A stretch of DNA of 64,000 nt from an uncultured Erythrobacter sp. (GTDB taxonomy: Bacteria > Pseudomonadota > Alphaproteobacteria > Sphingomonadales > Sphingomonadaceae). This document shows, piece after piece, positions 1-64,000 of the stretch. Made by a program: the position numbers and the translations under genes. Position 1 is the first letter of the stretch. Each line of letters starts with the position of its first letter. The stretch is from contig NZ_OY284435.1 in the NCBI RefSeq assembly GCF_958304185.1, forward strand, positions 186,001 through 250,000, written 5' to 3'. The notes beneath the pieces are model-generated. The model saw only the letters and a list, made by a program, of their open reading frames with translations, ran no database searches and was not told the DNA's origin.

Positions 1-765
1 GCCGTCGCGCTGTTTGTCGGTGTGATGGTGATGGGGCTCGCCGGTGCGGCGGGGTTTGCGGCGGGCCTTGATGACCCGGCTGCGTTCACCGGGCTCGGGA
101 TCGGGATGATCGCGGTGATCGTGGTGTTCTACGCCGCCTATATCGTGATCCTGATGGCCCAGCAGGCGGCGATGGTAACGATTGCCTCGCCGCTGGAGGA
201 GCCGTCGTTCGGCGGGGCAATGGTGCGCGGCTTCCGGAGCGCGCTGCCGTTCTTCGCGCTCGCGGTGCTGATGCTGCTGGGATATTTCGGCCTCGCGCTG
301 GGAGTACTGGCGCTGGTGGGAGGGTCAGCCGCCGCAGGTGGCTCGGGCGGCGGAGTGCTTGCAGCGATCCTGCCGCTGCTGTTCCTTCCCGTGATCATCT
401 ATCTGGCGTGCCGCTTTGCCGTGCTGATCCCGGTGGTTGCGGTCGATCAGGTGTTCAACCCGATCACCGCACTGCGGCGCAGTTGGTCGGTGACGCGGGG
501 CAAGGTGCGTGCGATCTTGCTGGCGCTGATCGCCTTTGTCGCGGTGTCGCTGGTGGCTTTGGGCCTGCCGGTGGCGCTGCTGTTTGCCGCGACTGACGCG
601 GCCAGTGGCGGTTCGGGCGCGGGGACTGCGCTGGCGATCATCGGCGGGCTGCTGATCATCCCGGTAATGATCGCCTATACCCTGTTCGCCTCGGCCTTTA
701 CCGCCTCGCTCCATTCCGAAGTGACGGGCGGCGGATCGGACCGGCTCGAACAGGTGTTCGCCTAA
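1..765 (+). CDS. Polytopic membrane protein, GPDPase_memb/DUF7847-like (5' end outside window)
   Basis: The reading frame is open from the first base, and an in-frame GTG at 22 is not convincing as a start, so the gene probably begins upstream of the window. The visible part is rich in Ala, Leu and Val and holds about five or six membrane-spanning stretches separated by short loops, with no obvious catalytic motif. The segment around residues 150-165, 'FNPITALRRSWSVTRGK', resembles the conserved loop of membrane domains found in glycerophosphoryl diester phosphodiesterase-membrane-type (DUF7847-like) proteins, which have no defined role. It converges on the ABC permease gene with only 11 bases between the stops. 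The family call is by motif resemblance only. Confidence 0.6.
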   Translation, partial: AVALFVGVMVMGLAGAAGFAAGLDDPAAFTGLGIGMIAVIVVFYAAYIVILMAQQAAMVTIASPLEEPSFGGAMVRGFRSALPFFALAVLMLLGYFGLALGVLALVGGSAAAGGSGGGVLAAILPLLFLPVIIYLACRFAVLIPVVAVDQVFNPITALRRSWSVTRGKVRAILLALIAFVAVSLVALGLPVALLFAATDAASGGSGAGTALAIIGGLLIIPVMIAYTLFASAFTASLHSEVTGGGSDRLEQVFA

Positions 766-776
766 AGCTCCCGCGC

Positions 777-3302
777 CTACAATTCCCGCAGCGCCCGCGC
801 CGGTTTCGCCCGCAAGAGCGGCAGTGACCCGGCCAGCGCGAAGCCGAGCACCAGCGCGACGCCGAGGCCGAGCACGCCGAGCACTTCGCCCCAATCGGGC
901 AGCCAGTCGAACTCGAACAGCTGGGTGATCACCACCCACGCAAGCCCCCCGCCGAGCCCCAACGCCACCAGCGCCAGCACCCCGGCGAGCAGACCATATT
1001 CGGCCAGCTGCAACAGCAGGATCTGCCGCCGGCTCGCGCCCAGCACGCGCAGCATCACCGTGTCATAAGTGCGCGCCGCCCGCGCTGCGGCAATCGCACC
1101 CATCAACACGGCGAGACCCGCCAGCACTGTGACAGCCGCCGCCGCCAGCGTCGCAAGGCTCACCTGTTCGAGCAGCTTGCGCGCCTCGACCAGAATGCCG
1201 CCGACCTCGATCACCGAAGAGGAAGGCATCTCCTTCACCAGCGCCCGCAGCAGCTTGCCCCGTGCGGCGGTATCGGCGCCTTCGGGCAGGTCGATGGTCG
1301 CCGACAGGTTATGCGGGGCATCCGAAATCGCATTGCGGCTGAACACCAGCGCGAAGTTGAAGCCCATGCTCTCCCAGTCGATCTCGCGGATGTTGGCGAC
1401 CCGCGCGGTGCGCTCCACGCCGAGGATGCCGATGGTGAGGTAATCGCCGACCTTGAGGCCCACGGCCTTGGCGAAATCGGCATCGACTGAGACGAGCGGC
1501 TCACCCTTGTGGAACGGGCTCCACCATTGGCCTTCGATCACGTGATTGCCCTCGGGCAGGGTGTCGGCATAGGTCAACCCGCGCTCACCCCGCAGCGCCC
1601 AGGCGCCTTCGGGGATTTCCTTGAGGTCAGCCACGCGGATCATTGTCGGCTTAGGCCCATAGGCCAGCACCGCGCCGCGCATTGTCGGCACGGTGCGGAT
1701 TGCGGCCTTGGGGAAGTCCTGCTGGATCAGTGCGAAAAAGCGCGGCTCCTTGGCGGGCGGCACATCGAGCACGAAGTAATCCGGCGCCGCCTGCGGCACG
1801 CGCTGCTGGATATTGCCATCAATCGCGCTCTGCACCGCGGCGAGCAGCACGAAGGCAGCAAGGCCGAAGCCCAGCGCCGTCACCAGTGCGCCTGTGGGAG
1901 CACCGGGGCGGTGGATGTTGGCGAGCGCGCTCCGCAGCAACGGATTGGCCGGGCGCGGCAGGCGGCGGGCGAGGGTCTGGATGCCCCAGCCAAGCCCCGC
2001 CAGCAGCACCAGCGCGCCGCCGGCACCCAGCAGGAACCCGCCTGACAGCATCGGCTGATCGGTGGTCAGCAGCGCCAGCGCGCATATCGCGGCTAGGCCC
2101 AGCGCGGTCGCCAATAGCGCGCGCTTGTCCCGCGACAGGGGCACGATGCCCGACCGCATCAGCGCCATCGCCGGGAACGTCCGCGCGCGCAGCAGCGGTG
2201 CCGCCGCAAAGGCGAAGGCGACCAGCAAGCCGTAACTCGCCGCCAGCGCCAGCGCGCCCGGCGCGATGATGAAGCCGCTCTCGACCGGCAGCAGCCCTTG
2301 CAAGGCGCCCGCCAGCAGCGGCGTGACCAGCACCCCCGCCGCCAGTCCCGCGATACTCCCCGCCAGTGCCGCCACGCCAATCTGCATCGCATAGATGCGC
2401 ACAATATCGGAGGAGGTCGCCCCCAGCACCTTCAGCGTCGCAATACTGGTGCGGCGTTGGTCGAGGTAAGACGACACGCCGCCCGCAATCCCGATGCCCG
2501 CAATCACCAGCGCGGCAAGGCCCACCAGTGTCAGGAAATCGCTCATCTGCCGCACAAACCGGTCCGCGCCGGGTGAGGCGCGGTCACGGGTGCGGATGTC
2601 GAACCCGGCGGTCGGGAAGCGCTTGGTCAGCGCCTCTTCCACCGCGTCAGGGCCCTGCGCGGCATTGGTAAAGGCGATGCGGTGCTTGCTCTGGTAGAGC
2701 GATCCGGGTTGCAGCAGCCCGGCCTTGGTGGGAATATCCTGCGCAACGATGATCGTCGGACCGAGCTGGAAGCCTTCGGAAAGGCGGTCCGGCTCGTCCT
2801 GAATGATACCCGCCACCCGCAAGGTGACGGTGCCGACCTTGAAACTGTCACCAACCGCGATCCCGAGCCGTTCGAGCGCGGTCTGCGCGATCCACGCATC
2901 GGTGCCGCTGGGCGCGCCGACGGTGCGGCCATCGGTCAGCGCCAGCGTGCCGAACATCGGCCACTTGGCATCCACTGCCTTCAGCTCAATCGGAGCCGCC
3001 GCATCGGGGGTGCTGGCCATCGCCTGCATCCGGTAGCCGCTGGAAATGGTGCCATATTCGCTCAGCGCCGTGCGTTCATCGGGACGCAGATCGCGCTGCC
3101 ACACCTCGACCTCAAGGTCGCCGCCGAGCAACTCCTGCCCGCTCGACTCAAGCTCGCGCTCGATCGCGTTGGTCAGCGTGCCGATTGCCGCCAGCGCCGC
3201 GGTGCCGAGGAAGATGCACACCAGCAGCAGCCTGAGGCCCCGGAAGCGCGCATTGAGATCGCGGCGGGCGATGCGCCACCCCGTGCCGATGGGTAGGCTC
3301 AT
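777..3302 (-). CDS. ABC transporter permease, FtsX/YbbP family
   Basis: An 841-residue inner-membrane permease, close in size to E. coli YbbP. The N-terminus has one membrane helix (about residues 20-45), followed by a long periplasmic MacB_PCD-like domain, a cluster of helices from about 255 to 480, a second periplasmic region, and three C-terminal helices from about 715 to 835. This duplicated FtsX arrangement is typical of exporters for lipids, lipoproteins or peptides rather than importers. Its start codon overlaps the stop of the ATPase gene by four bases, so the two are translated together. The substrate is unknown. The pair lies divergent from a TesA-like esterase, the same arrangement as tesA/ybbAP in enterobacteria. 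Confidence 0.9.
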
Positions 3303-3997
3303 GCCCCGCTGCCTGCCGTGTCCGAGACAATCACGCCGTCCGCCATGGTCAGCACCCGCTCGCAGCGCGCGGCAAGGCTGGCATCATGGGTGATGATGAG
3401 CAGGGTCGCCCCTGTCTCGGCACGGCGGGCGAACAGAAGGTTGATGATCTCCTCGCCCGTCGCGGCATCGAGGTTGCCGGTGGGTTCATCGGCGAAGATC
3501 AGATCGGGGCGCGGTGCGGTGGCGCGGGCGATGGCGACGCGTTGCTGTTCGCCGCCCGAAAGCTGGGTGGGGTAGTGGCCGGTACGGTGGCCGAGGCCGA
3601 CCGCTTCCAGTTCTGCCAGCGCGCGCGGGCTGGCGTCCGGCATGGCGGCGAGTTCCATCGGGGTGGCGACATTCTCGGCCGCGGTCATGGTCGGCAGCAG
3701 GTGGAAGGCTTGCAGCACAATCCCGATCCGGCCCCGGCGCGCGGCGGCAAGGCCGTCCTCGGTCAGATTGGTGAAATCCGCGCCCGCCACGGTCAGCGCC
3801 CCGCCGCTTGCGCGTTCGAGGCCGGACAGCACCGCCATCAGCGAACTTTTGCCCGAACCTGACGGGCCGAGCAGTGCGACGACCTGACCCTGCTCAATGT
3901 CGAGGTCGATACCCCGCAAGATCGTGACCGGCGCAGCATTGCTGCCGAGGGTGAGGGTAAGATTGCGGGCGCTGATTGCGAGAGAGGGACTTGTCAC
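3299..3997 (-). CDS. ABC transporter ATP-binding protein, YbbA/LolD type
   Basis: A 232-residue cytoplasmic ATPase that would power the FtsX-type permease encoded directly downstream. Walker A 'GPSGSGKSS' is at about residues 44-52, the Q-loop glutamine near 96, the signature '[14 protein letters not shown]' at about 146-159, Walker B 'LIFADEPTG' at about 166-174, and the H-loop histidine in 'IITHD' near 206. All parts needed for ATP hydrolysis are present. The length is typical of the LolD/MacB/YbbA class. It overlaps the permease gene by four bases, and the 59-base gap to the divergent esterase must hold both promoters. Confidence 0.93.
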
Positions 3998-4056
3998 ACG
4001 GTTCCGATGGCATAGGTGGGGGATAGCAACAAGCTACAGCTAAGGATGGTGTGCGG

Positions 4057-4785
4057 ATGCACAAGCGCGGTTGGTCGAATATTGGCGTCGTTGGTGCCGC
4101 CCCTCTCGCTTTGGCGCTGGCGCTGGTGGCCTGCGGGGACGCGGCCGAGGACGCCGTGCCTGCGGCCGAGATCGCCGAGGACGGCCAGCCCGCGCTCCCG
4201 GCGATCCCGGTGATGGGGCCGGAGCGCAAGATCATCGCATTCGGTGACAGCCTGTTTGCCGGCTACAATCTCGATCCGCGCGATTCCTATCCCGAAAAGC
4301 TGGAGAACGCGCTGCGGGCCAAGGGGATGAACGCCGATGTGATCAATGCGGGCGTTTCGGGCGATACTTCGGCAGCGGGGTTGCAGCGGCTGGAATTTAC
4401 ACTGGCTGCGCAGGATGTGCCGCCCGCGCTGTTCATTCTGGAGCTGGGCGGGAATGACCTGCTGCGCGGGCTCTCGCCGGAAGAGACCAAGGCGAACCTC
4501 GCCAAGATGCTGACGATCCTGCGCGAGCAGAAGGTGCCGGTGCTGATCATGGGGATGCGCGCGCCGCCCAATTACGGGCCGGAGTTTCAGGCGCAGTTCG
4601 ATGCGATCTACCGCGATCTCGCCAAGGAATATGGCGCGGCGCTGATCCCGTTCTGGCTTGAGGACATTTACCGTGAGCCCGCGCTGTTCCAGGCCGACAA
4701 GATTCACCCGACCGCCGACGGGATCGAACGGCTGGTGGCCTCGACGCTCGACGAGGTGGAAGGCGCGTTGCCGCGCGAGAAGTAG
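4057..4785 (+). CDS. SGNH-hydrolase arylesterase / lysophospholipase, TesA-like lipoprotein
   Basis: A secreted esterase of the GDSL/SGNH family. From ATG 4057, AAGGA lies about ten bases upstream; an in-frame GTG at 4051 is the alternative start. A hydrophobic leader ends in a lipobox 'LVAC' with the modified cysteine near residue 26, so the protein is probably anchored to a membrane as a lipoprotein. Block I 'FGDSL' carries the catalytic serine (about 65), 'GVSGDTSAAG' is block II, 'GGND' is at about 131-134, and block V 'DKIHP' supplies Asp 214 and His 217. The divergent YbbAP-like exporter next door mirrors the tesA-ybbAP arrangement, suggesting a shared lipid substrate, which is inference. 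The 223-base gap to recF holds no evident gene. Confidence 0.9.
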   Translation: MHKRGWSNIGVVGAAPLALALALVACGDAAEDAVPAAEIAEDGQPALPAIPVMGPERKIIAFGDSLFAGYNLDPRDSYPEKLENALRAKGMNADVINAGVSGDTSAAGLQRLEFTLAAQDVPPALFILELGGNDLLRGLSPEETKANLAKMLTILREQKVPVLIMGMRAPPNYGPEFQAQFDAIYRDLAKEYGAALIPFWLEDIYREPALFQADKIHPTADGIERLVASTLDEVEGALPREK

Positions 4786-5008
4786 TGTAGCGCGCGGAGC
4801 AAAGCAGCCCTTTGCGCGTGGCCATTTTCCTACTTGTCACAGCGCCCTTATGGCAGCGGCGTTCTTTCCCATTGTCGAATGCGCCCATCCGAAATGGGAG
4901 GCTGCCCCCCCCGCACCGCGCAAATTGTCAACTTTGATTTTGTGGCGCAACTACTAGATATTAAAGCCATTTTTATGAAATCTGGTGCTTGACAGGGTGT
5001 CAACTTTG

Positions 5009-6106
5009 TCAGCTTTGGGCGATGCGCTCCACACCCCCGCCAGACACCCTCCAGATCGCAGCTTCCTTGCGGATCGCATCAAAGGGAGCGAGTTCGGTGC
5101 CGGTCATCCAGACCTGCGCCTTGCCTTCCCTCAGCCGCCGGAACAGCTCTGTCCGGCGAACCGGATCAAGATGCGCGGCGACCTCATCCAGCAGTAGCAC
5201 GCTCGGGCGGCCAGCGGCGGCAAGGATGCCGTGGGCCAGCGTAATGGCGATCAGCATGGCCTTCTGCTCGCCGGTCGAACAGGCGGCGGCAGGCTGACTG
5301 GTTGAGGCCATCTTTACCTGTAATTCATCGCGCTGCGGCCCGGTGAGCGCGCGTCCAGCCGCCCGGTCACGCGGGCGGGCACGGGCGAGTTCGGCGCCCA
5401 AGGCGGTCTCGTCCAGCGGGCCGCCGGGGAGGTAGGTGAGGGCAGGCCGGGCGAAAGGTTCAGGAGGCAGGGCGGAAAGTTCGTCGGCGAGGCGCAAGAC
5501 AAGGTCGGCCCGGGTCCGCGCGACCGCCGCGCCGTGATCCGCCGCCTGCGCCTCGATCGCGTCCATCCAGCGCGGATCGCCGCCCGTATCCAAGAGCTTG
5601 CCCCGCTCTCGTAACGCGGTCTCAAGCGCATTGACCCGCCGCGCATGATCGGGCGCGATGGCCAGCGCCATGCGGTCCATGAACCGCCGCCGCGCGCCCG
5701 CGCTGTCGGTGAAAAGGCCGTCCATTGCCGGGGTGAGCCAACTCATCGCCAGCCATTCGGCAAGGCTCGCCGCGCTGGCGGGCGCGCTGTTGACCCGCAC
5801 GAGCCGCCGCCCGGGTTGGCCCTCTTCCGTATAGGTGCCGATCCGCGCCGACACGGTACCAGCCTCGGTCAGGCTCGCTCCGATGGCAAAGGGCAGGGGA
5901 GGATCGCCCGGAACCGCCCGCCGCGCCAGATCGCCGAGGTTCGCGCGCCGCAGCCCGCGCCCCGGCCCGAGCAGCGATAGCGCCTCCAGCAGGTTGGTCT
6001 TCCCCGCGCCGTTCTCACCCACCAGTAGGTTGAAATGCGCCGTCTCGCCAAGCGTCGTCGCGGCGTGATTGCGGAAGTTTTCGAGGGTGATCCGGCTGAG
6101 GCCCAT
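5009..6106 (-). CDS. recF: DNA replication and repair protein RecF
   Basis: A 365-residue SMC-like ATPase that helps load RecA on gapped DNA through RecOR. The ATG at 6106 gives the normal RecF length; a longer upstream reading frame runs back through the regulatory region and is not used here. Walker A 'GENGAGKT' lies at residues 30-37, preceded by the family N-terminus 'LENFRNH', and the signature/Walker B region near 'STGEQKAMLIAITLAHG' and 'LLLDEVAAHLD' follows at the C-terminal end. It is not next to dnaA/dnaN here. The gene is divergent from the sigma-54/microprotein unit, so both promoters share the 6107-6346 interval. Confidence 0.95.
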   Translation of the reverse strand: MGLSRITLENFRNHAATTLGETAHFNLLVGENGAGKTNLLEALSLLGPGRGLRRANLGDLARRAVPGDPPLPFAIGASLTEAGTVSARIGTYTEEGQPGRRLVRVNSAPASAASLAEWLAMSWLTPAMDGLFTDSAGARRRFMDRMALAIAPDHARRVNALETALRERGKLLDTGGDPRWMDAIEAQAADHGAAVARTRADLVLRLADELSALPPEPFARPALTYLPGGPLDETALGAELARARPRDRAAGRALTGPQRDELQVKMASTSQPAAACSTGEQKAMLIAITLAHGILAAAGRPSVLLLDEVAAHLDPVRRTELFRRLREGKAQVWMTGTELAPFDAIRKEAAIWRVSGGGVERIAQS

Positions 6107-6268
6107 GGCGCACTCGCGGTTAGCACAGGGGCCAGATTTGGCCAGAGCAGCGCTTCCGAAATCGGCAATCCTAACCCTTGGTAGATTTTCCCAATCTTTC
6201 GTTTGGCTGAACGGACTGTTTGCGGAGTGAAAGCATAGAAACCGCAGAATTCCCCCATTTTTCGAGTT

Positions 6269-6284
6269 TGGCACGCCCCGTGCA
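6269..6284 (+). promoter_or_regulatory. Sigma-54 (RpoN) promoter, near-consensus
   Basis: The bases TGGCACGCCCCGTGCA match the sigma-54 consensus TGGCACGNNNNTTGCW at every fixed position except one (G for the first T of TTGC). The -24 GG (6270-6271) and -12 GC (6282-6283) have the required spacing. Transcription would start near 6295 and give a leader of about 50 bases before the first microprotein. Sigma-54 promoters need an AAA+ activator; since a PspC lies downstream, PspF is the obvious candidate, but its gene is not in the window. No activator-binding site was identified upstream. Confidence 0.72.
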
Positions 6285-6346
6285 GTGTTGTTTGCATCCC
6301 CGGGATGGTCCCGGAAAACACTGAAAACACCAAAAGGAGACTTCAC

Positions 6347-6460
6347 ATGTTCGCCACCGAAACCTCGAACCGCCTGTTCGCCGCCGCTTTCTCGATCGTC
6401 ATGTCGGCTGCGTTCTTCGCCTACGCCATCGTTCCGGCCAGCCCGACCCTGCTCGCCTGA
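6347..6460 (+). CDS. 37-residue single-span membrane microprotein, copy 1
   Basis: A small frame starting at ATG 6347 behind a strong ribosome-binding site (AAAAGGAG, about eight bases upstream). It encodes a short polar N-terminus with one arginine (residue 9), then a hydrophobic stretch from about residue 10 to 30 and the C-terminal motif 'FAYAIVPASP'. It would form one transmembrane helix with a very short tail. It is the first gene after the sigma-54 promoter and is followed by a second, related copy and by pspC in the same direction. No known family was recognised; the paralogous copy and good ribosome-binding sites argue that it is real. Confidence 0.72.
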   Translation: MFATETSNRLFAAAFSIVMSAAFFAYAIVPASPTLLA

Positions 6461-6501
6461 TTGTCGCCTCACCAACCTCTCGACCCAAAGGACCCAAGAC
6501 C

Positions 6502-6615
6502 ATGTTCGGCTCTGACAACCTCGCCCGCCTCGCTTCCGCTGCCTTCGCTGTCGTTCTGACCGTTGCCAGCTTCGCCTATGCCATCGTTCCTGCTAGCCCC
6601 GGCATGATCGCCTAA
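6502..6615 (+). CDS. 37-residue single-span membrane microprotein, copy 2
   Basis: The second copy has exactly the same length as the first and lies 41 bases downstream, with AAAGGA about ten bases before ATG 6502. Hand alignment gives 20 identical positions of 37, including Met-Phe at the start, Arg-Leu at 9-10, and the complete C-terminal block 'FAYAIVPASP'. The N-terminal polar residues and the lipid-facing residues vary conservatively, a pattern expected of a protein under selection after duplication. It has one predicted membrane helix and no cysteine or charged residue in the span. Function unknown; co-transcription with PspC suggests a role in inner-membrane stress. Confidence 0.72.
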   Translation: MFGSDNLARLASAAFAVVLTVASFAYAIVPASPGMIA

Positions 6616-6648
6616 GCCGGCAAGACCTTCTCACGGAGACTGACTGAC

Positions 6649-6864
6649 ATGAACAACATCACGGGCAATTCCGGCGGCAAACCGCCCCGCGCGAACTTCC
6701 GCCTCGACAAGCCCAACGCCAAGGTCTTCGGCGTCTGCGCCGGGATTGCTGACTACTTCGGGATCGACACCATGCTGGTGCGGATCGGCTTCGTCGCCGG
6801 CGCGCTGCTCGGTTTCGGCAGCTTCATCCTGATCTACCTGGCGATCGCGCTGATCGCGGATTGA
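6649..6864 (+). CDS. PspC domain-containing membrane protein
   Basis: A 71-residue protein made of a short polar N-terminus, the PspC core 'KVFGVCAGIADYFGID' (about residues 25-40) and one or two closely spaced hydrophobic segments to the C-terminus. In enterobacteria PspC senses inner-membrane stress and, with PspB, relieves PspA inhibition of the sigma-54 activator PspF. Here neither pspA nor pspB is adjacent; instead two 37-residue membrane proteins precede it. CGGAG lies about ten bases before the ATG. A hairpin terminator follows, so the unit appears to end with this gene. Confidence 0.88.
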   Translation: MNNITGNSGGKPPRANFRLDKPNAKVFGVCAGIADYFGIDTMLVRIGFVAGALLGFGSFILIYLAIALIAD

Positions 6865-6924
6865 GTGCAGCGACGAAAAGCGGTTCCCGGTTTTCGGGCC
6901 GCTGCACCTGATTGGAATAACCGG

Positions 6925-6953
6925 GAGGGGCCTTTCGAGGCCCCTCTTTATTA
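6925..6953 (+). terminator. Rho-independent terminator after pspC
   Basis: A perfect 8-bp stem GAGGGGCC/GGCCCCTC with a 6-base loop TTTCGA is followed by TTTATTA. It lies 60 bases past the pspC stop and just before the end of the convergent SDR gene, so it closes the sigma-54 unit. Confidence 0.8.
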
Positions 6954-7733
6954 CATGGCCGAGATACCGCCATCCAGCTTGAGCTCGGCACCGGTCATGA
7001 AGCGGCTCTCGTCGCTCGCAAGATAGAGCACCGCGTTGGCGATATCATTGGGCTCGCCCACGAACTTCAGCGGGATCTGCCGCGCCAGCTTCTCCAGCAG
7101 CACATCCTTGTCGAGCGATGCAGCCTTGGCCGTCCCGTCAAGGATCGGGGTGTCGACAAAGGTCGGGTGGACCGAATTGCAGCGGATGTTCATGCCCTTC
7201 TTGGCGCAGTGGAGCGCGATCGACTTCGACAGCATCCACACCGCTGCCTTGCTGGCATTGTATGCGGGCATGGTGTCGCTCGCGATCAGACCGGCGATCG
7301 AGGAGATATTGATGATCGAACCCGGCGCGTGTTCGCGCATCAGCGGCAGGGCCTTCTGGCAGCCGTGGAAGATCGAGTTCACGTTGATGTCGAAGCAGCG
7401 CTGCCAGTCCCCGAAATCGCAGGCTTCGATATTGCCCGGCACCCCGATCCCGGCATTGTTGACCAGCACGTTGAGCCCGCCGAGATGGTCGCGCGCGGCA
7501 TCGACTGCGGCTTCCCATTGAGCGGGGTCGGTTACGTCGTGCGCGATCCCGAAAGCGGTGCCTTCGCCCATCTCGGCATTGATGATCGCCGCAGTCTCTG
7601 CCGCGCCCGCACCGTTGATATCGGTCGCCAGCACCCGCGCCCCTTCCTGCGCCAAACGGATGCAATGCGCGCGGCCAAGGCCCTGCGCAGCCCCCGTGAC
7701 GAGGGCCATCTTGCCCGCAACTCTGCCTACCAT
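6951..7733 (-). CDS. SDR family NAD(P)-dependent oxidoreductase
   Basis: A 260-residue classical short-chain dehydrogenase. The nucleotide-binding motif TGAAQGLG is at residues 13-20, an acidic Asp near 38 at the end of the second strand favours NAD, NNAG is at 92-95, catalytic serine at about 144-145, and the YNASK motif places Tyr 158 and Lys 162. The C-terminal 'DGGISAM' is typical of 3-hydroxy-acyl/steroid-type SDRs (FabG-like subfamily). The substrate cannot be read from the sequence. The start lies three bases past the stop of the Nudix gene, so the two are probably co-transcribed. Confidence 0.88.
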   Translation of the reverse strand: MVGRVAGKMALVTGAAQGLGRAHCIRLAQEGARVLATDINGAGAAETAAIINAEMGEGTAFGIAHDVTDPAQWEAAVDAARDHLGGLNVLVNNAGIGVPGNIEACDFGDWQRCFDINVNSIFHGCQKALPLMREHAPGSIINISSIAGLIASDTMPAYNASKAAVWMLSKSIALHCAKKGMNIRCNSVHPTFVDTPILDGTAKAASLDKDVLLEKLARQIPLKFVGEPNDIANAVLYLASDESRFMTGAELKLDGGISAM

Positions 7734-7736
7734 AAC

Positions 7737-8345
7737 TCAATCCTCTCCCAAGTATCCCGGTGTCAAAAGCATCGCGATGCGCACGTCGACCGCGTGGCCT
7801 GCGCGCCGCCACTCGGCCACGAAGCGCGAAAGATCGCGCAGCGCAACCCGGTGGACGGTGATATTCTCGCCCTCGGTGCCGCCGCCTTCGCCAACGCGTT
7901 CAAGGCCGGTCGCTTTCAGTAGCGTGAAGCATTCCGAGACCATGCCGGGCGAGGAGTAGAACTCCCCCAGCACCTCAAGGTTGGCTGCGCGGTAGCCGGT
8001 TTCTTCCTCCAGCTCGCGCGCGGCAGCGGTGAGGGCGCTTTCGTCCTCACCGCCCGCATCATCGCCGACGAGACCTGCGGGGACTTCAAGGCTGAAGCGC
8101 GAGAGCGGCACGCGGTACTGGCTGACAAGGATTACGTGGCGCGTGCCATCGGCGTCCTCGTCCAGCGCGATGATCGCAGCGGCGCGGATACCCCGCGCGC
8201 GGCCGACATATTCCCAGCGCCCCCGCTTCTTGGTGGTGATGAAGCGGCCTTCCCACATCACCTCTTCGGGCAGATCGGCGTCGCGGTCTTTGATCACGGG
8301 AAGCTCCGTCGGGTGAGGCTGGAAGGCGCTCTTCGACAGGCTCAA
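7737..8345 (-). CDS. Nudix hydrolase, ADP-ribose pyrophosphatase-like
   Basis: A 202-residue Nudix protein. The catalytic box appears as 'ESALTAAARELEEETGY' (about residues 115-131), with the RE-EE-TG core intact; the usual leading glycine of the box is shifted by a short Gly/Asp-rich insertion. The upstream 'SLEVPAGLV' resembles the substrate-binding strand of ADP-ribose pyrophosphatases. It would hydrolyse a nucleoside diphosphate linked to another moiety, most likely ADP-ribose or a similar sugar nucleotide, in the cytoplasm. It precedes the SDR gene by three bases. Confidence 0.88.
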   Translation of the reverse strand: MSLSKSAFQPHPTELPVIKDRDADLPEEVMWEGRFITTKKRGRWEYVGRARGIRAAAIIALDEDADGTRHVILVSQYRVPLSRFSLEVPAGLVGDDAGGEDESALTAAARELEEETGYRAANLEVLGEFYSSPGMVSECFTLLKATGLERVGEGGGTEGENITVHRVALRDLSRFVAEWRRAGHAVDVRIAMLLTPGYLGED

Positions 8346-8371
8346 TGGCGGCGGGTCAAGGGCCTAAATGC

Positions 8372-9046
8372 CTAGACCTCGATCAGCCTGTCCGGCAGCT
8401 CGTTTTCATCGTCACCGCCGCGCGGGAAATGTCCGGCCAGGACATGACCGACATCGCTGATGCCCACGGCCAACCCCTCGGCCACGCGGCCCTTGCGGAT
8501 GTGTACGAGCATATCGCCCATCGCCTCGCCCCACACTTCGGCTGGCACTTTGGCCGCGATGGTTTCATCCGCGACGATTTCCGCACGGTGTTCGCGCATC
8601 GAAAGGTAGATCATCACGCCAGTGCGCCCCGTCGTCCGGCGTTCCGCCCCGACCTTGAACTGGCGCACGGCCTGATTGTGGACCCGGATCGTCTTGAGCG
8701 GGCCGGGGATCAGGACAAACTTCAACGGCTCCCATTGCTGCACCAGCATCACCGCGACGAATTTGATGAGGCCGAGCGCGATCACCATGCTCGCCAGCTC
8801 TCCGGTGGTCCATTCATGGCCCCACCCGCCAAAGGCCGCATCCCACGCATTGAGGAAGGGCAGGGGGAAGGCCGCGAACACGCTCATCGCGGTGAACGCC
8901 GCGCCTGCGGCCCAGAGCAGGGCGACATCGGTATAGCCGTCCGAGCGATCGGCCAGCACCGTCACGATCTCGCCCGAGGTCGCGCTTTCGGCGGCCGTGA
9001 CCGCTTCGCTGACCAGCTGGCGTCCGGCATCATCGAGATAGCTCAT
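8372..9046 (-). CDS. TPM domain membrane protein (third of three)
   Basis: A 224-residue protein with an N-terminal TPM-like beginning 'SEAVTAAESATSGEIVTVLADRSDGY' split by a membrane region (about residues 40-110, with two or three hydrophobic segments), then 'VGAERRTTGRTGVMIYLSMREHRAEIVAD', the C-terminal half of a TPM fold. TPM_phosphatase domains are found in photosystem II repair and membrane-associated proteins; their enzymatic activity in bacteria is uncertain. It lies four bases after the preceding TPM gene and is the last gene of the lemA unit. Confidence 0.85.
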   Translation of the reverse strand: MSYLDDAGRQLVSEAVTAAESATSGEIVTVLADRSDGYTDVALLWAAGAAFTAMSVFAAFPLPFLNAWDAAFGGWGHEWTTGELASMVIALGLIKFVAVMLVQQWEPLKFVLIPGPLKTIRVHNQAVRQFKVGAERRTTGRTGVMIYLSMREHRAEIVADETIAAKVPAEVWGEAMGDMLVHIRKGRVAEGLAVGISDVGHVLAGHFPRGGDDENELPDRLIEV

Positions 9047-9049
9047 GGC

Positions 9050-9883
9050 CTACCATCCCCCCGAGGCGCCGCCGCCCCCGAATGAGCCGCCACCACCCGA
9101 AAAACCGCCGCCGCCGCCAAACCCGCCGCCGCCACGGCCGCCGCCGCCCGAGATCATGCCGCGCGCAATCGCACTTCCGACTTCCCACAAGATGACGTCG
9201 CGCGCTGTGTCTCCGAGACCGCGACTGCCCCACGGGCCGTCACCCTTGGAGCGATACTTACGCCGCCGTCCGCGTCCGGCGAGGATCGGTAGGACGAAGA
9301 AGAAGAACATGAAGGCAAGCCAGATCAGCACGCCGATGGGAAAGCCGCCATCGCTTTCGCGCGCGGTGCTTGCCTCACTGGCGACCTTGGCGGCTTCCTC
9401 AGGCGGCAATTGCAGCTGGGCGATAATCGCATCGGTGCCTGCTTCGATCCCGCCGGGGAAATCGCCGTCGCGAAAGGCGGGCAATATCTGGTTCTGGATG
9501 ATCAGTGAGGATAACGCGTCGGTGAGATAGCCTTCGAGGCCATAACCGACCTCGATCCGCACCTTGCGATCATTCGGCGCGACGATCAGCAGCGCGCCGT
9601 CATTGCGGGTCTCGTCGCCAAGGCCCCAAGCTCGGCCCAGCTGGTAGCCGTAATCGGAAATGTCGTAGCCTTGCAGATCAGGGATCGTGGCGACCACCAA
9701 CTGCCGCTGCGACTGCGTTTCCAGCGCCTCAAGCTTGGCAGTCAGCCGCGCTTCGACTTCGGGCGTAAGGATATCGGCAGTGTCGACCACCCGCCCCGAG
9801 AGTTCGGGAAACGTCGGCTGCGCGGCGAGGGGGGCGGCGAGCAGGGCGAATAGCGCGAGAAGGAGGAAGGCGAGGCGGTTCAT
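9050..9883 (-). CDS. TPM domain protein with Gly-rich tail, YgcG-like
   Basis: A 277-residue exported protein: signal peptide (residues 1-21), TPM domain (about 22-165, starting 'FPELSGRVVDTADILTPE'), a membrane helix (about 185-205, 'VLIWLAFMFFFFVLPILAG'), and a C-terminal tail almost entirely of Gly, Ser and Phe (about 240-277). This is the usual YgcG layout, with the TPM domain in the periplasm. Its start overlaps the stop of the upstream TPM gene by four bases. The Gly-rich tail is encoded by simple-sequence DNA at about 9050-9145, where length variation between strains would be easy. Confidence 0.9.
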   Translation of the reverse strand: MNRLAFLLLALFALLAAPLAAQPTFPELSGRVVDTADILTPEVEARLTAKLEALETQSQRQLVVATIPDLQGYDISDYGYQLGRAWGLGDETRNDGALLIVAPNDRKVRIEVGYGLEGYLTDALSSLIIQNQILPAFRDGDFPGGIEAGTDAIIAQLQLPPEEAAKVASEASTARESDGGFPIGVLIWLAFMFFFFVLPILAGRGRRRKYRSKGDGPWGSRGLGDTARDVILWEVGSAIARGMISGGGGRGGGGFGGGGGFSGGGGSFGGGGASGGW

Positions 9884-10392
9884 GCTGCGGCTTTCATCGG
9901 AATCGGTGTCACTTCGCGCACCAATCCTTCGACGCCGCCAGTGATACCGGCCTCGAACTGAGCATCGCGAAAATGCGGGAGGATATCCTCACCAATAATT
10001 GCGGCAGCGTCCTCATCGCGAACCGAGGCTTCGAGCCCGCGGCCGACTTCGATCCGAACTTGTCGTTCTGTGGGGGCGACCAGCAGCAGCAATCCGTCGT
10101 CACGATCTTTGTCGCCCAGACCCCAGCCATTGGCGAGATCGAGCGCGTATGCCGCAATGGTGCGGCCTTCGAGATCGGGTGTCGTAGCGACCACCAATTG
10201 CACCTTCGTCTCCTGTTCGAGAGCGGCGAGCCGAGCGGTCAGGCGCTGCTCGAACTCAGGCGATAGGATCGCCGCTCCGTCCACCACACTCCCGGTCAAT
10301 GCCATCGTGGGCGCGGCCTGTGCATCCTGCCCTTCAGCCGCGCAGCCGATTGTCAGCAGCGCGGCAAAGGCGAGGAACAGCGAGCGACCCAC
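9880..10392 (-). CDS. Secreted TPM domain protein
   Basis: A 170-residue exported TPM protein without the C-terminal membrane helix of its downstream neighbour. A leader of about 17 residues ends at 'TIGC', a possible lipobox. The TPM domain runs from about 32 to 160, with the conserved 'VVDGAAILSPEFEQRLTARL' start and 'WGLGDKDRDDGLLLLVAP' centre, closely parallel to the next gene, so the two look like an old tandem duplication. It lies five bases after lemA. Function unknown beyond a likely periplasmic location. Confidence 0.88.
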   Translation of the reverse strand: MGRSLFLAFAALLTIGCAAEGQDAQAAPTMALTGSVVDGAAILSPEFEQRLTARLAALEQETKVQLVVATTPDLEGRTIAAYALDLANGWGLGDKDRDDGLLLLVAPTERQVRIEVGRGLEASVRDEDAAAIIGEDILPHFRDAQFEAGITGGVEGLVREVTPIPMKAAA

Positions 10393-10397
10393 GCTGC

Positions 10398-11000
10398 TCA
10401 GTTATTCGTCATATCGAGCTGCGGCGCGGCTTCGGCGCCCGCTGTCACGGCCTTGTAAGGCACCATCGGTTCGGCCCCGTGGATGATGTTTGCGCCGATT
10501 GAATCCGGGAAGGTGCGGATCGTGGTGTTATACTTGCGCACCGCCTCGTTATAGTCGCGGATGGCGACGGCGATGCGGTTCTCGGTGCCTTCGAGCTGGC
10601 TTTGCAGCGCGAGGTAGTTCTGGTTCGACTGGATGGTCGGATAGGCCTCGACGCTGGCAAGCAGGCGGCCGATCCCGGCGCCGAGCTGGCTCTGCGCGGC
10701 GGCGAACTGTTCCATCTTGGCCGGATCATTGAGATCATCGCCGGTGATATTGACACTGGTCGCCTTGGCGCGGGCCTCGGTCACCTGCGTCAGGATCGTG
10801 CGCTCGTTCTCGCCCGCACCCTTGGTCACTTCGGCAAGGTTGGGGATGAGGTTGGCGCGGCGCTGGAACTGCGCTTCGACATCGGCCCACTTCGCCTTCG
10901 CCTCTTCCTCGGCGGTCGGCACCGAGTTGATCCCGCAGGCGGCAAGGCTCAGCGCCGCAACGGCCGCAAAGGCGCCGCGCAGCATGGTGGAAATTTGCAT
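10398..11000 (-). CDS. lemA: LemA family lipoprotein
   Basis: A 200-residue LemA protein starting at ATG 11000, with GGAGG seven bases upstream; a longer frame upstream is not supported. The leader ends in a lipobox 'LAAC' (Cys 21), then come the family signature 'VEAQFQRRANLIPNLAEVTKG' region (about 43-63) and 'YNEAVRKYNTTIRTFP' (about 158-173), with helical, coiled-coil-like structure throughout. LemA proteins are membrane-anchored helical-bundle proteins of unresolved function that are very often encoded beside TPM (YgcG) proteins, as here. It is the first gene of a four-gene unit lemA-TPM-TPM-TPM. Confidence 0.93.
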   Translation of the reverse strand: MQISTMLRGAFAAVAALSLAACGINSVPTAEEEAKAKWADVEAQFQRRANLIPNLAEVTKGAGENERTILTQVTEARAKATSVNITGDDLNDPAKMEQFAAAQSQLGAGIGRLLASVEAYPTIQSNQNYLALQSQLEGTENRIAVAIRDYNEAVRKYNTTIRTFPDSIGANIIHGAEPMVPYKAVTAGAEAAPQLDMTNN

Positions 11001-11168
11001 AGGTCGATCCCTCCTCAACGCACGGGCGGACCCGGCAGCGTGTTCCTGTATTGTGGATATAGCACACCACTTGGCCGGTTCAAGCGGTGGACGGGCAGCG
11101 CGCGCGGCTTGGCAGGCGCAGATGTGAGTGCCAGAACATGGTAAAGGCCAAGCATAAAGGGGATCACC

Positions 11169-11591
11169 ATGCTGTCGGAATTCAAGGCATTCATCGCCAA
11201 GGGCAATGTCATCGACCTCGCCGTCGGGGTCATCATTGGCGCGGCGTTCGGCGCCATCGTCAAGTCGCTGACCGACGAGATCATCATGCCGATCGTCGGC
11301 GCGATTTTTGGTAACATCGACTTTTCCGACCGTTACCTTGTCCTGTCGGGCGAGGTTGCACCGGGCACGCCGCTCGCCGCGGCGCGCGAGGCCGGGGCAA
11401 ATGTGCTGGGGCTGGGCGCGTTTGTATCGGTGATCATCAACTTCGTGATACTCGCCTTCATTATTTTCCTGATGGTGCGTTACGTGAGCAAAGTGACGGC
11501 GCAATTCGCGAAGAAGGAAGAGGAAGCCGCACCCGCCGGGCCGACCGAGATCGAGCTGCTGGCCGAGATTCGGGACGCGTTGAAGAAGTAA
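11169..11591 (+). CDS. mscL: Large-conductance mechanosensitive channel MscL
   Basis: A 140-residue inner-membrane channel that opens under extreme tension to release osmolytes. The N-terminus '[24 protein letters not shown]' holds the amphipathic helix and pore-lining TM1, followed by a periplasmic loop (about 45-75), TM2 (about 77-100) and a charged cytoplasmic helix ending '[14 protein letters not shown]'. Length and order are as in the family. It is divergent from lemA, with 168 bases between the starts. Two GC-rich hairpins follow the stop. Confidence 0.96.
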
Positions 11592-11605
11592 AGATGTTGC
11601 TGTGA

Positions 11606-11676
11606 GCCCCCGCGAAGGCGGGGGCCTCGCACAGCTTGGTGCTGGTTCGCCGGGAGGTTCCCGCCTGCGCGGGAAC
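11606..11676. repeat. Two GC-rich palindromic hairpins between mscL and tmRNA
   Basis: GCCCCCGCGAAGGCGGGGGC at 11606-11625 is a near-perfect hairpin with a GAAG-type loop, and a second palindrome, GTTCCCGC/GCGGGAAC, lies at 11657-11676. The same CCCCGCGAAGGCGGGG core forms both arms of the repeat at 60476-60557, so it belongs to a dispersed intergenic repeat family. It may also act as the mscL terminator, although no T-run follows. Confidence 0.6.
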
Positions 11677-11724
11677 GCACAGTTGGGCGACTCACTTCAC
11701 ATTCATGATTGCCGCGCTATATCA

Positions 11725-12105
11725 GCCCTGCCGGTTTCGACCGGATATGGCGATAAATGGCTGCGTACAATAGATGCAACGGACCCGGGGGCAGTACCCG
11801 GCGGCTCCACCATTTGGGCCGAGCAACCCGGTCAACACGCGTAAAGCGTGCCGACCGAGCGGCTCAGCTGGAGGGGCCGAACTAGGATCGACGTGTGTTG
11901 AAAAGCGTAGTTTTTGCCCGGGCTGAGTAACCCGCATAAGGCTCAAAAACCATAAGTGCCAACGATAACGAAGCACTCGCAATCGCTGCGTAATTGATGG
12001 GCTAACGCCCTTCTTTTACTAGGCTAAAAAGCGCGGTTGGACCGAACCGGGCAACAGAATCGGATACCGGGCGCCCGGGGGAGCGTAGCAACAGAATCCC
12101 CCACC
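11725..12105 (+). ncRNA. ssrA: Circularly permuted (two-piece) tmRNA
   Basis: Alphaproteobacterial tmRNA is encoded in permuted order and cut into two pieces. The acceptor piece comes first: T-stem CCGGG/CCCGG (11785-11789 and 11797-11801) with the unusual loop GGCAGTA, acceptor strand CGGCTCC (11802-11808) and encoded ACCA to 11812. After a removed spacer, the coding piece starts with GGGGCCG (11873-11879), which pairs with the acceptor strand over seven positions with one G-U, and continues AACTAGGATCGACG. The tag frame 11958-11990, ending in TAA 11991-11993, reads ANDNEALAIAA. The outer limits are approximate. With SmpB it rescues stalled ribosomes and tags proteins for proteolysis. Confidence 0.9.
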
Positions 12106-12111
12106 TGATTT

Positions 12112-12428
12112 TTCACACAAAGACACAAAGACACAAAGAGGTGCGCCGCTCAAGGGCGGGGGCCGGCGTCATATCCGTTGGTGATGCGCTTTATGCCGTC
12201 CTTGAACAGCGGCTGCCCGAAATTCATCAGCAGACCGAGCGGCGGCTGTCGCGCGACCGCAATACCGCGCTGGCGGAGCTTCTCGAACAGGATCATTTCA
12301 TAGGCGGATTCGAGCAGGCCGGGGCCGAGGTCCTGATGCAACCGCAAGCCCATATCGATGACCACTGTGACCAGCGCCTCAAGATCGTCATCGCGCGACA
12401 TCTTTGTGTCTTTGTGTCTTTGTGTGAA
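12112..12428. mobile_element. GxxExxY mini-element bounded by a 28-bp perfect inverted repeat
   Basis: The segment is delimited by 12112-12139 and its exact reverse complement at 12401-12428; both arms are built from the unit CACAAAGA repeated three times. The right arm reaches the start codon of the enclosed GxxExxY gene. The left arm begins within ten bases of the tmRNA 3' region, a common integration hotspot. There is no transposase, and no target duplication was seen, so mobilisation in trans is inference. Confidence 0.55.
12150..12401 (-). pseudogene. GxxExxY family protein, internally deleted
   Basis: An 83-residue frame starting at ATG 12401. The N-terminal half has the family signature 'LGPGLLESAY' and 'LRQRGIAVARQPPL', then passes directly into the family C-terminus 'GLLMNFGQPLFKDGIKRITNG'. 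Full-length members are about 120-130 residues; the central 45-50 residues, including the 'D...kviVEiK' strand thought to be nuclease-like, are missing although the frame is kept. The product is probably inactive. A longer upstream extension of the frame would run through the inverted repeat and the next gene and is not supported. Confidence 0.65.
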
Positions 12429-12429
12429 C

Positions 12430-12681
12430 CTATTCGCGCGAAACGGCCTGCGCGCGCAATTCCGCCACTTCGCGCTCCAGCTTGATGCAGTCGAGCATCT
12501 TCGCACCCGCCAGGAACACCGCGCCGGTGGTTGCCAGAAACAGCAGTTTTCCGCCGAAGCCGGGATATTCATGGAGATAGACCATGCCCCGCGCGGTCGA
12601 GCCCAGAGCAAGCGCGTAGATGATCAGAAACGCCTCAAAGCGGTTCTTGATCACAAACAGCCTTCCGAGCTTGTGCAGCAT
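12430..12681 (-). CDS. Small membrane protein, hypothetical
   Basis: An 83-residue protein from ATG 12681, with GGGAG about seven bases upstream. It has a basic N-terminus, then two hydrophobic segments (about residues 16-32 and 45-66) and a charged C-terminal helix 'DCIKLEREVAELRAQA' that could form a short coiled coil. No family was recognised. It lies between the GxxExxY element and astB, on the same strand as both. The spacing and ribosome-binding site suggest a real gene. Confidence 0.65.
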   Translation of the reverse strand: MLHKLGRLFVIKNRFEAFLIIYALALGSTARGMVYLHEYPGFGGKLLFLATTGAVFLAGAKMLDCIKLEREVAELRAQAVSRE

Positions 12682-12773
12682 GGAGTCTCCCGATGGTAAT
12701 GCGACTGGGCGGCGCCTGAGTCGCGTTAACGTTGGGATAACCTTACGCCCGGAGCGCCGTGCCACCAAATGCG

Positions 12774-14024
12774 TTAACCAAGCTGTGCCAGATCGAGCGC
12801 ATCCAGCAAGGCCAGCCGTGCGGCAATCACGCTCGCCGCCAGACTGTCTGACCCAATATCGGACGGGTCAATCTGTTCGGGCCAGGTGCAGGCGATAACC
12901 CGTTCGATCAGGTCGGCCTTGGCTTCATCGAGCAGGAAGCGCGGATCGACCGTTGCCGGATCGCACACCACGCGCAGGCGCAGGCACGCAGGGCCGCCGC
13001 CGTTCGCCATCGATTGCCGCACATCGACGGGGATGACGTGGCGGATCGGGCCGTTTCCGGCGAGCATGGTTTGGATCCATGCCCACACGCTCGGGCTCTC
13101 GCGGCATTCTTCGGGCACGATCAGCGCCATCTCGCCTGAGGGCAGGGTGAGCAGTTGCGCGTTGAACAGATAGGTGCGGATCGCCTCCTGCAAGGTGACC
13201 GCGCTGGATGGTACCTCGACCACTTCGAGCGCCGGGAAGGCGGCGCGGATCGCGGCGTAGGCGCCTTGCTGGTCGGCGAAGGCCTCGTCATGGGTGAACA
13301 AAACGCGGCCATTGGCAACCGCGACCACATCATTGTGGAAAGCGCCCGCTGCAATGGCATCGGGGTTTTGCTCGATAAACACGGTGCGCGCCGGATTGAG
13401 GCCGTGGCGGCGGGCAACGATGCGGCTGGCCTGTTCGTGCTGGCGCGCGGGGAAGCGGCCGCCGGGCCTGCCATAAACGAACACCTCGACACCGGGGGCA
13501 TCATGGCTTTCGCACAGCCGCATATGGTTGGCCGCGCCTTCATCGCCGAAGGTGGGCGGCACCGCATCGTGGATGGCGAAATGGCGGGTGTCGGCGAAAG
13601 CGACCGCGAGCTGGCGCTTGGTATCGGGCCATTCCTGCGCGCGGTGCAGCATGGTGACGAGGTTGGCGGGCGTCAGATGGCAGCGCCCGTCGGCGGTGTC
13701 GGGTGCGGGCGAGACTGTCGCGGCGTTGGCGGTCCACATCGACGAGGCAGACCAAGCCGCGGCGCGCAGCTGCGGCGGGGTGGTGTCGTCTAAGGCAAGC
13801 GCTTCGAGCAGGCCGTGATTGGGGCGGGGCAGCGGCAACAGGAAGCCTTGCACGCCAAGCCGCGCCAGATTGCCGCGCATCTTCGCCACGCCCTGAAGCG
13901 CCGCCGCGCGCGGGTAGGACGGATCGCCCGCATTATTCGCGCTGGCGATATTACCGAGGCTCAGCCCGGCATAGTTGTGCGAGGGTCCGACGATCCCGTC
14001 GAAATTGATTTCTGTCTGGCTCAT
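12774..14024 (-). CDS. astB: N-succinylarginine dihydrolase
   Basis: A 416-residue enzyme that converts N2-succinylarginine to N2-succinylornithine, CO2 and ammonia in the arginine succinyltransferase (AST) catabolic pathway. ATG 14024 overlaps the astA stop by four bases and gives the family N-terminus 'EINFDGIVGPSHNYAGLSLGN'. The mid-region 'FIEQNPDAIAAGAFHNDVVAV' holds a conserved His/Asp pair, and the C-terminus 'MANGGGPACLRLRV' contains the catalytic cysteine region of this guanidine-modifying fold. Full family length. Confidence 0.95.
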   Translation of the reverse strand: MSQTEINFDGIVGPSHNYAGLSLGNIASANNAGDPSYPRAAALQGVAKMRGNLARLGVQGFLLPLPRPNHGLLEALALDDTTPPQLRAAAWSASSMWTANAATVSPAPDTADGRCHLTPANLVTMLHRAQEWPDTKRQLAVAFADTRHFAIHDAVPPTFGDEGAANHMRLCESHDAPGVEVFVYGRPGGRFPARQHEQASRIVARRHGLNPARTVFIEQNPDAIAAGAFHNDVVAVANGRVLFTHDEAFADQQGAYAAIRAAFPALEVVEVPSSAVTLQEAIRTYLFNAQLLTLPSGEMALIVPEECRESPSVWAWIQTMLAGNGPIRHVIPVDVRQSMANGGGPACLRLRVVCDPATVDPRFLLDEAKADLIERVIACTWPEQIDPSDIGSDSLAASVIAARLALLDALDLAQLG

Positions 14025-15037
14025 CGCGCCACGCTCCACACCATGTCGCCTGCGCACACATCGAGCAGATCGGCGCTGGCCGAATCGATGGCGATGCCGC
14101 CGTCCTCGTCCAACACCCGCGCCCCGAAGCACGCCCGGAAGGTGCCGAGCCGCCCGGTCGCCAGAATGGCGCGCTCGCCCTCGGCCACGGACATCGCGGT
14201 GACTGTGCGCAAGGAGCTGTTCTTGACGCTGGTGACGCTGTCGGTGCGCGCGACCATCGTCGGCCCGCCGTCGAAGATGTCGACATAGCCCTCGGCGCGG
14301 AAGCCTTCGTCCTCCAGCATCCGCATCGCCGCGCGGCCGGTGGGGTGGGGGACGCCGATGACGCTCCGCGCATCCTCGCTCAGCATGGCAATATAGACCG
14401 GGTGCTTGGGCATCAGGTCGGCGATGAACTGGTTGCCGTTGATCGCGTTGAAATAGTCCGCGTCCTGAAAGCTCATCCCGAAGAACCGACCCGCGACCCC
14501 GTCCCAGAACGGCGATCCGCCGCGCTCGTCGATGATGCCGCGTAGCTCGGCCAGAATGCGGTCGGCAAAGCGTTTGCGGTGCATGGCCACGAACAGATAG
14601 CGCGACCGGGCGAGCAGCAGGCCGAGCCCGCCTGCGCGCTCATTGGGATGGAGGAACAGCCCGCCGACCTCGCTCGACCCCTCAAGGTCGGTGACGAGGC
14701 TGAGCAATTCGGCCCGCACGGTGCGGTCAAGCTCCTGCGAATACTGCGTCAGGGTGTTGAGCCGGTAGGAATAGAACGGCCAGCGCTGGCCGACCTGGCT
14801 CATCAACTGGCATGTGCCACGCACCGCGCCTGTGCGGGCGTCTTCGAGCACCAGCACGAACAACTCGTCCGCCAACGTCTCGGTATCCTTGGCAAAGGAT
14901 GCCTCGGCGCGTTCGAGCTTGTTCTTCAGCGCCGCGCGGTCAGGCGGGAGGTTGGTGAAGCCGCCGCCCGTCAGCTTGGCCATTTCGTATAGCGCTTCGA
15001 GATCGGCAGAGCGCGCGGCGCGCAGACGGAAGGTCAA
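14021..15037 (-). CDS. astA: Arginine N-succinyltransferase
   Basis: A 338-residue acyltransferase that transfers succinate from succinyl-CoA to the alpha-amino group of arginine, the first AST step. The family N-terminus 'FRLRAARSADLEALYEMAKLTGGGFTNLP' and the central 'GLFLHPNERAGGLGLLLARSRYLFVA' GNAT-like region are clear. The start is TTG at 15037, overlapping the TGA of the M20 gene (TTGA), so translation is coupled. The order M20-astA-astB forms one unit; astC and astD are not in the window. Confidence 0.95.
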   Translation of the reverse strand: MTFRLRAARSADLEALYEMAKLTGGGFTNLPPDRAALKNKLERAEASFAKDTETLADELFVLVLEDARTGAVRGTCQLMSQVGQRWPFYSYRLNTLTQYSQELDRTVRAELLSLVTDLEGSSEVGGLFLHPNERAGGLGLLLARSRYLFVAMHRKRFADRILAELRGIIDERGGSPFWDGVAGRFFGMSFQDADYFNAINGNQFIADLMPKHPVYIAMLSEDARSVIGVPHPTGRAAMRMLEDEGFRAEGYVDIFDGGPTMVARTDSVTSVKNSSLRTVTAMSVAEGERAILATGRLGTFRACFGARVLDEDGGIAIDSASADLLDVCAGDMVWSVAR

Positions 15038-16245
15038 GATAGGGCTCCCTGTTCTAAATGGCCCTGTGCAAGTCGGGTGATCACGCGGGCAGACAGGGCT
15101 GCGCGGGATACGAGGCTGGGGACGATGAGATATTCGTCCGGACTGTGGATGGCACCGCCGCGCACGCCCATGGTGTCGACCACCGGGACGCCGCAGGCAG
15201 CGATATTGTTGCCGTCACACACGCCGCCGGACGCTTGCCAGCGGATGTCTTCGCCCAGTTCCGCCCCGCAGGCGCGCACCAGATCGAACAGCTTTTGCGC
15301 AGCCGCATCGACTGTCTTGGGTGGGCGAGTGACGCCGCCGTGGCGTTGCGTTGCGACGCCGTGCGCGGCCTGAATGTCGATCAACAGGTGGCTGAGCGCA
15401 TGGTCAAACGCAGCGCCCGCCTCGACTGTCTTGGGGCGGATGTTGAAGCGCAGCACGGCATGATCGGGCACGACATTATTGGCCGCCCCGCCTTCGAGCT
15501 TGGCCGGGTTGATGGTGATCTCCGGCGTTTCAAGCGCCTTCAAGCGCAAGATCAGATCGGCCGCCGCGACAATCGCGTTGCGCCCCTCATGCGGGTTGCG
15601 CCCCGCATGAGCGGCCTTGCCGGTGAAGGTGATCGAATAGTTCCCCGTGCCCCCACGCTCATGCGCTAGGGTGCCATCGGGCAGGGCAGCCGGTTCATAG
15701 GTCAACGCGGCAAGCTTGCCTGCTGCCAGCTCGGCGATCAGAGCGCTGCTGGCAAGCGAGCCGGTTTCCTCGTCGGAATTGATCAGCACATCATAGCCAA
15801 GGCCCGAGGCACTCGCGGTCTGCTCGAACGCCATCAGCGCGTGGAGCATGACGGCAATTCCGCCCTTCATGTCAGCCACACCGGGGCCATTCAACGTCTC
15901 CGCGTCGAGCCAACGCAGGCGCTGGAAGGCATGATCAGCCGGAAACACCGTGTCCATATGTCCGGTTAGCAGGATGCGGCGATTGGCTTGGGGCCGCACC
16001 CGCACCACCAGATGCTGGCCGTGGGGCTTTGGGACGGCAGAACCATCCGCGGCAATGGCGGTCACCGGCGCGGGGTCAACCAGTTCGACCGTGCCGGGGA
16101 GCACCGCAAAGGCCTCAGCCAGTGCGGCGGCCTGACTGGCGAGCCCGGCGAGATTCGCGGTGCCGGTGTTGATCGCGCTCCACGCCTCGACCTGCGCCAG
16201 CATGGCAGCGCCGTCGATTGCGGTCAGGGTCCCATCCTCTCTCAT
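15034..16245 (-). CDS. M20 family metallohydrolase in the ast operon
   Basis: A 403-residue zinc hydrolase of the CPG2/ArgE/DapE type. Metal ligands and catalytic residues are visible in order: 'GHMDTVFP' (His, Asp), 'GPGVADMKGG' (Asp), 'SDEETGS' (Glu-Glu), 'YEPAALPDG' (Glu) and the C-terminal 'GGAIHSPDEYL' (His). Members remove acyl or amino acid groups from amino acids. As it heads the unit with astA and astB, it may perform the last AST step, succinylglutamate desuccinylation, normally done by the M14-type AstE; this is inference from position. Confidence 0.88.
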   Translation of the reverse strand: MREDGTLTAIDGAAMLAQVEAWSAINTGTANLAGLASQAAALAEAFAVLPGTVELVDPAPVTAIAADGSAVPKPHGQHLVVRVRPQANRRILLTGHMDTVFPADHAFQRLRWLDAETLNGPGVADMKGGIAVMLHALMAFEQTASASGLGYDVLINSDEETGSLASSALIAELAAGKLAALTYEPAALPDGTLAHERGGTGNYSITFTGKAAHAGRNPHEGRNAIVAAADLILRLKALETPEITINPAKLEGGAANNVVPDHAVLRFNIRPKTVEAGAAFDHALSHLLIDIQAAHGVATQRHGGVTRPPKTVDAAAQKLFDLVRACGAELGEDIRWQASGGVCDGNNIAACGVPVVDTMGVRGGAIHSPDEYLIVPSLVSRAALSARVITRLAQGHLEQGALS

Positions 16246-16369
16246 GCCCCCCCTCTAGCGGCGCGCGGGCGCGGGGCCAACCCGTTGCAATCGCGCTGCC
16301 CCTGCGCCATAGGCCGCGCGTCCTCTCCTCCCCAGGATGTTTGCCAAGCCAACGCCCATGAGGACCCGC

Positions 16370-18466
16370 ATGACTGACATGACCAACCGCGCCGGTATCG
16401 CAATCGATTCCCGGCTGGCGGACTTCCTTGAAACGCAGGTTCTGACACCGCTGGGGCGCGATGTGGACGCCTTCTGGCAGGGCTTTGCCGCGCTGCTGGC
16501 CGAGTTCGCTCCGCGCAACGCGGCGCTGCTGGCCAAGCGCGAGGACTTGCAAGCGCAGATCGACGCGTGGCACGTCGCGCGTGCGGGCAAGCCGCATGAC
16601 GCAGCGGCTTACAAGGCGTTCCTCACCGACATCGGCTACCTCGTGCCCGAGCCGGGCGACTTCCAGATCGGCACCCAGAACGTCGACCCCGAGATCGCCA
16701 CCATGGCGGGGCCGCAGCTGGTGGTGCCGATCCTCAACGCCCGCTTCCTGCTCAACGCGGCCAATGCGCGCTGGGGGAGCTTGTATGATGCGTTCTACGG
16801 CACGGATGCGCTCGACGCAGCTCCGGCGCGGCCGGGCGGTTATGACGCAGCGCGCGGCGCGGCGGTGATCGCGCGGGGGCGGCAGTTCCTTGATTCGGCG
16901 TTCCCCTTGGCGCGTGGCAGCTGGGCCGAGCTTGCGGGCCGCGAGGGCGTGACGCTCGCCGATCCTGCGCAATATATCGGCGAGACGGGGAAGGGCGTTC
17001 TTCTCAAGAACAACGGCTTGCACATCGAAATTGTATTCGATTCGAGCACGCCTGTGGGTTCAACTGACAAGGCGGGTATCGCCGACATCATCGTCGAATC
17101 CGCGCTCACCACGATTGCAGATTGCGAGGACTCGGTCGCGGCGGTTGATGCCGACGACAAGCTGGTGGCCTACACCAACTGGCTCGGCATCATCCGCGGC
17201 GATCTATCGGAGAGCTTTGAAAAGGGCGGCAAGACCCTCACCCGCACGCTGGCAGGCGACAAAACCTACACCGCGCCGGACGGCACCCAGCACAGCCTTT
17301 CGGGCCGCAGCCTGATGTTCGTGCGCAATGTCGGCCACCTGATGACCAACCCGGCGATCCGCCTCGCTGATGGCAGCGAAATCCCTGAAGGTATCATGGA
17401 CGCGGTCTTCACCAGCGCGATCTCCGCGCTCGATGTCGAGGGCCACGGCAAGTTCGGTAACTCACGCTGCGGCAGCATCTGCATCGTGAAGCCCAAGATG
17501 CACGGGCCGGAGGAATGTGCCTTCACCAACGACCTGTTCGACGCGGTTGAGGATTTGCTCAAACTCCCGCGCCATACCATCAAGGTCGGCGTGATGGACG
17601 AGGAGCGCCGCACTTCGGCGAACCTCGCCGCCTGTATTTACGCCGTGCGCGACCGGATCGTGTTCATCAACACCGGCTTCCTCGACCGGACGGGCGACGA
17701 AATCCACACCTCGATGCGGGCCGGGCCGATGCTGAGGAAGGGCGCGATGAAGGGTTCGGACTGGCTCAAGGCCTACGAGGCGCGCAACGTCGCCATCGGC
17801 CTCAAGCACGGCCTGTCGGGCAAGGCGCAGATCGGCAAGGGCATGTGGGCGGCGCCCGATCTGATGGGGCAGATGATGGTCGAAAAGATCGCCCACCTTC
17901 GCGCCGGGGCGAACACCGCATGGGTGCCATCGCCCACCGCCGCGACGCTCCACGCGCTGCATTACCATGCCGAGGATGTCTTCGCCGTGCAGAAGTCGCT
18001 CCCCGAACCGATGGGCCTCGACGCGCTGCTTAGCATTCCGCTGGCCGACGGGGTCAACTGGTCCGAGGCCGAGATCAACGAGGAGCTCGACAACAATTGT
18101 CAGGGCCTGCTCGGCTATGTGGTGCGCTGGGTCGATCAGGGCGTGGGCTGTTCCAAGGTGCCCGACATCAACGACGTCGGCCTGATGGAGGACCGCGCGA
18201 CCTTGCGCATTTCCTCGCAGCACATCGCCAATTGGCTGTTCCACGGGGTGATTACCGAGGCGCAGGTGATGGCTTCGCTCAGCCGCATGGCCGCCAAGGT
18301 CGACGCGCAGAACGCGGGCGATCCGCTTTACGAGCCGCTCACCGGCAACGAAAACGGCGCGGCCTTTAGCGCGGCGAAGGAGCTGATCTTCAAGGGGGTG
18401 GAACAGCCGAGCGGCTACACTGAGCCGCTGCTCCATGCTTGGCGGTTGCGCAAGAAGGCGGGGTAG
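16370..18466 (+). CDS. glcB: Malate synthase G
   Basis: A 698-residue enzyme that condenses glyoxylate with acetyl-CoA to malate. ATG 16370 is chosen because GAGGA lies about seven bases upstream; earlier ATGs at 16337 and 16358 lack such a site. Family blocks include '[16 protein letters not shown]', '[18 protein letters not shown]', '[10 protein letters not shown]', '[17 protein letters not shown]' and '[17 protein letters not shown]', and the size is right for the monomeric G form. It allows growth on glycolate, glyoxylate or, with isocitrate lyase, C2 compounds. Confidence 0.97.
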
Positions 18467-18470
18467 CCGT

Positions 18471-19235
18471 TTACTCGGCTGCCTGCTTGGCAGCGCGCCG
18501 GGCTTGTGCGGTCACCACCTTTTTTACCATCGCCTTGGCAGCTTTGGGGCCGTCGCCGTCCAGCGCGTCTCGTTTAATGACATCATTCGTGAGGATGATG
18601 CGGATCTGATCGTCTGTGACCTTGACCCCGTCAAAAAGCTTTCTGATCTCCCGGCGGATCGATGAAACAATCTGATCCGATTGAAGAACTTCCGCAATCA
18701 CAAACCGGTTTACGATTTGTGCCTGTTTATGGAAGACATCAAGCGCGTCGCTGGAGACGCTCTCCCTGCATAGCATCGCCAGCTTTTCCACGTCGTCCTG
18801 CGAGCGCATGGATAGTTCGGTGATATTGAAGGTGCAGACCTCTTCCCAATCGATGGGCTGGCCGAATTTGATCCGGAAAATTCTCCATTCGACAGAGTTG
18901 GTCAAAATGATCCACTCGATCCCCTCATGCGCTCCATAGTTGACTGCTTGACGGAGGTGATTTTCGGATAAGCTAGTACCGGCCGACTTTACTTCGGCGA
19001 GATAATGAACCTTACCTTCCACACGGATCGCAAGATCGCAGAATGTGCCGCGAATTTGCTGCTCGCTGGTCAGTTCCTCGTATTTGTCATAGCCGAATAT
19101 CTCAGAAAGCATGTCCTTGATGACGGTGACAGTGTCGGCTTCCGACACGTCCCTCTCGGCGATCTGACGGACGATACGCTGATACTTCTTGAGGCCAGCA
19201 GCGAGCCGATCCTGCGTCTTCTTGGCAATTTTCAT
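18471..19235 (-). CDS. Orphan protein with type I restriction HsdR N-terminal nuclease domain
   Basis: A 254-residue protein from ATG 19235 with GGGGG about seven bases upstream (an in-frame TTG at 19247 is less likely). The 'CDLAIRVEGKVHYLAEVKSAG' region (about residues 66-85) shows the D...E-x-K arrangement of a PD-(D/E)XK nuclease, as in the N-terminal HsdR domain. There is no helicase part and no hsdM or hsdS nearby, so this is not a restriction system as it stands. Its base composition is visibly lower in GC than its neighbours, and the gene separates ksgA from a second ksgA-like 3' end, both signs of transfer. Confidence 0.78.
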   Translation of the reverse strand: MKIAKKTQDRLAAGLKKYQRIVRQIAERDVSEADTVTVIKDMLSEIFGYDKYEELTSEQQIRGTFCDLAIRVEGKVHYLAEVKSAGTSLSENHLRQAVNYGAHEGIEWIILTNSVEWRIFRIKFGQPIDWEEVCTFNITELSMRSQDDVEKLAMLCRESVSSDALDVFHKQAQIVNRFVIAEVLQSDQIVSSIRREIRKLFDGVKVTDDQIRIILTNDVIKRDALDGDGPKAAKAMVKKVVTAQARRAAKQAAE

Positions 19236-19276
19236 CTCGACCCCCAATCAGTGCCCTTGAACCGAAAGGTGCCCGT

Positions 19277-19360
19277 CTAGGTGTTAGTCGTCAATACCCT
19301 CGCCAAATCAACGAACTCCGCACCACTAGCAGTCTCCGCACGCTGCTTTTCGTCGATGTC
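19277..19360 (-). pseudogene. Second 3' end of ksgA (C-terminal remnant)
   Basis: Translation of the minus strand ends at TAG (19279-19277) and gives 'DIDEKQRAETASGAEFVDLA' followed by 'RVLTTNT'. This lines up with the C-terminus of the intact ksgA product, 'GIDETRRAETVSVAEFVAVA' followed by 'KALTA'. Homology fades upstream of about 19360. The remnant lies about 300 bases beyond the real ksgA stop, in the same orientation, and its sequence has diverged, so it is not a recent local duplication but looks like a tail brought in with foreign DNA. Confidence 0.7.
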
Positions 19361-19567
19361 CCGCGCACCGGTCGGCTGCGGGCACGTCCGCGCTTTCCTA
19401 CTCGCGCCAATCTGGGCAGGCAGCACATTATGGCCCGCCTCGCTCCCTTGTGTCCTATCTCAGACGCACAGCTTGTGGGGGCAGGTTTTTGGCTTCTGGA
19501 CAGTGTCTCATGTGTCTCCAACAGTGTGTGGAGAGGTCGCGAATCGGAGGCTGTGCCCGCCCGGCAG
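19361..19567. other. Non-coding interval between ksgA and its displaced tail
   Basis: About 200 bases with no supported gene. The sequence has lower GC than its surroundings and contains repeated TGTCTC/GTGTG words (19501-19535), with a weak TCTCC/GGAGA hairpin. I see no promoter, RNA or recognisable fragment of another gene. It is probably residual DNA from the insertion that carried the HsdR_N gene. Confidence 0.5.
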
Positions 19568-20392
19568 TCAGGCGGTGAGCGCCTTCGCCACCGCCACGAA
19601 CTCCGCCACGCTGACCGTCTCGGCCCGCCGGGTCTCGTCGATCCCCAGCGCCGCGAGCGCTTCCAGCGCGCCCGGCACGCCCTTCAGGCTCTGCCGCAGC
19701 ATCTTGCGGCGTTGGCCGAAGGCGGCTTCGGTGAGGCGTTCGAGCATCCGGGCCGAGACGCCTTCGGGCATGGCGGCGGGGGTCACGTGGACGATGGCGC
19801 TCATCACCTTGGGGGGCGGGGTGAAGGCGCTGCGATGGACCTTCATCGCCAACCGCGCCTCGGCCCGCCACTGCGCCAGCACGGCGAGGCGGCCATAGGC
19901 GTCGTCTCCGGCCTCCGCGACGATCCGGTCGGCGACTTCGCGCTGGAACATCAGGGTGAGCGATTGCCACAGCGGGGGCCACGCCTCACCCGAAAGCCAG
20001 CGCACGAACAGCGCGGTGCCGACGTTGTAGGGCAGGTTGGAGAGCACGTGGAAGGGCGCGCCGTGCATCAGCGCGGCATGATCCAGCTTCAGCGCATCGC
20101 CCTCGATCACGGTCAACTGGCCGGGGAAGGCCTCGCCGAGTTCCGCCAAGGCAGGCATGCAGCGGCGGTCCATCTCGATCGCGGTGACGCGTGCGCCCGC
20201 TCTGAGCAGCGCGCGGGTCAGGCCGCCGGGTCCGGGGCCGACTTCGAGCACCTGTTGGCCCGTGAGGTCGCCGGGAAGCGCGGCAATGCGGGCGAGCAGT
20301 TGCTCATCCAGCAGGAAGTTCTGCCCCAGCGCCTTGGACGCGGCGAGGTTGTGCCGCTGGATGACCTCGCGGATGGGGGGAAGGTCAGGCAC
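19568..20392 (-). CDS. rsmA: 16S rRNA (A1518/A1519-N6)-dimethyltransferase
   Basis: A 274-residue SAM-dependent enzyme (KsgA) that dimethylates two adjacent adenines in helix 45 of 16S rRNA late in 30S assembly. The N-terminus 'ASKALGQNFLLD', SAM-binding motif I 'VLEVGPGPGGLTRAL' (about residues 46-60) and catalytic 'NLPYNV' (about 120-125) are present. The start is GTG at 20392, overlapping pdxA by eight bases. It is the last gene of the conserved lptD-surA-pdxA-ksgA unit. Confidence 0.96.
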   Translation of the reverse strand: MPDLPPIREVIQRHNLAASKALGQNFLLDEQLLARIAALPGDLTGQQVLEVGPGPGGLTRALLRAGARVTAIEMDRRCMPALAELGEAFPGQLTVIEGDALKLDHAALMHGAPFHVLSNLPYNVGTALFVRWLSGEAWPPLWQSLTLMFQREVADRIVAEAGDDAYGRLAVLAQWRAEARLAMKVHRSAFTPPPKVMSAIVHVTPAAMPEGVSARMLERLTEAAFGQRRKMLRQSLKGVPGALEALAALGIDETRRAETVSVAEFVAVAKALTA

Positions 20393-21416
20393 CGGCGCTT
20401 GCCCGGGCTGTGGCCATCTCGCTCGCTATCACGATTGCCGCTGCCATCGCGCCGGGATCGGCCGAGCCTCGTCCGGCGATGTCGAAGGCGGTGCCGTGGT
20501 CGGGCGAGGTGCGGATGAGCGGTAAACCCAAGGTGACATTGACGCCTTCGTCGAACTCCAGCGCTTTGAGAGGGATCAGGGCTTGATCGTGATACATGCA
20601 CAAGGCCGCGTCATAGCCCGCGCGTGCTCGCGGCGTGAACAGCGCGTCGCCCGGGACGGGGCCGAACGCAGCGATCCCCTCGGCCTGCAAGGCGGCGATG
20701 GCAGGGGCGATGATGCGCGCTTCCTCATCCCCGAACTTGCCGCCTTCGCCCGCGTGCGGGTTGAGCGCCGCAATCGCGAGGCGCGGGGCGGGAATCCCGA
20801 AATCGCGGCGCAATCCTGCGGCCACGATCCGCGCCTTGTGGATGATCAGCTCCGCCGAAATCAGCGCAGGCACCTCAGCCAGTGCCACATGGACGGTCAG
20901 CGGCACGGTGCGGAGCGACGGCCCCGCCAGCATCATCACCGCATCGCGATAGGGCCGCCCGCAGGCGTCGGCGAGGAATTCGGTCTGTCCCGGGTAATCC
21001 CACCCGATCGCGGCCAATTCACCCTTGGAAACCGGCGCAGTCACCAGTCCGGCGGCCACCCCCGAAAGCGCGAATTTCGTGCCCCATTGCAGCGAAGCAA
21101 GCGCCAACCGGGCACCATCTGCTGCGGGATGACCGGGCGATGAGGGGCCATCTAGCCCCGCAAGAACCGGCAACCCCGCCCCGGCGGCGAACATCGCTTC
21201 GGCTGGGTCGGCAATCGGCACGATCGGGCAGTCGATCCCGAGCCGTTCGGCGAGCCCGCGCAGCAATTGCGGCCCGCCGACCACGAAGGCGGGAGGCGCG
21301 CGGCGTTGAGCCCGCAAACGTGCCCATGCGCCAAGGATGACCTCCGGCCCGATCCCGGCCGGATCGCCGAGGCTGATCGCAAGCGGCGCGGCCAGGGATG
21401 GGGCGGGCGGCGTCAA
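20385..21416 (-). CDS. pdxA: 4-hydroxythreonine-4-phosphate dehydrogenase
   Basis: A 343-residue enzyme of pyridoxal-5'-phosphate synthesis (DXP-dependent branch) that oxidises 4-phosphohydroxy-threonine with NAD; the product cyclises with DXP through PdxJ. The family begins 'ISLGDPAGIGPEVILGAW', and the zinc-binding and C-terminal region 'MYHDQALIPLKAL' and 'RTSPDHGTAFDIAG' are intact. The start is TTG at 21416, overlapping the surA stop (TTGA), with no better codon nearby. It is translationally coupled on both sides. Confidence 0.95.
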   Translation of the reverse strand: MTPPAPSLAAPLAISLGDPAGIGPEVILGAWARLRAQRRAPPAFVVGGPQLLRGLAERLGIDCPIVPIADPAEAMFAAGAGLPVLAGLDGPSSPGHPAADGARLALASLQWGTKFALSGVAAGLVTAPVSKGELAAIGWDYPGQTEFLADACGRPYRDAVMMLAGPSLRTVPLTVHVALAEVPALISAELIIHKARIVAAGLRRDFGIPAPRLAIAALNPHAGEGGKFGDEEARIIAPAIAALQAEGIAAFGPVPGDALFTPRARAGYDAALCMYHDQALIPLKALEFDEGVNVTLGLPLIRTSPDHGTAFDIAGRGSADPGAMAAAIVIASEMATARASAGA

Positions 21417-22786
21417 TTGTATTCGATGTAAGCGTCGTTACGCAGATCGCGCAAGAAGCGCTGGGCGCGTTTGTTGACGCGTTCTTCTTCCAGCTGGTCC
21501 ATCACCGCGGCGAAGGTCGGGGCGCCGGCGTCCTTGGGATCGTCGCGGCCGCACAGCATGAACACCCGCACGCCTTCCTGGATATTGCCGAACGGCGGGG
21601 TGGTCTGCCCGATCTGGAGGTTAAGGATGATGTCGCGCAGCTGCGGCGGCAGCGCCTCGGCCTTGATCTGGTCGTTGGTTACCACCTCGGCGCCGATTGT
21701 TGCTGCGGCCGCTTCGACATTTGCGCAGCCCCGGAGACCGTCGACGAAACTGCCGAATTCATTCACGCGCGCTTCGGCCTGGGCCTGAGTGACGCCGGCC
21801 GGGAACATGACCGAGATCTGCTTCAGGTTCAGCACCGCCTCATTGGGATCGGCCATCAGCACCTGACGCTTGTTGATGAGGTACAGGATCGAAAAGCCGC
21901 CCGGAATTTCGATCGGCCCCTGCAACTGCCCGGCGCTCATGGTGCGGGCCGCCGCGGCGAGCTGCGGGGGGAGCTGACCCAGCCGCACCCAGCCCAAATC
22001 GCCGCCGACCACTGCGGTGGTCGCTTCGGAATATTGGCGCGCATAGGCGACAAAGCTGCCGCCCTGCTGCAACTGCTGAACGATCTGCTGGGCATTGGCG
22101 AGCACTGCCGCGCGGTTTTCGCTGGTGGCGGACAGGAAGATTTCACCCAGCCGGTATTCGTCGGTGCCCTTGGCTTCGTTCATCCGCTTGAGCGAATCAT
22201 TGACCTCTTCCGCCGACACATTGACGAACGGCATGATGTTGCGGCGCAGGAGGTTCTCCCAAGCCGCTTCGCCTTCGATCTGGCGTTTGAGCGAGGCGGA
22301 CGAGGAACCGATCGAGACCAGGTATTCGTCCATCTTCTTCGGATCGCTGCCGAAATTCTGGGCGGCGAGCTGCTGGTAGGTCTGTTCGACCTCTTCGCGC
22401 TTCACTTCCATCTCGGCTGCGGCAGCGGCCTGGATCTTGAGCGTTTCGTCGATCAGGTTTCGCAGCACCTGCACTCGCAGACGCAACATTTCATCTTCGG
22501 AAATCGCGGCATCCGATGCCGCCGTCACCAGCGCCACGCGCATATCGATATCGGTGCCGGTGATAACGAAGCCATTGACGATCGCGGTGGCCGTGCGGCG
22601 GTCGGGATCGGCCTTGCCGAACAGGGTGATGTCTTCGGGCAGGCCGAAGGGATTGTCCGCGGTCGGCACGGCGACGGTCTGGGCCGGAGCCGCAACCGGC
22701 GTCAGCGCAAGGCTGATCATCCCGGCCACCGCAAGCGCGGTTCCGGTTCGGGCAAACAGCGCCTTGGAAAACAGCTTTACACTCAC
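21413..22786 (-). CDS. surA: Periplasmic peptidyl-prolyl isomerase/chaperone SurA
   Basis: A 457-residue periplasmic chaperone for outer-membrane proteins, including LptD encoded upstream. A signal peptide (about residues 1-35) is followed by the SurA N-terminal helical domain (about 50-190, 'INGFVITGTDIDMRVAL...'), a parvulin-type domain (about 195-300, 'EYRLGEIFLSA' to 'GGFSILYLINKR') and a weaker second parvulin-like region. The start is GTG at 22786. The 186-base gap to lptD holds no evident gene. Confidence 0.92.
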   Translation of the reverse strand: MSVKLFSKALFARTGTALAVAGMISLALTPVAAPAQTVAVPTADNPFGLPEDITLFGKADPDRRTATAIVNGFVITGTDIDMRVALVTAASDAAISEDEMLRLRVQVLRNLIDETLKIQAAAAAEMEVKREEVEQTYQQLAAQNFGSDPKKMDEYLVSIGSSSASLKRQIEGEAAWENLLRRNIMPFVNVSAEEVNDSLKRMNEAKGTDEYRLGEIFLSATSENRAAVLANAQQIVQQLQQGGSFVAYARQYSEATTAVVGGDLGWVRLGQLPPQLAAAARTMSAGQLQGPIEIPGGFSILYLINKRQVLMADPNEAVLNLKQISVMFPAGVTQAQAEARVNEFGSFVDGLRGCANVEAAAATIGAEVVTNDQIKAEALPPQLRDIILNLQIGQTTPPFGNIQEGVRVFMLCGRDDPKDAGAPTFAAVMDQLEEERVNKRAQRFLRDLRNDAYIEYN

Positions 22787-22972
22787 TCGTTCGTTCCCGT
22801 TCTTTAGCCTGACGTGTGGCCAATCATGTCGCGCGACCCGTCACGCAATGTGTCGCCACTGTCCTCTACCGGCTTAATGGAAGCTGAGTCCCACCCGATC
22901 CCCCAGAGCGCGGCCAGCTTGCTTTAGGCGGCTTCCTTAACGCCATTTGCCAAGCCTGCCAATTCGCGCCGA

Positions 22973-25279
22973 TCAGCGGAAGCCCAGATTGCGAATCGCA
23001 AAGAACAGCTGGAACGCATTGCCGCGCCGCGCATCGCCCGCGTCGATGAAATCGCGCCGCCAGGTGGCGCCGAATTCGATGCAGTCGTCGGAATAGGCAA
23101 CGCCGAGCCGGGTGCGGATTGGCTGGAAGCCGTCGGGCTGGAACACCGGGTCTTCTTCCTCGTCAGTAAGGTTGAACACCCCCGATCCGAACACCGACCA
23201 CTTGCGCCCGATGGCAACCCGCGCGGCGGCGCGCACTTCCTCGCGGTCGCGCAGATCCTCGACCGTGGCGATGTCGCGGTTCAGCCTCAGGTAGCCAACC
23301 TCCAGATAGGTCCGCCGCGAGCCGACGGTTGCGTCGATTTCGTTGCGGCGGATAGCGAAGTTGTCCTTGTCGAGCCGGAAGCGGTGGGTGAAGCTCACAA
23401 GGTTACGGAACCGGACTTCGGTGCGACCGACGAAATCGGATACCCGTTCGGACAGGCCGGTGCCTTCGGGGAAGATATCGTCACGCGGGGCTTCCAGCCG
23501 GAAGGACTGGCCGATGGTCGAACGCACGCGCCAGCCGGGGCGCTGCAATTCCCAGTCGACGCCCCAAGTGACGCGGCTGCCATCCTCGACCCGGTCGTAT
23601 CCGGGGAAGCGGTTGAGCGCGAACAGGTTGGAATCTTCCAGATCGATCGCGCGCGCATCTTCATTGGGAACGTCGAGATTGCGGATCTTGGGGCTGGCGA
23701 CGATTTGGACGCGCGGTTTGAACACCTGCGTGCCGCCGAACGCTTCGCCCACGAACGGCCATTCGATGTCGATCGCTGCCGTGGCGATGCCGCGCGTCGT
23801 CCAGCCTTCGGTGCCGCGGTAGCTGGCCGTGGTGGTCGCGATGCTGTTGTTGGTGTTGTAGACATCGCCGCGCACCAGCGCGGTCAAGGTGACGACCTGC
23901 CCCAGGCCGGTCAGCCGCTTCAGATCCCACTGCGCCCCGGCAAAGGCGCGCTGGGTGTCTTGCCCATCATTGCGCAGCAGCGCGAGGCTGTTCGCCTGAA
24001 ACTGCACAGTGCCGCCCAAGACCGGGTCGGCGAGCTTCTGGCGGAAATCAATCGCGGGCAGGGCCAGCGGCACCTGCCCCTGATCGGCGTTCAGTCGCAG
24101 CGTCTGGGTCGCCCAGCCCGCCACCGAGAGATAGGAACGATCCGTGATCCGTTCGAGATTGACGGTCGAACGCAGCCGGTCATCGCGGCTGATATCGTAG
24201 CGACGCAGGAAGGTGCGGTCTGATGCCAAGCGGATCGAGGAAGTGAAGCTCCAGTCGGGCGAAAACTGGAACCGGCCATTGGCGTCAAGGTAGCCGCGCG
24301 GATCGCTCTGGAAGCTGTCCGCTCCGGTGAAATCGGTCAGGCGGTCGCTGAAGGTGCCGTAGCCGGTGATCTGGTAGGCGCCCTTGTCAGTAAGGTGCCG
24401 CCACTCCGCGCTCGCCATCGGGGCCACGTTGGAAAAGACATAGGCGCCCAGCGTCAGATCGCGGTTGTCGCCGAAACGCCAGTAATACTCGCCGGACAGT
24501 TCGAGCCCGTTGACCTGCGTGATGCGGATGTCGGGGACGAGGAAGCCGGATGTACCCTTGCCATCCGTGCGAAATCCGAGACCCGGCAGCGGCAGGATGC
24601 GCGCGCCGAACAGTTCGAGCACCGCGCCCGAAAAGCTGACGACACTGGTCTTCTGGTTGTAAATCACCCGTTTGGCCGTGATCCGCCAGCTGGGATCGGC
24701 AGCGCAGCCTTCGGCATCGACCACCGGGCAGGCGCTGTAGGCGGCATCGGTCAGCACTGCGACGCCGTCCTCCCCGCGTTCTGCCGATCGCGCGGCAAGC
24801 CGGCCACCAGCGCGCAGGGCGATGAGGAGTTCACTCATCGCGCCGGTATCGAATTCTTCGGTCAGTTCGACTTGGTCGGTGAACAGCTGATTGCCCGCCT
24901 CGTCCACCAGCCGGATATTGCCGCTGGCGATTATGCGGCCTGAATTGCGGTCCCAAACCACTTCATCGGCACGGACCGAGCGGTCTTCGGAGCGCAGGAT
25001 CACATTGCCGCGCGCGGTCACGGTTTCAGTTTCGTTGTTGTAGCTCAGCTCGCGGGCTTCGAAATCGATCTGGCGCGGGGCCTCTGCATCGGCAGCTGCG
25101 GGAGCAGTGCTTGTCGAAGTGGTGGTTTGCGGCGCGGCAGTCGCGCCCTGCGCGGCGAGCGGAGCGGCTGTCCCCAGCAGCGCCAAGACCAACGCCCAAA
25201 GCGGCGCGCCAGCCCGTCCCGGAACGCGCTGGGCATGGCACGCGCCGTCCCGCGATCCGTCTGACAAGCCTCCCGACAT
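22973..25279 (-). CDS. lptD: LPS-assembly protein LptD
   Basis: A 768-residue outer-membrane protein that inserts lipopolysaccharide into the outer leaflet with LptE. ATG 25279 is preferred over a longer frame. The layout is a signal peptide (about residues 20-45), an N-terminal OstA/LptA-like beta-jellyroll domain (about 70-190, 'IDFEARELSYNNETETVTARGN'), then a large beta-barrel ending 'FQLFFAIRNLGFR' with a terminal aromatic-Arg typical of barrel proteins. Cysteines in 'SACPVVDAEGC' may form the disulfide needed for assembly. It opens the lptD-surA-pdxA-ksgA unit. Confidence 0.94.
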   Translation of the reverse strand: MSGGLSDGSRDGACHAQRVPGRAGAPLWALVLALLGTAAPLAAQGATAAPQTTTSTSTAPAAADAEAPRQIDFEARELSYNNETETVTARGNVILRSEDRSVRADEVVWDRNSGRIIASGNIRLVDEAGNQLFTDQVELTEEFDTGAMSELLIALRAGGRLAARSAERGEDGVAVLTDAAYSACPVVDAEGCAADPSWRITAKRVIYNQKTSVVSFSGAVLELFGARILPLPGLGFRTDGKGTSGFLVPDIRITQVNGLELSGEYYWRFGDNRDLTLGAYVFSNVAPMASAEWRHLTDKGAYQITGYGTFSDRLTDFTGADSFQSDPRGYLDANGRFQFSPDWSFTSSIRLASDRTFLRRYDISRDDRLRSTVNLERITDRSYLSVAGWATQTLRLNADQGQVPLALPAIDFRQKLADPVLGGTVQFQANSLALLRNDGQDTQRAFAGAQWDLKRLTGLGQVVTLTALVRGDVYNTNNSIATTTASYRGTEGWTTRGIATAAIDIEWPFVGEAFGGTQVFKPRVQIVASPKIRNLDVPNEDARAIDLEDSNLFALNRFPGYDRVEDGSRVTWGVDWELQRPGWRVRSTIGQSFRLEAPRDDIFPEGTGLSERVSDFVGRTEVRFRNLVSFTHRFRLDKDNFAIRRNEIDATVGSRRTYLEVGYLRLNRDIATVEDLRDREEVRAAARVAIGRKWSVFGSGVFNLTDEEEDPVFQPDGFQPIRTRLGVAYSDDCIEFGATWRRDFIDAGDARRGNAFQLFFAIRNLGFR

Positions 25280-25402
25280 GGCCTTGCCTATTGCACCGCT
25301 CGGGCCTAATCGCAATCGCGTTTGCGCCCCCCGGCGCGCGGCTCGTCGCACGTGCTGGACACCATGACCGTGTGCCCGAGCTTATGCTTCTTCGGAGTAC
25401 CC

Positions 25403-26863
25403 ATGCAAATCCATCTCACCGCCACCCCTCCTGCCGATATTCGCCTGCACGCGCGGGTGATCAATCAGGGGGCGGCGATCACCGGCCTTGATGCGACATT
25501 TGTCGAAGGCGCGGCAGCTTCGCGCTTTACGGGCCGGGCCGGGCAATTGTTCGATGGCTTTGCGAACCTCGGCGGTTCGGTCAAGCGGATCGCGCTGGCC
25601 GGCGCGGGGGAAGCCGATGCCGCTGACCGCCGCGCGAATCTGGAGCGGGCCGGCGCCGCGCTGACCGCGAAGTATCTTGCTTCGGGTGAGACGGTGATGG
25701 TGGTCGATCTCGCCAATGCCGGGCTCTCAGCGGATGACGCGGCGGCCGTATTGCTCGGCTTGCGCCTGCGCGGCTGGCGGCACGATAAATACCGCACGCG
25801 CCTTGCGGCGGACAAGCGCCCCTCGCTGACCATGGTGCACGTCACCGGCGCGCCCGAGGGCACGGCCACTGCGTGGGAGCGAGAATCCGCGCTCGCCAAG
25901 GGGGTGGAGTTCACCCGCGGACTGGTGACGGAACCGGCCAACATCATCTACCCCGAAACCTTCGTTGCCGCGTGCGAGGAAGCCTTTGCCGGCACCGGCG
26001 TGGAACTGACCGTGCTGGGCGAAGCGGAGATGACCGCGCTCGGCATGGGCGCGCTGATCGGCGTCGGGCAGGGCTCGGAGCGCGAATCGAAGATCCTCGC
26101 GATCCGCTGGAACGGCGGCACGGCGGGCGACAAGCCGACCGTGTTCGTCGGCAAGGGCGTCACCTTCGACACCGGCGGCATCTCGCTGAAGCCGCCGCCG
26201 GGCATGGAAGACATGAAGTGGGACATGGGCGGCGCGGGCGCGGTCGTCGGCGCGATGCTGGCGCTCGTCAGCCGCAAGGCCAAGGCGAACGTGATCGGCG
26301 TCGTGGGCCTCGTCGAGAACATGCCCGACGGCAAGGCGCAGCGCCCCGGCGATGTCGTCACCACGATGAGCGGCCAGACCGTCGAAGTGCTCAACACCGA
26401 TGCCGAGGGCCGGTTGGTCCTGTGCGATGTGCTGCATTGGGTGCAGGAACAGTATGACGCGGCGCGGATCGTCGATCTTGCCACGCTGACTGGCGCGATG
26501 ATCATCAGCCTCGGCAATGAATATGGCGGGATGTTCGCCAATGACGATACGCTCGCGGCGCAGCTCTCAGCAGCGGGCCTGACCAGCGGTGACAAGCTGT
26601 GGCGGATGCCGCTCGGGCCGAATTACGACAAGCTGATCGATTCGCCGATCGCCGACATCAAGAACGTCGGCCCGCGTGAGGCGGGCTCGATCACGGCGGC
26701 GCAGTTCATCCAGCGCTTCATCAAGAACGGCACGCCTTGGGCGCACCTCGACATCGCGGGCATGGTCTGGTCGAACAAGCCAGGGCAGACGTGGGAGAAG
26801 GGCGCAACCGGATACGGGGTGCGTCTGCTCGACCAGTTCGTGCGGGATGTGGTCGAGATTTGA
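25403..26863 (+). CDS. pepA: Leucyl aminopeptidase (M17)
   Basis: A 486-residue two-metal aminopeptidase. ATG 25403 has CGGAG about six bases upstream. The C-terminal catalytic domain shows 'VGKGVTFDTGGISLKP' (metal-binding Lys and Asp), 'KWDMGGAGAV' and the family signature 'NTDAEGRL' at about residues 331-338. The N-terminal macro-like domain is less conserved. It acts in peptide turnover in the cytoplasm; in some bacteria PepA also binds DNA, which cannot be judged here. In many alphaproteobacteria pepA is followed by holC, as it is here after two inserted small genes. Confidence 0.95.
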   Translation: MQIHLTATPPADIRLHARVINQGAAITGLDATFVEGAAASRFTGRAGQLFDGFANLGGSVKRIALAGAGEADAADRRANLERAGAALTAKYLASGETVMVVDLANAGLSADDAAAVLLGLRLRGWRHDKYRTRLAADKRPSLTMVHVTGAPEGTATAWERESALAKGVEFTRGLVTEPANIIYPETFVAACEEAFAGTGVELTVLGEAEMTALGMGALIGVGQGSERESKILAIRWNGGTAGDKPTVFVGKGVTFDTGGISLKPPPGMEDMKWDMGGAGAVVGAMLALVSRKAKANVIGVVGLVENMPDGKAQRPGDVVTTMSGQTVEVLNTDAEGRLVLCDVLHWVQEQYDAARIVDLATLTGAMIISLGNEYGGMFANDDTLAAQLSAAGLTSGDKLWRMPLGPNYDKLIDSPIADIKNVGPREAGSITAAQFIQRFIKNGTPWAHLDIAGMVWSNKPGQTWEKGATGYGVRLLDQFVRDVVEI

Positions 26864-26992
26864 TCGGAGAAACGCTCATCGGCCCGCAGGGCCGAAAGGC
26901 CGACTGGCCGCCCGCAGCGATGCGGCCCTTGGGCCGCGTGAGCGAGGAAGCCAAGGGCGCGGACGCGCCCGCCGGCGCTTGAGGCGCATATA

Positions 26993-27142
26993 ATGCCAAA
27001 AATGCGCAAAAAATCGGATTTGCCGACCAAAACCTGCCTCGCCTGCGGGCTGCCCTTTACGTGGCGTAAGAAGTGGGAGCGGGATTGGGACAATGTGAAG
27101 TATTGTTCCGATCGGTGCCGCGGCGGGAAGGCCAGCAGATGA
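26993..27142 (+). CDS. DUF2256 zinc-ribbon microprotein
   Basis: A 49-residue basic protein from ATG 26993 to TGA 27142. It carries '[18 protein letters not shown]' and '[10 protein letters not shown]', that is four cysteines in two CxxC-like/CxxxC pairs, the DUF2256 pattern of a small zinc-binding protein. Its stop overlaps the next start (ATGA at 27139-27142), so the two are translated together. Function unknown; in other bacteria the family is often next to photolyase-like genes, and here a photolyase-related gene lies 27 kb away. Confidence 0.82.
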
Positions 27143-27579
27143 CGCGGGATCGTTTCGCAGCGCGGTCAGGCAAGGCAGCTTCGGTTGCGGCGATGCTGAC
27201 GCTTGCCACGCCCGCTGTGGCAAGCGATTTTTCGGGGCTGATCTATTTCTTTGCCGCTGCGTTCGCGGTGGTTGCTATCGTCGTCCTCGGCGCAGTCTTT
27301 GGTCTGCGCCGCGCGATCGGCAAACCCGGCCCGCTGACTGATGCTGCCTGCGCGATCATGCTCGCCCTGGCCTTTGCTCCGTCCACCTTTGTCTACATTT
27401 ATGGCGAGTGGAATTTCGTCTTATGGCCAGTCGGATTTTTCGCCGTGCTTGGGGAATCGTGGTCGGTCCTTTTTCCCGGCCCAGCAATATCGGCGGTTGT
27501 GACGTCCGCCGTGATCTACCTGATTTTACGCAGCCGCAGACTGTCGAAACACAGTGCGCATGAAGGTGAGCCGGAATGA
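27139..27579 (+). CDS. Polytopic small membrane protein, hypothetical
   Basis: A 146-residue protein starting at ATG 27139 inside the preceding stop. It has a leader-like or first helix (about residues 12-30), followed by three or four hydrophobic segments ('[23 protein letters not shown]', '[19 protein letters not shown]', '[20 protein letters not shown]', '[15 protein letters not shown]') and a short charged tail. No family was recognised. It overlaps holC by four bases, so DUF2256, this gene and holC form one coupled unit. Confidence 0.68.
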
Positions 27580-28010
27580 AGCTCGATTTCTGGCAATACA
27601 CCCATGACCCGCTCGAAAAGGTCGTCGCCCTGATCGCCAAGCGCGCGCTGGATGAGGGCGAGCGGGTGTTGGTCGTCTCCGCCGATGCCGAACAGCGCGC
27701 CGTGATCGCGCGGACGCTGTGGCAAGCGGGGCCGGATACCTTTCTCGCCAATGGTGAAGCGGGTGCGCCGGGCGCTGAGCTTCAGCCAATCCTGCTATCC
27801 ACCGACATCGCCGCCAGCAACGGGGCGAGCCACCTGATCTTGGCCGACGGCGTCTTTCGCGAAAGCAGCGGATTTGCCCGGGTCTTCCTGTTGTTCCCGC
27901 CCGACGCTGCCCCCGCCGCACGCCTCGCTTGGCGCGCGCATGACGGGCGCGAGGATGTCACGCGCGCCTATTTCGCGCAGGAGAACGGGCGCTGGGTGAA
28001 GAAGGGCTGA
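27576..28010 (+). CDS. holC: DNA polymerase III chi subunit
   Basis: A 144-residue subunit of the replicative clamp-loader complex that links the polymerase to SSB through the psi subunit or, in bacteria lacking psi, directly. The N-terminus '[25 protein letters not shown]' and central 'LLSTDIAASNGASHLILADG' match the HolC family. The length is typical. The start overlaps the upstream gene (ATGA). Confidence 0.92.
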   Translation: MKLDFWQYTHDPLEKVVALIAKRALDEGERVLVVSADAEQRAVIARTLWQAGPDTFLANGEAGAPGAELQPILLSTDIAASNGASHLILADGVFRESSGFARVFLLFPPDAAPAARLAWRAHDGREDVTRAYFAQENGRWVKKG

Positions 28011-28075
28011 GGGGCTTGCACCAGCGCTTGCGATAAGAGATGCTGCATCCCGCTTCGATAGGGGGGATTTGGGCA

Positions 28076-28588
28076 ATGAAACGGTTGGCACTTGTGATGG
28101 TGTGCGGCGGCGCTCTGGCGTTGGCGGCCTGCGGATCGGAAACCTCGGGCGAATTCACCACAGCAGACGGCGAGAACGCCGAATACACCATCGACAAAGA
28201 CACCGGCGAAACCAGCATGACGATCAAGGGCGAGGATGGCGATGCCACCTTGCGATCGGGCGCGGATGTGCCGGTCAGTCTGCCGGCTGGCTTCACCCTG
28301 TTTCCGGGTTCGAAGGTCATCACCAATACGGTCGTCAACCAGCCGGACGGGCAGGGCACGATGGTCGCGTTCGAGGCCGACGCGCCCGCCGACAAGGTCG
28401 TCGCCCATTACCGTGATGCGGCCAAGGCGGCCGGGTTCGACATCCAGCTGGAAATGACCACCAACGGCACTGTGCTGATCGGCGGTGAGCGCAAGGCGGA
28501 TGGATCGTCGATCTCGGTCACCGCCACCACCGGCGATGACAGCGCGACCACCGGGCAGATCATTATCGGCACCAAGAAAGCCGGTTGA
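28076..28588 (+). CDS. Lipoprotein, hypothetical
   Basis: A 170-residue protein from ATG 28076. The leader ends in a good lipobox 'LALAAC' (Cys 19). The mature part is acidic, with an opening beta-rich stretch and a conserved-looking core 'PVSLPAGFTLFPGSKVITNTVV' (about 78-99) followed by 'VAFEADAPADKVVAHYRDAAKAAGFD', a fold often seen in small sphingomonad lipoproteins of unknown role. It probably sits in the outer or inner membrane facing the periplasm. It stands alone between holC and a convergent dioxygenase gene. Confidence 0.75.
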   Translation: MKRLALVMVCGGALALAACGSETSGEFTTADGENAEYTIDKDTGETSMTIKGEDGDATLRSGADVPVSLPAGFTLFPGSKVITNTVVNQPDGQGTMVAFEADAPADKVVAHYRDAAKAAGFDIQLEMTTNGTVLIGGERKADGSSISVTATTGDDSATTGQIIIGTKKAG

Positions 28589-28593
28589 CCGCC

Positions 28594-29232
28594 TCAACCC
28601 TCGCCGAGCACGATGTCCCAGCGATAGCGGTCAGCCTCGGCCTGCGCGGCCATTGCGGTGACGGCATCTTCGCCGAGCTCGTTATAAAGCGCGTCCTTGC
28701 TGTTCGTGGCGTGATCCTCGCTGAAGTACATCTGCGTGATCAGCCGGTGCTGGCGGCCCTTGATGTCGAAATGGATATGCGGCGTGCGGTGGCCGATCGG
28801 GCTGTCATAGCCTGAGGGCTTGATCGTGGTGATCCGCCATTCGCCGCTCGGCCCGGTCATCAGCCGCGCATAGCCCTGGAAGTTGGGATCGAGCGGGGCG
28901 GTCGCAATGTCGCCCGGATGGGCATAGCGTCCGGCCGCGTTGCACTGCCAGATTTCAAGCTCGGAGCCGCTGACTGGATTGCCCTTACGGTCGAGCACGC
29001 GGCCGGTTACTTCGATCACCCGGCCAAGCGCACGGCTGGTGTTGCCCTTGATCATGGTCATGTCGAAATCATCGTCGCCCGGACGCAGGATCGGATAGAA
29101 CGGCCCGATCGGACCGCCTGCGGTTTGCGCGGGCGCAGCGGCGCGGGCGATGCCCCCGGTTGCGACCATCCCGGTCGCGATGAGCGCGGCGCCGGCAAAG
29201 TGGCGGCGTGAAAGCGTGTGGTTGTAATCCAT
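28594..29232 (-). CDS. Intradiol ring-cleavage dioxygenase, exported
   Basis: A 212-residue protein from ATG 29232 with GGGGGG upstream. The N-terminus '[20 protein letters not shown]' is a Tat-type signal, so the enzyme is probably folded before export. The dioxygenase core places the iron ligands at Tyr 103 ('GRYAHP'), Tyr 142, His 152 and His 154 ('PHIHF'); the Tyr-Tyr spacing of 39 equals that of protocatechuate 3,4-dioxygenase beta subunits. The aromatic substrate is unknown, and an exported location is unusual for ring cleavage of growth substrates. No degradation genes are adjacent. Confidence 0.88.
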
Positions 29233-29400
29233 GATGTCCCCCCGGAGCGCCCTGCAACCGCAATACCACACCGCCGACATGAACGAAACCGCCCCGCACA
29301 GAGCCCCGCGCGCGCTGACGCTTGCCATTTTGCAGCGCAGCATCTACGGGGCGCGGCCAATATCCCCCTCACCAGAACAGACGTTCACAGGAGCATTACC

Positions 29401-29823
29401 ATGGCGGTCACCCGCACCTTTTCGATCATCAAGCCCGACGCCACCCGTCGCAACCTGACCGGCGCCGTCACCAAGATGCTGGAAGACGCCGGCCTGCGCG
29501 TCGTCGCTTCTAAGCGCATCCACATGACCCGCGAACAGGCCGAAGGCTTCTACGGCGTGCACCGTGAGCGTCCGTTCTTCGGCGAACTCGTCGACTTTAT
29601 GATGAGCGAGCCGGTGGTGGTTCAGGTGCTCGAAGGCGAAGACGCCGTGACCCGCAACCGCGACATCATGGGCGCGACCAACCCGGCTGACGCTGCCCCC
29701 GGCACGATCCGCAAGGAACTGGCGCTGTCGATCGGTGAGAACACCGTCCACGGTTCGGATTCGGAAGAAAACGCCGCGATTGAAATCGCCTTCTTCTTCA
29801 ACGAAGACGAAATCGTCGGCTGA
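29401..29823 (+). CDS. ndk: Nucleoside diphosphate kinase
   Basis: A 140-residue enzyme that balances NTP and dNTP pools by phosphate transfer through a phosphohistidine. ATG 29401 follows AGGAG at about nine bases. The family start '[16 protein letters not shown]', the ATP-binding '[15 protein letters not shown]' and the catalytic 'NTVHGSDS' with His 117 are complete. A terminator follows 22 bases after the stop. Confidence 0.97.
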
Positions 29824-29845
29824 TTTGACGGTCAGACGCATTGCC

Positions 29846-29877
29846 AAGGGCCGTCTCCGCAAGGGGGCGGCCCTTTT
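29846..29877 (+). terminator. Rho-independent terminator after ndk
   Basis: AAGGGCCG (29846-29853) pairs perfectly with CGGCCCTT (29868-29875) across a 14-base loop and runs into TTTT. The stem is also AT-flanked on the other side and could serve the convergent sulfotransferase gene. Confidence 0.75.
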
Positions 29878-29888
29878 GCTTTGCCGCG

Positions 29889-31094
29889 TCAGTCCGCCTC
29901 GGCAAAGCGGGCGAGTTGCGCCGCGTGGGCGTGATGCTGGCCCGCTTCGCTCGCCGCCATCACGTTGTGCATCCCCAGCAGCGCAGGCCCGGTCAGCGTG
30001 ATGCCGAGATCGGCATAGCAGCGCGCAATTGCGCCCTCCCAATCGGCGTTGAGGTCTTCGAAGGTCAGTCGCGCGATCGGCCCCTGCCAGCCCGCCAGCG
30101 CCTCCGTCATGCGTGCTTCGCGTAAGGCAATCTTGTGCTGCCACCGCGCTTCGATGCTGGCGAGGTCACAAGCATCCGACTGGATCGCCATCTGGTTCGC
30201 CGCGAGTGATACCGCGCTGCGCAGCACCGCGTCATGCGCGCGGTGGGCGATCACCAGCCGCGCTTCGGGGAACAGCGACAGCAGCGTCCCCAAATCCTCC
30301 GCAAAGGCCGGGACTTTGAGCACGCGCGGCTTGTCCGCCACGCCGCGGGTGGCGGCATCGGTGCGCAGGATGCGGGCAAACTCGCGGTAGATTGGCGCGG
30401 GGTCACGCGCCTCGCTCCACGCCGAATAGGCCGGGATATGCCACTGCGATTCGTAGATCGAATGGTGGAGCGCGGCGCTGAGCCAGGCCAACTCTTCCTC
30501 GACCCCGCTTGCCGCCATCGGGTGGATCGACTGCATCCACGGATTGAGCGCGCCGAGCATCGCCAGCTCGAGCGCCGCCTTGACGCGGTTCATGCCGAGC
30601 CGTGCGGGCACGGGGTGATAGGCATCGCAATAGCGGGTGTGCGAGAACGCCGGATCGGCGGCGAGCAGCGTGTGGATGCGGGTCGTGCCGCTGCGCATAT
30701 GGCCGATGACGATGATCGGCGGGGCGATGGGTGTTTCCAGCAGCTCTGGCCGCTCCAGCCACAGCGCGCCGAAGGCCAGCCGGTTCTTAACCACCCGCGA
30801 CAACTGCCCCCATGCCATCGCGCGCCCGAGTGGGTTGAGATCCGCTTCTTGCGCCGCCGCCGCGATCAGGCGGGTAAGCCGTTCACGGAAATCGGCGACG
30901 TCTTCGTCCGTGCGCCCGCCATACTCCACCGCCTCGGCCCGCGCGCCAAAGGGCTTGGCGGCGAGCGCCCACAGCGCGTCAGGATCAAGCGCAGGCGGGG
31001 GCAGCCAGCCGCGCTGCCACGCCTTGCCGAGAAAGGCGTTGGCGCGGGTCGCTAACGGGCCTCGGGCCAGCAGGTGATCGCGAGTGGGCGCCAT
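29889..31094 (-). CDS. Sulfotransferase family protein
   Basis: A 401-residue protein from ATG 31094, which shares one base with the stop of the purN fusion gene (TGATG). The 5'-phosphosulfate-binding loop appears as 'IVIGHMRSGTTRIHTLLAADP' (about residues 125-145), with Arg, Ser and Thr residues suited to hold PAPS. Later motifs include 'EARLVIAHRAHDAVLRS', a 3'-phosphate-binding region. It would transfer sulfate from PAPS to an unknown small molecule or glycolipid. Coupling to purine synthesis is positional only. Confidence 0.85.
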   Translation of the reverse strand: MAPTRDHLLARGPLATRANAFLGKAWQRGWLPPPALDPDALWALAAKPFGARAEAVEYGGRTDEDVADFRERLTRLIAAAAQEADLNPLGRAMAWGQLSRVVKNRLAFGALWLERPELLETPIAPPIIVIGHMRSGTTRIHTLLAADPAFSHTRYCDAYHPVPARLGMNRVKAALELAMLGALNPWMQSIHPMAASGVEEELAWLSAALHHSIYESQWHIPAYSAWSEARDPAPIYREFARILRTDAATRGVADKPRVLKVPAFAEDLGTLLSLFPEARLVIAHRAHDAVLRSAVSLAANQMAIQSDACDLASIEARWQHKIALREARMTEALAGWQGPIARLTFEDLNADWEGAIARCYADLGITLTGPALLGMHNVMAASEAGQHHAHAAQLARFAEAD

Positions 31095-32059
31095 CAAAAT
31101 TCGTCCGCGATGTCCATCATCCGCGTCAGCCGCTTGGGTGCGACGCTGCGCCAGCTGCGGTGGAGCCATTCGGCAACCTCGTCCCAATCCACGCCGGGCC
31201 GGTTGAGGATGATCCCGACCCATCCGCTCGCGCCATAATAGGCGGGCTTGAAATAGACGTCCGGCTGACTTTCGACGAGGTTGAGCAACTCGTCCATCGA
31301 TCCGGTGCGCGCCAGCAGCGCGATGTGCGGTGTGCCGTGGTGCTGGTCGGCGAAATAGGCGAAGTATTTCCCGGTCTTCTCGCCGCCCACGCGAAAGCCG
31401 GGGCTGCCGTGGCTCTCGCGCTCGTCGCTTTCGGGCAAGGCGAGCGCGAGGGCGCGCAACCGCGCCAGCAGCGCCGCCGGATCGCGCCAGCGCGACACGC
31501 ATTCGGCCACGGCACGCGGGTAGAGCTGGTGTTCGGCGAGCTTCACCCGCTCGGCGAGGCTTTCGGGCGTATCGTCCGCCACGATCGGCACGCGCACTTG
31601 CGCCAGCACCTCGCCTGCGTCGAGCTCCGGCGTCACCAGATGGACGCTGGTTCCGCCGTGGGTGTCCCCCGCCGCGATGGCGCGGGCGTGGGTATCCAGC
31701 CCCTTGTACAGCGGCAGCAGCGAGGGGTGGATGTTGAGCATCCGGCCCTGCCAGCGTTCCACGAACCCGTCCGAGAGGATGCGCATATAGCCCGCCAGCA
31801 CGATGTAGTCCGCGCCCGCTTGCCGCACGGCGTCTTCCATCGCGGCGTCATGCGCCTCGCGGGTCATGCCTTTGTGAGGGTGGGCGAACGTGGCGATCCC
31901 CTCAGCGGCGGCGAGCGCGAGGCCGGGGGCTTGCGCGTCATTGCTGGCGACCAGCACCACCTCATAGGGGCAGTCGCCTATCCGGCTGGCATAGACCAGC
32001 GCGGCCATATTGGTCCCTGCGCCGGAAATGAGGACGGCGATTTTGGACTTATCCGTCAT
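31094..32059 (-). CDS. purN: Phosphoribosylglycinamide formyltransferase fused to a YjbR/MmcQ-like domain
   Basis: A 321-residue protein. Residues 1-190 are PurN, which formylates GAR using 10-formyl-tetrahydrofolate; the catalytic triad Asn 109, His 111 and Asp 147 is seen in 'LNIHPSLLP' and 'PELDAGEVLAQ' and matches E. coli numbering within three residues. Residues about 195-321 ('LLARLRALALALPESDERESHGSPGF' through 'WLHRSWRSVAPKRL') are a complete MmcQ/YjbR-like domain, a DNA-binding-type fold of unknown role. The fusion is unbroken in frame. It lies downstream of purM, with a repeat between the two genes. Confidence 0.93.
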   Translation of the reverse strand: MTDKSKIAVLISGAGTNMAALVYASRIGDCPYEVVLVASNDAQAPGLALAAAEGIATFAHPHKGMTREAHDAAMEDAVRQAGADYIVLAGYMRILSDGFVERWQGRMLNIHPSLLPLYKGLDTHARAIAAGDTHGGTSVHLVTPELDAGEVLAQVRVPIVADDTPESLAERVKLAEHQLYPRAVAECVSRWRDPAALLARLRALALALPESDERESHGSPGFRVGGEKTGKYFAYFADQHHGTPHIALLARTGSMDELLNLVESQPDVYFKPAYYGASGWVGIILNRPGVDWDEVAEWLHRSWRSVAPKRLTRMMDIADEF

Positions 32060-32166
32060 GCTGAACTCGGTTCTGCAAGCAGAGCTGCGCTTCCAGCATC
32101 CATTCCTCCCGCAGCGCCGACGCTACTTTGCGGCACGATGGACCCTGAAACAAGTTCAGGGTGACG
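32054..32166. repeat. Dispersed 113-bp intergenic repeat, copy 1
   Basis: The element lies between the purN and purM genes. Its right end (32133-32166) is the exact reverse complement of 53704-53737, and its left end resembles the reverse complement of the other end of that copy. The two ends are themselves imperfect inverted repeats of the form CGTCAnnCTGAACT. It reaches into the first codons of purN, so it also covers that gene's ribosome-binding region on one side. Confidence 0.75.
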
Positions 32167-32170
32167 ACAA

Positions 32171-33292
32171 TCAAGCAAGGTGCGTCGCGTTCCAGTCGCT
32201 CTTGGCGGACCAAGTTTCGACTGAACCGCGGACGGTGCACCCCGTCTCACCGCTCTCAATCAGGCCGACGGGGACTACGGTCTCGCCCGCCGCTTCGAGC
32301 CGCTGGGTGACTTCAGCCACGCGATCTTCCGTCACGGCAAGCACCATGCCGACCCCGCAGTTGAAGGTGCGCGCCATTTCTTCGGGCTCGATATGCCCCT
32401 GTGCTTGCAGGAAGGCCATCAGGCGCGGCTGGGGCCACAGGTCGGCATCGACCACCGCGTGTGCGCCATCGGGCAGAATGCGTGGGATGTTTTCGAGCAA
32501 CCCGCCGCCAGTGATGTGGGCGAGCGCATTGATCAGCCCCTCACGGATCAGCGGCAGCAGGCTCGCAACGTAAATGCGCGTCGGCGCGATCAGGGCGTCG
32601 ATCAGCAATTGCTCCTGATCGAACAGGGCCGGGCGATTGAGCTTCCAGCCCTTGTCCGCCGCCAGCCTGCGCACCAGCGAATAGCCGTTGGAGTGCACTC
32701 CACTCGAAGCCAGCCCCAGCAACACATCGCCCGGTGCAACCTTGTCGCCCGTAAGCTGCTCGCCGCGCTCCACCGCGCCGACGCAGAAGCCCGCAAGGTC
32801 ATAATCGCCCGCCGCATACATCCCCGGCATCTCCGCCGTTTCGCCGCCGATCAGCGCGCAGCCGGCGAGTTTGCAGCCGTCTGCGATCCCAGCGATCACA
32901 CGTTCGGCAACGCCGTTCTCCAGCTTGCCGGTGGCAAAATAGTCGAGGAAGAATAAGGGTTCGGCGCCCTGCACGATCAGATCGTTGACGCACATGGCGA
33001 CCAGATCGATCCCCACCGTGTCATGCCGGTCATGCTCGATGGCGAGCTTCAGCTTGGTGCCTACGCCATCATTGGCCGCGACCAGCAGCGGATCATTATA
33101 TCCGGCCGCCTTGGGATCGAAAAACCCGCCAAACCCGCCGAGTTCGCTCGTCGCACCGGGGCGCGCCGTCGCCTTCGCCAAGGGCGCAATGGCCTTGACC
33201 AGCGCATTGCCCGCAGCGATGGATACGCCGGCGTCGGCATAGGTGTAGCCGGTGCCTTGCGGCGGGCTGCTCTCGTTTGTCCCCGAAGTCAT
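32171..33292 (-). CDS. purM: Phosphoribosylformylglycinamidine cyclo-ligase
   Basis: A 373-residue ATP-dependent enzyme that closes the imidazole ring to give AIR in purine synthesis. The start ATG 33292 has GGGA about seven bases upstream; ATG 33304 is an alternative. The family opening '[19 protein letters not shown]', the nucleotide-binding '[42 protein letters not shown]' region (residues about 68-110) and '[11 protein letters not shown]' (about 137-147) are all complete. It is transcribed towards purN. Confidence 0.95.
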
Positions 33293-33361
33293 GCGCAGTC
33301 CCATAGCCTTTCGCGCTTGGAATTCCACTCGCCATTGGGCAAAGGACATGGCGTTTTCCCC

Positions 33362-34651
33362 ATGAGCGCGTCTCTTTCCCTTCCCAGCCCCGGTGCTGCC
33401 CTATCTCGCCCCTTGCGGCGATGGCTTGGCGGTGCGGCTTTGGCGCTTGCGCTGATGGGCGGTGGCTATGCCTTGGTGGCGCAGGTTGCGGGCGAGCGCG
33501 GCATCGCGCCCACCGCCGCCAGCGCCGACATCGAGGTCAAGGGCATCAGCGTCGATGTGAAGGGCAAAAGCGCCGAAGATGCCCGCGCCAATGGCTGGCG
33601 CGAGGCGCAGAAGAAGGCGTGGGAGAAGCTGAAAGGCCCCAAATTGTCCGACAGCCAGCTCGACGGGCTAGTCTCGGCCATTGTGATCGAGCAGGAGCGT
33701 TTGGGCCCCCGGCGTTATATCGCGACGCTGGGCGTAGTGTTCGATCGCCAGCGCGCGGGCTCCTATCTCGGCGGAGCGGCGCAGCAGGTGCGATCGGCCC
33801 CGCTGCTGTTGATCCCGGTGCAGGATTCGGGCGGCGCCTATATCACCTTTGAGCAGCGTAACCCGTGGCAGCGCGCCTGGGCGGAGTTCAATCCGGGCGG
33901 GAGCCGGATCGATTACGTCCGCCTTTCCGGAGCGGGAGGCGATTCGCTGCTCGTCAATTTCGGGCAGGCGGGCAGGCGCAGCCGCGCGTGGTGGCGCTCG
34001 ACGCTGGATCAATATGGCGCGACCGACGTGTTGATGGCCTTTGCGCGGCTCGATCACCAGTTCCCTGGTGGACCTGTCAGCGGCACCTTCACTGCGCGCT
34101 ACGGCCCAGATAGCCGCCCGCTCGACACCTTCACGCTCAAGGCCGACAGCGCCGATGCGCTCCCGGCGATGCTGGCGCAGGCGGTCGAGCGGATGGACGG
34201 CATTTTTACCGCTGCGCTGAACTCCGGCACTTTGCGTCCTGACCCGAGCCTGCGGTTCGGGGCCGGGGGCGAGATTGATCCCGCTATTCAGCGGTTGATC
34301 GAGATCGGTCGCGCGGCTCAGGCACGCAAGGCCGCAGCAGCGGCAGCGGCCAGCGGCGCGGTGCCGCGGATCGAAGCGGAGCCGGTCACCGGGGTCGAGC
34401 CGGGCGAGGCTGCGGTGCGGAGTATCACGGTGCAATTTGCCACTCCCGATGCCGCCGCGTTCGATTCGGCACTTGGCGCAGTGCGGGGCACCGGCGGCGT
34501 GCGCGGCGTGGGCGTCACCAGCACGGCAATCGGCGGCACTTCGGTGATGTCGGTGAGCTATGCCGGATCGCTTGAAGACCTCGCCGCCGCTCTGGAAGCG
34601 CGCGGGTTCAGCGTGCGGCGCGGGGCCAACGCGCTCGCCATCAGTCGCTAA
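33362..34651 (+). CDS. Conserved sphingomonad hypothetical protein upstream of hdaA
   Basis: A 429-residue protein from ATG 33362. A membrane anchor or uncleaved signal lies at about residues 20-45; the following stretch '[27 protein letters not shown]' resembles the start of DUF2066-type periplasmic proteins. The C-terminal 80 residues ('[22 protein letters not shown]' through '[14 protein letters not shown]') have the alternating pattern of a ferredoxin-like or heavy-metal-associated fold but no CxxC. It is divergent from purM and lies ten bases before hdaA. The exact function is not known. Confidence 0.75.
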
Positions 34652-34661
34652 GGCCGCCGCA

Positions 34662-35315
34662 ATGGGCGAGCCGTCCCAGATCGCCCTGCCGCTGGCGGCG
34701 CGTGCGCCTGCGGGCGCTCTGCGGATCGTGGTCGGCTCGGCCAATGCTGCGGTGATCGAAGCGTTGCGGACGCTGAGAAGCTGGCCATACCATGTCGCCG
34801 TGCTGATCGGCCCGCCGCGTTCCGGCAAGACGGTGCTGGGCCGCTGGGCGCAGAGCCTCCACGGAGCGGGCCAGCTCGACGTGATCGACGATGCGGAAAC
34901 CCTCGACGAGACCGTGCTGTTCCACCGCTGGAACGCCGTGCAACAGGGCGGCTCGCGTGAGGGCGGGGCGCTGCTGATGATCGCCAATGCCGATCCTGAT
35001 CACGGCGGCTGGCGCATCGCATTGCCTGATCTCGCTTCCCGCATCGGCGGGTCCTTGCAGCTCGAAATCCGCGCGCCTGATGACGAGATGGCGGGCGAGC
35101 TCATCCTCGCCCATGCCCAGCAGCGCGGGCTCATTCTGGCGGAAGGGGCGAGCGAATATCTGGTGCCGCGCACGACTCGCAGCTTTGCCGCGATCGAGGC
35201 GTTGGTGGCGGCAATCGACCGGATCTCTCTTGAACGTCAGACGCCTGCCACCATGTCTGTGTGGCGCGCCGCGCTCGAGGCCCTTCACGGCCCCGAACAG
35301 CAGCGTCTGTTCTAG
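34662..35315 (+). CDS. hdaA: DnaA-related regulatory protein HdaA
   Basis: A 217-residue AAA+ protein without the DNA-binding domain of DnaA. The P-loop 'GPPRSGKT' is at residues 50-57, and 'LLMIANADP' and 'LPDLASRIGG' match the sensor region. Hda/HdaA works with the sliding clamp to stimulate ATP hydrolysis by DnaA and so prevent re-initiation; the N-terminal 'QIALPL' resembles a clamp-binding motif. ATG 34662 follows the upstream stop by ten bases, so the pair is probably an operon. Confidence 0.88.
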   Translation: MGEPSQIALPLAARAPAGALRIVVGSANAAVIEALRTLRSWPYHVAVLIGPPRSGKTVLGRWAQSLHGAGQLDVIDDAETLDETVLFHRWNAVQQGGSREGGALLMIANADPDHGGWRIALPDLASRIGGSLQLEIRAPDDEMAGELILAHAQQRGLILAEGASEYLVPRTTRSFAAIEALVAAIDRISLERQTPATMSVWRAALEALHGPEQQRLF

Positions 35316-35362
35316 GCCCTGCGAGTTGCATCGCGCAGGCTTTGGTGGGAATGTGACGGGCG

Positions 35363-36094
35363 ATGTTTGAACGGCTGATCAGCTATCTCGACTCGGTGCG
35401 GGCGCGCGATCCTGCGCCGCGTTCGCGTTGGGAAATCCTGCTTTATCCCGGCGTGCTCGCGCTGGGGTTGCACCGCGTGGCGCATTGGCTGTTCGAGGCG
35501 CGATTGTATTTCCTCGCGCGGTTTGTGAACCATTTCTCGCGCGCGCTAACCGCGATCGACATCCATCCGGGCGCCACCATCGGCAAGAACTTCTTCATCG
35601 ACCACGGCTTCACCGTGATCGGCGAGACGGCGCAGATCGGCGATAATGTCACGATCTACCAATGCGTGACACTGGGCGGATCGAACCCCACCAACGGCAA
35701 GGGCGGCAAGCGTCACCCGACCTTGATGGACAATGTCATCATCGGTTCGGGCGCGCAGATCATCGGGCCGATTGTCGTGGGCGAGCGGGCGCGGGTCGGC
35801 GCAAATGCGGTCGTGACCGAGGATGTGCCCGCTGGCGCGACCATGATCGGACTGAAGGCCCGCTCGACACTGGTGCCCGCGGAAGAATGGCTGCGCGAAT
35901 TCATCCCCTATGGCACGCCCTGCGATGATCCGCCGTGCGACGAGCAGGGCAGCCCGCGCCGCGACTGCATCGAAAAGCTCGAGGCCGAGATTACGTCGAT
36001 GCGCGAGGAAATGGCGCTAATGAAGGCGATGCTGGCCGAACGCGCTGCGCCGCCTGCGCCGGTGCGCATCCGCAAGAGCGCGGCCAAGGACTAA
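35363..36094 (+). CDS. cysE: Serine O-acetyltransferase
   Basis: A 243-residue enzyme that makes O-acetylserine, the precursor of cysteine. It is the short EpsC-like form: an N-terminal helical part (about residues 1-60), then the left-handed hexapeptide-repeat domain from 'IDIHPGATIGKNFFIDHGFTVIGE' to 'GANAVVTEDVPAGATMIG'. The catalytic His and Asp in 'FIDHG' are present. A C-terminal helix rich in Glu and Met follows a Cys-rich stretch 'PCDDPPCDEQG' (about 193-203), which is unusual for the family and may affect feedback control. Confidence 0.9.
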   Translation: MFERLISYLDSVRARDPAPRSRWEILLYPGVLALGLHRVAHWLFEARLYFLARFVNHFSRALTAIDIHPGATIGKNFFIDHGFTVIGETAQIGDNVTIYQCVTLGGSNPTNGKGGKRHPTLMDNVIIGSGAQIIGPIVVGERARVGANAVVTEDVPAGATMIGLKARSTLVPAEEWLREFIPYGTPCDDPPCDEQGSPRRDCIEKLEAEITSMREEMALMKAMLAERAAPPAPVRIRKSAAKD

Positions 36095-36098
36095 CCGG

Positions 36099-36467
36099 TT
36101 GACCTCAGGAATGCAGAGCCCCGGTGGTCATGGTCAGGTGGTTCCCTTTCCCGGACGGAGCGCAGATCAGGTCGGGTTTGAGCGGGCCGAACTCACTCGC
36201 ATCCTCGACCTTTACGGGCGGATGGTCGCGGCCGGGCAATGGCGCGATTATGCGATGGATTTCGATGCCCATGCGGCCACCTTCGCCGCCTTCCGCCGCA
36301 CGGCCGAGCGGCCTCAGGCGCGGCTGGAGAAGCGTCCGGCCTTGCGATCGAAGCAGGGGATGTGGACGCTGTTCGGCGAACACGGACAGGTGCTGAAACG
36401 CGGGCATGACCTGGCCAATGTGCTCGCACCGATGGAGCGCAAGCTGCTGAAGGCGGTTGAGGACTGA
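36099..36467 (+). CDS. DUF2794 family protein
   Basis: A 122-residue protein of an alphaproteobacterial family of unknown function. The signature 'FERAELTRILDLYGRMVAAGQWRDYAMDF' (about residues 26-54) is clear. The preferred start is TTG 36099, with AAGGA eight bases upstream; an ATG at 36111 has its AGGA immediately adjacent, with no spacing. It follows cysE by four bases. Confidence 0.85.
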   Translation: MTSGMQSPGGHGQVVPFPGRSADQVGFERAELTRILDLYGRMVAAGQWRDYAMDFDAHAATFAAFRRTAERPQARLEKRPALRSKQGMWTLFGEHGQVLKRGHDLANVLAPMERKLLKAVED

Positions 36468-36480
36468 ACCACATACAGCA

Positions 36481-36517
36481 AAGGCCCGCCCCCTCGCAGG
36501 GACGGGCCTTCTGTTCT
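36481..36517 (+). terminator. Likely rho-independent terminator after the DUF2794 gene
   Basis: AAGGCCCG (36481-36488) and CGGGCCTT (36503-36510) form a perfect stem, followed by CTGTTCT, a poor T-tract. It lies between two convergent genes and may serve both. Confidence 0.6.
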
Positions 36518-36531
36518 CGGTCTAACCGTTC

Positions 36532-37461
36532 TTACCCGCGCGCGCTTGCGGGGCCGGTGCCGGTGACCTTCTGCATCGCGCGAAGGATGTTGCCCGACTG
36601 CTCGGAGCCCGATTGCGGGGCGACGAGGTTGGTGAAGGAATTGATCTCCTCCCAGCGCGCGGCAAAGCCTTCCAGCGTGCGGTCTTCGTCCTTCAGCCAC
36701 ACCGCATCGTTCATCACGGTCCACGAGGAGTGGAAGCCGCCCGCGCCTGCGCCAACGATGGCGTTGGTCGGCGCGTCTTCACTGACGAGGAACAGCGCAG
36801 CCGGGACCACGTTTTCCGGAGCGAACAGCTTGAAGGCTTCTTCGGGGAACAGGTCTTCGGTCATGCGGGTGCCCGCGACCGGCGACAGGGTGTTGCAGCG
36901 CACGTTATACTTCGCGCCTTCCAGTGCCAGCGTCTTGGTCAGACCGGCAAGGCCGAGCTTGGCCGCGCCGTAGTTCGCCTGGCCGAAATTGCCGAACAGG
37001 CCGGTCGAAGACGCGGTCATCAGGATACGGCCATAGCCCTGCTCGCGCATGGTTTCCCACGCCGCCTTGGTGGCGAAGGCGCTGCCGGTGAGGTGCACTT
37101 TGACGACGAATTCGAAGTCGGCCGGCTCCATCTTGGCGAAGGTCTTGTCGCGCAGTACGCCCGCGTTGTTGATCAGCACATGGACGCCGCCCCACTTCTG
37201 CTTGGCGTCGGCGACCATCTTTTCCATTTGCTCGAATTCGGTGACCGAACCGCCGTTGGAGACCGCTTCGCCGCCCATCGCTTCGATTTCGGCGACAACC
37301 TGTGCAGCCGCATCCGAAGTCCCGGTGCCGTCACGCGAACCGCCGAGGTCGTTGACGACAACCTTCGCGCCGCGACGGGCGAGTTCGAGCGCATAGGCCT
37401 TGCCGAGCCCGCCGCCGGCACCGGTGACGATTGCGACCTTGTCCTTGAAGCTGATGGTCAT
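36532..37461 (-). CDS. SDR family oxidoreductase, (3R)-hydroxyacyl-CoA dehydrogenase-like
   Basis: A 309-residue dehydrogenase from ATG 37461, with GGAGA about eight bases upstream. TGAGGGLG is at residues 13-20, '[11 protein letters not shown]' (about 35-45) is characteristic of the peroxisomal multifunctional-enzyme-2/HSD17B4 group, and catalytic Ser 151, Tyr 164 and Lys 168 are present. The extra C-terminal 60 residues beyond the SDR core fit this group. It probably oxidises (3R)-hydroxyacyl-CoA or a related substrate. Confidence 0.88.
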
Positions 37462-37584
37462 GTGGGTTCTCCTGTCCAAACATGCGGCGCGGTTTACGCC
37501 TGCGTAAAGCAAAATGCGGGCGCTGCGTGGCACTTTCGCGCTCGGCTTGCAACATCCGAACTGACAGGGTGCGATGCCGTAAGG

Positions 37585-38280
37585 TCAGGCCGCGGTGTTG
37601 AAGGCTCTGAGGGCGGGAATCAGCTCCGCAAACGAATCGATCACCGCATCTGCGCCGAGCTCATGCGGGGGCCTGTCGCAATAGCCATAGGCCGCCGCGA
37701 TCACCGGTACGCCAGCAGATTTGGCGGCGCGCACGTCATAGGTGGAATCGCCGATGAAGACAAAGCGCCCGCCTCCCAATGCCTCGCGCGCCTTGAGGAC
37801 GGGGGCGGGGTGGGGCTTGGCGAGGAACTGGCCGTCCGGGCCTTTCCCCATGGAATCGCCGCCGATCACCGTCTCGAACGTGCCGATCAGATCGAGCTGG
37901 GTGAGCACGTTGCGGGCGAAGGCTTCGAACTTGTTGGTGACGACCGCCATCCGCACGCCCTGCGCGGCCAATTCCGCCAGCGCCTCGCGCACACCGGGGT
38001 ACGGGGCGGTGTGGACAGCGTTGTTCTGTTCGTAGAAGCCCAGCATCGCCTTGTAGAGCCGCTTGAACTCGTCCTCGGCGACGCCGCCCTGCGCCTCGAT
38101 CGCGCGGGCGAGCATGATCTTGGCCCCGCCGCCGATCAGGTCCTTGCTGGTCTCGACCGAGACTTCCGCGAAGCCGCCCAACACCAGAGCATGGTTTACC
38201 GCCGCACCAAGATCGCGGAACGTATCGAGCAGGGTGCCATCGAGGTCGAAGCCGATGGCGTCAAAAGGGATCGTCGTCAT
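37585..38280 (-). CDS. gph: Phosphoglycolate phosphatase-like HAD hydrolase
   Basis: A 231-residue HAD phosphatase from ATG 38280. The nucleophile motif 'FDLDGTLLDT' puts Asp 12 and Asp 14 in the active site, 'VVTNKF' (about residues 119-124) is motif II, and 'FIGDSTYDVRAAKSAG' is the C-terminal acidic motif. The size and cap region fit Gph, which removes 2-phosphoglycolate formed in DNA repair or oxygenation side reactions. It is divergent from glmU. Confidence 0.88.
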   Translation of the reverse strand: MTTIPFDAIGFDLDGTLLDTFRDLGAAVNHALVLGGFAEVSVETSKDLIGGGAKIMLARAIEAQGGVAEDEFKRLYKAMLGFYEQNNAVHTAPYPGVREALAELAAQGVRMAVVTNKFEAFARNVLTQLDLIGTFETVIGGDSMGKGPDGQFLAKPHPAPVLKAREALGGGRFVFIGDSTYDVRAAKSAGVPVIAAAYGYCDRPPHELGADAVIDSFAELIPALRAFNTAA

Positions 38281-38357
38281 GGTGTGCGCGGTGGCGGATG
38301 GTTCTTCAAACCGCAAGCAATTGCTGGCAGGCGCGCCTTTCCCTAAAGACAGGCACC

Positions 38358-39722
38358 ATGAACACGACGACACATCCTTTCGCCGCTATCATCCTTGCCG
38401 CGGGCAAGGGCACCCGCATGAAAAGCGATACGCATAAGGTGCTGCACACCATCGCGGGCAAGCCGATGCTGCTGCACCTGCTCGATAGTCTAGCCGAGGC
38501 GGATCTCGCCCGCACGGTGGTGGTGGCGGGTGACCGGCACGAGCAACTTGGCAAGGCGCTGGCGGGACAGGATGTCACGGTCGCGCTGCAAGAGCCGCAA
38601 CTGGGCACTGCCCACGCCGCATTGCAGGCCAAGGACGCCTTGGCCGATTTTAGCGGGCTGGTGCTGGTGTGTTTCGGCGATTGCCCGATGGTTCGCGCCG
38701 ATACGGTGCGCCGCCTGTTCGCCGCGCTCGATGGCGGGGCCAAGGTCGCGGTGCTCGGCTTCCGCCCCGCCGATCCGCTCGCCTATGGGCGGATCATTGC
38801 CGATGCCGACGGCACTGTCAGCAAGATGGTTGAATACAAGGACGCCAACGACGCCGAACGCGCCTGTGGCCTGTGCAATTCAGGGCTGATCGTCGCGCAT
38901 TCGGACGATATGTGGCCGCTGCTCGAAGCGGTCGGCAATGACAATGCGCAGGGCGAATACTACCTCCCCGACGTGGCGACCGGCGCGATTGCGCGCGGCG
39001 ACCGGGTGGTGGTGATCGACACCGATGCAGACGAAGTCGCGGGCATCAACAGCCGCGCGGAACTCGCTGCCGCCGAAGCCCGCTGGCAGGACGCGCGCCG
39101 CCTTCAGGCGATGGATGACGGCGCGACCCTGATCGCGCCCGAGACGGTGTTCTTCAGCCACGACACCGTGCTGGGCCGCGACGTGACAATCGAGCCCAAT
39201 GTGTTCTTCGGCCCCGGCGTGACGGTCGCCGACAAGGTGTTGATCCGTGCCAACAGCCACATCGAGGGTGCGCGGCTCGCCAGCGGGGTCAAGGTCGGCC
39301 CCTTCGCGCGCCTACGCCCCGGCACGGTGCTGGAGGAAGGCAGCTTCATCGGCAACTTCGTCGAGGTGAAAAACGCCGTGCTGGGCGAGGGCGCCAAGGC
39401 AAGCCACCTCACCTATCTCGGCGATGCCACCATCGGCGCGGGCGCGAATATCGGTGCTGGCACCATCACCTGCAATTATGATGGGTACTTCAAGTACAAG
39501 ACCGTGATCGGACCGGGGGCGTTTATCGGTTCCAACTCGTCGCTCATCGCGCCTGTCACCATCGGTGCCGATGCTATTGTCGCGGCAGGGTCGGCGGTCA
39601 GCCGCGATGTCGCGCCGGGCGAACTCAGGATGGTGCGCGCCGAGCAGCTGGTGAAGGACGGCTGGGCGGACCGGTTCCACGATGCGATGAAGAAGAAAAA
39701 GGCAGCGGAGAAAAAAGGGTGA
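38358..39722 (+). CDS. glmU: Bifunctional UDP-GlcNAc pyrophosphorylase / GlcN-1-P acetyltransferase
   Basis: A 454-residue enzyme that makes UDP-GlcNAc for peptidoglycan and LPS. ATG 38358 gives the family N-terminus with 'ILAAGKGTRMKS' (residues 12-23) in the uridylyltransferase domain; the C-terminal half is a left-handed beta-helix with 'GPFARLRPGTVLEEGSFIGNFVEVKN' and 'GAGTITCNYDGYFKYKT', the acetyltransferase active site with its His and Lys residues. Its stop overlaps the next start (GTGA). Confidence 0.96.
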   Translation: MNTTTHPFAAIILAAGKGTRMKSDTHKVLHTIAGKPMLLHLLDSLAEADLARTVVVAGDRHEQLGKALAGQDVTVALQEPQLGTAHAALQAKDALADFSGLVLVCFGDCPMVRADTVRRLFAALDGGAKVAVLGFRPADPLAYGRIIADADGTVSKMVEYKDANDAERACGLCNSGLIVAHSDDMWPLLEAVGNDNAQGEYYLPDVATGAIARGDRVVVIDTDADEVAGINSRAELAAAEARWQDARRLQAMDDGATLIAPETVFFSHDTVLGRDVTIEPNVFFGPGVTVADKVLIRANSHIEGARLASGVKVGPFARLRPGTVLEEGSFIGNFVEVKNAVLGEGAKASHLTYLGDATIGAGANIGAGTITCNYDGYFKYKTVIGPGAFIGSNSSLIAPVTIGADAIVAAGSAVSRDVAPGELRMVRAEQLVKDGWADRFHDAMKKKKAAEKKG

Positions 39723-39985
39723 GCGACCACCCCAACTGCTGGCTCTGCGCCCGCCCGCTCGGCGACATCGTCCAGTGGCATCATCCGGTGCCCAAGGCGA
39801 AGAAGGGCAAAGTGAAGGTGCCGATCCACCCGATCTGCCACAAGACGATCCACGCCAACTTCACCAACAATGAACTCGCCCGCATCGGCGACAAGGCCAG
39901 CGTGATCCGCGACAATCCGGCTATTGCGAAGTTCGTCGCCTGGATCGCCAACAAGCCCGCCGATTTCGACGCACCGACGCGGTAG
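39719..39985 (+). CDS. Small HNH-like zinc protein coupled to glmU
   Basis: An 88-residue protein starting at GTG 39719 inside the glmU stop. It shows 'CWLCARPLGD', 'VQWHHPVPK', 'PIHPICHKTIHANFTNNEL', an arrangement of two CxxC-like cysteines and histidines typical of HNH endonuclease folds. Catalytic His-His and zinc ligands seem present, but it lacks the length of a typical HNH enzyme. Translational coupling to glmU is clear; why a nuclease-like protein follows a cell-wall precursor enzyme is unknown. Confidence 0.78.
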   Translation: MSDHPNCWLCARPLGDIVQWHHPVPKAKKGKVKVPIHPICHKTIHANFTNNELARIGDKASVIRDNPAIAKFVAWIANKPADFDAPTR

Positions 39986-40042
39986 GTGTGGAACTTTCGG
40001 CTGGCCTGCCCACTTGTGGTGCATGTCATCAGGAGAAACGCC

Positions 40043-40639
40043 ATGAACGCCGGACGCTGGATTGCTGCCGGGATCGGCCTTGCCGCTGTGGGAGCTGCCG
40101 CCGTGTATGCGCAACACCGCCAGACCGAACAGCCCGACTTTGCGCTGGTCAGTGCAGACGAGGATTTCGAACTGCGCGATTACCCCTCACTGGTCGTCGC
40201 CGAAGTCAGCCATGCGGGCAGCCGTGAACGCGCCAGCGGTGCGAGCTTCCGGCGCCTCGCCGCCTATATCTTTGCGCAGGATCGCCCCGCAGGCGGCGAG
40301 AAAATCGCCATGACCGCGCCGGTGCTTCAAGACGAGACCCAGCCGGGCGAATGGCGGATGCGGTTTGTGATGCCGTCAAAATATACGCTCGAAACCCTGC
40401 CGCCTGCGCCTGCCGATATTGCGCTCACCCAGATGCCCGCGCGGCGGATGGCGGCGATCCGGTTTTCGGGCAATGGCGGAGCCCGCGATCTGGCGATCAT
40501 GGAGGCACGTCTGCGGGACTGGATGATGGGGCAAGGCTTGATGCCAGCTGGCGAGGCCGAGTTTGCCTTCTACGATGCGCCGATGGTGCCGGGGCCGCTG
40601 CGCCGCAACGAGGTGCTGATCCCCGTCGCGGCGAAGTGA
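40043..40639 (+). CDS. SOUL family heme-binding protein
   Basis: A 198-residue protein from ATG 40043 with AGGAGA about six bases upstream. The first 20 or so residues form a signal or membrane anchor. The SOUL domain follows: 'FELRDYPSLVVAEV' and 'FRRLAAYIF', then 'KIAMTAPVLQDE', the family hallmark (about residues 90-102), and 'PLRRNEVLIPV' at the C-terminus. SOUL proteins bind heme or tetrapyrroles; in bacteria the role is unsettled. Probably periplasmic. Confidence 0.9.
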   Translation: MNAGRWIAAGIGLAAVGAAAVYAQHRQTEQPDFALVSADEDFELRDYPSLVVAEVSHAGSRERASGASFRRLAAYIFAQDRPAGGEKIAMTAPVLQDETQPGEWRMRFVMPSKYTLETLPPAPADIALTQMPARRMAAIRFSGNGGARDLAIMEARLRDWMMGQGLMPAGEAEFAFYDAPMVPGPLRRNEVLIPVAAK

Positions 40640-40655
40640 CCGGCGGCGCGGGGCG

Positions 40656-40901
40656 TCACGCGTCCTGCATCCGCCCCGTGCCAGCGGGCGCATCGGCGAG
40701 ATAATCGGCTTCCCACTGTTCGAACTCGCTGCGGCTCAGCAGATAGCGTTCCCGCGCTTCGTGGAAGCTGATCGCCTTCTCGTGCACCGCGCGGACAACC
40801 TCGTCCTTGCGTGCCTTTGACCAGTGGACGCGGTGCGTCTTGGGCAGGGCGTTGTAGCTCTTGATCGCATCGGCGATCGAAATCTCTCTGGGGTAGGCCA
40901 T
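40656..40901 (-). CDS. DUF1153 protein, SciP-like regulator
   Basis: An 81-residue protein. ATG 40901 is preferred over ATG 40916 because GAGGAG lies about eight bases upstream. The DUF1153 helix-turn-helix pattern is clear in 'LPKTHRVHWSKARKDEVVRAV' and 'ISFHEARERYLLSRSEFEQW'. In Caulobacter the family member SciP binds DNA and represses CtrA-activated genes. A copy this size may be a paralogue with a different target. It ends 16 bases beyond the convergent SOUL gene. Confidence 0.82.
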   Translation of the reverse strand: MAYPREISIADAIKSYNALPKTHRVHWSKARKDEVVRAVHEKAISFHEARERYLLSRSEFEQWEADYLADAPAGTGRMQDA

Positions 40902-40986
40902 CAATTTGCTCCTCATCGCTTGTGCTCATCGCCCCCGATGGCCTCAATGTTGACGGGAAGACCTAACCAGACCTTTCGAAACAGGG

Positions 40987-41001
40987 TTAATTTTGCGTTG
41001 A
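40987..41001. promoter_or_regulatory. CtrA-like box upstream of the DUF1153 gene
   Basis: The bases TTAATTTTGCGTTGA give TTAA-N7-TTGA, one mismatch from the CtrA consensus TTAA-N7-TTAA. It is about 85 bases upstream of the DUF1153 start. In Caulobacter sciP is itself activated by CtrA, so the location makes sense, but the motif is short and may be chance. Confidence 0.35.
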
Positions 41002-41092
41002 GGAAGCGTCCCGTTCCGTAGGTGCGACGAACCGAGCGCAAAGTGTCGGCTTGTTTTACAGGCAGTTGAGTTGCCTTGCTGGCCTAACGCAA

Positions 41093-41123
41093 AAGGGGCG
41101 GCTCCTTGCCGGAACCGCCCCTT
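41093..41123 (-). terminator. Rho-independent terminator after the prolyl oligopeptidase gene
   Basis: A perfect 9-bp stem AAGGGGCGG (41093-41101)/CCGCCCCTT (41115-41123) is followed, on the minus strand, by TTTTGCG. It lies 25 bases past the stop of the peptidase gene. Confidence 0.78.
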
Positions 41124-41147
41124 CGCAAATCACTTGTCAGCGCGTGC

Positions 41148-43274
41148 TTATCCGCCGGACATGGGTGCCATGAGCCGCTGCATCAGATAGATGAATTGCA
41201 GCGCCTGAAGCTTGGCACGCTGGTCATTGTCGACCCCGCCGGAATGGCCCCCGGTGGTATCCTCGAAGTAGTAATAGGGCTGGCCGAGCGCCTTCAGCTT
41301 GGCAGCGCCCTTGCGCGCGTGGGCGGGATGGGTGCGGTCATCAGCGGTCGAAGCCCACAGGAACGGCGCGGGGTAATCTACGCCTGCGACGATCTTCTGA
41401 TAGGGCGAATAGCCCTCGATCCAAGCGCGCTGTTCGGGGATGCGCGGATCGCCATACTCGCCGATCCACGAAGCCCCGCGCCCGATCACATGGTAGCGCA
41501 GCATGTCGAACAGCGGGATCTGCACAATCGCCGCGTTCAGCAGGTCGGGGCGCTGGGTGAAGAAGGTGCCGACCAGAAGCCCGCCCTGCGAGCCGCCCTG
41601 AATGCCGAGATGCTCGGGCGAGGTGAAGCCGCGCTTCACCAGATCCTCACCCACGGCGATGAAATCGTCCCAGGTGCGCTGCTTGTTCTCGCGGATCGCG
41701 GTCTGGTGCCAGTTCGGCCCGAACTCGCCGCCGCCGCGCAGGTTTGCGAGCACATAGGCGCCGCCCTTTTCCACCCACAGCTTGCCGGTCGAGCCAAGGT
41801 AGCCGGGCAGGCGCGGCACCTGGAACCCGCCGTAGCCGGTCAGCAGTGTTGCTGTGGTGCCGTCCAGCGCCATGCCCTTGGGCTTGACGATGAAGTAGGG
41901 GATCTTGGTCCCGTCCTTGCTGGTCGCCTCGTGCTGTTCGACATCCATCCCGGCGGGATCGAAATAGGCCGGGCTAGTCTTGAGCACGGCGGGCGGCGCG
42001 CTGCCGTCCGTGTAGTAGAGCGTGGTCGGATTGAGGAAATCGCTGACCGTGTACATGATCTCGTCGGTCTCGTCCGACGATGCCGCGATGCCGAGCGTCG
42101 CGTTATCGGGCAGGGGCACTTCCTTGCTGACCCACTTGCCGCCGTCGAAGTTGAATTCCAGCACCTTGCCAACGACATTGTCGAGCAGCGTCACGAACAG
42201 CGCATTGCCGGTGACTGCGCCGCCCTGCTTGGTCTGGCGCTCACCCGGCGCCCACACCAAGGTCTTCTTCGCGCCGTTGGGATTGGCTTTCCATTCCTCA
42301 AGGTTGACTGCGATCAGGCTGTCAGCGGGGAAGGTCTGGCCGTCAGTCGTCCAGTCGACGTCGGTCGACAGCAGGATGTGGCCATCAACGATCCCGAACA
42401 GTCCGGCCTTCTTGGGAATGTCGAGTTCGAGCCACTTTCCGTTGTGCTCAACATAGTTGATGCTCTCATGGAAGCTGACGCCGCGATAGGCGGTGCGGGC
42501 GTGGATGGTGCCCTTGTTGTCGCGTAGCAGGGTCGCGCCGGCCCATACGTCGCTTGCCTCGCCCCGAAAGATCTCAGGCGCATCGGCGATGGCCGTGCCG
42601 CGCTTCCAGACGCGGCTGGTGAAGGGATATTCGCTCTCGGTCAGTGTACCTTCGCCAAAGCCGCGACCGACCAGCAGGGTATCAGCATCGATCCACTGCA
42701 CGCCGCCCTGGCTCTTGGTGTCGAGCACAAAGCCGCCCGGGACGAACTGCTTCGTCGCGGTATCGAATTCGCGCATGATGGTGGCATCCTCGCCGCCGTC
42801 GCTCAGCGCGACCATGCACTTGGTCAGCGCAGGCGGCAGGCAGGTCATGCCCTGATAGACCCACTCCTTGCCTTCAGCCTTGGCGAGCGCATCGACATCG
42901 AGGACGATTTCCCACTCCGGCTTGGCGGTCCGGTAGCTTTCCAGCGTCGTGCGGCGCAGCAGGCCCTTGGGGTTCGTTTTGTCCTGCCAGAAATTATACA
43001 GCCCATCGGGGCGGAAGCTGACGAAGGGGATGCGATCTTCGCTATCGAAGATCGCCAGCGCTTCGGCCTTCAATTGGGCATAGCGCGGATCGGCCTCAAA
43101 GGCCGCGAGTGTCCGCTCGTTCTCCTTGGCGACCCAGTCGAGCGCCTCGGGGCTGCGGGCTTCCTCGAGCCAGATGTAGGGATCCTGCTCGGGGCCGGGG
43201 ACTCCGTCCTGTGCGACGGCAATGGTCGATGTGGTCATAGCCAGCGCAATGGCCAGCCTCGATACGAGTTTCAA
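41148..43274 (-). CDS. Prolyl oligopeptidase family serine peptidase (S9)
   Basis: A secreted peptidase of about 708 residues. I prefer the TTG start at 43274, since GGAGAG lies six bases upstream and gives a clean signal peptide 'KLVSRLAIALAMTTSTIAVAQ'; ATG 43289, five codons earlier, is the alternative. A beta-propeller occupies about residues 70-430, and the C-terminal alpha/beta-hydrolase domain has the nucleophile 'GIQGGSQGGLL', the Asp in 'TADDRTHPAHARKG' and the His in 'TTGGHSGG'. It cleaves short proline-containing peptides, probably in the periplasm. Confidence 0.9.
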   Translation of the reverse strand: MKLVSRLAIALAMTTSTIAVAQDGVPGPEQDPYIWLEEARSPEALDWVAKENERTLAAFEADPRYAQLKAEALAIFDSEDRIPFVSFRPDGLYNFWQDKTNPKGLLRRTTLESYRTAKPEWEIVLDVDALAKAEGKEWVYQGMTCLPPALTKCMVALSDGGEDATIMREFDTATKQFVPGGFVLDTKSQGGVQWIDADTLLVGRGFGEGTLTESEYPFTSRVWKRGTAIADAPEIFRGEASDVWAGATLLRDNKGTIHARTAYRGVSFHESINYVEHNGKWLELDIPKKAGLFGIVDGHILLSTDVDWTTDGQTFPADSLIAVNLEEWKANPNGAKKTLVWAPGERQTKQGGAVTGNALFVTLLDNVVGKVLEFNFDGGKWVSKEVPLPDNATLGIAASSDETDEIMYTVSDFLNPTTLYYTDGSAPPAVLKTSPAYFDPAGMDVEQHEATSKDGTKIPYFIVKPKGMALDGTTATLLTGYGGFQVPRLPGYLGSTGKLWVEKGGAYVLANLRGGGEFGPNWHQTAIRENKQRTWDDFIAVGEDLVKRGFTSPEHLGIQGGSQGGLLVGTFFTQRPDLLNAAIVQIPLFDMLRYHVIGRGASWIGEYGDPRIPEQRAWIEGYSPYQKIVAGVDYPAPFLWASTADDRTHPAHARKGAAKLKALGQPYYYFEDTTGGHSGGVDNDQRAKLQALQFIYLMQRLMAPMSGG

Positions 43275-43380
43275 GTGCGACTCTCCCATTCTCGGTTGCA
43301 GCGACTGCGCCGTCTCGGCGGCAGGGCGGCGGGAAGGTGGCCGGACGTCACACGGATTGCAAGGCCGCGCTTGGGGGAAA

Positions 43381-44853
43381 TTACTCGCGCAAGGCGAAGG
43401 CGCGGATTTCGCGGGTGGCCAGCGTCTCGTGCGCGATCTCGCGGTAGTCACGCGCAATCGCGGCGGCGACCAACCGCTTGGCTTCGCGGTTCTGGGGTGT
43501 GACGGGGTGGTCGGCGGTGACGATCACCGGCGGGCGCGTCGCGAGGATGCGGGCGACCTCGCCCACCTGCGAGGTGCCGAGCGCGTTCTGCTCGAGCGTA
43601 TTGTTGAGGTGATCGGGATAGATGAAGCGGGTCGGCAGGCAGCTTCCCGTCATCCGGTAGAGCGCGGTCGGCCCATCAAACACGAACAGACAGCGCCCGG
43701 CGGCAGCGTCGATCTTCGGCGCAATGGCGCTCGCCAGCCGCCCGGTCGCGGCGCGGTTATCGCGGGTAAGGCTATACTGGAACGGCATCAGCGCGAGATA
43801 GAGGGCGGCCGGAATCAGCACCGGGAGGTTCAGCCGCGCACCCGGCTTGGGCGGGAACAGTGGCAGGCTCAAAAGAATGCAGGCTGGCACCAACGCGGCG
43901 AGGTAATAGCGATAGACGGTCGAGGGCAGGAAGACCGTCGCGAGCGCGGCCGCCAGCCACAGCAGCACAAAGATATAGGTCTGCGACAGAGGCGCGGGCG
44001 CAGCGCGGCGCGCGGCGTTGAGGCCGAACAGCGCCAGCCCGCCAAGCGGTAGCAGAAACAGGATGATGTCCTTGTGTAGCCGCCCGGCGCTCGCAGGCAG
44101 GCGGTCGAAGAACGAAACGAAATTGGCGAAGATGAAGGCGTCCCAATAGCCCGCCAGCGCATAGCCCGCCGCCACCAGAGCGGTCGGCAGTACGCCCAGC
44201 ACGCCTGAGGCAGCGGCCAGCAGCGCCAGTCTCCCAAGCCCCGCACCGCGCTTGTGCTCGCCCCACAGCGCCCACAACCCGAAGAACAGGCATTGCGGCA
44301 GCACGGTGTACTTCACTTGCAGGGCCAGCCCGCCGATCAGCATCGCGCTTAGTATCCGCAGCGCCGCGTAGGGATGGGCGGGATCGCGCACCAGCACCGC
44401 CATGGCCAGCATCATCGGGATGAAGAACGCCTCGGAATTGCCCGAGAACGCGCCGTAGATCGCGGTCAGCACCACATAGAGTAGCCCGGCCGCGGTCGCT
44501 GTCCCCCGGTCGGTCAGATCACGGGCCAGCACGAAGGTCAGCCATGCGCCCGCCAAGGTGAAGGCTGCCGCCAGTCCCTGATAGGCTTCTGGTCCCGGCC
44601 CGCCGATCGCATGGGCGAGGGCATAGAGCGCGAACAGGCCGAAGGGCTTGCGATCCCACAGGTCGACGAACACGATCTTGCCGTCCAGCATGGCATTGCC
44701 GATCAGCGAATAGAGCTGCTCGTCGGTATCGGCATTGGCATCGCCGAACCACGCCCCGCGCACCACCAGCGTAAACAGCAGCAGGACAGCGCCGACCCAC
44801 AGATCGGCTCTGATCGCGGCGGGTGCGGCACGGCTGACAGGCGAAGCGAACAT
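43381..44853 (-). CDS. Polytopic membrane protein, GT39/ArnT-like glycosyltransferase
   Basis: A 490-residue inner-membrane protein from ATG 44853, with AAGG about nine bases upstream. There are roughly ten to eleven membrane helices. After the first helix a periplasmic loop has 'ADTDEQLYSLIGNAM', an acidic motif like the catalytic loop of GT-C-fold enzymes, and 'LWDRKPFGLFALYALAHAIG' is also typical of GT39-type members. It probably transfers a sugar from a polyprenyl-phosphate carrier, but the acceptor is unknown. It lies between the S9 peptidase and the atp operon terminator. Confidence 0.75.
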   Translation of the reverse strand: MFASPVSRAAPAAIRADLWVGAVLLLFTLVVRGAWFGDANADTDEQLYSLIGNAMLDGKIVFVDLWDRKPFGLFALYALAHAIGGPGPEAYQGLAAAFTLAGAWLTFVLARDLTDRGTATAAGLLYVVLTAIYGAFSGNSEAFFIPMMLAMAVLVRDPAHPYAALRILSAMLIGGLALQVKYTVLPQCLFFGLWALWGEHKRGAGLGRLALLAAASGVLGVLPTALVAAGYALAGYWDAFIFANFVSFFDRLPASAGRLHKDIILFLLPLGGLALFGLNAARRAAPAPLSQTYIFVLLWLAAALATVFLPSTVYRYYLAALVPACILLSLPLFPPKPGARLNLPVLIPAALYLALMPFQYSLTRDNRAATGRLASAIAPKIDAAAGRCLFVFDGPTALYRMTGSCLPTRFIYPDHLNNTLEQNALGTSQVGEVARILATRPPVIVTADHPVTPQNREAKRLVAAAIARDYREIAHETLATREIRAFALRE

Positions 44854-44914
44854 GCTGATCGCCTTGCCACGGACATGGTTAATTTTCTGGCTAGGGGCGT
44901 GGGGAGACCAAAGC

Positions 44915-44939
44915 AAAAAGAGCGACCCCGCGGGGCCGC
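44915..44939 (-). terminator. Rho-independent terminator of the atp operon
   Basis: On the minus strand GCGGCCCCGCGGGGTCGC (44939-44922) folds into a stem of GC pairs with one mismatch, followed by TCTTTTTGC. It lies 28 bases past the atpC stop. Confidence 0.75.
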
Positions 44940-44966
44940 CCTCATGACTTGCGATGATGGTAAAGC

Positions 44967-45226
44967 TCAGCCCTCGACGTGTTCGGCAAGGACGGTGAGG
45001 CCCTTCTCGTTCACCTCGGCAAAGCCGCCGCGCACCTGAATGATCTCCGGCGCCGCATTGGCGGTGGCGAAGACCTGAACGGCACCATCGCGGATGGTGC
45101 TCATGAAAGGCGCATGGCCTTCCAGCACGCCGAATTCGCCCTCGGTGCCGGGGACGACCACCATGTGGACGTCTTCCGACCGGACAAGCTTGGCAGGGGT
45201 GACGAGTTCGAAGTGGAGGGGCATCA

Positions 45227-45227
<1 letters not shown>
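44967..45227 (-). CDS. atpC: ATP synthase F1 epsilon subunit, short form
   Basis: An 86-residue subunit of the F1 central stalk. It has the N-terminal beta-sandwich only ('[40 protein letters not shown]' through '[19 protein letters not shown]'). The usual length is about 130-140 residues; the two C-terminal helices, which regulate hydrolysis in many bacteria, are absent. The frame ends in a normal stop. It may start at ATG 45227 or the next ATG (45224). The start shares one base with the stop of the preceding lipoprotein gene (TAATG). Confidence 0.9.
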
Positions 45228-47256
<2,029 letters not shown>

Positions 47257-48126
47257 TTAGAGCGCTTCAGCGCCCGCGATAATTTCGATGAGTTCGGTGG
47301 TGATCGCCGCCTGACGTTGGCGGTTGTAAATGATCGTGAGCTTCTGGATCAGTTCGCCCGCGTTGCGCGTGGCGTTGTCCATCGCGGTCATCGAGGCACC
47401 CTGTTCCGATGCTTCACGTTCAAGCAGCGCGCCGAACAGCTGTGTGCGCACATAGCGCGGCAGCAGTTCTTCGAGGATTTCTTCTTCGCTCGGTTCGTAT
47501 TCGACCACCGATCCGGTGTCCTCGGCGATTGTCGGCGCGGGGACGGGGATCAGTTGCTTGATGGTCGGGTCCTGCGCCAGTGCCGACTTGAAGGTCGGGT
47601 AGACGAGGTGCGCGACATCGAAATGGCCAGCGTCGAACAGCGAGATCAACTCGTTGGCGATGCCTTCGGCTTCGGCAAAGCCGGGGGTCTTAACCGTACT
47701 GGTGTCGAACCCGCCACCGATCAGCGTCGGGTATTCGCGCTTTAAAGGCGCGCGGCCCTTCTTGCCGACGAGGTAGAATTCGACCGTCTTGCCAGCCGCG
47801 ATCAGTTCCTTGGCCTTCAGCTTGGCGGCCTTGACGAGGTTGGAGTTAAGGCCGCCGCACAGCCCCTTGTCCGTGTTGACCACCACGAGGAGGTGACGCT
47901 GATCCGACCCGGTCCCGCCGAGCAGCTTGGGAGCAGAATCGCCCGCAACCTTGCCCGCCAGCGATGCCATCACCGCAGCAAGCCGCGTGGCATAGGGCCG
48001 ACCGGCCTCAGCCGCAGCCTGGGCACGGCGCAGCTTGGCCGCCGCGACCATCTGCTTGGCCTTGGTGATCTTCTGGGTCGATTTGACCGAGTTGATCCGG
48101 CCCTTGAGTTCCTTGAGTGAGGGCAC
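47257..48126 (-). CDS. atpG: ATP synthase F1 gamma subunit
   Basis: A 289-residue rotor shaft subunit. The N-terminus '[33 protein letters not shown]' and C-terminus '[51 protein letters not shown]' form the coiled coil that turns within the alpha-beta ring; the middle is the globular domain. Length and ends are canonical. It lies 12 bases after atpA. Confidence 0.97.
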
Positions 48127-48138
48127 TTCAGGGCGTCC

Positions 48139-49680
<1,542 letters not shown>

Positions 49681-50235
49681 TTAAGCCTGCATGGCTTTGG
49701 CAAGCGAGTTGAGACGGGTGCGGATCGAGGCATCAATGCGCTGCGAGCCGATGGTGACGACGAGGCCGCCGAGCAGTTCGGGATCGACCGAGGCGGTGAG
49801 CATGACGGTGCGGCCTTCGCGCGCCGTCAGCTTGGTCTTCAAAGTGGCGAGCTGTTCGTCCGACAGCGGGTGAGCGCTGGTGACAGTCGCGGTCACTTCA
49901 CCGCGCTGGGCCGCGGCAATCGCCTTGAACGCAGTGATGATCGCAGGCAGTTTGGCGAGACGGCGGTTGGCAGCCAGCACACCGATGAAATTGGTGGTGA
50001 GCGGGCTGAGCTTCAGCTTCTTTGCCACGGCCGCCATCGCCTTGCCCTGCACATCGCGGGCTAGTTCAGGGTTGGTGGTGAGCGCCGCAAGATCGCCCGA
50101 TTCGGCCAGGGCAGCGCCCAGCGTTTCGAGATCGCTCTCGACAGCTGTGACCTTGCCACCTTCGGCGGCGAGATCGAACAGGGCCGAGGCATAGCGTCCA
50201 GCCAGGCTAGCCTTGATACCGGCGGAAATATCCAC
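49681..50235 (-). CDS. atpH: ATP synthase F1 delta subunit
   Basis: A 184-residue peripheral stalk subunit that joins F1 to the b-subunits of F0. The sequence '[30 protein letters not shown]' and the C-terminal '[33 protein letters not shown]' are typical. It is the first gene of the operon; the upstream interval 50236-50422 holds no gene and must carry the promoter. Confidence 0.97.
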
Positions 50236-50422
50236 GCGCGTGCAATCCTCTCGGAAGCTTCAAAAGGGTAATTTGCTTGGGCCTTGGGAACGGGGCGTGC
50301 GCAAGGGCTGCCCTCAAGGTTGGCGCGCGCCTAGCAATTGATTCCCGATGGTGCAAGCCGGGAGGGGCGGGAATTGTGCAGGTGCGAACTAAAGCCGTGT
50401 CTGTGCGCAGCCTCGCTGGCGG

Positions 50423-50881
50423 TCAGGGCGGATCGCCTGCATAAGCTGCGGCAAGGCTTGCCCGGGTATCGGCCATGACCTCACTGACGGCAGGTTGGCG
50501 GAGAATTTCGGCGCAATAGAACACGGGTGCCGGAAGCGATCCGGCGTTCGCCTCGTCCTTGACCTGCGCCATCGGGGTTGCGGACATTGCAGCGTCAATC
50601 ACCGGCACCATCGCAAAGAAAAGCGTGATGTCGCCGCGCGATTGCTCCACAACCACCTGATTCCAGCGCTCCCCCTGCTCGCGCAGAACCTGAGCTTCAC
50701 GCTCTGGCAAGCCCTTGTTGCCGAGCGTGCGGAGGCAATAGGCCATCGCAAAGCCCGCGACGTGGCTGTCCAAAGTCGGCATCGACTGAGGCGTGGAAGC
50801 ATTTTGGCTTGCCGCACAACCGGTCGCGGGCATCAGCGCCAAGCCTCCGGCGAGCAACGCCAAAGATGGTGTTCGGATCAC
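50423..50881 (-). CDS. Exported hypothetical protein coupled to an HtrA-like protease
   Basis: A 152-residue protein. GTG 50881, overlapping the stop of the protease gene (GTGA), gives the leader 'IRTPSLALLAGGLALMPATGCAAS', with a possible lipobox 'ATGC'; a longer upstream frame would overlap the protease by 28 bases and is not preferred. The mature part has three more cysteines (two at 'AYCLRTLG' and 'VFYCAEIL') and no recognised domain. Coupling suggests it is a partner, inhibitor or substrate of the protease. Confidence 0.7.
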   Translation of the reverse strand: MIRTPSLALLAGGLALMPATGCAASQNASTPQSMPTLDSHVAGFAMAYCLRTLGNKGLPEREAQVLREQGERWNQVVVEQSRGDITLFFAMVPVIDAAMSATPMAQVKDEANAGSLPAPVFYCAEILRQPAVSEVMADTRASLAAAYAGDPP

Positions 50882-52443
50882 TTGGCAGTGCCCTTGGCCG
50901 TACACGAGTAGACCAGCCGCTCGTTAGGTCGCTCCGGCAGCTTAGCGATCAGCGCCGACTGCTGTTCGCCCAAAGTGCGCGCGGCATCGCTCACCCCGCA
51001 GCTGGGCGGCGAATAGGCGGCGCGGGCGGCGCGTGCTTGGGCGAGCGCCTCCTGCCCCAACAGATAGCGGTCGGTGCGCAGGGTCCGGGTGTCGGGGTCA
51101 TAGGTGTTGACCGCGACCGCGGCATCGTCTTGCGCCGCGAAGACCCGCTGCCATTCGCCGCCCTTGCCAAGACCATATTGTGTGCGCGCGTTGACGCAGC
51201 CATCGGCGGACCAGTTGAAGGCGACATCATCGGTCTTCGCTGCCGTCACCCGGCTGCGATCCGGTACCAGTGTGCAGATCAAGGCGCCCTCGGCGGCGTC
51301 GCCCGCAACCTGATCACTGCTCGCCGGGCCGCCTTCTGCCTTGGAGACGGCGGCCGCGACCCGTCCTTCGATCTCGGCGAGGCCGGGGCGGGTGAACCAT
51401 AGCAGCAGCGCGATTACCAGCGCTGCGGCTGCCGTCCCTGCCGCGATCATGGCGTGCTTGCGCCGCGCCGCGTCACCGCGCCACACGGCGGCGGCATAGC
51501 CGATGCCGACCGCGGCCAGCAGGGCGATCAGCGCCAGCGCCATGCGGTTCTCGCGCGCTTCGAGCACCTCCATCTGCGCTGTCAGCCGCGCCGTCTCACG
51601 CACTTCGCGCAAGGTTTCCGCCCGGTCGGCCAGTTTTTCGCGCGCCTGCGATTGCTCTGCCTCAAGCCGTTGACGCTCCTCGGCATTCAGCTCGTCGATC
51701 GAGCGGCAGGGGAGGGTGTTGGTCACCGGCTCGACCCCGTTCTTGCGCAGGAACGGCATCAATTCGCGCAAAGAAACCGCGAAGTAGAACTCCGCCTCAC
51801 CGCTGTCCGAATCTGCGCTGAAGCTGTTTACCCCGATCACCCGCCCGCACGGATCGAGCAGCGGGCCGCCCGAATTGCCGCGCGCGATCGGCGCGGTGTG
51901 GAGGATCGTGTCGAACTGGCGCGACGGCCGCTCGCCCGACAGAAACCCGCGCGACTTGACTGGCGGCTGAGCGCGGAAGATATCCGCCATATCAAGACCT
52001 TGGGCCAGATCGACATTCATCGGATAGCCGACTGCGGCAACCTCTCCCAGGTTCCCGCCGGCCCCTCCCGCCAGCGCCAGCGGCGGCAGGCGCAGGCTGT
52101 TCGGCGCGATCTCCAGCAGTGCGAGATCATTGCGCGGGCTGATCGCAACCACCCGCGCAAAGGCCCCGCCAGCGCCTTCGGGCGGCACGATGCCGATGCG
52201 CAAGGTATCGTCCTGCGCCGCCTCGCTCACCACGTGGGCATTGGTGATGATCCGCGTGGCTGATACGGCAAAGCCGGTGCCGTGGCTGACCGGGACAGGC
52301 TCGCCGTTCTCTTCACCGATGATCACCACTCGCACCACGCCGCGCGCCGCCGCATCGACATCGCCAGGGTCGGCAGCGGCAGGACGGGGCAGGGCAAAAG
52401 CGAGCAGGGCGAGGGCGAGCAGACAGCGAAGCATAGCGCGCAT
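50878..52443 (-). CDS. Membrane-anchored HtrA-like trypsin-fold protease
   Basis: A 521-residue protein: signal peptide (residues 1-24), trypsin-like domain (about 30-250) with the catalytic triad His 70 ('TNAHVV'), Asp 106 ('NDLALLE') and Ser 191 ('GNSGGPL'), a coiled-coil segment (about 255-300), two membrane helices (about 303-320 and 335-352) and a cytoplasmic or periplasmic C-terminal domain of about 150 residues with four cysteines. There is no PDZ domain, unlike DegP. The C-terminal domain was not recognised. It lies close to parS and is followed by the coupled lipoprotein gene. Confidence 0.85.
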   Translation of the reverse strand: MRAMLRCLLALALLAFALPRPAAADPGDVDAAARGVVRVVIIGEENGEPVPVSHGTGFAVSATRIITNAHVVSEAAQDDTLRIGIVPPEGAGGAFARVVAISPRNDLALLEIAPNSLRLPPLALAGGAGGNLGEVAAVGYPMNVDLAQGLDMADIFRAQPPVKSRGFLSGERPSRQFDTILHTAPIARGNSGGPLLDPCGRVIGVNSFSADSDSGEAEFYFAVSLRELMPFLRKNGVEPVTNTLPCRSIDELNAEERQRLEAEQSQAREKLADRAETLREVRETARLTAQMEVLEARENRMALALIALLAAVGIGYAAAVWRGDAARRKHAMIAAGTAAAALVIALLLWFTRPGLAEIEGRVAAAVSKAEGGPASSDQVAGDAAEGALICTLVPDRSRVTAAKTDDVAFNWSADGCVNARTQYGLGKGGEWQRVFAAQDDAAVAVNTYDPDTRTLRTDRYLLGQEALAQARAARAAYSPPSCGVSDAARTLGEQQSALIAKLPERPNERLVYSCTAKGTAK

Positions 52444-52529
52444 ATAGCCGCTTTTTCGCCGCCCGCGACAGGTGAAGCGACATTGAGCGCAATTCCCGGG
52501 GGTGCAGGGCCGCGCGGTGTGTGGCAGAG

Positions 52530-52545
52530 TGTTTCACGTGAAACA
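52530..52545. promoter_or_regulatory. Perfect parS site (ParB centromere-like site)
   Basis: The 16 bases TGTTTCACGTGAAACA form a perfect palindrome identical to the consensus bacterial parS. ParB spreads from such sites and, with ParA, moves the origin region. parS sites usually lie within tens of kilobases of oriC. This one overlaps the GTG start (52538) of ada. No other copy was found in the window by eye. Confidence 0.85.
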
Positions 52546-53572
52546 TTTAGAGAACATAACTGACGAGGAGCGCTGGCAGATCGCTCTGGCCAAGGACCGC
52601 CGGTTTGACGGGGTCTTCGTCACCGGCGTCCATTCGACCGGCATCTATTGCCGCCCGTCCTGCCCGGCGCGGGCGCCCTTGCGCAAGAATGTGCGCTTCT
52701 ATGCCACTCCTGCTGATGCCGAGAAGGCCGGTCTAAGGCCTTGTAAACGCTGCTCTCCAAAGACCCAGAGCGCCGAGGAGGCCTGCGTTTTGGCCGCGAT
52801 TGCCGCGATCCGCGCAGAAGGCGCGATGACACTGGAGGCGCTCGCTGATTTGACCGGGTATACCCCCACTCATTTCCAGCGCCTGTTCAAGCGCACGGTC
52901 GGAATGTCGCCCGCCGCTTTTGCCCGCGCGATCCGCGAGGAGCGGGTTCGCGCCGGGCTCAGCATGGGTCAAACCGTGACACAAGCCCTGTCAAACGCCG
53001 GATACGCCGGGTCAAAACAGTTCTACGCAGAGACGAAAGGCAGGCTGGGCATGGCGCCGAGTGACTGGAGCAAAGGCGGCGCAGGCCGCATGGTGCATTG
53101 GGCGGTTTTGGCGACGTCGCTCGGCCCGATGCTGGTTGCGGCGACCGAGAAGGGCGTGTGCTGTCTCGCCTTTGGCGAAGGCGAGGTGGAGTTGCGGGCA
53201 AGGTTCCCGCGCGCTCAGCTGGTGGCAGCGGGTGAGGACTTCCGCGCGCTGTTTGCGCAGGTTGTCGCGGCGGTCGAGCAGCCGGGACCGGGCTCGGCTG
53301 CGATTCCGCTTGATGTGAAGGGGACGGCGTTCCAGCAACGCGTGTGGGAAGAACTGCGCCGCATCCCGCATGGCGAGACGCGGTCGTATGGCGAGTTGGC
53401 GGCAGCGCTCGGCAACCCCAAGGCCAGCCGCGCGGTCGGCGGGGCGAATGGGGCGAACCATGTCGCGGTGCTGATACCGTGTCACCGGGTGATCGCGGCG
53501 GATGGAACGCTGGGGGGCTATGCCTATGGGCTGGAAATCAAGGCGGAGTTGTTGCGGCGGGAGGGGGTTTGA
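52538..53572 (+). CDS. ada: Bifunctional Ada: methyl-DNA regulator / O6-methylguanine-DNA methyltransferase
   Basis: A 344-residue protein. Starting at GTG 52538 the zinc cysteines fall at 38, 42, 69 and 72 ('CRPSC', 'PCKRC'), the same numbers as in E. coli Ada, which supports this start. Then come the AraC-type domain (about residues 80-175) and the C-terminal methyltransferase with 'PCHRV' (Cys 315). Methyl transfer from phosphotriesters to Cys 38 turns it into an activator; Cys 315 repairs O6-methylguanine. The start codon is inside a parS site, so ParB binding may affect its expression. Confidence 0.93.
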   Translation: MKHLENITDEERWQIALAKDRRFDGVFVTGVHSTGIYCRPSCPARAPLRKNVRFYATPADAEKAGLRPCKRCSPKTQSAEEACVLAAIAAIRAEGAMTLEALADLTGYTPTHFQRLFKRTVGMSPAAFARAIREERVRAGLSMGQTVTQALSNAGYAGSKQFYAETKGRLGMAPSDWSKGGAGRMVHWAVLATSLGPMLVAATEKGVCCLAFGEGEVELRARFPRAQLVAAGEDFRALFAQVVAAVEQPGPGSAAIPLDVKGTAFQQRVWEELRRIPHGETRSYGELAAALGNPKASRAVGGANGANHVAVLIPCHRVIAADGTLGGYAYGLEIKAELLRREGV

Positions 53573-53599
53573 GGGGAGCGCGGTGTCCCTGCCTCAGCC

Positions 53600-53679
53600 G
53601 TCATCCCAGCGAAAGCTGGGACCTAGGGCTGCAAGCGCTGTCCTGTGCCGCCCTAGGCCCCAGCTTCCGCTGGGGTGAC
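53600..53679. repeat. Intergenic inverted repeat, 30-base arms
   Basis: Bases 53600-53629 and 53650-53679 are inverted copies with about four mismatches. Each arm contains its own CCCAGCnnnAGCTGGG palindrome and ends in CCTAGGGC. It can fold into a long hairpin between ada and the GST gene. Similar structures occur at 63109-63189 and 60476-60557 with different core sequences. Confidence 0.75.
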
Positions 53680-53703
53680 GGTGGGGGGAACTCTCTCTTT
53701 CTT

Positions 53704-53815
53704 CGTCACCCTGAACTTGTTTCAGGGTCCATCGTGCAGCCATGAGCCGCAGTGACGGTGGCAAGATGGATGCTGGAAGCGAAGCTGTGCTTGCACAATC
53801 AAGTTCAGCATGACG
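53704..53815. repeat. Dispersed 112-bp intergenic repeat, copy 2
   Basis: Bases 53704-53737 are the exact reverse complement of 32133-32166, and the other end (about 53773-53815) is similar to the reverse complement of 32054-32100. So this is the same element as the one at 32054-32166, in the opposite orientation. The ends are imperfect inverted repeats (CGTCACCCTGAACTTG against CGTCATGCTGAACTTG). No reading frame is inside. Confidence 0.78.
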
Positions 53816-53831
53816 AGGAAGGGCTGCGACC

Positions 53832-54467
53832 TCAATCCAGCTTCGGAGGCATCCCCGGTTCGCACTTCGCCATCGCCGCCTGATACGCAGGCCGCTCGCC
53901 GATGCGCTTCAAGTACGCTTGCAGGTTCGGCATTCCGTCGATGCTCATCCCGCTCATCGCCCGCGACGTGGTGAGCTGGAAGCCCATCATGATGTCGGCG
54001 GTGGTCAGCTGCGATCCGCCGAAATAGTCGGCCTCGCCCAACCGCTTCTCAACAATCGCCCACCCCTTCTGCAACCGGTCCGCCACGAATGGCGGCAATT
54101 CCTTGGCGCCCATGAATTGCGCCACCAGCGCCATCATGCCGTTGGTCATGAAGGTCGCGTTGGCCCAGTGGAGGTAGAACAGGTGGTCGGCAAAATCGGG
54201 GTGATCGACGCTCGGCACCAGAGCCGTATCGGGCGCATATTTGGCGATGATGTAATCCATGATCGCGCCGCTTTCGCCCAGCACCAGGTCGCCATCGTTG
54301 ATCACCGGGGCGATCCCCATCGGGTGCAGCGCCTTGTATTCATCGGGCGCGAGACGGTTATCGGTGCGGCGGGTGTAGAGCTTGCACTCGTAATCCAGCC
54401 CCAGCTCCTCGGCCAGCCAGACGATGCGTTCGGATTGCGACAGGCGCAGGTGGTGGATGGTCAGCAT
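53832..54467 (-). CDS. Glutathione S-transferase family protein
   Basis: A 211-residue GST. The thioredoxin-like N-terminal domain contains 'SQSERIVWLAEELGLDYE' (about residues 9-26) and the conserved 'PMGIAPVINDGDLVLGESGAIMDYI' (about 47-71) that binds glutathione; the C-terminal domain is all-helical. Its partners and substrate are unknown. It is transcribed 11 bases after the photolyase-like gene, so the two are probably co-transcribed. Confidence 0.9.
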   Translation of the reverse strand: MLTIHHLRLSQSERIVWLAEELGLDYECKLYTRRTDNRLAPDEYKALHPMGIAPVINDGDLVLGESGAIMDYIIAKYAPDTALVPSVDHPDFADHLFYLHWANATFMTNGMMALVAQFMGAKELPPFVADRLQKGWAIVEKRLGEADYFGGSQLTTADIMMGFQLTTSRAMSGMSIDGMPNLQAYLKRIGERPAYQAAMAKCEPGMPPKLD

Positions 54468-54478
54468 GGCTCTCTCCC

Positions 54479-56041
54479 TTATTCAACTTGCGCCCAGCCT
54501 TTGCGGGCGGGTTCGAGAGAGTCGAGAAATTTTTCGGCGCTTTCGAGATATTCCACCTGCTTTGCCTCGCCCATCCGGTCCCAGGTGGCGAAGATGCGGC
54601 CGATGCGGTGGTTGCTTTCCAGCCGCGCACGGTTCCGGTCCATGAAGTGCCAATAGAGCGGATTGAACGGGCAGGCGTTCGGCCCGGTCTTCTGCGCGAC
54701 CTTGTAACGGCATTTTCCGCAGTAATCGGACATCTTGTTGATGTAGTTCCCGCTCGCCGCATAAGGCTTGGTCGCGAGCCTGCCGCCATCGGCATAGAGC
54801 ACCATGCCGGACACGTTCGGCAGCTCGACCCAGTCAAAGGCATCGGCATAGACCGCCAGATACCAGTCCTGCACGTCTTTCGGATCGATGCCGGCGATGA
54901 GGCAGAAATTGCCGAGCACCATCAGCCGTTGGATGTGGTGCGCGTGGGCATCTTCCCGCGTGGTGCGGATGCAGTCTGACAGGCAGCGCATATCGGTTTT
55001 GCCGGTCCAGAAGAACTCGGGAAGCGGGCGGTGGGCGGCGAGTTCGTTCGCCTCGGCCAGCCCTGGCATCGTGTACCAGTAGAACCCGCGCACATATTCG
55101 CGCCAGCCGATGATCTGGCGGATGAACCCCTCTACGGAGTTCAACGGAGCCTTGCCCGATTTATAGGCAGCCTCGGCGGTGCGGCACAGTTCCAGCGGAT
55201 CGAGCAGCCCGATGTTGAGGCTGGTCGAGAGCATCGAGTGATAGAGGTCGTCCTTCCCGTGGACCATCGCGTCCTGATAGGGGCCGAACAAGTTGATGCG
55301 CTGGACGAAGAAGGCTTTGGCGGCTTCCAGCGCCCCGGCGCGGGTGACGGGCCAGCCGAAAGGTTCCAGATCGCCGAAGTGGTCGGGGAAGCGGGCGGCG
55401 ACCAGCGCGATGACGTCCTGCGTGATGGTATCGAGCGCGAACTTCGGCGCGGGGGGCGATCTCATCTCGCCCTTGGGCGGTTCGCGGTTGTCGGCGTCGA
55501 GGTTCCACTGGTCACCTTCCGGCTTGCCGTCGTCGCGCATCAGCAGCCCGGTCTTGCGGCGCATCTCGCGGTAGAAATATTCCATCGTAAGGTGCTTGCG
55601 CCCGTCAGCGAAGGAGCGGAATTCGGCGTGGGTGGCGATGAAGCGGGTGTCGGGGAGGATGCTGACGGGGCAGGGCAGGCGGTCTTCCCATTCGAGGATC
55701 GCTTGTTGCACGCGCCACTCGCTCGCTTCGGTGATGCGAACTTCGGATGCGCCGTGGCGCTCACAGGCGCGGGCGACTTCGCCGGTGAAGCTGCCAGTGT
55801 TGGCGGTGTCATCCAGCGTGACGTAATCGACGTGCCAGCCCTCGGCGCGAAGCTCTGCCGCGAAGTGGCGCATTGCTGAAAAAATCAGCACGATCTTCTG
55901 CTTGTGGTGCTTCACATAGGTCGCCTCGTCCCACACCTCCATCATTAGGATGGTGGCTTGGCCGGGTGTGAGGCCTACGAGGCTGGAGAGATTGCGCGAA
56001 AGCTGGTCGCCGAGGATCGGCACGAGGATGGGGTTGGTCAT
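54479..56041 (-). CDS. Iron-sulfur bacterial cryptochrome/(6-4) photolyase (PhrB/FeS-BCP type)
   Basis: A 520-residue flavoprotein of the deoxyribodipyrimidine photolyase-related family. ATG 56041 gives the family start 'NPILVPILGDQLS'. The four cysteines at 353, 441, 444 and 457 ('MRCLSD', 'YCGKCRY', 'ACPFNP') have spacings 88, 3 and 13, the same as the iron-sulfur ligands of Agrobacterium PhrB. FAD-binding blocks such as 'FIRQIIGWREYVRGFYW' are intact. It probably repairs (6-4) photoproducts in blue light, with a lumazine antenna. It is next to a GST and 1 kb from ada. Confidence 0.92.
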   Translation of the reverse strand: MTNPILVPILGDQLSRNLSSLVGLTPGQATILMMEVWDEATYVKHHKQKIVLIFSAMRHFAAELRAEGWHVDYVTLDDTANTGSFTGEVARACERHGASEVRITEASEWRVQQAILEWEDRLPCPVSILPDTRFIATHAEFRSFADGRKHLTMEYFYREMRRKTGLLMRDDGKPEGDQWNLDADNREPPKGEMRSPPAPKFALDTITQDVIALVAARFPDHFGDLEPFGWPVTRAGALEAAKAFFVQRINLFGPYQDAMVHGKDDLYHSMLSTSLNIGLLDPLELCRTAEAAYKSGKAPLNSVEGFIRQIIGWREYVRGFYWYTMPGLAEANELAAHRPLPEFFWTGKTDMRCLSDCIRTTREDAHAHHIQRLMVLGNFCLIAGIDPKDVQDWYLAVYADAFDWVELPNVSGMVLYADGGRLATKPYAASGNYINKMSDYCGKCRYKVAQKTGPNACPFNPLYWHFMDRNRARLESNHRIGRIFATWDRMGEAKQVEYLESAEKFLDSLEPARKGWAQVE

Positions 56042-56095
56042 GCGGGGGGTAATGATCGGGGATGGGAATGGTGCCCTTCCAATCAACCCCGTTCC

Positions 56096-56172
56096 CCCTG
56101 AGCTTGTCGAAGGGTCGTCCTTCTTCTTGCGCATTGGTGGAAAGGAAAAGCAGCCCTTCGACAAGCTCAGGG
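56096..56172. repeat. Intergenic 19-bp perfect inverted repeat with spacer
   Basis: CCCTGAGCTTGTCGAAGGG (56096-56114) and its exact reverse complement (56154-56172) flank a spacer of 39 bases. The core CTGAGCTTGTCGAAGGG is a common repeat word in many Proteobacteria. It lies between the photolyase-like gene and priA and could act as a terminator for priA, though without a T-run. Confidence 0.75.
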
Positions 56173-56188
56173 CGAACGGAGAGAGGGT

Positions 56189-58357
56189 TCAGACGAAGCT
56201 ATACGGATCAATATCCACGCCAACCCGCACCCCCGGCGCAAACTGCACGCCCGCGATCCAGTCGCGCAAGACGGCCTGAATATTGGCGCTGCGCTTCGCA
56301 TTCACCAGAAAGCGATAGCGATAGCGCCCGCGCAGCAAGGCAAGCGGGGCAGGGGCGGGGCCGAGGATCTGGACGTCCGCCAGCCGGGGCCGCACATCGC
56401 CCAGCCGCACCGCAGCCTCGCGCGCTTCCTTTTCATCTTCGGAGGACAGGATGATCGCAGCCCAGCGCCCGAACGGCGGCGCGCCCGCATCGCGCCGCCC
56501 GGCGGTTTCGGCGGCGTAGAAAGCATCGCGGTCGCCGCCTGCCAGTGCGGCGATGACCGGGGCATCGGGGTGGCGGGTCTGGATCAGCACCTCGCCCGGC
56601 TTGGCCCCGCGCCCCGCGCGGCCTGCGACCTGCGCGATCTGCGAGAAGGTGCGCTCACCCGCGCGCAGGTCTCCGCCTTCTAGACCAAGATCGGCGTCGA
56701 CCACGCCCACCAGCGTCAGCTCGGGGAAGTGGAAGCCCTTGGTGACAAGCTGCGTGCCGATGATGATATCGATCGCGCGGCCCTCCGCCATGGCGATGAA
56801 CTCCGCCGCACGTTCTGGGGTGTTGAGGGTATCGCTGGTCGCCACCGCCACCCGCGCTTCGGGAAACAGGTCGGCGACTTCTGCGGCGATCCGCTCCACA
56901 CCGGGGCCGCAGGCGACGAGGCAATCGCTCTCGCCGCATTCGGGGCAAGCCTCGGGCACCCGCGTCTCGAACCCGCAATGGTGGCAGGCGAGGCGGGCGG
57001 AGAGGCGGTGCTCCACCAGCCATGCGCTGCACGACGGGCATTTGAACCGATGCCCGCAATTGCGGCAGAGGGTGAGCGGGGCATAACCGCGGCGGTTGAG
57101 GAACAGCAGCGATTGCTCGCCCTTGGCCAGCCGGTCGCGCAGCCCCTCCACCAGCGGACCGGCGAGCCAGCGCTGGCTGCCGGGCTTTTCCTCGGTCAAG
57201 TTGACGAGCCGCACTGTCGGCAGGCTCGCCCCGCCAAAGCGGGCGGGCAGGTCGAGCTTCGTGTAAACCCCGATATCCGCCATGTGCAGGCTTTCCAGCG
57301 CCGGGGTGGCGCTGGCGAGGATCACCGGGACGCCTTCAAACCGCGCGCGCATCACCGAGACATCGCGGGCGTTGTAGCGCACCCCGTCATCCTGCTTGAA
57401 GCTGATCTCGTGTGCTTCATCGACGACGATCAGCCCGAGGTTGGCGTAGGGTAGGAACAACGCCGAGCGCGCGCCGACCACCACTTGAGCGCTACCATCC
57501 GCAATCGCACGCCACGCGCGGCGGCGCTCGGTCGATTTGAGCGAGGAATGCCACAGCACCGGCGCCGCACCGAACCGCGCGGTAAAGCGGCTGAGGAAGT
57601 TCTCCGTCAGCGCGATTTCGGGGAGCAGCACCAGCACCTGCCGCCCCAACCGGATCGCCTCGGCCACGGGCTCGAAATAGGTCTCGGTTTTGCCCGAACC
57701 CGTCACACCGTCGAGCAGGAAGGGGGCAAAGGCGCGCGCTTTGACGGCATCGGTGAAGATCGCCGCGACCGCTTGCTGATCGGGCGAAAGGTCGGGCTGG
57801 TGATGATCGGGGTCGGCGGCTGGGTACGGCCGGTCGACGTTCACCACCACCGGCTCCAGCAACCCCGCCCCCGCCATGCCGCGCAGCACACCTTCCGAAA
57901 CGCCCGCCAGCGCAGCGAGCTCTCGCATTGTGCCCTGCTGGCCTGCGAGCTTCTCCAGCGCGGTCTTGCGCTGCGCTGTCAGCCGGCCGCTCGCCTCTGC
58001 GCCCGTCAGCCGGTATTCGGTCATGGTCGCAGGCCCGCCCAGTGCGCCGCCGCTCGACAGCGCCATACGCGCGACCGAGGCGAGGGCAGCGCAGTAGTAA
58101 TCCGCCGTCCACTCGATCAGCCGCCGCAAGGGCGCGGGCAGGGGCGGGACAGGCAGCACCTCAAGAATCGGGCGCAGACGTTCGAAAGCGATTTCGTCTC
58201 CCGGCAACCGGCCCTCGTCCCACACGATCCCCGTGACCTTGCGCGGCCCCAGCGGCGCGATCACGACGCTCCCCGCAGGCGCACTGACGCCCTCGGGCAG
58301 CCGGTAATCCAGCGGGCCGAGCGCAGCGTTCAAAACTAACAGGCGGACGCGGTTCAT
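56189..58357 (-). CDS. priA: Primosomal protein N' (replication restart helicase)
   Basis: A 722-residue helicase that restarts stalled forks. ATG 58357 is used; a longer frame continues upstream through the next gene's region and is not supported. The DNA-binding N-terminus 'VRLLVLNAALGPLDYRLPEG' is followed by the helicase part with Walker A 'LLDGVTGSGKTETYF' (about residues 212-226) and 'IVVDEAHEISF' (DEAH box), and by the eight zinc cysteines in 'CRNCGHRFKCPSC' and 'CHHCGFETRVPEACPECG'. It is divergent from the DUF4197 gene. Confidence 0.95.
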   Translation of the reverse strand: MNRVRLLVLNAALGPLDYRLPEGVSAPAGSVVIAPLGPRKVTGIVWDEGRLPGDEIAFERLRPILEVLPVPPLPAPLRRLIEWTADYYCAALASVARMALSSGGALGGPATMTEYRLTGAEASGRLTAQRKTALEKLAGQQGTMRELAALAGVSEGVLRGMAGAGLLEPVVVNVDRPYPAADPDHHQPDLSPDQQAVAAIFTDAVKARAFAPFLLDGVTGSGKTETYFEPVAEAIRLGRQVLVLLPEIALTENFLSRFTARFGAAPVLWHSSLKSTERRRAWRAIADGSAQVVVGARSALFLPYANLGLIVVDEAHEISFKQDDGVRYNARDVSVMRARFEGVPVILASATPALESLHMADIGVYTKLDLPARFGGASLPTVRLVNLTEEKPGSQRWLAGPLVEGLRDRLAKGEQSLLFLNRRGYAPLTLCRNCGHRFKCPSCSAWLVEHRLSARLACHHCGFETRVPEACPECGESDCLVACGPGVERIAAEVADLFPEARVAVATSDTLNTPERAAEFIAMAEGRAIDIIIGTQLVTKGFHFPELTLVGVVDADLGLEGGDLRAGERTFSQIAQVAGRAGRGAKPGEVLIQTRHPDAPVIAALAGGDRDAFYAAETAGRRDAGAPPFGRWAAIILSSEDEKEAREAAVRLGDVRPRLADVQILGPAPAPLALLRGRYRYRFLVNAKRSANIQAVLRDWIAGVQFAPGVRVGVDIDPYSFV

Positions 58358-58412
58358 GTTGCCGCCATATGGGGCTTGGCAAAGGACAAGGGCAAGCTGG
58401 GAGACCCGAAAA

Positions 58413-59105
58413 ATGACAAGCGCGAACTTCACCCCGACCCGCCGTAGTCTGCTCGCCGGAGCCGCGGGCGGCGCGACTGTGCTGCTGCTCCCCGGCTGCG
58501 CAAGCACCGGCGGCTTTTCGATGGTCGAAGCGGTGCGGCGGTTGCTGTTGCTCGCTTCCGAGAACGCCTTCGCGCGCCTGACCGCGCCCGGCGGCTTCTG
58601 GGACGAACAGGTGGCGCAGCTTGGGCTGGCCAACCTGATGGGCACGCGCGGCGATGTGCTGTCGCGCATTCTCACCTCGGCGCTGGTGAAGGACCGGCTG
58701 GAGGAGCGCTTTGCCTCCTTCGCGATCGACGCGAGCTTCCGCGCCGCGCCGGTGGTGACTGACGCGATCCAGATGATCGGCTTCGACAACGCCATCGCGC
58801 TGGTGCGCGGCGGACCGGATGCCGCGAGCAGCTATCTGCGCGGCGAAGTCGGCCCGGCGCTGATCGATGCCGTAGTGCCGGAACTGGGCGAGGCGATCCG
58901 GCTGAGCCGCGATCCGCTGATCGGGCAGGCGCTGAGTGCGCTGACCGGAGTCGATGCCGCAGGCGTGGCCGACCGGCTGGGCCGGGAAGTGGACAACGCC
59001 ATCTGGGGCGAAATCGCGCGCGAGGAAGCCGCGATCCGCGCCAACCCGCAAAGCACGCGCGATCCGATGCTGATCGGCGTGTTCGGCGTCGCCAGCCGGA
59101 TTTAG
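58413..59105 (+). CDS. DUF4197 protein, Tat-exported
   Basis: A 230-residue protein from ATG 58413. 'TRRSLLAGAAGGATVLLLPGCAS' is a twin-arginine-like leader that ends in a possible lipobox. The DUF4197 body runs from about residue 35 to the end, with 'ALTGVDAAGVADRLGREVDNAIWGEIAREEAAIRANP' as its hallmark. The family is widespread in Proteobacteria and uncharacterised. It overlaps the convergent DUF2490 gene by four bases. Confidence 0.85.
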   Translation: MTSANFTPTRRSLLAGAAGGATVLLLPGCASTGGFSMVEAVRRLLLLASENAFARLTAPGGFWDEQVAQLGLANLMGTRGDVLSRILTSALVKDRLEERFASFAIDASFRAAPVVTDAIQMIGFDNAIALVRGGPDAASSYLRGEVGPALIDAVVPELGEAIRLSRDPLIGQALSALTGVDAAGVADRLGREVDNAIWGEIAREEAAIRANPQSTRDPMLIGVFGVASRI

Positions 59106-59758
59106 AAGCGGTAGGTGAGCGTCGTTTGCGGCACGTGCGTATAGCGCGCCGGACGGTCGCCACGCGGAGAGGCAATTAGCCAGTAATTCGCGCCCACTTC
59201 CAGCCGTTCATTGATGCGGTAGGCGACGCCCGCCTGCGCGCGCCATTGCTCGGTCGAGGCGCCTTCTCCGTCATTGCGCCCCTGCAACAGACCGAGCCAT
59301 TCGCCGCCCACGCTTCCGCGCCAACCATCGCCCAGCGGCTGGTTGTATTGCACCCGTTGGCGCAGGCGCAGCTCGACCCGGTCCGCGCCGTCGAAGAAGC
59401 GCTGTTCGAACCGGGTGCGAAATTCGAATCGCCCCTCGACCAGCACGATCTGCTGGTGTGGGCGGAATTCGGTCATGCCGCCCGCATCGAACACCGCCGC
59501 GCCGCCGCCGATCCGGACGCCTTGCGCCACGGTCTGTTCGATGGTGACACGGATGGTCTGCTGATCACCGCCGCGCGCGTCTTCGCGCCAGCGCTGGGTA
59601 GCATCGACAGTCAGCCGCGTGTCCTTGTCGAGATCGGCCGTCAGGAACACGAACTGCCATAATTGCACGTCTTCATCGGCAGCATGGGCTTTCGATGGTT
59701 GCCAAGCCGCCAGTGTGGCGGCAAGCAGCATCCCGAAACGCATCGGCCATCGTGTCAT
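59102..59758 (-). CDS. DUF2490 outer-membrane-like beta protein
   Basis: A 218-residue exported protein. A signal peptide occupies residues 1-26. The rest has repeated amphipathic strands with many Arg and aromatic residues and ends 'VPQTTLTYRF', a terminal Phe typical of outer-membrane barrels. It begins 'VQLWQFVFLTADLDKDTRLTVDATQRW', the DUF2490 opening. Role unknown. It is divergent from the transaldolase-like gene. Confidence 0.85.
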   Translation of the reverse strand: MTRWPMRFGMLLAATLAAWQPSKAHAADEDVQLWQFVFLTADLDKDTRLTVDATQRWREDARGGDQQTIRVTIEQTVAQGVRIGGGAAVFDAGGMTEFRPHQQIVLVEGRFEFRTRFEQRFFDGADRVELRLRQRVQYNQPLGDGWRGSVGGEWLGLLQGRNDGEGASTEQWRAQAGVAYRINERLEVGANYWLIASPRGDRPARYTHVPQTTLTYRF

Positions 59759-59816
59759 GCGCGCCCCCTAGGCCCGCCATACGGCGCTGGCTATCGTAAT
59801 TTGCCGGAGTGAACCC

Positions 59817-60470
59817 ATGAAATTCTTCGTCGACACCGCCGAGATCGAACCGATCCGCGAACTCGCCGCCACCGGCCTGCTCGATGGGGTTACCACCAAT
59901 CCCTCGCTGATCGCCAAGTCCGGGCGGGATTTCATGGAAGTCACCCGTGAAATCTGCGGCATCGTGGATGGCCCGGTCAGCGCCGAAGTGGTCGCGCTGG
60001 ACCACGCGACGATGATGAAAGAGGCCGAAGTGCTGCGCAAGATCGCGGATAATGTCTGCATCAAGGTGCCTCTGACAGTGGACGGCCTGAAGACCTGCAA
60101 GGCGCTCACCGGCGAAGGCACGATGGTCAATGTCACCCTGTGCTTCTCGGCCAATCAGGCGCTGCTGGCGGCGAAGGCCGGGGCGAGCTTCATCTCGCCG
60201 TTCGTCGGGCGGCACGATGACAACGGCTTTGACGGAATGGACCTGATCGAGGACATCCGCCTGATCTATGACAACTACAACTTCGCCACCGAAATCCTCG
60301 TCGCTTCGGTCCGCCACACCACCCATGTGTTGCAGGCCGCCAAGATCGGGGCTGACGTGATGACCGCGCCGCCCAAGGTGATCCACGATCTGTTCAAGCA
60401 CGTGCTGACCGACAAGGGCATCGAAGGCTTCATGGCCGATTGGGCCAAGACGGGTCAGAGCATTTTGTAA
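59817..60470 (+). CDS. tal: Transaldolase / fructose-6-phosphate aldolase, TalC type
   Basis: A 217-residue class I aldolase of the short TalC/Fsa subfamily. The opening '[31 protein letters not shown]' and the Schiff-base lysine in 'CIKVPLT' (Lys 83) are clear, and '[16 protein letters not shown]' is the phosphate-binding region. Sequence alone does not separate transaldolase from fructose-6-phosphate aldolase in this subfamily. A repeat follows the stop. Confidence 0.9.
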
Positions 60471-60475
60471 CACTC

Positions 60476-60557
60476 GCGATTCCCCGCGAAGGCGGGGATC
60501 TCGTTACGCAAGGATCGCTCGCAACCGGCTGAGATCCCCGCCTTCGCGGGGAATCGC
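60476..60557. repeat. Intergenic 27-bp perfect inverted repeat
   Basis: Bases 60476-60502 and 60531-60557 are exact reverse complements across a 28-base spacer. Each arm contains a CCCCGCnnnGGCGGGG palindrome, the same core as the hairpin at 11606-11625. It lies between the aldolase gene and cobT and could terminate transcription or protect mRNA ends. Confidence 0.82.
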
Positions 60558-60594
60558 AAAGCGGAGGTTCGCGGGAGCGCACGAAAGGATAGAA

Positions 60595-62433
60595 GTGGCT
60601 GACCAGTCCCCGCTCGATCTGTTCAAGCAAGCGCTCACCGGCGCATCGCGGGCGATTGCGCGCGATGCGGAGGTCGAGGTTGCGTGGAGCGCGGATGTGC
60701 CGGGCGCTGCGGGCAATCGCTTCCGGGTGCCGTTGCCGGGACGCGATCTGCCGAAGGATCAGGTGACCGAGGCGCGCGGGTTTGCGGATTCGTTCGCGCT
60801 GAAGCTGCGGCACCACAATGCCGCGCTCCACGCCAAATCCGCGCCACCTGAGCCCATCGCGCGCGCTTGCTATGACGCGATCGAACAGGTTCGTTATGAA
60901 GCGCTCGGCGCGAACCGCTTCGGCGGGATCAAGGCCAATCTCGACGCGGCGACCGAAATACGCACCGCTTCCGACAAGATCGTCCGTGCGCAGAATTCTG
61001 CCGAAGTGCCGCTCCAGACCGCGCTCGCGCTGCTGGTGCGCGAGGCCCTGACCGGTGAGGCCGTCCCCGCGCGCGCGCAGGGCGGGATCGAGCTTGTGCG
61101 CGATTTCCTTGAGGAAAAGGTCGGCAAGGATTTTGGCGCGCTGGCGGAAAAGCTGGGCGATCAGGAGGCTTTCCAGAAGCTCGCGCTCGATATGCTGCGC
61201 GAACTCGACCTCACCCGCCCAACCGACGCCCCCGACGAAAGCGACAGCGATTCGCCCGATGACGAGGACGGCCCGGAGGATGACAGCCAGGGCGAGGACG
61301 ACAGCCAGAGCGAGGGCGATCCCCAAGCTGCCGAAATGGCTGGCGACATGGCCGAAGGCGATGGCGATGGCGAAGAAAGCGCGGATAGCGAGACCGACAG
61401 CGACATGTCGGACGGCGAGCCGAGCGATGATGGCGATGCCTCCAACGCGCCCGTGCGCCCCAATCGCCCGCAGGCCGAAGTGCCCGCCAGCGTCGATTAC
61501 AAAGCCTTCACCACCCGCTTCGACGAGGAAGTCGCCGCGCCTGATCTGTGCGACGCTGAGGAACTCGACCGGCTGCGCGCCTATCTCGATAGCCAGCTGA
61601 CCGGATTGCAGGGCGTGGTGACGCGCCTCGCCAACCGCTTGCAGCGCCGGTTGATGGCGCAGCAGAACCGCAGCTGGGATTTCGACATGGAGGAAGGCGT
61701 GCTCGATGCCGCGCGCCTCGCCCGCGTGGTGATCTCGCCCGGAACGGCACTGTCCTACAAGGTCGAGCGTGATGTCGAGTTCAAGGACACCATCGTCACG
61801 CTGCTGATCGACAATTCCGGCTCGATGCGCGGGCGGCCGATCAGCATTGCCGCGATCAGCGCCGACATTCTGGCGCGCACTTTGGAACGTTGCGGCGTGA
61901 AGACCGAGATCCTCGGCTTCACCACCCGCGCGTGGAAGGGTGGGCAAAGCCGCGAGGCGTGGCTCGCCGATGGCAAGCCGCAGAACCCGGGGCGTCTGAA
62001 CGACCTTCGCCACATCATCTACAAGCAGGCCGACGAGCCCTGGCGCCGTGCGCGCCGCAATCTCGGGCTGATGATGCGCGAGGGCCTGCTGAAAGAGAAC
62101 ATCGACGGCGAGGCGCTGATCTGGGCGCACAGCCGCCTGCTCTACCGCCCCGAAGAACGCCGCATCCTGATGGTCATCTCAGACGGCGCGCCGGTCGACG
62201 ATTCGACCCTGAGCGTGAACTCGGCGGGCTATCTGGAAGCGCACCTGCGCTCCGTGATCGAGTGGATCGAGAAGGTCTCGCCCGTGCAGCTGGTGGCGAT
62301 CGGCATCGGCCACGATGTGACGCGGTATTATCGCCGTGCTGTGACGATCATGGACGTCGAGCAACTCGGCGGCACGATCATGGAACAGCTCGCGGAATTG
62401 TTTGAGGATGAGAAGGGCACAAAACGCAAATGA
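60595..62433 (+). CDS. cobT: Cobaltochelatase subunit CobT
   Basis: A 612-residue subunit of the aerobic cobalt chelatase CobNST, which inserts cobalt into hydrogenobyrinic acid a,c-diamide. The start is GTG 60595. The N-terminal domain (about residues 1-205) matches CobT; residues about 211-284 are an extremely acidic, Asp/Glu/Ser-rich linker; the C-terminal von Willebrand A domain has the MIDAS motif '[10 protein letters not shown]' (Asp 406, Ser 408, Ser 410). cobS, usually adjacent, is not here. It overlaps the nitroreductase gene by four bases. Confidence 0.94.
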
Positions 62434-63104
62434 GCATCGCCACCACAGTCACCGAAGCCGTCACCAGTCGCCGTTCGATCCGCACCTTTCTCGATAAGCC
62501 CGTCGATCTGGAAACCCTCACGCGCGTGATGGACAAGGCGCGGTGGGCGGCCTCGGGGTGCAATTACCAGCCGTGGGAAGCGAGCATCGTCACTGGCCAG
62601 CCGCTGAAGAACTTGCAGGCGAAGATGATCGCCGAGGGCCCCAAGGCGGCCGAGTATGACTGGGCTGCTCCGGGCACCGAGGAAGCCTACAAAAAGCGGC
62701 TTGATGCGGTATCGGCAGGTATGTTCGGCGCGATGGGCATCGCCCGCGATGACGGCGCGGGGCGCATGGCCGCTATGGCGCGCAACACCACCAGCTTCGA
62801 TGCGCCTGCCGTGTTGTTCGTTTACTTCCCGCGCCTGATGAAGGAGCCGCAGTGGTCGGATGTCGGCATGTGGCTGCAAACCATCGCCCTGCTGCTGCGG
62901 GAGGAGGGGCTGGACAGCTGCTTCCAGGAATACATGGCGATCTTCGCCAACACGATCCGCGACTTCCTCGGCCTCGATCACGAACGCTACATGTTCTTCT
63001 GCGGCATGGCGATCGGCTACCGCGATCCGGATTCCCCGCTCAACAATTTCGAGCGCCAGCGTGTGCCGCTGGAGGAGCACGTGAAGTTTATCGGGTTTGA
63101 ATGA
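62430..63104 (+). CDS. Nitroreductase family protein
   Basis: A 224-residue FMN enzyme. The N-terminus '[20 protein letters not shown]' with Arg-Arg-Ser-Ile-Arg (about residues 11-16) binds FMN phosphate, and '[18 protein letters not shown]' and '[19 protein letters not shown]' are family blocks. It reduces nitro compounds or quinones with NAD(P)H. It overlaps cobT by four bases; a role in cobalamin metabolism is possible but not shown by sequence. Confidence 0.9.
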
Positions 63105-63108
63105 ATCC

Positions 63109-63189
63109 CGTCACCCCGGCGCAAGCCGGGGTCGCTGGCCGCACGCTCCCGCTTGGCAGCGCGCGATCCCGGCTTGCGCCGGGATGACG
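63109..63189. repeat. Intergenic inverted repeat, 23-base arms
   Basis: Bases 63109-63131 and 63167-63189 are inverted copies with two mismatches and a 35-base spacer. Each arm has an internal CCCCGGCGCAAGCCGGGG-type palindrome and an outer CGTCA. It resembles the repeat at 53600-53679 in layout, with a different core. Confidence 0.75.
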
Positions 63190-63211
63190 GAATAGGGCAA
63201 AGGCCCGCGCC

Positions 63212-64000
63212 ATGACCGATACGCCGCTCAAGCTGTTCAACTCGCTCACCCGCCAAGCCGAGGTGTTCGAGCCCGTCCACGCAGGCGAGGCGCGCGTCTA
63301 TACCTGCGGGCCGACTGTCTATAATTATCCGCATATCGGCAATATGCGCGCCTATGTGTTTGCCGATGTGCTGGGGCGCACGCTGTCCTGGAAAGGCCTC
63401 AAGCTCACCCATGTGATCAACATCACCGATGTGGGCCACCTCACCGATGATGCCGACGCGGGCGAGGACAAGATGGAGAAGATGGCTGCCGAGAAGGCGC
63501 AATCCATCTGGGACATCGCCGAGCATTACAAGCAGGCCTATTGGGCCGATGTGCGCGCGCTCAATATCCGCCAACCGGCGCAATGGACGGTCGCGACCGA
63601 TTACGTCCCGCAGATGATCGAGTTTGCGAAGGGCATCGCGGACAGGCACTGCTACGAGCTCGACAGCGGGCTCTATTTCGACGTTTCGACCGTGGCCGAT
63701 TATGGGCGCTTGGCGCGCGCGAACACAGAAGAAGGCGAGGGCCGGATCGAGGCCGTCGAAGGCAAGCGCAACGCTGCCGACTTCGCGATCTGGCGCAAGA
63801 CTCCGGCGGGCGAGACTCGCCAGATGGAGTGGGATTCGCCGTGGGGTAAAGGCGCGCCGGGCTGGCATCTCGAATGCTCGGTGATGAGCGGCGAAGTGCT
63901 TGGCTTTCCGTTCGACATCCACACCGGCGGGATCGACCATCGCGAAATCCACCATCCGAACGAGATCGCGCAAAATCAGGCGTTCTGCGGCACCAATGGC
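63212..64000 (+). CDS. cysS: Cysteinyl-tRNA synthetase (3' end outside window)
   Basis: The first 263 codons of a class I synthetase that charges tRNA-Cys. 'TCGPTVYNYPHIGNMRAYVF' holds the zinc cysteine (Cys 32) and the HIGH-like motif PHIGN (residues 40-44). 'ECSVMSGEVLGFPFDIHTGGIDHREIHHPNE' near the window end carries the other zinc ligands (Cys, His, Glu/His). The KMSKS loop lies beyond the window. ATG 63212 is the only suitable start; a repeat precedes it by 22 bases. Confidence 0.93.
   Translation, partial: MTDTPLKLFNSLTRQAEVFEPVHAGEARVYTCGPTVYNYPHIGNMRAYVFADVLGRTLSWKGLKLTHVINITDVGHLTDDADAGEDKMEKMAAEKAQSIWDIAEHYKQAYWADVRALNIRQPAQWTVATDYVPQMIEFAKGIADRHCYELDSGLYFDVSTVADYGRLARANTEEGEGRIEAVEGKRNAADFAIWRKTPAGETRQMEWDSPWGKGAPGWHLECSVMSGEVLGFPFDIHTGGIDHREIHHPNEIAQNQAFCGTNG

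What the first reader, a model, noticed from the sequence alone, without database searches (positions are those of the whole stretch)
6347..6864. Two tandem 37-residue membrane microproteins in front of a stand-alone PspC
Two very short genes (6347-6460 and 6502-6615) each encode exactly 37 residues, share 20 identical positions by hand alignment and end in an invariant 'FAYAIVPASP' block, each with its own good ribosome-binding site. They are followed directly by a PspC-domain protein, with no pspA or pspB near. Known phage-shock operons use PspA, B and C; membrane microproteins as partners of PspC would be a new layout. Candidate roles: PspC anchors, PspB substitutes, or small sensors of membrane tension.
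Basis: partly seen in the sequence, partly recalled or inferred. Interest (0 to 1): 0.82.

Follow-up and report, generated by a model that had tools for sequence, protein, structure and literature searches.

The report
Membrane microproteins of sphingomonad phage-shock response
Two tiny membrane proteins sit in front of a small stress protein and appear to share the switch of the bacterium's main membrane-damage response; the same arrangement recurs in related bacteria, so it looks like a real and apparently undescribed branch of that response.

Summary
Two 37-residue frames, 20 identical positions, precede a 71-aa PspC-domain protein. They are genes: dN/dS 0.25 and 0.20, against 0.29 for pspC. 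All 122 non-redundant microprotein arrays examined have a near-consensus sigma-54 promoter just upstream; 108 run directly into pspC. A promoter model built from microprotein loci of other genomes finds two full-length sites in this genome: the window site and the pspA promoter beside pspF, in a complete pspF/pspABC locus on another contig. So this is most likely a second PspF-sigma54 operon, not a psp system lacking A and B. In 55 of 57 pspA operons seen in the family a small hydrophobic ORF comes before pspA; in two the first gene is longer. The array microproteins form one helix with a small-residue packing face and end in [ILVMF][AV] (229 of 235; 4 of 184 other short window ORFs). I read them as stress-induced inner-membrane subunits that pack with each other and PspC. 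Regulation is well supported by comparison; function is inferred. Verdict: new variant of a known kind.

The parts
6178..6194 (+). upstream activator-like element TTGGTAGATTTTCCCAA, candidate PspF site
   Evidence: Conserved in the 46-promoter alignment (consensus TTGGGAAAAATTCCCAA); the promoter model matches the own pspA promoter over positions 8-122. PspF binding not tested.
6240..6263 (+). promoter-proximal dyad-like element AACCGCAGAATTCCCCCATTTTTC
   Evidence: Conserved as AAAACGGCnGAATTCnGCCATTTTT next to the -24 box; a similar stretch precedes the own pspA promoter.
6269..6284 (+). sigma-54 -24/-12 promoter TGGCACGCCCCGTGCA
   Evidence: 11 of 12 consensus positions; only TGGCACN6TGCA match in the window, 0.24 expected, at least one in 21 of 100 shuffles; an equivalent site in all 122 arrays.
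6300..6314 (+). 5' leader hairpin CCGGGA-TGG-TCCCGG
   Evidence: Stem recurs with other sequences in relatives; mean folding z -2.17 over 74 distinct leaders, mononucleotide shuffles; the own leader alone is not significant (z -1.37). RNAalifold on a MAFFT alignment gave no pairs. Suggestive only.
6347..6460 (+). microprotein 1, 37 aa
   Evidence: dN/dS 0.25; first-copy paralogue class.
6502..6615 (+). microprotein 2, 37 aa
   Evidence: dN/dS 0.20; second-copy class; one helix, residues 3-28, mean pLDDT 84.3.
6649..6864 (+). short PspC-domain protein, 71 aa, without the C-terminal half of classical PspC
   Evidence: PF04024 60.2 bits; TIGR02978 only 55.5 bits (cut-off 104), profile positions 4-59 of 121.
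6926..6949 (+). terminator-like hairpin AGGGGCC-TTTCGA-GGCCCCT followed by CTTT
   Evidence: Read directly from the sequence; not tested.

Best explanation
The stretch is a second operon of the phage-shock (PspF-sigma54) regulon. When PspA releases PspF under inner-membrane stress, PspF at the upstream element activates sigma-54 polymerase at 6269-6284, and one transcript makes two paralogous membrane microproteins and a short PspC. Each microprotein inserts as one helix (about residues 3-28), N-terminus inside (R9), with a short uncharged tail outside. The conserved small-residue face (A/S at -13, S/A at -9, S/T at -5 before the AxAIxP core) packs the helices against each other and, I propose, against PspC, making a stress-induced membrane assembly that supports the bilayer or tunes PspC signalling. 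The near-invariant C-terminal [ILVMF][AV] looks like a tag read by a protease or PDZ-type domain, which would keep the proteins short-lived. Shown by comparison: selected protein-coding genes, conserved sigma-54 promoter, promoter shared with pspA, linkage to pspC. Inferred: PspF as the activator (about 0.85), topology (0.75), packing with PspC (0.45), turnover tag (0.35).
For: dN/dS 0.25, 0.20 and 0.29 for the two microproteins and pspC. Sigma-54 site scoring at least 9 of 12 upstream of 122 of 122 arrays, 120 scoring 10-12; with the upstream stretch reversed, 1 of 122 reaches 10 and 15 reach 9. Promoter model from 46 microprotein loci of other genomes finds the window site (E 2.2e-24) and the held-out pspA promoter (1.6e-12, positions 8-122); the next match is partial (E 0.001). 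PspF itself: TIGR02974 477.6 bits, cut-off 443.55. pspC directly downstream in 108 of 122; 73 of 243 microprotein genes overlap the next gene's start. First and second copies are separate classes (77.5% and 76.3% within, 54.5% between, 29 arrays). All 235 microproteins have a 17-residue stretch of mean hydropathy >= 1.6. Positions -13, -9 and -5 are small residues in 221 of 221 core-aligned peptides. C-terminal [ILVMF][AV] in 229 of 235 against 6 of 186 short window ORFs, two of which are the microproteins' own frames.
Against: No expression, binding, localisation or phenotype data. The genome has six strong sigma-54 activators, so PspF is inferred. The loose pattern TGGCACN6TGC is not enriched in this genome (29 sites against 48 of the reversed pattern). 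14 of 122 arrays show no pspC (one cut by a contig end), so PspC is not an obligate partner. No homology between the array microproteins and the pspA-operon small proteins (hhalign probability 0.2%). Two pspA operons (L261, L272) open with a 168-173 aa protein instead of a small one. The promoter score is the best of 150 nt upstream, which the reversed control allows for.
Confidence: 0.6

Rival explanations
1. Export-sentinel reading: the microproteins are signal-peptide-like precursors cut after A-x-A, releasing a peptide of about 10 residues such as IVPASPGMIA, which is the active product or reports on export and proton motive force.
For: 221 of 235 hold A-x-A-[IV]-x-P at the end of the hydrophobic stretch, as the -3/-1 rule for signal peptidase would ask (rule recalled). 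Many pspA-operon small proteins look, by eye, more clearly signal-peptide-like (PAYAA, PAFAA).
Against: I or V at +1 and an N-region with one basic and often one acidic residue are poor for cleavage (recalled); the Ala pair fits helix packing equally well. No predictor was run.
Confidence: 0.15
2. Regulatory role: the microproteins bind PspC or PspA and set the threshold or shut-off of PspF, as feedback inhibitors or sensors rather than effectors.
For: Co-directional linkage and overlap with pspC; usually a small protein in front of pspA as well.
Against: 14 of 122 arrays show no pspC; up to four copies fit an effector made in bulk better than a sensor.
Confidence: 0.2
3. Leader-peptide reading: the frames matter only for translation of pspC, their products not at all.
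For: ATGA overlaps of the last microprotein with pspC in many arrays; a 5' hairpin.
Against: dN/dS 0.20-0.25, side-chain conservation, two separate paralogue classes, arrays without pspC.
Confidence: 0.03
4. Toxin-like reading: type I-like hydrophobic peptides in tandem that lower membrane potential on purpose under stress, as reported for YohP (27 aa) in E. coli.
For: Size, hydrophobicity, tandem copies; YohP lowers membrane potential and induces PspA and PspC (PMC12719787, passages). A conserved sigma-54-driven RNA lies near pspF.
Against: No Rfam match at E <= 0.1 in 5900-7100. Predicted pairing of that RNA with the two microprotein leaders is weaker than the median of 21 window leaders (-20.5 and -24.0 against -25.4 kcal/mol); of the four leaders tried only the own pspA-operon leader is stronger (-31.8; best background -46.2). 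Long-term constraint together with pspC.
Confidence: 0.12

Closest known systems
pspG, the second PspF target of E. coli and Salmonella
   Same: A small protein in its own sigma-54, PspF-dependent unit away from pspABC (PMC9239133 passages; PMC3844500 passages; PMC2731931 passages, which also reports 11 further genes raised by PspF overproduction).
   Different: No Pfam match for the two window microproteins; tandem 33-53 aa paralogues; usually followed by a short PspC.
pspFABC operon of Gammaproteobacteria
   Same: pspF divergent from pspABC with a sigma-54 promoter; the genome holds this locus.
   Different: A small hydrophobic ORF precedes pspA in 55 of 57 operons seen; the own locus goes on with four more small ORFs, one weakly PspB-like.
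PspA-free pspC neighbourhoods (Ravi et al. 2024, PMC11237479, passages)
   Same: PspC genes away from pspA, thought to draw on PspA encoded elsewhere.
   Different: Those in the passages seen are fusions or neighbours of Toastrack, LiaI-LiaF-TM, HAAS or histidine kinases; microprotein partners were not in them.
YohP and similar stress-induced small membrane proteins (PMC12719787, passages)
   Same: Small membrane protein tied to the Psp response.
   Different: YohP is encoded away from psp genes and its production induces Psp; no sequence comparison was made.

Membership tests
PspF-sigma54 (psp) regulon | -24/-12 sigma-54 promoter | tested here: met
   6269-6284, 11 of 12 positions; 122 of 122 arrays at 9 or more.
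PspF-sigma54 (psp) regulon | PspF encoded in the genome | tested here: met
   TIGR02974 477.6 bits, cut-off 443.55.
PspF-sigma54 (psp) regulon | PspF binds the upstream element | tested here: inconclusive
   Element shared with the pspA promoter; binding needs an experiment; five other strong sigma-54 activators exist.
PspF-sigma54 (psp) regulon | Induction by inner-membrane stress | not testable with these tools
   No expression data held.
PspC | PspC domain | tested here: met
   PF04024 60.2 bits, cut-off 25.
PspC | Full-length classical PspC (TIGR02978) | tested here: not met
   55.5 bits, cut-off 104, profile positions 4-59 of 121 only.
PspB | PspB profile match of the microproteins | tested here: not met
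   No Pfam or NCBIfam family at E <= 1 for P0001 or P0002.
PspG / PspD | Pfam PspG or PspD match | tested here: not met
   No Pfam family at E <= 1 for P0001 or P0002; a short query and HMMER's filters limit this.
Type I toxin-antitoxin | Known antisense or antitoxin RNA | tested here: inconclusive
   No Rfam match at E <= 0.1 in 5900-7100; antisense transcription not testable.
Sec signal peptide | Cleavage after A-x-A | not tested
   Motif present in 221 of 235; no predictor or experiment.

The most novel reading that the evidence does not exclude
In the sphingomonads the PspF regulon opens with fast-evolving membrane sentinels: small proteins whose outside C-terminal [ILVMF]-[AV] tag is destroyed by an envelope protease when insertion and proton motive force are normal, and which accumulate and engage PspC or PspA when they fail. 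Membrane damage would then be read through the fate of a self-made probe, and the tandem copies and rapid divergence would follow from that.
Probability: 0.12. Interest if true: 0.92.

Novelty: new variant of a known kind. Interest (0 to 1): 0.72.

Why it matters
[quoted passage not shown] 2022 (PMC9239133, passage). Here many members of one bacterial family put small membrane proteins first in their apparent PspF operons. That gives many natural variants, a defined promoter and 33-53-residue subunits small enough for genetics and NMR, so the partner and sensing questions become directly testable.

Tried and rejected
Rejected: PspB substitutes (PspB over cut-off in 371 of 397 family genomes). 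Rejected: chance frames or leader peptides. Not found: homology of the array microproteins with the pspA-operon small proteins. Not found: plasmid or phage copies of P0001 (no match at E <= 1 in 72,556 plasmid and 50,697 phage records; P0002 not tried). Not supported: the nearby sigma-54 RNA as a regulator of the microprotein leaders. Led nowhere: RNAalifold on the leader alignment gave no structure; a simple stem scan was at p <= 0.05 in only 17 of 74 leaders; Rfam gave nothing above gathering scores; the PspC model is poor (mean pLDDT 62.2). Class-wide search: 8 of 289 genomes at E <= 0.01, of which only the own genome and one of its genus are convincing.

Rows dropped and choices made: one fetched piece (L175) gave no microprotein, and 17 of 139 loci with a duplicate array were left out, giving 122. 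The loci are mostly best matches; 40 places in 39 genomes were added by hand from the printed hits. In one search one of 76 loci had no usable upstream, and 46 of 75 promoters were kept for the model (below 80% mutual identity; L004, the own locus, and L060 left out). In one search, 27 of 29 37+37 arrays entered; 23 of 27 pspC had equal length. In one search the 221 of 235 peptides holding the core motif were aligned on it, so its own positions are fixed by construction. The 50 pspA operons come from the strongest PspB hits and were not made non-redundant; where several short frames existed one search took the most hydrophobic one, so the hydropathy and C-terminus counts there are biased; one frame (L249) has no good ribosome site. 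Literature searches behind 'apparently undescribed': seen as top listings only (open-access PMC papers); one search was seen as a listing only.

On re-checking I found that two fetched loci (L261, L272) are pspA operons with a longer first gene; the earlier '50 of 50' became 55 of 57.

Full report
WHAT IS THERE. The window holds two 37-codon frames (6347-6460, 6502-6615) and a 71-aa PspC-domain protein (6649-6864) on the + strand. The peptides share 20 of 37 positions. Neither has a Pfam or NCBIfam match at E <= 1; the third protein matches PF04024 with 60.2 bits but the full-length PspC model only in its first half.

THE REST OF THE GENOME. Two PspC genes exist. The other lies in a complete locus (L003): pspF (TIGR02974 477.6 bits) divergent from a small ORF, pspA, pspB, pspC and four further small ORFs. 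So 'no pspA or pspB near' is true locally and misleading for the genome.

THE GENES ARE REAL. The two-peptide profile hits 82 of 298 genomes of the GTDB family (E <= 0.1, weak ones included) and 46 loci of named contigs, mostly Erythrobacter and Porphyrobacter. A 51-sequence profile hits 113 of 397 (E <= 0.01), 86 of them at E <= 1e-5 (counted). In the order 58 of 246 genomes hit, and all of these belong to the own family. In the class 8 of 289 hit, and only the own genome and one of its genus convince. Nei-Gojobori dN/dS over 27 sequences each is 0.25 and 0.20, against 0.29 for pspC (23 sequences); read in the two other frames the same DNA loses the pattern. In 29 arrays of two 37-residue copies, first copies resemble first copies (77.5%) and second copies second copies (76.3%), but first and second differ (54.5% across genomes, 55.4% within): two old paralogues, each kept.

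THE PROMOTER. At 6269-6284 stands TGGCACGCCCCGTGCA. In 122 non-redundant arrays the best site within 150 nt upstream scores 12 (6), 11 (88), 10 (26) or 9 (2) of 12; reversed upstream stretches reach 10 once and 9 fifteen times. Published sigma-54 sites look alike, such as Salmonella pspA TGGCACGCAAATTGTATT (PMC3844500, passages). Two more elements are conserved: TTGGGAAAAATTCCCAA further upstream, and AAAACGGCnGAATTCnGCCATTTTT beside the promoter. A sequence-only model from 46 promoters of other genomes, with neither the window site nor any pspA promoter in it, finds in the own genome the window site (2.2e-24), then the pspA promoter (1.6e-12, model positions 8-122), then only partial matches (E 0.001 and weaker; 150 of 592 first-look candidates were scored). 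That is the main reason to call this a PspF operon. Against it: six strong sigma-54 activators exist, and the loose motif alone is not enriched in the genome (29 sites against 48 of the reversed pattern).

THE LAYOUT IS GENERAL. Arrays hold one (27), two (70), three (24) or four (1) microproteins; 108 of 122 are followed directly by pspC. Of 243 microprotein genes 73 overlap the start of the next gene. Of the 14 arrays without pspC one (L044) is cut by a contig end; several others are second loci in genomes that also have an array with pspC (for example L105 beside L103, same contig). I looked at 50 pspA operons (10 best PspB hits with their flanks, 40 more chosen by me from the top of the PspB list; not made non-redundant). 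All 50 have a sigma-54-like site scoring 10 or more within 1000 nt upstream of pspA (reversed stretches reach 9 at most), and in all 50 a short frame lies between it and pspA; the most hydrophobic such frame passes the hydropathy test in 50 of 50. The promoter model hits 72 of 95 genomes, nearly one genome per genus. I fetched 20 of those hits that are not clear array promoters. Seven are pspA operons: five with a 48-59 aa first gene, two (L261, L272) with an exported-looking first gene of 168-173 aa. Twelve open other operons with 33-48 aa hydrophobic proteins, and 10 of those 12 loci hold a PspC. One (L271) is unclear. So of 57 pspA operons seen, 55 have a small first gene and two do not; and genomes without a clear profile hit often have the same layout with diverged microproteins.

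ANATOMY. AlphaFold2 gives one helix, residues 3-28, breaking at the conserved proline (mean pLDDT 84.3). Aligned on the A-x-A-[IV]-x-P core (221 of 235 hold it), position -16 is charged in 83% (R in 162), charged residues round to 0% from -15 to +6, and -13, -9 and -5 are small in 221 of 221. That is a small-xxx-small-xxx-small face, typical of close helix packing (recalled). Only 13 of 221 carry any charge after the core starts. The C-terminus is [ILVMF][AV] in 229 of 235 microproteins and in 44 of 50 pspA-operon small frames. Among 186 ATG frames of 30-65 aa in the window 6 end so, two of them the microproteins' own frames. It is not a by-product of gene overlap: 149 of 170 non-overlapping genes end in Ala, 70 of 73 overlapping ones. 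C-terminal processing proteases prefer such ends (recalled, not taken from a paper here).

HOW IT MOST LIKELY WORKS. Stress frees PspF; the operon is switched on; microproteins insert, pack through the small-residue face with each other and probably with the short PspC, and support or sense the bilayer; the C-terminal tag makes them short-lived. Regulation is well supported by comparison. Partner and activity are inference.

WHAT IS NEW. Popp et al. [quoted passage not shown] coli (PMC9239133, passages); PMC2731931 reports 11 further genes raised by PspF overproduction (passages). Ravi et al. 2024 mention Alphaproteobacteria once, for PspFABC loci in which Toastrack proteins replace PspC (PMC11237479, passages). 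I saw no paper on these microproteins in the listings of searches of the held open-access library; closed journals were not searched.

A SIDE FINDING. A sigma-54 site about 12 kb from the pspA promoter in the own genome precedes a candidate small RNA of about 106 nt with a strong terminator. A model from five such RNAs hits 66 of 95 genomes at E <= 0.01, most of them weakly; 19 genomes reach about 1e-7 or better, the five training genomes among them. In all 10 loci fetched, five of them outside the training set, the best sigma-54-like site of the 3.1-kb piece (score 11) lies just upstream of the RNA on its strand. No Rfam family matches above its gathering score.

Noticed in passing
G000:C4:275567-275696 (L123 1544-1673; L291): Sigma-54 promoter driving a candidate small RNA (about 106 nt, long hairpin with a CCUGGUCUCC loop, strong terminator) about 12 kb from the pspA promoter, next to a gene that looks by eye like a glutaredoxin; strong in 19 of 95 family genomes, five of them the training set. 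No Rfam family above gathering score. Possibly a PspF-dependent small RNA.
   Followed up: partly
L003 6726-6923 (-), own pspA operon: First gene of the pspA operon is a 65-residue hydrophobic, signal-peptide-like protein ending in EIA (start codon chosen by me). Small first frames occur in 55 of 57 pspA operons seen; several look by eye more like cleaved signal peptides than the array microproteins do.
   Followed up: partly
L003 3743-5029 (-): Four more small ORFs of 102-118 aa follow pspC in the own psp locus, each with a hydrophobic N-terminus and a recurring LERIVTD-type stretch; one is weakly PspB-like (18.1 bits, cut-off 25.6).
   Followed up: no
window 6300-6314 and counterparts: A hairpin at the 5' end of the predicted leader recurs with different stem sequences (mean z -2.17 over 74 leaders; own leader z -1.37).
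   Followed up: partly
L105-L110: Sigma-54-driven microprotein arrays without pspC; no gene shared by all six downstream. A topoisomerase IV-like gene lies nearby in L106, L108 and L110, a caspase-like one in L109 and L110 (by eye).
   Followed up: no
L261, L272: pspA operons whose sigma-54 promoter is followed by a 168-173 aa exported-looking protein that begins like the small proteins and goes on into a longer domain.
   Followed up: partly
window 5009-6475 (-), ORF as listed: A gene that looks by eye like recF is divergent from the array; the same neighbour is seen at L065, L087, L102 and L103.
   Followed up: no
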